From a virus, in IMG/VR virus record IMGVR_UViG_3300031227_011000, positions 1 to 24,147 of that record: DNA of 24,147 nucleotides. The stretch is one strand, 5' to 3'. The notes beneath the pieces are model-generated. The model made no database searches. It saw only the letters and a program-made list of their open reading frames with translations, and had not been told where the DNA came from. Made by a program: the position numbers and the translations under genes. Shown in pieces: positions 1 through 24,147 of the stretch; within the stretch, counting starts at the first letter, position 1, and the number at the start of each line of letters is the position of its first letter.

Positions 1-830
1 TCACAAGCTTCATTAGCAGACAGCCATAATTCCCCACAAGGATTGACACTGACCAAGTCCCTACAATACCAAACATTATTCATCTCGTTTGCGTAATGAC
101 TATTCAAAATTCCTGGCTCCGCACTATCTAGCATATTACTAACAAGCCTATCCCAAAGCCTTTTGGCAGGGATGCTCTTAACAACCTTGCCTTGCCAAAC
201 CAAATCCCATTTTTTATTATTTCTAACCGCATCGATGAATTCATCTTGTTTGCCATGTGGGATCATAACGGAAACATTCGCGTTATTCAGCTCTTTTAAG
301 TCTAATTTTTTATCCAGGAATTCTTCTATGTCAGGGTGATCTAAATTTAAGTCAAACATCAGAGCAACGCGTCTACCGCCCCCTGCTTTTATAACCTCAC
401 CAGCGGCATTCACTATTGACATAAGCGAAACAGAGCCCGTTGAGGAGCCCCCAGTGCCCTTTATTGGGGTTCCCCGTGGACGAACTGCGGAAAAATTAAT
501 TCCTACGCCCCCACCCATACCAGAAATCACAATCATATCCGAAACAGTTTTTCCCCAACCTTCCCTGCTGTCTTCAGTTGGGATAACAAAACAATTAAAA
601 AGCGCGGCCTTAGGACGACCAGCTCCATACCAGATTCTTCCTGCTGGCATAAATTTATTTTCAATCAACATCGAAAGAAATCTATTCTTCCACTTTTCTG
701 CTAATTCTGGACTTTCTGCCAAAGAAACCTGTCTGGCCACTCTCTTACAAGCCTTTCCCCACGTTTCTTCTGGAGTCAATGAATACCGTTTTTGAAAAAT
801 CTCTAACCCTGGTCCGACTGGTTCAAACAT
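1..830 (-). CDS. nrdJ: Class II (adenosylcobalamin-dependent) ribonucleoside reductase, N-terminal part, cut by window edge
   Basis: This gene encodes the N-terminal 276 residues of a vitamin B12-dependent ribonucleotide reductase, which makes deoxyribonucleotides for phage DNA synthesis. Visible landmarks are FMPAGRIWYGAG (about 60-71), NCFVIP with Cys80 as the likely first redox cysteine, GMGGGVGINFS (104-114), RPRGTPIKG, the RRVALMFDL...DHPDIEEF stretch, and NPCGE at 263-267, whose Asn, Cys and Glu match the catalytic trio carrying the thiyl radical. The frame is still open at base 1, ending at NEAC. The ATG at 828-830 is preceded by AAAAGGAGAT and matches the usual start of the core; no ATP-cone precedes it. 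The start overlaps the upstream 110-aa ORF by 28 bases. Class II rather than class I is inferred from the GGGVGINFS and NCFVI context; the C-terminal half is not visible. Confidence 0.9.
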   Translation of the reverse strand, partial: MFEPVGPGLEIFQKRYSLTPEETWGKACKRVARQVSLAESPELAEKWKNRFLSMLIENKFMPAGRIWYGAGRPKAALFNCFVIPTEDSREGWGKTVSDMIVISGMGGGVGINFSAVRPRGTPIKGTGGSSTGSVSLMSIVNAAGEVIKAGGGRRVALMFDLNLDHPDIEEFLDKKLDLKELNNANVSVMIPHGKQDEFIDAVRNNKKWDLVWQGKVVKSIPAKRLWDRLVSNMLDSAEPGILNSHYANEMNNVWYCRDLVSVNPCGELWLSANEAC

Positions 831-1135
831 CCAAATCTCCTTTTAATATTATGCCAAATTCGCTTAATCCACACCTTTATTATTTTTCTATAAAATGAAA
901 AAGGGAGAGTCCCCAAAATATCGGGATCAGTCGCCATTTTCAAAGCCAATTGCTCTAAGACATGTATTTGGGCCAAGGGAAGTTGCGTAACAACCTTTGA
1001 TCCATCAAGAAGGTCTTCTGTTTCTACGTCAACTGGGGTAGAAGTAATCGTCTCCTTGACCTGTTGATCAAATTGATCATACATTTTTTCATCTCTTTCC
1101 CTAACAACTTCCGCAGGCTCAAGAACAAATGGCAT
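803..1135 (-). CDS. Hypothetical protein, 110 aa, between chaperonin and ribonucleotide reductase
   Basis: I do not recognise a family. The N-terminal half is acidic and polar (MPFVLEPAEVV, several Asp and Glu). The C-terminal third is basic and aromatic (FYRKIIKVWIKRIW then KRRF), which could form an amphipathic helix that contacts nucleic acid or membrane; this is inference only. There is no signal peptide or clear membrane segment. The start ATG follows AAGGGGGTTTT, an RBS that overlaps the stop codon of the upstream chaperonin gene, so translation of the two is probably coupled. Its 3' end overlaps the reductase start by 28 bases. The gene therefore sits tightly inside the chaperonin-reductase transcription unit, which suggests co-expression but not function. 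Confidence 0.7.
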   Translation of the reverse strand: MPFVLEPAEVVRERDEKMYDQFDQQVKETITSTPVDVETEDLLDGSKVVTQLPLAQIHVLEQLALKMATDPDILGTLPFSFYRKIIKVWIKRIWHNIKRRFGCLNQSDQG

Positions 1136-1144
1136 AAAACCCCC

Positions 1145-2809
1145 TTACAAAGTAGCGATATCCCTCTTCTGTGCCGTCTTGTCGTGGCTAACAACCCCGC
1201 CACAAATCAACATCTGGCAAGCAATTGAAGAAGCGTTAATTAATGCGCAACGGACAACCTTCAACGGATCGACAATCCCATATTCCAACATGTTTTTAAC
1301 ATATTGCTTTTGCTTTACGTCATAACCGAAACCGATACCATCTTTATTTTTAGTTTTTATTTTTTCTAAAATCACGTCACAGGATAGCCCCGCATTATTT
1401 AGAATTTGGGCAATGGGATATTGTAAGATATCTTGAAACATTTTTTGAACAAAAGAGTTTCCGTCTAAAAACCTTGAAACATATAACAAGGCACAGCCGC
1501 CACCTGGCAAAATGCCTTCTTCTATTGCGGCCCTAGTAGCGTTATAAGAATCTTCAACGCGGGCCTTTTTTTCATCGGCCTCTAATTTTGTTCTGCCGCC
1601 AACATTGATGCTGACAACTCCACCAGTTATTTTACCAATCCTAGTTCTAACAAAATCAGCATCCCATTCGCTCTCAGCACCCTTGACCTGAGCCTTTAAA
1701 ACGTCAATATATTTTTCTTTGTCTTCATCCGTACCATGACCATTGTAAATCGTGGATTGGTATTGCTCTAAGATCAACTTATCACAAGAACCAAAAATGT
1801 TTTCAGTTTGGCCCTCTTCACTAAGAATTTTTTGGAATGCTTGGGGGAGACCGTCAACAACCTCACCTCCACAATATACTGCTAAGTCTTTTAGAATTAA
1901 AGGCCGAGAAGAGTTGGGCGAGCCAAGTACTGGTGTTTTAAGCAGAAACATCGGAGCCCCTCTTTGCCTATTAGCCACAACAAAATTAATCAAACTCCCA
2001 CTGAACTCATTCGCAACGATCACCATAGAAGGTGGCCACTTCTCCCCTTTCCCAGTGTACTCTATTAAAAACGAAGCAAAATCATTGACATCGGACAAGT
2101 TCCCGTTGTAAAAAATCATCTTAGGTGCTTCTAAAATAGAAGAATGTTTTTCAGGGTGAGTAATAAACGTAGTCCCCAAAGTCCCAAACTTATGAAAGCC
2201 GGTGTCCAATTTATACCCGTCCAAATGATGAACCTCTAAAAAAGCACTGATACCGTCATCGATCTTGACAAAGCCGTCTTGCCCAGCCCGATCAATCGCC
2301 TCTACCACGCAATTTGCAACTTCTTCGTCGTTATTGGAAGAAATCAAAGCCACATGTTTTTGTTGTTCTTTTGTTTTAACGGGCTCCGAAATGCTCCCCA
2401 ACTCTTCAACGATTAACTTAGTGGCCTCTTGAATTTGAGAAACAACCTCTTGAGGCTTAATGGCGTCCATCTTGATTAATTTCAACCCCTCTTTTATCAG
2501 GGCTTCCGTCAAAACAATTGCCGTAGTAGTGCCATCCCCAGCTTGTTCGTTTGTTTTTCTCGCCGACTCTTTGATTGAATGAATGATTGTGTTTATGCTC
2601 TGACTTTCAACACTAATACTATCCGCAACGGTCACACCATCTTTTGTGTTGAGGGGAGGAGCATTTTCTATTTGGAGAAGGATCGGCAATCCTTCTGGGC
2701 CCAAAGTTCTTTTCACAGGAGTTGCTAATAAATCAATTGCCTTCAAGATAAGCTCTCTTGATTCCTCTAACCCATTGATTTCCTTATAATAATTACTTGT
2801 TTCGCTCAT
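1145..2809 (-). CDS. groEL: Phage-encoded GroEL-like (type I) chaperonin, 554 aa
   Basis: This is an ATP-dependent folding chaperone of the Hsp60 family, probably for phage or host proteins during infection. Nucleotide-site motifs are intact: LGPEG at 36-40, TKDGVTV at 55-61 (D57 equals E. coli D52), AGDGTTTA at 90-97 (D92 equals D87), and VEDSYNATRA with D420 equal to catalytic D398, followed by EEGILPGGG and GIVDPLKVVRCAL. The length is close to E. coli GroEL (548 aa). The apical domain (about 195-390) is very divergent. At the ring interface, PIAQILNNAGLS replaces PLRQIVLNCGEE, so R452 becomes Ala and E461 becomes Ser. The C-terminal GGM repeat tail is absent (ends RDIATL). The ATG follows AGGAGGAAGA. 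Phage chaperonins of this kind are known from Pseudomonas phages EL and OBP. No GroES gene is in the window. Confidence 0.95.
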   Translation of the reverse strand: MSETSNYYKEINGLEESRELILKAIDLLATPVKRTLGPEGLPILLQIENAPPLNTKDGVTVADSISVESQSINTIIHSIKESARKTNEQAGDGTTTAIVLTEALIKEGLKLIKMDAIKPQEVVSQIQEATKLIVEELGSISEPVKTKEQQKHVALISSNNDEEVANCVVEAIDRAGQDGFVKIDDGISAFLEVHHLDGYKLDTGFHKFGTLGTTFITHPEKHSSILEAPKMIFYNGNLSDVNDFASFLIEYTGKGEKWPPSMVIVANEFSGSLINFVVANRQRGAPMFLLKTPVLGSPNSSRPLILKDLAVYCGGEVVDGLPQAFQKILSEEGQTENIFGSCDKLILEQYQSTIYNGHGTDEDKEKYIDVLKAQVKGAESEWDADFVRTRIGKITGGVVSINVGGRTKLEADEKKARVEDSYNATRAAIEEGILPGGGCALLYVSRFLDGNSFVQKMFQDILQYPIAQILNNAGLSCDVILEKIKTKNKDGIGFGYDVKQKQYVKNMLEYGIVDPLKVVRCALINASSIACQMLICGGVVSHDKTAQKRDIATL

Positions 2810-2836
2810 TCTTCCTCCTATTTCTTATTTTTTTTG

Positions 2837-2909
2837 CGGGAACACAAGGACTTAAACCCTGACTAATGGTTTTGGAGACCATCGTGCTACCAAATTACAC
2901 CATGCTCCC
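2837..2909 (-). tRNA. tRNA-Trp (anticodon CCA)
   Basis: The minus strand folds into a complete cloverleaf. The acceptor stem is GGGAGCA with TGTTCCC (one G-T pair), the D stem GTGT/GCAC with loop AATTTGGTA, the anticodon stem ATGGT/ACCAT with loop CTCCAAA giving anticodon CCA at 34-36, a four-base variable loop, and the T stem CAGGG/CCTTG (one G-T pair) with loop TTTAAGT. The discriminator base is G, as is usual for bacterial tRNA-Trp. The full 3' CCA is not encoded (next bases are CAA), so it would be added after transcription. The T loop has T where C56 is nearly invariant, which is odd. The tRNA starts one base after the stop codon of the upstream ORF and lies about 27 bases before the chaperonin start, inside a protein-coding transcription unit. 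Confidence 0.92.
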
Positions 2910-2910
2910 C

Positions 2911-3195
2911 TTAACCTTCCTCTACTTTTGGCCTAATAACCTTGGCACCGTATTCTTTTTCTATATCTTGTATCTCTTCCTCACTCATATCTTTGAGGGT
3001 CCTAACTGGAGAAGAATATTTATGCAGATTCACGTATTCGATTACGCTTTGAACGACATAATCATCCCAATTTCCCGAAGACAAGCTTTTAACAGTTAGA
3101 AATTCTAAATTTTCTTGCATTTCGTTTGTCTCTTCTCTGTCAAAAATTTCTTTATCAATCACTTCAATTCCCTTTTTACTATAAATCCAACTCAA
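2911..3195 (-). CDS. Hypothetical protein, up to 94 aa, non-ATG start
   Basis: I do not recognise a family. The protein is acidic and predicted soluble, with KDMSEEEIQDIEKEYGAK near the C-terminus that looks like a charged helix. There is no ATG near the 5' end. The upstream limit is an in-frame TGA two codons before a TTG at 3193-3195, which has AGGGG about 8 bases upstream. A GTG at residue 12 with AAGGG before it is an equally good start and would give about 83 aa. It is the first gene of the leftward unit after the divergent intergenic region, and its stop codon lies directly against the tRNA-Trp gene. Confidence 0.6.
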   Translation of the reverse strand: MSWIYSKKGIEVIDKEIFDREETNEMQENLEFLTVKSLSSGNWDDYVVQSVIEYVNLHKYSSPVRTLKDMSEEEIQDIEKEYGAKVIRPKVEEG

Positions 3196-3383
3196 AAATC
3201 AACCCCTATTTTTATAATTCCCTTATAATTATAATTATAAGGATCAGTGGCACTATATATAGCGTCATATATTCAATAGTATTCATTGTATAATATTAAG
3301 GGTTTACTTTATTATATTTTTTATATATATTCTTTTATATAAGATAATTAAATATAATAATAAAAAAAAGAATAAATAAAAGA
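3196..3383. promoter_or_regulatory. AT-rich divergent intergenic region, probable promoters both ways
   Basis: This 188-base gap separates the leftward chaperonin-reductase unit from the rightward helicase gene, so it should contain promoters for both. Rightward candidates are TTTACT (3303-3308), 17 bases, TATATT (3326-3331), and a lone TATAAT at 3289-3294 without a convincing -35. Leftward, the palindrome at 3221-3242 contains TATAAT boxes but no good -35 at the right distance. The DNA is so AT-rich that chance matches are expected, so the individual boxes are weak evidence. The region-level assignment rests mainly on gene orientation. Confidence 0.45.
3221..3242. repeat. Perfect 22-bp palindrome in the divergent region
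   Basis: The sequence CCTTATAATTA is followed immediately by its exact reverse complement. It lies about 26 bases upstream of the leftward start codon and 140 bases upstream of the helicase start. It could be a binding site for a dimeric regulator or part of a promoter, since it contains TATAAT on both strands. As RNA it would form a hairpin with little or no loop. There is no evidence for a particular binding protein. Confidence 0.6.
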
Positions 3384-4868
3384 ATGATATTAGAAATAAA
3401 TAATAGTATTACTAAAATAAAAGAAATAGATTCTTATATAAATAAGAATATAGATGATTTGCTTTCCTATAAAAAACAAGATGCTTATTTTTTAAAAAAT
3501 ACTCTTATTAAGAAATGGCATATGTCTAGGGATATTTGTAGTAAGATTGGTTTTGATTCTTTCAAGTCTCAATATCCTAGTCTAGTTTGGCTATCTAAAA
3601 TAAGCTGGGAAGCTCTACAAATTTTCATTGAAAAAAATTCTAATATAAGATTATTTAACAAAAAAAACAATTCCTTCCCAACTGGATTATTAGACCTTGT
3701 CACAGATTACTTTTCAGATCAGAATCTTGAATTCGAAAAAAGAGATTTAAGAGAGCCCCCAAAAACAAGAAAAGTATACCGTAAATTAAAACAACAACCC
3801 CCATTAAGATATTATCAACAAGAAATTATACAAAAATGCCTTGAAAACCCAAGGGGAATCATAGAGGCCGCTACTGGTACAGGAAAAACAAATTGTATTA
3901 TAGAACTTATCTATCAATTAAAAAATAATGCTTTAATTATAGTCCCTTCTTCTACAATCCTTTCTCAATTTTATGATATTTTAATCAAAGTTTTTGGTAA
4001 AAAACACATAGGGATTATCACTGGTAACAAAAAACAACTTGATAAACCTATCTCAATAGCGACCTACCAGTCTTTGCCCAATATTGATAAAACCTGGTTT
4101 TCGAAAATAGATACTTTGATCGTGGACGAAGCCCATCACGGAGCCTGTGATACCCTGGTGGATCTTAATTCAGAAGCCTTCAATGATATTTATTATCGTT
4201 ATTATTTTTCTGGGACCGCCTATAGGAATGATGGGACCGACATGTCTCTTCAATCTGTGATTTCTAATAAGTTTTTGTATAAGTATTCAGCCCTCAAAGG
4301 AATAGAAGAAAAATATCTGGTTCCCGTTTATTTTTTGATTTACGATTTTTACCACGAAGCCCAAAGGTATACTTGGCAAAAAGAGCTAAGTGATTTAATC
4401 GTAAAGAATGAAAAATACAACGACATGATAGTGGAAAAAGCAAAAATTTTGGATGGCAAAGGAGTTGGCACAATCATTTTTGTCGATCAAATCCAACATG
4501 GCCAATACTTGGAGAAAAGGATCCCCAATAGCAAATTTGCCAACGGAACGGAAAAAAGAGCAATAAATTCTAAAACAATAGAAGACTTCAATAAAGGAAA
4601 ATTTAATATCCTAATCGGCACGAGCGTGCTTGGAGAGGGCGTTGATACAGTTAGGGCCTCCGTAGGCATCATGGCAGGTGGTGGCAAGGCTAAGTCAAGC
4701 GTTATGCAACGCATAGGGAGGCTTTTAAGGCCGTTCCCTGGCAAGAAAGAGGCAGTGGTCTTTGACTTCACTCATCAAAACAGCAAATACTTGAGACAGC
4801 ATTACATAGAGAGATCAAAGATTTACGAAGAATTTGGTAAAGAAAAAATCAAAATCATTAAAGAATAA
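3384..4868 (+). CDS. Superfamily II DNA/RNA helicase, UvsW-like, 494 aa
   Basis: This is an ATP-dependent nucleic-acid motor with the complete SF2 motif set: LRYYQQEII (141-149, Q-like), ATGTGKT Walker A (163-169), IVPSS (186-190, Ia), IATYQSL (225-231), DEAH (248-251), SGTA (276-279, III), IGTSVLGEGVD (411-421, V) and QRIGRLLRP (442-450, VI). The layout and length are like T4 UvsW and the XPB/RAD25 group, which remodel recombination intermediates and stalled forks. Residues 1-135 are lysine- and asparagine-rich and not recognised; they may be a substrate-binding domain. The ATG is preceded only by an A-rich tract with AAAAGA, a weaker RBS than at the other genes. It is the only plus-strand gene and its first third is visibly more AT-rich than the rest. 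The exact function (branch migration or other) is inferred. Confidence 0.92.
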   Translation: MILEINNSITKIKEIDSYINKNIDDLLSYKKQDAYFLKNTLIKKWHMSRDICSKIGFDSFKSQYPSLVWLSKISWEALQIFIEKNSNIRLFNKKNNSFPTGLLDLVTDYFSDQNLEFEKRDLREPPKTRKVYRKLKQQPPLRYYQQEIIQKCLENPRGIIEAATGTGKTNCIIELIYQLKNNALIIVPSSTILSQFYDILIKVFGKKHIGIITGNKKQLDKPISIATYQSLPNIDKTWFSKIDTLIVDEAHHGACDTLVDLNSEAFNDIYYRYYFSGTAYRNDGTDMSLQSVISNKFLYKYSALKGIEEKYLVPVYFLIYDFYHEAQRYTWQKELSDLIVKNEKYNDMIVEKAKILDGKGVGTIIFVDQIQHGQYLEKRIPNSKFANGTEKRAINSKTIEDFNKGKFNILIGTSVLGEGVDTVRASVGIMAGGGKAKSSVMQRIGRLLRPFPGKKEAVVFDFTHQNSKYLRQHYIERSKIYEEFGKEKIKIIKE

Positions 4869-4873
4869 AAAAA

Positions 4874-4911
4874 CGGCCCTTATCTGAGTGTTTAAAAACA
4901 AATAAGGGCCG
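4874..4911. terminator. Hairpin terminator between the converging helicase gene and tail operon
   Basis: CGGCCCTTAT (4874-4883) pairs perfectly with ATAAGGGCCG (4902-4911) around an 18-base loop. On the minus strand the stem is followed by seven U, the classic intrinsic-terminator pattern, so it should end the late tail operon after the holin-like gene. On the plus strand the stem lies 6 bases after the helicase stop and is followed by an interrupted T-rich stretch (AATTCTTTTCTTATTT), so termination in that direction is probably weaker. Confidence 0.85.
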
Positions 4912-4938
4912 AAGCGTAATTCTTTTCTTATTTGAACT

Positions 4939-5193
4939 CTATTTTTTAACGCTTTTCTTCACGTCATAGGCACCCATCGACACACCACCAATGGTAAGTC
5001 CCATAAGGACTGTGTTCAAGACAGGGGCACCCTGGACAGCGGCATAAATTCCACCAGCAATTGCGGGCAGACCCAATGCGATCAATGGTAACCATTTAGT
5101 GGGAACCCATTTTTTGACGAAGCCAATGATAAAATTGACTGCCACCATTACTACGCCACCCTGTAGGTATACATTTTGGATTATTTCTTCCAT
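4939..5193 (-). CDS. Holin-like small membrane protein, 84 aa
   Basis: This is a small hydrophobic protein with likely membrane segments at about 12-27 (VVMVAVNFIIGFV), 34-52 (WLPLIALGLPAIAGGIYAA) and 59-76 (TVLMGLTIGGVSMGAY), a basic linker KKWVPTKW and a basic tail DVKKSVKK. Size, topology and charged tail fit a phage holin, which forms pores in the inner membrane to release endolysin. It is the last gene of the late operon, just before the terminator, a frequent place for lysis genes. No endolysin is adjacent, so holin remains a context call; a small structural membrane protein is the alternative. The ATG follows AAAAGGAGAAATAAA. Confidence 0.6.
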   Translation of the reverse strand: MEEIIQNVYLQGGVVMVAVNFIIGFVKKWVPTKWLPLIALGLPAIAGGIYAAVQGAPVLNTVLMGLTIGGVSMGAYDVKKSVKK

Positions 5194-5194
5194 T

Positions 5195-5560
5195 TTATTT
5201 CTCCTTTTCTATGTTTGTATTATTCTTTTCTGTCAATTCGGAGTTGCGCAATTCTACTATTTTTGTAAAAGAATCGTCATAAACCAAACTCTCTATACTT
5301 GTGATAGGTATTGTTTCTAATTTGTTATCTTTTGTCCAAAATTCAAAATATGGAACGGGGTTGATTCCAACAAACTCTGACACCACTTCTTTCTTTTTTG
5401 TTTTTTCGTTTTCAATAGCTATAGTATTATAAAGTTTGTCAATTAATCTATGAGAAGCGCATTCTATTGTTTTTGTTTTCCCTGAAACAAAAGTGACTAT
5501 TACCTTATAATCATCTGGTAAGTCAGGGTTCTCCTTCCTAAGACCATAATTTTTTATCAT
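5195..5560 (-). CDS. Hypothetical protein, 121 aa, late operon
   Basis: I do not recognise a family. The first 105 residues look like a small alternating beta-strand domain (YKVIVTFVSGKTKTI, PYFEFWTKDNKLETIPITSIESLVY), and the C-terminal 20 residues are highly charged (NSELTEKNNTNIEKEK). There is no signal peptide or membrane segment. The ATG has a strong AGGAGG site 5 bases upstream. It lies between the tail collar gene and the holin-like gene, one base from the latter, so it is a late gene, possibly tail or lysis associated. Confidence 0.7.
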   Translation of the reverse strand: MIKNYGLRKENPDLPDDYKVIVTFVSGKTKTIECASHRLIDKLYNTIAIENEKTKKKEVVSEFVGINPVPYFEFWTKDNKLETIPITSIESLVYDDSFTKIVELRNSELTEKNNTNIEKEK

Positions 5561-5576
5561 TTTTCCTCCTTTTTTT

Positions 5577-6497
5577 TTATTTATATCTTATAAACATACG
5601 AACTTGTGCTGATCTAGGTTGAATTGACTGTGTTGCCGACCCCGCTGCCCCTGTCGCCCCTGTTCCACCCATACCAGTTGCCGCGCTACCCGCGCCTGTT
5701 GACCCTGTTCCCCCCGCGCCAGTCGTCGCGCTACCCGCGCCAGTAGCTCCTGTTCCAGCAGCAGCAGTTGATCCTGCAACGACTGTAGCGTTAGTAATTC
5801 CAGTTGGTACTACGGGCTTATTACCCCCAGAATCATCTCTGTATGATGCATTCCAAGCAGTAGCAGAAGTTGATTGGAGATAAATACCATCTGTGGGATC
5901 AGTCGCTGGATTGTTCATAAATACACGAGCAACCAATGATCCAGCACCATGGGCATGGTTTGGACCTGTATGGGTATGGCTTCCTCCAGCATGACTATGG
6001 TTTGGACCTGTATGAGTATGGCTTCCTCCAGCATGACTATGGTTTGGACCTGTATGAGTATGGCTGATATTTATTTGATGCGAAGCATTACCAGCAAGTG
6101 CCATAGCCCCAGCACCACCAATATCTGCACCACCGTCAGTTCCGTAACCAACTAAATATCTGCCCGACATATCTTTAATTGTTTGCCCATTGATAGGACT
6201 GTCTAAATCTGCTATTACGGACCCATCACATATTTGCCAATAATTATTGTCCGGGAAAGAAAGAGTTGCATTAAAATCATCAAAAGCAATGTAGGTTCCT
6301 ACTGGAATTATTAAAGCCAAAGCCGCATCTAGCTTCCCAATAGCCACCGTCAAGTCGTCTCCATTCGTAATATAAATTGTTGAAGAATATGTTGGGGTGC
6401 TATCGCTTGGATCAGGAGAGCCCATATATGCCAAGGTCTCATCTGTTAATGGCTGGGTAAGCTCCCCAGACTCTCCACTATCTAATCTCATTGCCAT
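5577..6497 (-). CDS. Tail collar / tail fibre tip protein with histidine repeats, 306 aa
   Basis: This is a probable receptor-contacting tail fibre or short appendage. Residues 65-120 match the phage tail collar pattern: IPVGTYIAF, FPDNNYWQICDGS, then the GQTIKDMSGRYLVGYG segment. Residues 140-184 are a histidine repeat built on SHTHTGPNHSHAGG, in the style of the metal-binding HxH motifs of T4 fibre tips. Residues 237-288 are low-complexity Gly, Ala and Thr, and the C-terminus SIQPRSAQVRMFIRYK is typical of collar-domain proteins, which often end QPRS..V...IK. The N-terminal 45 residues probably attach to the baseplate. The ATG follows TTAAGGAGAAA. Family assignment is from remembered motifs; host receptor and metal binding are inferred. 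Confidence 0.85.
   Translation of the reverse strand: MAMRLDSGESGELTQPLTDETLAYMGSPDPSDSTPTYSSTIYITNGDDLTVAIGKLDAALALIIPVGTYIAFDDFNATLSFPDNNYWQICDGSVIADLDSPINGQTIKDMSGRYLVGYGTDGGADIGGAGAMALAGNASHQINISHTHTGPNHSHAGGSHTHTGPNHSHAGGSHTHTGPNHAHGAGSLVARVFMNNPATDPTDGIYLQSTSATAWNASYRDDSGGNKPVVPTGITNATVVAGSTAAAGTGATGAGSATTGAGGTGSTGAGSAATGMGGTGATGAAGSATQSIQPRSAQVRMFIRYK
5957..6065 (-). repeat. 42-bp tandem repeat encoding the HTHTGPNHSHAGGS unit
   Basis: The plus-strand unit begins GGTTTGGACCTGTATG and recurs at 5957, 5999 and 6041, an exact 42-base period, with only one base difference between the first two full copies (TATGGGTATGG against TATGAGTATGG). The third copy is partial and a degenerate half unit precedes the first. 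Each unit encodes 14 residues of the tail collar protein. Near-identity at the DNA level implies recent duplication and potential copy-number variation. Confidence 0.9.
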
Positions 6498-6511
6498 ATT
6501 ATATTTTCTCC

Positions 6512-7792
6512 TTAACCTATATAAACCGCGTTAGCATAACGTCTTACAACAATGAATCTTGTCGATGCGTTTATATAATCATCGTCTTTTACCACATGAA
6601 CAACCAAATCAGTGGTCAATGTTGGGTCTAAGTCGACATACGCAACCCATTCTGGACCCAAAGTAATCGGCGATTGTGGTGTTGCGCCAGCAAACGGAAT
6701 TGTATTGACATTTACTGTTCCTATAATTACATAATAAGCGTTTGCCGAAAACGTCAGTCGCGCTTCTTCAACTGTAACTATAGGGCCAGCACCAATATTT
6801 GTAACAACATACCGAGTAGTGACACCACCAGCAGTGTTGTCGTCTTCTAGTTCTATAACTTGACCAAGTGATAGGAGAGCGGCAGAGACAACTCCGAATG
6901 TCCCGATCAACGAACCATTAACATTAAAGGTTCCAATTGTGGCTCCAGTTTCAGGGTTCTTAACAATAGCATTTTGAGCAACCGTAAATGCGGTAATGTC
7001 AGGTGCGGCAGTAATTGTCCAGGCCCATACCCCCCCGTCTGTTAATCGGTATAATTGTGATGCTAATGACCCAGGAGGATCTTCCCACCAGTAAGCTGTT
7101 CCTTGGATTTTAGCAAATTTCGTCATTACAAAGTCTTTCCAATTCTTTGTAGTTTCTAATTGTCTGTCAGCCGAACTCCAATCCGTTTCATCTTCTACTA
7201 GAGTTGAAAGGGTATAGGTATAGGTCGGGTCGTCACCACGTTCCAAACGAAAAAATAAATCTCTGCGGTCTTTTATTGTAGTAATCGCTCCTAAGAGCGT
7301 GACAACTTCAGCCAAAGGAATCTTATCGGCATCTGAGCTCCACCCAGTTTGCGTCACATATAAACTGACTTCTAAAAATTCTGCGGTATTGACGTCTTGA
7401 ATGAATTCCCCACCCTCATTATTGTTTAATGTGGGATCCCAAAAGGCCCGACTTGTTTCAGAACCAGTTCCCCTGCTCAATTCTATATGGACGTAATTGG
7501 TAGTATTGTTGTCCATTTTCTTTTCTAATTGATCTTCAGCGGCATCTCCAACATAAAATGATTTTATTGCCCCAGAAGAATTGAATAGCGTGCTTCCTGC
7601 TATTGCGACTTTGATATCCAAGCCACCCTTTACCTCTGTTAAAAACCCAGAAACAATAAAACTCGTTGCCGTATAATAATTTGTATTATAAAGCTGGAGG
7701 TCTTCCTCCATAAAGTCTTGAAGATTCTCTACATCGGGAATAACAAATCTTTCTTGGGCATAAAATTTTATTTTTTGCATCATTGCGCACAT
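6512..7792 (-). CDS. Fibre-like tail structural protein, 426 aa
   Basis: The N-terminal segment (RFVIPDVENLQDFMEEDL, 15-32) looks like an attachment region, followed by a beta-rich body with GGLDIKVAIAGSTLF. Residues about 262-340 carry a copy of the module also found in the 565-aa and J proteins: DITAFTVAQNAIVKN, then LGQVIELEDDNTAGG. The C-terminus (EWVAYVDLDPTLTTDLVVHVV...VVRRYANAVYIG) looks like a terminal beta-domain. It lies between the NHL-propeller protein and the tail collar protein, so it is probably a fibre or fibre adaptor. I do not recognise an exact family. The first ATG has GGAGGT about 9 bases upstream and is preferred over later Met4 and Met5. Confidence 0.75.
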   Translation of the reverse strand: MCAMMQKIKFYAQERFVIPDVENLQDFMEEDLQLYNTNYYTATSFIVSGFLTEVKGGLDIKVAIAGSTLFNSSGAIKSFYVGDAAEDQLEKKMDNNTTNYVHIELSRGTGSETSRAFWDPTLNNNEGGEFIQDVNTAEFLEVSLYVTQTGWSSDADKIPLAEVVTLLGAITTIKDRRDLFFRLERGDDPTYTYTLSTLVEDETDWSSADRQLETTKNWKDFVMTKFAKIQGTAYWWEDPPGSLASQLYRLTDGGVWAWTITAAPDITAFTVAQNAIVKNPETGATIGTFNVNGSLIGTFGVVSAALLSLGQVIELEDDNTAGGVTTRYVVTNIGAGPIVTVEEARLTFSANAYYVIIGTVNVNTIPFAGATPQSPITLGPEWVAYVDLDPTLTTDLVVHVVKDDDYINASTRFIVVRRYANAVYIG

Positions 7793-7821
7793 TTATAAAC
7801 ACCTCCAGAAATCATATCTAT

Positions 7822-7849
7822 ATTATATAATTTATTACAAATTTGTTAA
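7822..7849 (-). promoter_or_regulatory. Candidate internal promoter for the fibre genes
   Basis: On the minus strand TTAACA (7844-7849, five of six matches to TTGACA) is followed after 16 bases by a perfect TATAAT (7822-7827). It overlaps the stop codon of the NHL-propeller gene and lies about 30 bases upstream of the 426-aa gene. It also overlaps a 10-bp palindrome ACAAATTTGT (7837-7846). It would allow separate transcription of the fibre and lysis end of the operon. The DNA is locally AT-rich, so chance remains possible. Confidence 0.45.
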
Positions 7850-9994
7850 ATAATCATATTTATATTCAGTAGCATCAATCTCAAACCTTAACTTAATACC
7901 TGCGGCTTTAATCAAATTAACCAACATTGTCACAAGTTCCTCGGCCACATTGGGGTTGATCAAATAAACGGGGTAATCGCTCCCGTCCGTGCTAGGGACG
8001 AAATTCCCCTTTTCAATTAGGTTAATTGTGGAGCCAGAAGCATGACCAGATAAAAACCTGTAAGCAGGGTTCATAGTCAAAGTTGTAGAGTTGGGGACCC
8101 CTAAATAAGGAATAAGCAATTCCTCGCCTTCTTTGCCGAAATTAATAGCCAAATACCCACCATCATCAGAAAAATTACTAGAATCACCAACCTGTAAGGT
8201 CATATAAGTTACATCTTTAGCAATTACTTGGTCTAGTTCCGCAATTTTGCTAGTTAAAGCAAATCCTGTTAAACTTAATCTCGTGTCAAATAAAAACGAA
8301 CCAGGCCAATCGGGATCAATAACGGCACTAAATGCCGTTAAAGTCGGAGTTGCGGCTATCGCATTAACCCCTATATCCCCAACTTCTATTACAAAATTAG
8401 AATGTTCGGTTAGGTTTAAATTTAAAACCCTGACTCTTTCATTTATCCCGTCCATCCAATCGGAACAAAGAATTTTTCTCCCACTTTCATCATACCCAAT
8501 AGAAGAGCAATCATCAATGGCCACCTCATCGACATAAGCCAAAATAGGGGTTGCCCTTTTCACAATTCTACTGTTGTCATAATCTGAAACATAAAAATAA
8601 CCGAAATCATCAACCGCAACGTCTACTGGATTAAAAAATTGGTCATTCCCTGCCCCTAAAGAACCAATTTTGCTGACATAACTTAAGTCGGTTTTAAGCC
8701 TTTTCATCATTCTCTGGTTTTTTGTATCACAAATATACAAATGAGTGCTGTCGCAATCAATTCCTGTGGGCATAAATAATTGATTGTTCCCCGCTCCCAA
8801 ACCACCGTAACTGGCATTTAAGGCCATAGTGTTTTTTAAAACTTTAAAAACTTCATGACGACCAGCGTCTGTAATATATAAAAAATTATTATCGCAACAA
8901 ATCCCAGTAACCATTAATAAAGGGGAACCGCCATAATTTGACCCGTGATCCACATAAGATAGGTTCTTTATATCCCTTTTCATTACCCTTTGATTGTTAT
9001 TGTCACAAATATAAACATAATCGGCATCATAACAAACACCGCCAGGGAAATCTAATTCGTCTAACCCCGCACCAAAAGGACCGCCAAAACTATTTGTTTC
9101 TAGATTGCTACCTAAATTGAATTGTTTAAGGTAGTTGTTCCCGCCCGTGTAATCCACGGAAGTTAATAAGAAATCGTAAGCCCCTTCTTTAAAATGATGA
9201 CTGCCCTTTAAGGTGTCTAATAAAATTGGGATATCTTCGGGAATTCTAAAAACAATTTCTTTATTATTTATTTCGTAGGCCCCAACCCTAATAAATTCTT
9301 CGACCAAGGTGGAAAAAATAAATCCATCGGGAGCCGTGTTGGCCGTACCACCTGTGATCTGAATAGAGCCAGACGTCCCTATTGTATTTGTATAAATCCT
9401 TACATAGTTAGAAGCCGTTTCGTAGTTATAATAGGAAATTGCTGTTACGGTTTCTGTGGTTCCGTTTATTACAGCGATCACCTCATCAACTGTGGCCTGT
9501 GCTGGAGTCTCAAAATCAGAATCTTTAAACGTAATAGTGACGTCGATATCGCCATCAACCTTTAAGATTAAGAATTTCCCACCTGATAAGTCATAGGGCT
9601 CGTCATTATTAGCAGTTATTGTGGACCGACTATAAGTGGGACCCCAAAATAAATCTAAAGCAGAAATAATAGTGTATTTCAATTGCTTGGGATAAAAACT
9701 CATTATGGGGATTAGTTTCCGAAATGAACTATCTGCCATACCAGGCAATAGTTCCTTTGTCCCGTCTGCTAAAGTAACAAAAGACGGTTTATTAACGCCA
9801 ACATTTTTACCTAAATCATTTAAATAATTCCCATCGGCCAACTCTATAAATAATTGGTCGTGAACCTCATCAACTTGTACTTGAATTTCTTCTAGCCCAT
9901 TGGCCCACATACCAATCAAAGCCTTTATGAAGGGATTAATGTTGGGTTTAAAAATAGCAGGTAAGGTTTTTTGCAGTCTTGTTAGTTTGCTCAT
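7835..9994 (-). CDS. Baseplate/tail protein with inserted NHL beta-propeller, 719 aa
   Basis: Residues 1-115 resemble the tail protein that follows baseplate J in myoviruses (tail protein I/gp48-like): FIKALIGMWANGLEEIQ, then LFIELADGNYLNDLGKNVGV and DSSFRKLIPIM. Residues 126-230 are a beta module opening NDEPYDLSGGKFLILKVDG and closing SIQITGGTANTAPDGF, shared with the J protein. Residues about 300-527 contain four clear NHL repeats and a weaker fifth, each with a GI/GV.CD...YICD...QR.MKR pattern (316-340, 362-385, 408-432, 455-480, then 500-527). The C-terminal 80 residues (PVYLINPNVAEELVTMLVNLIKAAGIKL) return to the tail-protein fold. The NHL block is thus an insertion, perhaps for adhesion. 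Start ATG is two bases after the J stop; the preceding RBS lies within the J coding end. Confidence 0.85.
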   Translation of the reverse strand: MSKLTRLQKTLPAIFKPNINPFIKALIGMWANGLEEIQVQVDEVHDQLFIELADGNYLNDLGKNVGVNKPSFVTLADGTKELLPGMADSSFRKLIPIMSFYPKQLKYTIISALDLFWGPTYSRSTITANNDEPYDLSGGKFLILKVDGDIDVTITFKDSDFETPAQATVDEVIAVINGTTETVTAISYYNYETASNYVRIYTNTIGTSGSIQITGGTANTAPDGFIFSTLVEEFIRVGAYEINNKEIVFRIPEDIPILLDTLKGSHHFKEGAYDFLLTSVDYTGGNNYLKQFNLGSNLETNSFGGPFGAGLDELDFPGGVCYDADYVYICDNNNQRVMKRDIKNLSYVDHGSNYGGSPLLMVTGICCDNNFLYITDAGRHEVFKVLKNTMALNASYGGLGAGNNQLFMPTGIDCDSTHLYICDTKNQRMMKRLKTDLSYVSKIGSLGAGNDQFFNPVDVAVDDFGYFYVSDYDNSRIVKRATPILAYVDEVAIDDCSSIGYDESGRKILCSDWMDGINERVRVLNLNLTEHSNFVIEVGDIGVNAIAATPTLTAFSAVIDPDWPGSFLFDTRLSLTGFALTSKIAELDQVIAKDVTYMTLQVGDSSNFSDDGGYLAINFGKEGEELLIPYLGVPNSTTLTMNPAYRFLSGHASGSTINLIEKGNFVPSTDGSDYPVYLINPNVAEELVTMLVNLIKAAGIKLRFEIDATEYKYDYLTNL

Positions 9995-9995
9995 T

Positions 9996-12900
9996 TTATA
10001 TCAAAGTAATATCGGAAGATAAAATTCTTGCCAATTCGTTAGAAGAAATTATCACGTTAATTGCTGGCGAAATAATACTGACGTCGTAAACACCGCTGAC
10101 TTCTTTTACAGCGCATTCCACACCACTCAATAAAACGTCTTCCCCGACTTTCAAATTATTAACATACTGGATAATCGCGTTCTTTATGTTAGAGTCAATA
10201 CTTCCTATTGTTATATCGCCTTGAGTTGTTATATCAATTGAAAGCCTAATGGGCCTTACCACGGGGGAGGCAACCTCAATGGTAGCACCCACAGCCTTTA
10301 TTCCTGGGTAATTTAATGGGTCAGAATCTAAACCGTCTAATTTCCATTGGACTTCTCTTAAAAGGCCAATGTAATATTTGTATCCATCAACGCCAACAAC
10401 GGCATTGTTGTTAAAATTAAAAGCATGCCTATCTTTAAGGACAGCTCCATAATCAGTTGTATAGGTTTCTAAGGTCCCAACCGCCGCCAAAGAATCTTCG
10501 TCATAAATCGTTACAGTGTAAGGTTCTGCCCCGGTTCCTAAATCTGCCGCAATATTTTGTATGTAGCCTTTGTCATATACAGAACTGACTTTGGCATTTT
10601 GCGCTACTGTAAAATCGCGAATGTCGTAAGCCGCTCCCGTAGTTCTGTCATATACATCAATCGTAAACGGAGAATAATAACACACGGCTACTTGAGCCAG
10701 GGTATAAGCACTTAAATCAAAAGGCTCTAAAGTTCTTCCGTCATAAATTACGACCGTGTAAGGGGCTCCCGCCTGCGTATAAGAATAAATATATCCGTCT
10801 GTATACGCATTAGTGTTGTTATCGTTTATAACAACATAATCGCCAACTGTTAAGCCAGCACCCAAAGGGCCAGGGTCATTGCCTGTAACGAAACTTCCAT
10901 CTGATTGCCCATCAGCCCCAAGAGTCAAAAACCCAGCGGCAGTTATGTCGTTTACATAGCCGTTTAAGTATGTAATTGAATCGTCGTCCTTGAGTACAAT
11001 CCCTTCGCCAACTTGTAGATATCTAGCAAAGCCACAAGTAAAAGTCCCACCAATTAATCCGTCTGTTACGAATGAATAGGTGTAGGTGTTAAGGGCATTG
11101 TCTATTTTAATTCTTAGGCCACCGCAATATGTATAAAGAGTCCTTGCTTCTGGATGACTCCCGCCAACTCCATGACAAGTGCTATCGGCATCATGTGCGT
11201 TGTATTTTGTTTTAATATCATTCAGTCTTATTACGCACTCATGTAGGGTAGTAGGCGCAACCGCACTTGCTAAAGAATGATCCGCTGTTTCTTGTGCGGC
11301 ATGGTAAGCCCAACCAATTCCCAATTCAGCGTCAGCGTCATGAGCATCATAACTAGTCAACATCTCTGTTACTAAAACTATTAAACTCGGTAAAGCAACA
11401 GCGGCAGGGGAAGCCAATGGGAAATTGACATTGTCTATTGCGGTAGTATGTTGCGCGGCATCTGCGGCATGAGCGTTTGTCTGCGTTCTCAAATCTTCTG
11501 CAATAGCAATGGCAGAAGGCAAAGCATCTCCTACTCCATAAAATAAACCGTCAGGACTATTAATTTCAAAATCCCCACCACTGGTTCCGTCAGAGACAAA
11601 AGGAGTTAAAATATTATTAGCAGAACCACCTGGAATTTGTATGCCCCCAGCAGAACCCGCAGTCGTAGTCGCAATTTGAGGCTTTACTCCTTCTTTTATT
11701 AAGCGAACATCCGTATAAATAGAGAATGGAGTAATCAACGTATTGTTTAAAAAATAAACAATGTTGTCGGCTGTCACTGGACTTATATCAAAGACGTCTC
11801 CACTGACAGGGGCGGCTGGTAAATCGTCAGCTAAAACAAAACCGCCAGAAGCCCCAACATAATCCGAAACAAACCGAGCATACCCTCTCAACGCGGGCGT
11901 GGTCGTGGCATTTTGGAATCTGATATAATACCCATTAAAAAAATCATTATCATTTGAATAGCTGTCTCTGACATTCGTAGAGTCAAACGTGGCCAATCCA
12001 CCAGCATTGGTCACTGTTCCTTCTAAACTGAAAATTAGATTTAAAACTCTGTCTGATGCGTCGCCATCTAAAATCACAACTAAATTTTGATCTGGGCCCA
12101 AAACATAATCTTCTTCATTATCAGGTTCAATGTATGCTGAATTAGGCTCCTCACTAGTCGAAAGAGTGTTGTAGGCAAAATCTAAAGTTATTGCTGTCGT
12201 CAGGGTCCCATCAACTTCTATTGTTCCCGAGCCATCTAAAGTGTTAGTCGCTATTCTTAAATAAGTATCTGTGCCGCGCTCTATCGTATAAGCATGAACG
12301 CCAATTAAAGATTTATCATCATTTATTAAATCGGCAATTTGTTCTGCTGTATAGGAAGCTATAGCGAATGTGATAACTTGTGCGACCGCCTCTCCATCAA
12401 TATAAAACGCCAAATCAGTAACACCTACTGTAATCGGATAATTTTGAGGGCTAACGCATTCTAAAAATGCTTCAGTATTAACAGTCCCTGCGGTCACCAC
12501 GTCGTCCTCAATTAAAGAATCAGTCAATTCGATTTGACCATTATTCCTATTAAGAACGTAATCAACATCGGCACCTTGGACTTGAGCAGTGGGAAACCCC
12601 AAAATAGTATTTGCCACTCCTCCTGTTATTTCGATATAAGAGTCTGCCTCATTTGCTGTTCTGGAATATACCCTAACCTTACTGTCGTCTAAAATAGAAA
12701 TTGCATACCCACCAGGCAATTCCGCATTTATTGCGGCCGCAACTTCATCAGTTGTGGCAACAGTAGGATCAAGAAAGCTCGCTGGAGCAAATGTTATCGA
12801 CAAAGGATTCGTTGTTTTATTGTCTATTTCCAACGTAAGTGCTGGCGCACCAGATAAATCGTAAGGAGCGGTATTGGCTGTGTCAACGAAAGCAGTGAGG

Positions 12901-14372
12901 CCGTCCTTATTCAATAAAACGTCATTTTTATACAAATTCAAAGTGTAAGCATACTTATCTTCATCAAAATTCAACACGTCGTTTGCGTCAACACCCGTAC
13001 CAGGGGTCACAATTTTAATTTTTTCATTCGTATTGGCCAAAGCACTTATAATAATTTTATTGTTGCTACTGGCTGTTCTGGCTTCTATTAAAGACATTCT
13101 ATCGTTTATTGCTACCGCAACTTCCCTAGCAGTGCCAACCCCAACGGTTGTAAAGTCTGTGGAGCCAAAAATAATCGTTTCTTCAACATCATTGACAGCA
13201 ACAATTAATTTATCCCCCGAATTAATCGCATAAGGTTGGGAGTTATTGGTAAGCAAAGAGGCTTTGACGATAGGATAGTTATCTAATTGTAAAAACTTTT
13301 CTGTACCCGCCGCTGTTCTGATGACGTATTCGGTCGCCTTGCCACTAAAGGTCGGTTCAAACCCAACACCATCATCAATATAAACCCTAGTCGGGCTAGA
13401 AAGAGAAACGGGCTCAATCAAATTAGAAGAAACAACACGCTTCGTTTCTTCACTATTTGTGATTCCACTCAATAAAGTAATAATAGACAGGGCGGTTCCC
13501 TTAGACAGGCTTTGAATAGTATTCCGAATTCTATCTTGAAGCTCAGAGTCGGTTTCAATATCAGTGCCATTTGTAAACGATTCTGGATTTTCTACAATTG
13601 CCCCGACAAACGGTGTTGTCTCAAAGGTGTCAATAGACCCCAACGGGATGTTCCCGTCTATCCCCGCTATATTCGCCGTGACTAGAATGTTTTCAGTTTC
13701 ATCTTCCCCGTCTGCCAATGTGGCTGTTTCGTTTAAAATGAAATCAATTCTATCTGAAATATTGGTTTGGGGAACGTAAACAACCGAACCTGAATTAATA
13801 CTCCTTAAGCCCCTTTGGCTATAAATAATCGATTCCCCAATCTTATGACTGCCGGTAATGGTGGCATTTAACATAACAGTATAATAAGTCGTGTGACTCA
13901 CTATGTCGGTGTACTCAATTGTCTGTTCCGTTCCTGCTGAACGGCCAACAATTATTTTAGGCCACCCGCCTATTGGCATAACCCCACCCGGATCAAGAAA
14001 CCCAGTAGAGTCGTCAATGTCTAACGTAGCCTGACCCGCGACAGCACCGCCCGTACCAGCAAAAACATTAGTAGAAACCTTGGTGAAACTTTCATCACTG
14101 ATTGTAATGTAACCGCTGGATTTTTTGGCTTCGTTTCTTTCTAAACCATATTCTAAAGCCCTATTGTCTAGATCTTCACCCGTGGTCGTTTCTAAGTTGT
14201 AACTTTGTATTACATTTACCAACTGAATGTATTGTTGATAAATTTCCTGAGAAACCGCCTCGATCATAGTCAAAATTGTAGAGCCAGCGTTTACATCGTT
14301 TAATGGACTGTTTGCGGTTATATAAGCGACCTGACTAGCAACAATTTTTTGAAAACTTTTAAATTCAAACAT
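9996..14372 (-). CDS. Giant baseplate J-like protein with internal module array, 1458 aa
   Basis: This forms the baseplate wedge that surrounds the hub. Residues 1-320 match the baseplate J family: SPLNDVNAGSTILTMIEAV, then the DLDNRALEYGLERNEAKKS segment, GSVVYVP, the ILVTANIAGIDGNIPLGSI region and DIETDSELQDRIRN. The family C-terminus is at 1356-1458 (GIKAVGATIEVASP, the IKNAIIQYVNNLKVGEDVLLS region). Between them is a long insertion: YDLSGG-type beta modules at about 378-470, 500-594, 642-735 and an interrupted copy at 754-925; three AHDAD-type segments at 965-1075; and YTVxIYDxxT/FTVAQNA modules at about 1105-1315. Typical J proteins are a few hundred residues, so most of this length is additional, probably surface-exposed material. 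It follows the gp25 fusion as in most myoviruses. Confidence 0.92.
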   Translation of the reverse strand: MFEFKSFQKIVASQVAYITANSPLNDVNAGSTILTMIEAVSQEIYQQYIQLVNVIQSYNLETTTGEDLDNRALEYGLERNEAKKSSGYITISDESFTKVSTNVFAGTGGAVAGQATLDIDDSTGFLDPGGVMPIGGWPKIIVGRSAGTEQTIEYTDIVSHTTYYTVMLNATITGSHKIGESIIYSQRGLRSINSGSVVYVPQTNISDRIDFILNETATLADGEDETENILVTANIAGIDGNIPLGSIDTFETTPFVGAIVENPESFTNGTDIETDSELQDRIRNTIQSLSKGTALSIITLLSGITNSEETKRVVSSNLIEPVSLSSPTRVYIDDGVGFEPTFSGKATEYVIRTAAGTEKFLQLDNYPIVKASLLTNNSQPYAINSGDKLIVAVNDVEETIIFGSTDFTTVGVGTAREVAVAINDRMSLIEARTASSNNKIIISALANTNEKIKIVTPGTGVDANDVLNFDEDKYAYTLNLYKNDVLLNKDGLTAFVDTANTAPYDLSGAPALTLEIDNKTTNPLSITFAPASFLDPTVATTDEVAAAINAELPGGYAISILDDSKVRVYSRTANEADSYIEITGGVANTILGFPTAQVQGADVDYVLNRNNGQIELTDSLIEDDVVTAGTVNTEAFLECVSPQNYPITVGVTDLAFYIDGEAVAQVITFAIASYTAEQIADLINDDKSLIGVHAYTIERGTDTYLRIATNTLDGSGTIEVDGTLTTAITLDFAYNTLSTSEEPNSAYIEPDNEEDYVLGPDQNLVVILDGDASDRVLNLIFSLEGTVTNAGGLATFDSTNVRDSYSNDNDFFNGYYIRFQNATTTPALRGYARFVSDYVGASGGFVLADDLPAAPVSGDVFDISPVTADNIVYFLNNTLITPFSIYTDVRLIKEGVKPQIATTTAGSAGGIQIPGGSANNILTPFVSDGTSGGDFEINSPDGLFYGVGDALPSAIAIAEDLRTQTNAHAADAAQHTTAIDNVNFPLASPAAVALPSLIVLVTEMLTSYDAHDADAELGIGWAYHAAQETADHSLASAVAPTTLHECVIRLNDIKTKYNAHDADSTCHGVGGSHPEARTLYTYCGGLRIKIDNALNTYTYSFVTDGLIGGTFTCGFARYLQVGEGIVLKDDDSITYLNGYVNDITAAGFLTLGADGQSDGSFVTGNDPGPLGAGLTVGDYVVINDNNTNAYTDGYIYSYTQAGAPYTVVIYDGRTLEPFDLSAYTLAQVAVCYYSPFTIDVYDRTTGAAYDIRDFTVAQNAKVSSVYDKGYIQNIAADLGTGAEPYTVTIYDEDSLAAVGTLETYTTDYGAVLKDRHAFNFNNNAVVGVDGYKYYIGLLREVQWKLDGLDSDPLNYPGIKAVGATIEVASPVVRPIRLSIDITTQGDITIGSIDSNIKNAIIQYVNNLKVGEDVLLSGVECAVKEVSGVYDVSIISPAINVIISSNELARILSSDITLI
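11148..11486 (-). repeat. Three copies of an AHDAD-type segment in the J protein
   Basis: The segment occurs at J residues 965-975 (TNAHAADAAQH), 1007-1014 (SYDAHDAD) and 1056-1067 (KYNAHDADSTCH), each preceded by a helical stretch such as IVLVTEMLTS or VIRLNDIKTK and followed by further histidines. The spacing is about 42-50 residues. The pattern is repeated at protein level only; the DNA copies have diverged, so duplication is old. Regular His and Asp placement could bind metal. Confidence 0.7.
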
Positions 14373-14385
14373 TTCTAACTACTCC

Positions 14386-16287
14386 TTAAAATGTCAATAC
14401 GAGTGGAACTGATTCTTTGGCCTTATTGGCTACAACTGTCATATCCAGTCTGACTAAATTGTCTTGTCTTTTTAAGCTAACATTTGGAACCTTAAAGATT
14501 CTGACATCAGATTCTAAAGTTTCCCTAATAGATTGAATCATTTCATCAATCATCAATAAGTTTTTTTCTCCAACCTTGATATTAACGCCCTTATTGGGGT
14601 GATAATATAAAGAGCCTCTCTCGTAACCAATTTGTAATAGGGTGGCCTGCTTTAAATTGTCATACCCAGCCACCAACTCGACGTCTCCCCTATTATTCAA
14701 AACAATATCGGCGTTGCTATTCAACAGCAAATCAACAGACATAAATTTTTCTTGGTCACTCAATCTTTTTGTGACAGAGGTCTCTCGCCCTTTGAATAGA
14801 ATGCTATCTCCTAAATTTGAAGACTGAACAGAGGGGATAAGTATTTGGTCGCCTGGGTTTAAAACCCCTTCTTGATCTAGGGTGTCGTCTATATAGGGGG
14901 GCCTTAATTTATTCAAACTGGCAATTTCTATCCAACGAGTTGGATCTCTTAAAAACCTCATGGCTATTCGCTCTAAGATATCCCCAGAATTCACAATTGT
15001 TTTAAACGCAGAATTAGGGGTCGGCAATTCTATTTCGTTATTGAATGCCGCCAAAACATTCTTTTTACTCGCTACTTGCTTGTCCAATAAATCTTTTTCA
15101 CTAATAATAGAATCGGCGTCCACCAGATCATTGTTCAAAATAACCTGAACGACGTCTCCAAAATATTTATCCGAAGAGAGCATATCGTTCATTGCACTTT
15201 CGCAATCACTAAAGGCTTTTAAAATTTGCCTTTGCTTTGGTGTCAAAACTGTTGAAGTCACTCCACTTTCTAATGTAGAACCTCTGCCGTAAATAGCGTC
15301 ATAAGCGGTACTTCCCTGCCCGATAAAATCACAAAAGTTGTCCCTGATCCTATTTACTTGATACTTCAAATCCCCATAGAATTTTCTAGGCAACGAAGAA
15401 ACTTTATTCTTACCCGACTGTAAGGATTGGATCATTTTGTTGGCTTGTCTCAGCGGCTTCAATAAAACGCTATCCACTGCTTGTTCTATTTGCTCCAATG
15501 TACTTATTGCGCTATCTAAAATATTAATCGCCGCATCAATAGTGTCTTCAATTTGATCTATGGTATTAAAAATCTTTTCATACCATTCCAATTCCATTTC
15601 AGCCTTAGTAAGTTCGTGCTTACCTACAATTTTTAAAATAATATTGTAATTGTAGGTGAATGGAGAGTCTTTGCTTCTGTTTGTATCAAACTTAACGGGC
15701 TCAACTAACCAGAACTCATTGTCTTTAAAGTTTTGGAAAATTAACCGAGCGTTGGCCCCATCGGCCAAGGTTTTCATTTCCGCGTATTCACGAATAAAAT
15801 TCCTGAACTCCATTAATTCTTGATAGCCTGATTTACCACCGCCCAATCTCGCAACGCCAGAATCAGTTACGCCCTGCGTCCCTCTACTGGGAAAAATCCC
15901 TGTTGTCCCAGAAATAACCAAATCTTTGAAAACAAACCCTTCGTTCTCGGTCACAACACCAGCTTGCGTAGGGATAATTCTTATGGAAAACGGTTCGCTT
16001 TGTTTAATTTCTTGCGGGTTTAATTGGAGCCTATATTCGAGATCTACTGGTTTTATATCTGGCTCTTTATCATCACTAGGGGCACTGTTGCTGGTAGCCC
16101 CACCAATAATTTTAAAGACGTACCCAGGGTTTTTATTCCAATTCCTTGGTTTCACCTCTTGCAAAGCATGAGAAACCAGCGTATTCATTCCAGATCCACT
16201 TTTATTCCAAATAGAACTGAAATTATCCCCGATGTTTTTCCAGTCACCTATCGACGTCTTTAATTGATTGAATCCTTGTAATGCCAT
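14386..16287 (-). CDS. Baseplate protein: LysM domain fused to gp25-like wedge domain, 633 aa
   Basis: Three parts are visible. Residues 1-225 are an N-terminal baseplate domain (DLEYRLQLNPQEIKQSEPF, ending in an EFWLVEPVKF beta region). Residues about 228-295 are helical and probably coiled coil. Residues 430-487 are a LysM domain (SGDILERIAMRFLRDPTRW, LNPGDQILIPS), known from tail-tube-tip proteins. Residues about 510-633 match the gp25/GPW family (FMSVDLLLNSNADIVLNN, GDVELVAGYDNLKQATLLQI, YHPNKGVNIKVG), which starts sheath assembly at the baseplate. Separate genes usually encode the LysM protein and gp25; here they are one polypeptide. It lies directly upstream of baseplate J in transcription order, as gp25 usually does. 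The ATG is inside the short gap after the 565-aa gene. Confidence 0.85.
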   Translation of the reverse strand: MALQGFNQLKTSIGDWKNIGDNFSSIWNKSGSGMNTLVSHALQEVKPRNWNKNPGYVFKIIGGATSNSAPSDDKEPDIKPVDLEYRLQLNPQEIKQSEPFSIRIIPTQAGVVTENEGFVFKDLVISGTTGIFPSRGTQGVTDSGVARLGGGKSGYQELMEFRNFIREYAEMKTLADGANARLIFQNFKDNEFWLVEPVKFDTNRSKDSPFTYNYNIILKIVGKHELTKAEMELEWYEKIFNTIDQIEDTIDAAINILDSAISTLEQIEQAVDSVLLKPLRQANKMIQSLQSGKNKVSSLPRKFYGDLKYQVNRIRDNFCDFIGQGSTAYDAIYGRGSTLESGVTSTVLTPKQRQILKAFSDCESAMNDMLSSDKYFGDVVQVILNNDLVDADSIISEKDLLDKQVASKKNVLAAFNNEIELPTPNSAFKTIVNSGDILERIAMRFLRDPTRWIEIASLNKLRPPYIDDTLDQEGVLNPGDQILIPSVQSSNLGDSILFKGRETSVTKRLSDQEKFMSVDLLLNSNADIVLNNRGDVELVAGYDNLKQATLLQIGYERGSLYYHPNKGVNIKVGEKNLLMIDEMIQSIRETLESDVRIFKVPNVSLKRQDNLVRLDMTVVANKAKESVPLVLTF

Positions 16288-16310
16288 TTATTAATTACTC
16301 CACAGCTATA

Positions 16311-18008
16311 TTATAACTCTTTATACAGCCTAGCTAAATCTAACACTTTGTAATCCACGCTAACTGTATCTTTTAAGTTAACAATATTGTCTTTTATCGA
16401 GACTATGCTTGTCAAAATTTCTGCCTGAGTCTCTGAAATAACGTAAACAACGTCCCCCGCGACAAACGAACTGCTATCCGTAACTTCTATTAATGTACTC
16501 CCCTGACCATTAATCACAAAAAGTGTTGCCGCCATTTTATCGGTATATTGAGATTCTAATTCTGTATTCGTTGTTTTCATTCCAGTTATGATACCGACGG
16601 TGCCAGATTGTTGCAGGGACTTAGATAAACTCCCAGAAGTTATATTGATTCTAAAGTCTGCGAATTGGAACCTTCTGTAATAGATATCCCCAACCGCATT
16701 CAAAAAAGTAAAGCTACCGCCCGCGTCTGTGACCCCACCTAAGGCTGTTACAATTTGGGGAACCCGAACAGCGGCAAAAGCCTTCCTTGCCGTTATTTCT
16801 GTGTTGATTGTCCCTATTTCGCCATCTGAAAATTTTCCAGTGACCCCTGTATCGGGGAATGCCTGCCAATTTGAATTAACCAGTAGTGCGGCGGTTGCAT
16901 CTGCCTGAGCTATTGCTATTTGAGCTTGTTGTGCCGCCCTGTCTTCTTCGTTCGCGGTCAATGTTGCGTTTATGGTTGTTAAAAAAGTTTGCCAATCATC
17001 AGTCCCATCTAAATAAACCCAATCCTTCATTTTATCGGCCAAGGCATTCAGGGCATTATCATAAGCAGAGCCAGCTAAATTTTCTCTTTGGAGATTTGTG
17101 AAGCCACCAAACGTCCCAGTGAAAGAAGCCGCAAAAGTCCCAGTTGCCGCGACCTCCCTTACAGAGTAAGTGTAGGGACCACCGCCAGAAGATGTGCTTA
17201 TAACCTCCAGAACAGCCCCGTCAGCCGCTCCATCGTCCCCAATGACCAATTGACCTATTCCCCAGCTATTAACCGAAGCAGTGACTATCTGTGTGCCTTG
17301 ATTATACCCTCCACCAGCAGAAGCCGCACCGCCCGCAACACCAGAAAGCAAGACATTATAAATTTCTAAAATCAAATCCATTGTGGTGTCTTCATAAGAA
17401 ACTTCTCTTACGGATTTTATAATTGCATTTTCCTCTACAGTGTAGTTACTCAAATTTTCTGCGACCCCAGTGGTTCTATTGTAAACAGTTATTGTAAATG
17501 GTGCAGAGGCCCCAACAATATTTTGAATATAAGTATCGGCTGTGTCCCCAGTGTCGTCATCGGTCACCACAATGTCCTGGCCAACCACTAAATTGTTCAC
17601 TTCCCAAGTTGTAAAATTGCCTGCGGCATCTCCGTCAGTTTTAAAAAGAGTCCCGTTTTGCCCGTTAGCCATATAATTCACAATGGGGTAAACATAGGGA
17701 TTGTAATTTTCTCCTAAAGGGAAAAAGAAATTGTAGGCTGTTTTGTTTGCTGAGTCCGTTAAATTTTGTTCTATAATAGAAGAAAAAATGTACCCGTTCA
17801 TCAGGGTTCTCTCTTGCTCATAGTTCCCACCAAGATCATCTCCGTACCAATCGAACCAAAGCTTATTCCCAGAATCCACATTCCCATAAGCCACCTGTGC
17901 CGCATTAACACTGGCAATGGAGGTATCAAAAGCTGTGTTTTCAATTGGAATTTTTACAATCCTTCTTGAAATAGACTTCCTTGTTGTCGCATTAAAAACA
18001 ATAGCCAT
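16311..18008 (-). CDS. Baseplate-associated structural protein of unknown family, 565 aa
   Basis: I do not recognise a family for the whole protein. Residues 119-200 carry the shared module: LVVGQDIVVTDDDTGD, YIQNIVGASAPFTITVYNRT, then LSNYTVEENAIIKS; a partial second copy is at about 246-286 (IGQLVIGDDGAADGA). Residues 308-380 are Ala-rich and helical (NALNALADKMKDW, EEDRAAQQAQIAIAQADATAA). The last 70 residues are beta-rich (TLIEVTDSSSFVAGDVVYVIS). It lies between the spike pair and the gp25 fusion, a place where hub accessory or wedge genes occur. It is not a sheath protein by any motif I can see. The start ATG overlaps the previous stop by one base (TAATG), showing coupled translation. 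Confidence 0.75.
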   Translation of the reverse strand: MAIVFNATTRKSISRRIVKIPIENTAFDTSIASVNAAQVAYGNVDSGNKLWFDWYGDDLGGNYEQERTLMNGYIFSSIIEQNLTDSANKTAYNFFFPLGENYNPYVYPIVNYMANGQNGTLFKTDGDAAGNFTTWEVNNLVVGQDIVVTDDDTGDTADTYIQNIVGASAPFTITVYNRTTGVAENLSNYTVEENAIIKSVREVSYEDTTMDLILEIYNVLLSGVAGGAASAGGGYNQGTQIVTASVNSWGIGQLVIGDDGAADGAVLEVISTSSGGGPYTYSVREVAATGTFAASFTGTFGGFTNLQRENLAGSAYDNALNALADKMKDWVYLDGTDDWQTFLTTINATLTANEEDRAAQQAQIAIAQADATAALLVNSNWQAFPDTGVTGKFSDGEIGTINTEITARKAFAAVRVPQIVTALGGVTDAGGSFTFLNAVGDIYYRRFQFADFRINITSGSLSKSLQQSGTVGIITGMKTTNTELESQYTDKMAATLFVINGQGSTLIEVTDSSSFVAGDVVYVISETQAEILTSIVSIKDNIVNLKDTVSVDYKVLDLARLYKEL

Positions 18009-18244
18009 TAATTATCCAATTGATTTGTCACACTCACCGAATCAGCGCAAGTAACGGTATACTTGTCGAAAAACGGGTTGTTTGGTTTTGGGTACGTTTC
18101 TATATAAATAGGGTAGTAGGGAATAAAATCTTGCTTATTATCAAAAATTATTTTTAATTCCCTGTACAGATTCTCAGCGTCTTCCAAACTAATTTTTATC
18201 ATTTTGCCATTCTTGCTTTTTAATACTATTTCTTCTATTTTCAT
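18008..18244 (-). CDS. Hypothetical small protein, 78 aa, between spike and 565-aa gene
   Basis: I do not recognise a family. The first half reads KIEEIVLKSKNGKMIKISLEDAE, a short beta hairpin followed by the helix LYRELKIIF; the second half is rich in Pro, Tyr and Asp (FIPYYPIYIETYPKPNNPF). It has no membrane segment. Its start lies two bases after the spike stop codon and its stop shares a base with the next start (TAATG). Such tight coupling between baseplate genes suggests a small baseplate or assembly protein. Confidence 0.7.
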   Translation of the reverse strand: MKIEEIVLKSKNGKMIKISLEDAENLYRELKIIFDNKQDFIPYYPIYIETYPKPNNPFFDKYTVTCADSVSVTNQLDN

Positions 18245-18245
18245 T

Positions 18246-19136
18246 TTAGCCCCCTATTAAAGTCGTTATACTTCCTGTTTGAATTGTGCTGACAACAGGA
18301 CCGCCCATATTGCCAATTCCAATAGCCATGTCGCCAATCCTGGCCGCACCCACACCACCGCTTTGTATCAAAACATTCGCACCCTTTAGTGTCAGGATCC
18401 CATTTGATTGGATGCTGGTGTTCCCGTTTATTTCAACCGACCAATCTTTACCAACCGACATGTCCGTATCCGCAGAAGACTCTATGGATATTTTTTTGTT
18501 TTCACTGTCTAATTCTAAAATTTGGCCTTCACTATCCGTAAAAACAACACCGCCCTCTTTGTTCAAAATAATAGAGCTACCAGCGGCATTCTCATCAGCG
18601 GCATTGCCATTGACATCCTTGGCTCCACCGCCATACCCTATTTCCAGGGCCCCGTCTTTATCGATGTGGAAAGTGACGCCATTGTATTCCCAAGTGTTAA
18701 CGGCACCCTCATCTTTTTCAATATCCATTGCTCTGCTTAACGGATGGGGAAGTCCTCTTATAATTCTAGATTTGTACGGGTTGTTATAAACCAAAGCGAT
18801 TAAAACAAACTCACCGTCCGTCTTATCGGGCTCTGTAATTGGTGGCTCTATCTTACCTTTTCTTGTCGGACTTCTGACCCTTACACTTTTGTTATATTGG
18901 CCACCAGATTCTGCCGTGTCTTTTACGTTAAAAATTCTTTGACCTTCTAAGGTGCCATTTATAATTGTGCAGTTGTATTCAATTTCCCTATTACCAGAAC
19001 TATGAGTGGAATTCCTAGGGTCGTCAGTGTATAAAATTTCGTCTACCCTGGCTTCTACAAAAGAAGGATAACGTGGCTCTGAGGCAGACTGAGATAGTAA
19101 CCCTTCACTATATTTTGTTCCGTCTCTATGTAACAT
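18246..19136 (-). CDS. Baseplate central spike protein (gpV/gp5-like), 296 aa
   Basis: This is the membrane-piercing spike at the tail tip. Residues about 22-125 form an OB-fold-like domain (YPSFVEARVDEILYTDDP, EFVLIALVYNNPYKSRIIRGL). Residues about 145-258 are a run of short beta repeats (VTFHIDKDGALEIGYG, SSIILNKEGGVVFTD, GQILELDSENKKISIES, SIQSNGILTLKGANVLI), the gp5/gpV triple beta-helix pattern. The last 35 residues (AARIGDMAIG... VSTIQTGSITTLIGG) resemble half of a PAAR tip. No lysozyme domain as in T4 gp5 is present. It overlaps the hub stop codon by one base (TAATG), as expected for a hub-spike pair. Confidence 0.85.
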   Translation of the reverse strand: MLHRDGTKYSEGLLSQSASEPRYPSFVEARVDEILYTDDPRNSTHSSGNREIEYNCTIINGTLEGQRIFNVKDTAESGGQYNKSVRVRSPTRKGKIEPPITEPDKTDGEFVLIALVYNNPYKSRIIRGLPHPLSRAMDIEKDEGAVNTWEYNGVTFHIDKDGALEIGYGGGAKDVNGNAADENAAGSSIILNKEGGVVFTDSEGQILELDSENKKISIESSADTDMSVGKDWSVEINGNTSIQSNGILTLKGANVLIQSGGVGAARIGDMAIGIGNMGGPVVSTIQTGSITTLIGG

Positions 19137-20599
19137 TATGCGAACGTCCCGCCTAACGCATCTGCGTTTGCTAAGTCTTTAGTGGTGTTAACAACAGAAG
19201 AAACCCCAGAAATATTAAACAAGCTTTCTTTGCCTTCGTAAGCGTAGGTCTCTAAATTGCCTTCAACAACAATCCCCCTGGTAACCTCTATTGTTTGTCT
19301 CCACATTTTAGTATAAGACCATTCGTCTGTGTACGACTCAATAAAATATTGTCTGTTGGGATAAACTTTGCTATTTTTTACAACCATACGTTTGCCTATC
19401 CTAACCTCTGGATTGCCTACAATAACAAAAGTCCCATTTTCTAATAGGTGATTCCCTTTATACCATTCGGTCACCAACTCAAGGTATGCTTTATAAATCT
19501 TCAAATCAAACTGGCCATTAGAAGCCAAAGAGCCGTAATCTACCATTCGTTTGAATAGCCTCAAACCGTTCCTTTTAATACTTGCTTTGTTTATTGCTGA
19601 AGCTGTTTCGGAATATATGCTTGCTTCTGTTGATTTAAATATTGGCTCCTGCTTTAATGTCAAGAAAAACATATTGAATCTGTCGTGGTCATTCAGTCCA
19701 GTAGAAGACCTTATTATGCTATCGGCATCAACATCTACGGAAGGTAAATCTAAAAAATAATTAATGGGTAGTGTCGTATTTTTATATGTCCTAAACGTAT
19801 AAGGTCTGACACCAAAAAATGTCTTTGGCAAAGAAAGGCCATTTTTATCCTCATACAATTCCAAATACAACATATTTATGGTTTCGTTGCTAATACCTTT
19901 CAGCAATTGCCAGAAGTTGCCTTGCGTATTCATAACTGGAATGATTTTATTCCCAGGCTGTGCTGTCTTAAAGTCGTCCATATTCATTATGTCGGCAAGC
20001 TGACGATGACCAAAAGAATCTAATTCTTGCGCCATCTTGTTCCCGATATACCAATAATTCATACTAGTAGAACAGTTGGGAATTTCAGTGGTGTCGTTCA
20101 AAAACAAATCAATGACATTCTTAATTAAAACATTAGAGGGGCCACCAATCTCATTAACCTTATCTAAAATTGTAGCCTCCAGATCGCCTATCTTATAAGG
20201 GTTGAACCAGATATTGGTATCTTGAAAGATTTTGCCGAAGTCCCTACCAGAAATCATAAAGTGCGATTCCCGAGTCCCGTCTTCATTCATTACGGTTTCC
20301 AAGGAGACCCTATCGACATTACCTATAACTCTTTTGTGCTTTTTATCGTCATCTGTTGTTAGGTAAATTTGAACCCAATCCCCTGGAGAAATGATTTTGG
20401 AGTAATCAAAAACTGGTAAAATTTTACACTGAAACGAGCCCGCTGGACTAGACATACTTTTGTTGTAAGTGAAACTTACGATGTGATCGTAGATTTCGTG
20501 TTTTTCAGTGCTTAAACCTCCACCAGTTAAAGACTGATCTTTGAAATGAAAAACGTCGAAATAACATCTGCTTTTTCTTGAATAAATATTTTTTTTCAT
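19136..20599 (-). CDS. Baseplate hub protein (gp27/XkdQ-like), 487 aa
   Basis: This protein forms the trimeric hub between tail tube and spike. Residues 40-140 have the family pattern: IVSFTYNKSMSSPAGSF, ISPGDWVQIYLTTDD, RVIGNVDRVSLETV, then MISGRDFGKIFQDTNIWFNP. The middle (150-330) is helical and mixed. The end (about 410-455) has RIGKRMVVKNSKVYPNRQYF, IESYTDEWSYTKMWRQTIEV and TRGI, a hub domain-4 style beta region. Length and order (tape measure, hub, spike) fit. Start ATG is six bases after the tape-measure stop, with its ribosome binding site inside that coding end. Confidence 0.85.
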   Translation of the reverse strand: MKKNIYSRKSRCYFDVFHFKDQSLTGGGLSTEKHEIYDHIVSFTYNKSMSSPAGSFQCKILPVFDYSKIISPGDWVQIYLTTDDDKKHKRVIGNVDRVSLETVMNEDGTRESHFMISGRDFGKIFQDTNIWFNPYKIGDLEATILDKVNEIGGPSNVLIKNVIDLFLNDTTEIPNCSTSMNYWYIGNKMAQELDSFGHRQLADIMNMDDFKTAQPGNKIIPVMNTQGNFWQLLKGISNETINMLYLELYEDKNGLSLPKTFFGVRPYTFRTYKNTTLPINYFLDLPSVDVDADSIIRSSTGLNDHDRFNMFFLTLKQEPIFKSTEASIYSETASAINKASIKRNGLRLFKRMVDYGSLASNGQFDLKIYKAYLELVTEWYKGNHLLENGTFVIVGNPEVRIGKRMVVKNSKVYPNRQYFIESYTDEWSYTKMWRQTIEVTRGIVVEGNLETYAYEGKESLFNISGVSSVVNTTKDLANADALGGTFA

Positions 20600-20605
20600 T
20601 TTACT

Positions 20606-22765
20606 TTATAGCACTATATTAAGTGGTGACAAATTGTCCGCGCCAGTTACTTCTTGTTTTTGTTGCGAAATCACTTCTTTTGTTTCTTTTTGTTGGGTCA
20701 CCATTTCTCTTATGCCGCTTATTAATTCATTTATAAAATTATAACCAGAGTCAGAAGTGTTTCCACCCATTCTGGAATAATCATACCCAGAACCCGTTCC
20801 CCCCGATTCACCATAAGACTTAACAACACCCCCCAGCCTAGTTCTATTGTTTTTTGACCCTCCTGGTCCGAAATCTCTAGATTTTTCTATCTGAGACATT
20901 TGAGAAATAATATCGTGTTTTCTTGCTGTACTAAACCCACGCCATTCCTCATCAGTATATTCAGTACCTAGCCACCTTGGCTTCCCAGCTTGTGTATGAA
21001 ACCCTACTCTGTCAATTAGTTTTGTTGTTCCTTCGTAGGCATTGCCTAGAAATCTTGCGGTACGGTAAGTTCTGCCTGCTTCGTCTGTAAACGGCTCTCC
21101 GACCTCATAGTCAACACCAGCCACTAAGCCAGCTTGTTTTGCAAGAGCTACGGTCAAAGCTGTTGGATTATTATGACGGTCTGTCCTGAGACCAGATTTA
21201 CCTTTTTTCCCACTCCGTCCCGAATTGGCTCCTTCTGCTTCGTCCCCAAAAACTTTTTCCCATATCGTTAACGCCATTTGAGATATCCCACCAACCCTTG
21301 CGAGGTCCAGAATCGCACTAACATTTTTACTAATTGTTGTTAGGCTACCGTCCATACTATCTTGAACAGTTTTATTTTTTTCCTTTAATTGCTTATCAAA
21401 TTCTTCTCTCGCGGCATCCCCTATTTTGGTACCTTTGTTTTGTTGCCAGGTATGTAAAAGCTCTAGTGTGCTCGCTACATCTGAACTCGAAGCTCCACCA
21501 CCCAACATAGATCGTGTAGCCCCTGTAATTTGACGATGATTTCTTTTTCCATCCCCGAATATCGATCCATAAATAACATTCATAGCTTTATCGCCAGCCC
21601 CTTTATCAAGCAACCCAAGATCTCTATACCCCTTCATCACTTTTGGGGGCAAGTTCATTTCGCCTAATTGTGGACCCGCGCCAGCTACACCAAACCCACT
21701 GATTACTTCGATATCATGGGCTCCCTTGGCTCCAAACTCTTTAACAAATCGAGGGGCCATTACTCCCCACATATTCCCACCACGACCTTGAGCCATATAG
21801 CCAGCACTGAGTTTGTTCATTACGCCTGCGGTCACATTTGGATTATTACGAGCAAAAGAGCCACCCTTACTTGTAACAGTAGATAAAAGATTGGAAAGGA
21901 ATCCTATATTCGCTGGGCCACTTTGCATAAAACCAGAAAGCAATGCTGTTTGCGCTTGCATATATTCAGGCAAGCGAGCATCACCGACACCGCTTGCGAC
22001 TCCTGCCGCCATCATGTCTATAAAAGCTTTTCTTTGACTGCCTTCGTTCCCGCCTCCGCGCCGTGCGGTTCCTGCAATGCCCGACACCTGGTCAAAATCC
22101 ATACCAAAACCTCTGGCCACCTGCATCCCTAACCCTAAACCGCCCAGGCCACCACTGGCACGAGCCCAACCAATTCCCATTCCCATTGACTCTTCACGAT
22201 TGTACATGTTTGAAGAACCAGGACCTACTACCTGCCTTCTTACGGCATCACGGTCGTAACCCAAGCCTTCATAAATTAACCCTGGCTTTGCATATTTTTG
22301 GGAACGACTATAGCTATATGCACCTGCCGCCAAAGCCGCGGCGGCAATTGCGGCTGGTGCCGCGGCACCAGCGAAACGGGACAGGCCCAAAGCACCGACT
22401 ACTCCACCTGCGCCACCACCTGCGCCACCACCTGCGCCTCCTACCGTACCTCCTGCTTGTTTAAATTGTCGGGAAAGTTGTGCGTTCTTTTGTATGGCTT
22501 GATTGTATTTTTCGAGGCCAACCCCAGTCTTTACATAAGCTTTGGCCAACTTATCGACTTCTTTTTCCGAGGCTTTGATTTCTGTGGTAAGACCTTTTAT
22601 GATATGAGCTTGCTGTGCTGAAAAAAGCTTCTTGGCATCTGGAGAAAGTTTGAGGTCTATTCCATCTTTAGAAAGACCTTTTAATTCCTTTTTTACCTTG
22701 CCGAAATTCTTTTCTAATTCTTTAAAATCACCCGATATTTTAATTACATGTTTTTGTTCAGCCAT
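20606..22765 (-). CDS. Tail tape measure protein, 719 aa
   Basis: It sets tail length and occupies the tube lumen. Residues 1-100 are charged and helical (FKELEKNFGKVKKELKGL, EKEVDKLAKAYVKTG), 103-123 are a Gly-rich linker (AGGGAGGGAGG) and 124-149 an Ala-rich hydrophobic segment, probably membrane-inserting during DNA entry. Residues 190-480 are Gly/Ala/Met-rich helical. Residues about 525-625 are a distinct folded domain beginning LRTDRHNNPTALT with VGFHTQAGKPRW, and 685-710 are Gln/Lys-rich helix. By the rule of thumb of about 0.15 nm per residue, the length predicts a tail of roughly 100 nm. It overlaps the upstream chaperone ORF by 8 bases and precedes the hub, as expected. Confidence 0.88.
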   Translation of the reverse strand: MAEQKHVIKISGDFKELEKNFGKVKKELKGLSKDGIDLKLSPDAKKLFSAQQAHIIKGLTTEIKASEKEVDKLAKAYVKTGVGLEKYNQAIQKNAQLSRQFKQAGGTVGGAGGGAGGGAGGVVGALGLSRFAGAAAPAAIAAAALAAGAYSYSRSQKYAKPGLIYEGLGYDRDAVRRQVVGPGSSNMYNREESMGMGIGWARASGGLGGLGLGMQVARGFGMDFDQVSGIAGTARRGGGNEGSQRKAFIDMMAAGVASGVGDARLPEYMQAQTALLSGFMQSGPANIGFLSNLLSTVTSKGGSFARNNPNVTAGVMNKLSAGYMAQGRGGNMWGVMAPRFVKEFGAKGAHDIEVISGFGVAGAGPQLGEMNLPPKVMKGYRDLGLLDKGAGDKAMNVIYGSIFGDGKRNHRQITGATRSMLGGGASSSDVASTLELLHTWQQNKGTKIGDAAREEFDKQLKEKNKTVQDSMDGSLTTISKNVSAILDLARVGGISQMALTIWEKVFGDEAEGANSGRSGKKGKSGLRTDRHNNPTALTVALAKQAGLVAGVDYEVGEPFTDEAGRTYRTARFLGNAYEGTTKLIDRVGFHTQAGKPRWLGTEYTDEEWRGFSTARKHDIISQMSQIEKSRDFGPGGSKNNRTRLGGVVKSYGESGGTGSGYDYSRMGGNTSDSGYNFINELISGIREMVTQQKETKEVISQQKQEVTGADNLSPLNIVL
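22404..22439 (-). repeat. 12-bp tandem repeat in the Gly-rich linker of the tape measure gene
   Basis: On the plus strand CCACCTGCG recurs at 22404, 22416 and 22428, a 12-base period, encoding the repeated GGAG units of the linker between the N-terminal helices and the hydrophobic segment. Exact short repeats could allow slippage and linker length change. Confidence 0.8.
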
Positions 22766-23138
22766 TTAATTTGCCCTTGCTAAGTGTTTTACTATAATCG
22801 TCATGGACTTCTTTGACCTCCCCATGACCTTCTGCTCTTGTTATTTTTGCTCCTATTTTTTCTTCTTCTTTTTTAACCCACTCTTCATCGCTCAGGCATT
22901 CTTCAAACCATTGGTCTTTGACCTCTTCGAATCTTTGTTTGTTAGTTTTTAGGTTTTGTTCAAAAAACTCCAACAATAACTCTTCGAAAGTATACTTTTC
23001 TAGAAGAGGATCCTTACTGGGCCTTTTATAATAATTGGACCACCAAATCCTAAGATATCGAAAGACATCTTCCTCGGTTTCCAATTCATATAAATTCTTA
23101 AAAGCAATTTTCTCTAAATTGCTAACACCCTTACTCAT
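22758..23138 (-). CDS. Tail assembly chaperone-like protein (gpT-like part), 126 aa
   Basis: This is an acidic, aromatic-rich helical protein: LEKIAFKNLYELETEEDVF, YLRIWWSNYYKRPSKDPLL, FEELLLEFFEQNL, DEEWVKKEEEKIGAK. It lies between a gpG-like ORF and the tape measure gene, exactly where the frameshifted T part of the gpG/gpGT tape-measure chaperone is found in many phages. It starts inside the end of the upstream ORF with an 8-base overlap (ATGAGTAA) and ends with an 8-base overlap with the tape measure start (ATGGCTGA). No good RBS precedes its ATG, only the A-rich tract, which supports coupling or frameshifting. Family assignment is by position and size. Confidence 0.7.
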   Translation of the reverse strand: MSKGVSNLEKIAFKNLYELETEEDVFRYLRIWWSNYYKRPSKDPLLEKYTFEELLLEFFEQNLKTNKQRFEEVKDQWFEECLSDEEWVKKEEEKIGAKITRAEGHGEVKEVHDDYSKTLSKGKLNG

Positions 23139-23514
23139 CTTTCTTTTTTGGCTTTTGAGGTTCCTTTTTTACTTTCTTAGACCACTCCTGTTCAAAGTCA
23201 TCGATTTTTCTATAAATTTCGATGATCACATTGTCGTCAAACAATTCAAGGCCGAACCCGTTATCTCTCCACCATTTGGGGGAATCGATTATGCCAAAAC
23301 GCAAAACACCCAGAACGCTATTAAGAAACTTAATAGAGGGCTCTAGGTTTTCTAAATCTCCGTTTAATTGTGTTGTTAGTTTTGCCGCTTCTGATTTTGC
23401 GCGATAATTTAATCGTGTATAAACAAAATTGCCTTCATAAAGCTCATTTGTTTCTGCGCCTCGTACGGAAATTGTAAAAGAAAACTCCATAGATGGTAAC
23501 CCACTGAAGTCCAT
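23131..23514 (-). CDS. Tail assembly chaperone-like protein (gpG-like part), 127 aa
   Basis: The N-terminal part is beta-rich (MEFSFTISVRGAETNELYEG, FVYTRLNYRAKSEAAKLTTQL). The middle has LGVLRFGIIDSPKWWRDNGFG and the C-terminus is charged (KIDDFEQEWSKKVKKEPQKPKKKDE). It resembles phage proteins of tail chaperone operons that bind the tape measure before tube assembly; this is inferred from position between tube and tape measure, not from a specific motif. The ATG has AAAGGAG 7 bases upstream. Codons 3-5 before its stop contain the slippery-type run A AAA AAG. Confidence 0.7.
   Translation of the reverse strand: MDFSGLPSMEFSFTISVRGAETNELYEGNFVYTRLNYRAKSEAAKLTTQLNGDLENLEPSIKFLNSVLGVLRFGIIDSPKWWRDNGFGLELFDDNVIIEIYRKIDDFEQEWSKKVKKEPQKPKKKDE
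23143..23149 (-). promoter_or_regulatory. Slippery-type heptamer at the chaperone ORF junction
   Basis: The minus strand reads CCA AAA AAG AAA GAT GAG TAA at the end of the gpG-like ORF, containing A AAA AAG in the phase used by efficient frameshift sites. A -1 slip meets a TGA after two codons, but a -2 (or +1) slip enters the frame of the downstream 126-aa ORF without a stop and would make a fusion of about 250 aa. Frameshifting is not proven; coupled reinitiation at the overlapping ATG is the alternative. Confidence 0.4.
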
Positions 23515-23567
23515 TTTAATTCTCCTTTCTTTTTATTTTATTATTTTATTCTTTTTAAAATCGAAGG

Positions 23568-23598
23568 TTGTGAGGGGTGAAAAATCACCCCTCTACAA
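23568..23598. terminator. Hairpin between tail tube and chaperone genes (attenuator)
   Basis: GAGGGGTGA (23572-23580) pairs perfectly with TCACCCCTC (23585-23593) around AAAA, extended by TTGT/ACAA across one bulged base. On the minus strand the stem is followed by CTTCGATTTT, only a short delayed U-run, so read-through is likely. It sits 7 bases after the tube stop. It probably lowers transcription of chaperones and downstream genes relative to the abundant tube protein, or protects the tube mRNA 3' end. Confidence 0.65.
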
Positions 23599-23604
23599 TC
23601 TTTA

Positions 23605-24021
23605 TTAAACACCAGATTCGTCTGTCATTTTACGAGCAACGAATGTCAGCGTCTCATTGAATACATCTCTAGCATTAACATTGCCAGAGGTTCCTGCAAG
23701 CTTGACACCCTCAAAACGACCCAATGTCTTATTGCTAACTCTGTCATAAACCTCAGCAACCAATTCAGAACGAGTCAGTAAGCCCTCTAAGCTTGGCTCA
23801 ATACCAAGTGTCTTTAGGGAAGACTCAACAACTCTAAATTTAGTAGCCGAAAATCCAACGTCATAACCAGTCTCGACATGCTCTTGAACATCAGGTTGAT
23901 CTAGAACCTGAATAGGAACAGTGCCGTAAGTCACGTCATAAGAAATACCAGTGGCATAACCGACTTTTACTCCATCAATTTTAAAAGCAATCCTGGAACC
24001 CGAAGGTACATTAGAACTCAT
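23605..24021 (-). CDS. Tail tube protein, 138 aa
   Basis: This is the inner tail tube subunit. Features seen are SGSRIAFKIDGVKVGYATGISYDVTYG (read across residues 7-33), then PIQVLDQPDVQEHVETGYDV, FRVVESSLKTLGIEPS and a beta-rich end (ETLTFVARKM). The opening with a substrate-neutral GxxVGYATG turn, a P(I/V)xVL strand and total length near 140 aa fit the myovirus tail tube family (XkdM/gp19-like). The gene lies directly after the sheath-like frame and before the chaperone pair. The ATG has AAGAAAGGAG about 7 bases upstream, a strong site expected for an abundant protein. Confidence 0.85.
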   Translation of the reverse strand: MSSNVPSGSRIAFKIDGVKVGYATGISYDVTYGTVPIQVLDQPDVQEHVETGYDVGFSATKFRVVESSLKTLGIEPSLEGLLTRSELVAEVYDRVSNKTLGRFEGVKLAGTSGNVNARDVFNETLTFVARKMTDESGV

Positions 24022-24053
24022 TTTTCAATTCTCCTTTCTTACCTTATATTTAT

Positions 24054-24147
24054 TTACACATTTGTTTTGACGGTATCAATCACAATAGTACCGAACACAA
24101 AGTCAATTCCTGGTACAGGAGTAATGGTCACATCAATATAAATAATG
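24054..24147 (-). CDS. Tail sheath protein, C-terminal end, cut by window edge
   Basis: Only the last 31 residues are in the window. They read IIYIDVTITPVPGIDFVFGT then IVIDTVKTNV and a TAA stop. A final beta strand with ITPVP...F is typical of the C-terminal arm of myovirus tail sheath proteins, and the sheath gene normally precedes the tube gene. The assignment rests on this short end and on gene order. The stop is 32 bases upstream of the tube start. Confidence 0.65.
   Translation of the reverse strand, partial: IIYIDVTITPVPGIDFVFGTIVIDTVKTNV

What the first reader, a model, noticed from the sequence alone, without database searches (positions are those of the whole stretch)
8414..9097. 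NHL beta-propeller inserted into a baseplate protein
Four clear NHL repeats and a weaker fifth lie between tail-protein-I-like ends. NHL propellers are usually found in signalling, enzyme or ligand-binding proteins. Placed on the baseplate, one could bind host surface polysaccharide or protein. A propeller with five or six blades on a trimeric or hexameric baseplate would be an unusual adhesion device.
Basis: partly seen in the sequence, partly recalled or inferred. Interest (0 to 1): 0.65.

Follow-up and report, generated by a model that had tools for sequence, protein, structure and literature searches.

The report
Six-bladed propeller in phage baseplate protein
A phage that probably has a contractile tail carries a complete six-bladed, wheel-shaped NHL domain inside the baseplate protein that probably links the tail's wedge to its fibres; most relatives have nothing or a different domain at that spot, so the domain looks like a once-acquired, exposed binding or docking part whose partner is unknown.

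Summary
The gene is 7835-9994 on the minus strand (719 aa). Residues 275-548 (DNA 8351-9172, a little wider than stated) are NHL repeats: Pfam NHL E 5e-14, and a confident AlphaFold model (pLDDT 80, pTM 0.82) has 24 strands in six blades, closed by a 3+1 velcro. The best solved match is the NHL domain of Thin, Z 33.5. There are six blades, not 'four and a weaker fifth'. The carrier resembles the Tri1/gp7-type wedge subunit by synteny and an N-terminal baseplate profile, not by Pfam. Among 42 homologues the slot is a 19-residue linker in 17, a ~120-residue beta-domain stretch in 14, a smaller insert in 5 and the NHL propeller in 5 (one clade, 100/100); in Myxococcus phage Mx1 the same interval holds a kelch propeller. 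So the core exists without it and it was gained once here. Host binding is plausible but unproven: the propeller diverges faster than its flanks, but is not swapped within its clade, and a separate gp12-like fibre tip lies downstream. Propellers in phage host-recognition devices are already known (phi11 gp45, phiKZ gp131). New variant of a known kind.

The parts
7835..9994 (-). Baseplate wedge protein with propeller, Tri1/gp7-like (719 aa)
   Evidence: synteny with diffocin CD1370-CD1372 (PMC10996793)
9629..9994 (-). N-terminal wedge domain, residues 1-122
   Evidence: phrog_1160 baseplate protein E 1.4e-6; profile A5 to Phi92 gp146 E 5.6e-4
9341..9628 (-). D2, small beta domain (residues 123-218); sequence copies in the J-like protein of the window
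   Evidence: tblastn E 3.6e-11 and 1.3e-6 within the window; blastp E 4e-13 and 8e-8 to J residues 500-589 and 370-431
9191..9340 (-). D3, conserved segment (residues 219-268) ending in the LKGSHH motif just before the slot; residues 227-268 are 74-83% identical between window and NHL orthologues
8351..9172 (-). Six-bladed NHL propeller, residues 275-548
8348..9184 (-). Slot c (residues 271-549): the stretch not matched by the core profile of propeller-free homologues
7838..8347 (-). C-terminal core domain, residues 550-719; by analogy with Tri1 the fibre-linked end (inferred)
   Evidence: core HMM residues 550-713, i-E 1.6e-38
9996..14372 (-). Baseplate J-like (gp6/Tri2-like) protein, upstream neighbour
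   Evidence: Pfam Baseplate_J E 5e-18
14386..16287 (-). Tube initiator + LysM + sheath initiator-like protein
   Evidence: Pfam Phage_tail_tube_init 1.5e-18, LysM 2.8e-6, Sheath_initiator 4.2e-6 (27.2 bits, below the 32.9 cut-off)
6512..7792 (-). Conserved protein downstream of the wedge protein, likely fibre attachment (inferred)
   Evidence: 48-56% identical orthologues downstream of the wedge gene in L007, L009, L017, L018
5577..6497 (-). Collar/gp12-like fibre tip with HTHTGPNHSHAGG repeats (reading of the sequence; no convincing profile match)
   Evidence: sequence; replaced by a weakly beta-helix-like protein in L018

Best explanation
The protein is the third (Tri1/gp7-like) subunit of a contractile baseplate wedge, expected in six copies per virion (inferred by analogy). 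Its conserved core is about 435 residues. In one phage lineage a complete six-bladed NHL propeller was inserted once, in frame, at a tolerated slot between conserved segment D3 and the C-terminal domain, which by analogy leads to the fibre. The propeller would therefore project from the wedge-to-fibre arm and act as an accessory contact domain: six exposed propellers that bind a ligand, most likely a host-envelope glycan or protein, adding to the primary fibre-tip contact. Shown: fold, position, single gain in this lineage, a core that exists without it, faster divergence than flanks. Inferred: copy number, exposure, ligand binding.
For: The fold and its closure are supported. The core profile from propeller-free homologues flanks the propeller exactly. 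The slot is a 19-residue linker in 17 homologues, among them L027 from the same metagenome as the four other NHL members. NHL is one clade, 100/100. The propeller is 41-50% identical between window and orthologues, against 66-72% for the wedge domain and 57-64% for the C-terminal part. Myxococcus phage Mx1 has an unrelated kelch propeller between homologous ends. Similar NHL propellers occur in unrelated phage proteins: L090 at 35% identity over 244 residues, joined to a tail-protein-like C-terminal part, and L072. In diffocin the C-terminal part of Tri1 links to the tail fibre (PMC10996793). phi11 gp45 has a propeller with a modelled GlcNAc cavity (PMC4901313).
Against: Slot content is stable within clades (4 changes for 5 states, the minimum), unlike a typical host-range module. 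A separate fibre tip is encoded downstream, and it is the part replaced in L018. No conserved binding pocket was identified. The least conserved parts are the outer strand D and the AB loops, not one clear face. Sequence links of the N-terminal domain to solved wedge proteins are weak.
Confidence: 0.45

Rival explanations
1. Structural role: the propeller is a rigid spacer or docking pad that contacts the phage's own parts (neighbouring wedge, retracted fibres, the 6512-7792 protein), shaping the arm and transmitting the trigger from fibre to wedge. It does not touch the host.
For: Constant within the clade while the fibre gene changes; it lies before the C-terminal domain that by analogy leads to the fibre (PMC10996793); NHL domains commonly bind proteins (established knowledge).
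Against: 17 homologues do without it, with a 19-residue linker; it diverges faster than the flanks.
Confidence: 0.38
2. Enzyme: the propeller hydrolyses or cleaves an envelope component, as lactonase-, lyase- or sialidase-type propellers do.
For: Propeller enzymes are known on phage tails (K1F endosialidase, named in PMC4901313); PAL 3fvz appears among the fold matches.
Against: Of the histidine columns only position 380 is near-conserved (H in 4 of 5), so no PAL-type His set is kept; the conserved residues are those of the NHL motif (D-x-x-N-x-R) and glycines. The closest folds are binding NHL domains.
Confidence: 0.07
3. Neutral ornament: an in-frame domain inserted once and carried along with no function of its own, since the slot tolerates any compact fold.
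For: The slot holds several unrelated folds.
Against: The propeller stays intact, with motif residues invariant, in phages whose wedge domains are only 66-72% identical to the window's; the exception, L017, has a broken frame that could be a sequencing or assembly error.
Confidence: 0.1

Closest known systems
Myxococcus phage Mx1 'kelch repeat protein' (WNM70275.1, 982 aa)
   Same: Homologous N-terminal and C-terminal parts, same place after the J-like gene, propeller between them
   Different: Kelch, not NHL; segment D3 is not recognisable, so the match is to the same interval rather than to the residue
Diffocin CD1372 (Tri1) / R-pyocin triplex subunit / T4 gp7-like wedge subunit
   Same: Gene order sheath initiator - J-like - this protein - fibre genes; N-terminal wedge domain
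   Different: No propeller described there; sequence match weak (8v3w E 0.49)
phi11 gp45 (and phi80alpha) receptor-binding protein
   Same: Propeller in a baseplate protein, proposed sugar binding (PMC4901313)
   Different: Five blades, trimeric RBP at the baseplate edge, unrelated carrier, not a wedge subunit
phiKZ gp131C
   Same: Propeller on the baseplate periphery of a contractile phage (PMC4901313, PMC6115969)
   Different: Seven blades, separate protein, not NHL
NHL domains of Thin, TRIM2/3/71, Brat; PknD sensor
   Same: Six-bladed NHL fold, Z up to 33.5
   Different: Cellular proteins binding RNA or protein; no phage link
'NHL protein' of Myoviridae sp. ctIty1 (A0A8S5THG8, 729 aa)
   Same: Similar length and an NHL-like propeller in a contractile-tailed phage record
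   Different: Only seen as a fold match; its flanks were not compared

Membership tests
NHL-repeat six-bladed propeller (PF01436) | Repeats match the NHL profile above Pfam's cut-off | tested here: met
   51.9 bits against 20, E 5.1e-14
NHL-repeat six-bladed propeller (PF01436) | Six four-stranded blades with velcro closure | tested here: met
   24 strands, 3+5x4+1, pLDDT 80, pTM 0.82; Z 33.5 to 6xg7
Tri1/gp7-like wedge subunit of contractile baseplates | Gene directly after the J-like gene, in a sheath-initiator - J-like - wedge - fibre order | tested here: met
   compare PMC10996793
Tri1/gp7-like wedge subunit of contractile baseplates | Sequence similarity of the N-terminal domain to known wedge proteins | tested here: inconclusive
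   phrog_1160 baseplate protein E 1.4e-6; Phi92 gp146 E 5.6e-4; diffocin TRI-1 0.49, TmpF 0.15
Tri1/gp7-like wedge subunit of contractile baseplates | One copy per wedge triplex, linked to a fibre | not testable with these tools
   needs a virion structure
Pfam families of tail-protein-I/gp48-like baseplate proteins | Match above the curated cut-off | tested here: not met
   No such match for the window protein or its N-terminal domain; only weak Mu Gp48 (E 0.17, one of six members) and DUF2612 (E 0.079, L062)
phi11-type propeller receptor-binding protein | Five-bladed propeller within a trimeric RBP with coiled-coil stem | tested here: not met
   six blades; the carrier is a wedge-like protein, not an RBP stem
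Propeller enzymes (PAL, lactonase type) | Conserved metal-binding His set | tested here: not met
   only His380 near-conserved among orthologues

The most novel reading that the evidence does not exclude
The Tri1-like wedge protein of a broad group of phages has a general insertion slot for exposed domains, filled independently by different propellers (NHL here, kelch in Mx1), and in this lineage it builds a ring of six NHL propellers around the baseplate as a second host-contact device separate from the fibres.
Probability: 0.35. Interest if true: 0.55.

Novelty: new variant of a known kind. Interest (0 to 1): 0.4.

Why it matters
It gives a natural series of one baseplate protein with the same slot empty, filled by a small domain, by an NHL propeller or, in the same interval, by a kelch propeller. 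That makes it directly testable whether such a slot adds host contact or only geometry. It also marks a place in a contractile baseplate protein that tolerates whole inserted domains.

Tried and rejected
Full-length AlphaFold with a five-row alignment failed (pLDDT 39) and was not used. The single-protein scan of viral contigs found nothing, so neighbours and profiles were used instead. Hit H2 (human gut record) lies in a bacterial sugar-uptake gene cluster, not in tail genes, and was dropped. L013 has only generic NHL repeats in a 3569-residue cellular protein; it served only as an alignment row for the model. A recent foreign origin by base composition was not supported: slot GC 38.1% against 35-41% for the flanks. 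A hypervariable cassette was rejected: slot state changes the minimum number of times on the tree. A single variable face was not found. tblastn with the L090 propeller found no match in the cultured phage records, though BLAST's low-complexity filter may hide repeats.

Full report
Observation. The finding lies on the minus strand, inside an ORF at 7835-9994 of 719 aa. Pfam NHL matches it at E 5.1e-14, far above the curated cut-off, and solved NHL domains are found by sequence alone (TRIM71 at 7e-20 with the single protein, 1e-26 with a three-sequence profile). This is not chance.

Structure. A full-length model with a thin alignment was useless (pLDDT 39). The domain alone (residues 259-576, 11 rows) gave pLDDT 80.4 and pTM 0.82, with most blocks between model residues 41 and 240 above 85. 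It has 24 strands: three strands at the start, five blades of four, and one last strand, so residues 275-281, 286-292 and 299-306 (B, C, D) and 541-548 (A) close the sixth blade. It is a six-bladed propeller with a 3+1 velcro. Foldseek and VIA-align 2 put NHL domains first (6xg7, Z 33.5, rmsd 1.9 over 249 residues). The propeller spans 8351-9172, slightly more than the 8414-9097 given.

Carrier protein. Neighbours are a J-like protein (Baseplate_J E 5e-18), a protein with tube-initiator, LysM and sheath-initiator matches (the last below Pfam's cut-off), and downstream a conserved protein and a collar-like fibre tip. This is the gene order of diffocin CD1370-CD1371-CD1372-fibre, where CD1372 is Tri1, one copy per wedge triplex, with a C-terminal part that connects to the fibre (PMC10996793). 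The N-terminal domain matches a PHROG of baseplate proteins (1.4e-6); its profile reaches Phi92 gp146 (5.6e-4) and only weakly TmpF and diffocin TRI-1. Pfam families for such proteins do not match. The assignment as a Tri1/gp7-like wedge subunit is therefore well supported by position and only moderately by sequence.

Homologues and the slot. Profile scans of IMG/VR gave about 40 homologues, many on contigs of 100-120 kb. A profile made only from the 16 short homologues (432-445 aa, no propeller) matches the window protein at residues 1-270 and 550-713, leaving exactly the propeller unmatched. In the 42 proteins (window and Mx1 included) slot c is: a 19-residue linker in 17 (one of them, L045, has an incomplete frame); a stretch of about 120 residues in 14, in which the copy read out (L012) partly matches the D2 part of the core profile; a smaller insert in 5; the NHL propeller in 5 (window, L007, L009, L017, L018). 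In Myxococcus phage Mx1 the interval between the homologous N- and C-terminal parts holds a kelch propeller (Kelch_1 E 1.7e-32). On a tree of the core without the slots, the five states need four changes, the minimum, and the NHL group is one clade with 100/100 support. So the propeller was gained once in this lineage and is kept; it is not a freely swapped cassette. All four NHL relatives come from one metagenome (3300035698), which also holds a propeller-free relative (L027).

Rates. Against the window protein the propeller is 41-50% identical, the wedge domain 66-72%, D3 74-83%, and the C-terminal part 57-64%. Within the propeller the outer strand D and the AB loops vary most (0.39 mean identity), while the DA and BC loops (0.50) are about average. 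This fits an exposed domain but does not point to one binding face. No conserved histidine set is present, which speaks against a PAL-type enzyme.

Other phages. NHL propellers similar to this one occur in unrelated phage proteins: L090 (35% identity over 244 residues, joined to a tail-protein-like C-terminal part), L072, L094, L085, L073. Published phage examples of propellers in host recognition or on the baseplate are phi11 gp45 with a modelled GlcNAc cavity, PRD1 P2 and phiKZ gp131C (PMC4901313, PMC6115969), and kelch-domain proteins, one of them part of the virion, are reported for jumbo phage CBB (PMC5259590). I found no paper describing an NHL propeller in a baseplate, within the held library.

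Mechanism. Most likely the propeller projects from the wedge-to-fibre arm and serves as an accessory ligand-binding domain in six copies. The nearest rival is a structural or docking role towards the phage's own fibres. The separate fibre tip gene, replaced in L018 while the propeller stays, argues that the fibre tip, not the propeller, sets host range. I give the contact role 0.45 and the structural role 0.38.

Verdict. Propellers in phage baseplate devices are known; the NHL type, the wedge-like carrier and the natural series of empty and filled slots are the new parts.

Noticed in passing
11154-11510 (residues 955-1073 of the J-like protein) and L018 5995-8550 (residues 222-343 of the protein): A His/Asp-rich module of about 120 residues (..AHAADAAQHTTA..YDAHDADA..) is shared at 56% identity between the J-like protein of the window and slot b of the Tri1-like protein of L018: one module present in two different baseplate genes of related phages.
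   Followed up: partly
9996-14372: The J-like protein (1458 aa) holds several divergent copies of the small D2 beta domain; in relative L023 a stretch of the wedge protein matches the flagellin hook IN motif weakly (E 0.0014, below the cut-off).
   Followed up: partly
1145-2809 and 2836-2909: A cpn60 chaperonin (Pfam E 1.6e-51) and a tRNA-Trp gene lie side by side in the same phage contig.
   Followed up: no
L017 4447-6614: The Tri1-like gene of L017 is split into two overlapping frames (539 and 207 aa) within the propeller part: a frameshift or an assembly error.
   Followed up: no
L018 9887-11067: In L018 the fibre-tip gene is replaced by a weakly beta-helix-like protein (E 1.7e-5, just under the cut-off), while wedge protein and propeller are kept.
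   Followed up: partly
L090 1274-3610: A 778-residue phage protein with an N-terminal NHL propeller of near-identical repeats joined to a tail-protein-like C-terminal part, unrelated to the Tri1-like core.
   Followed up: partly
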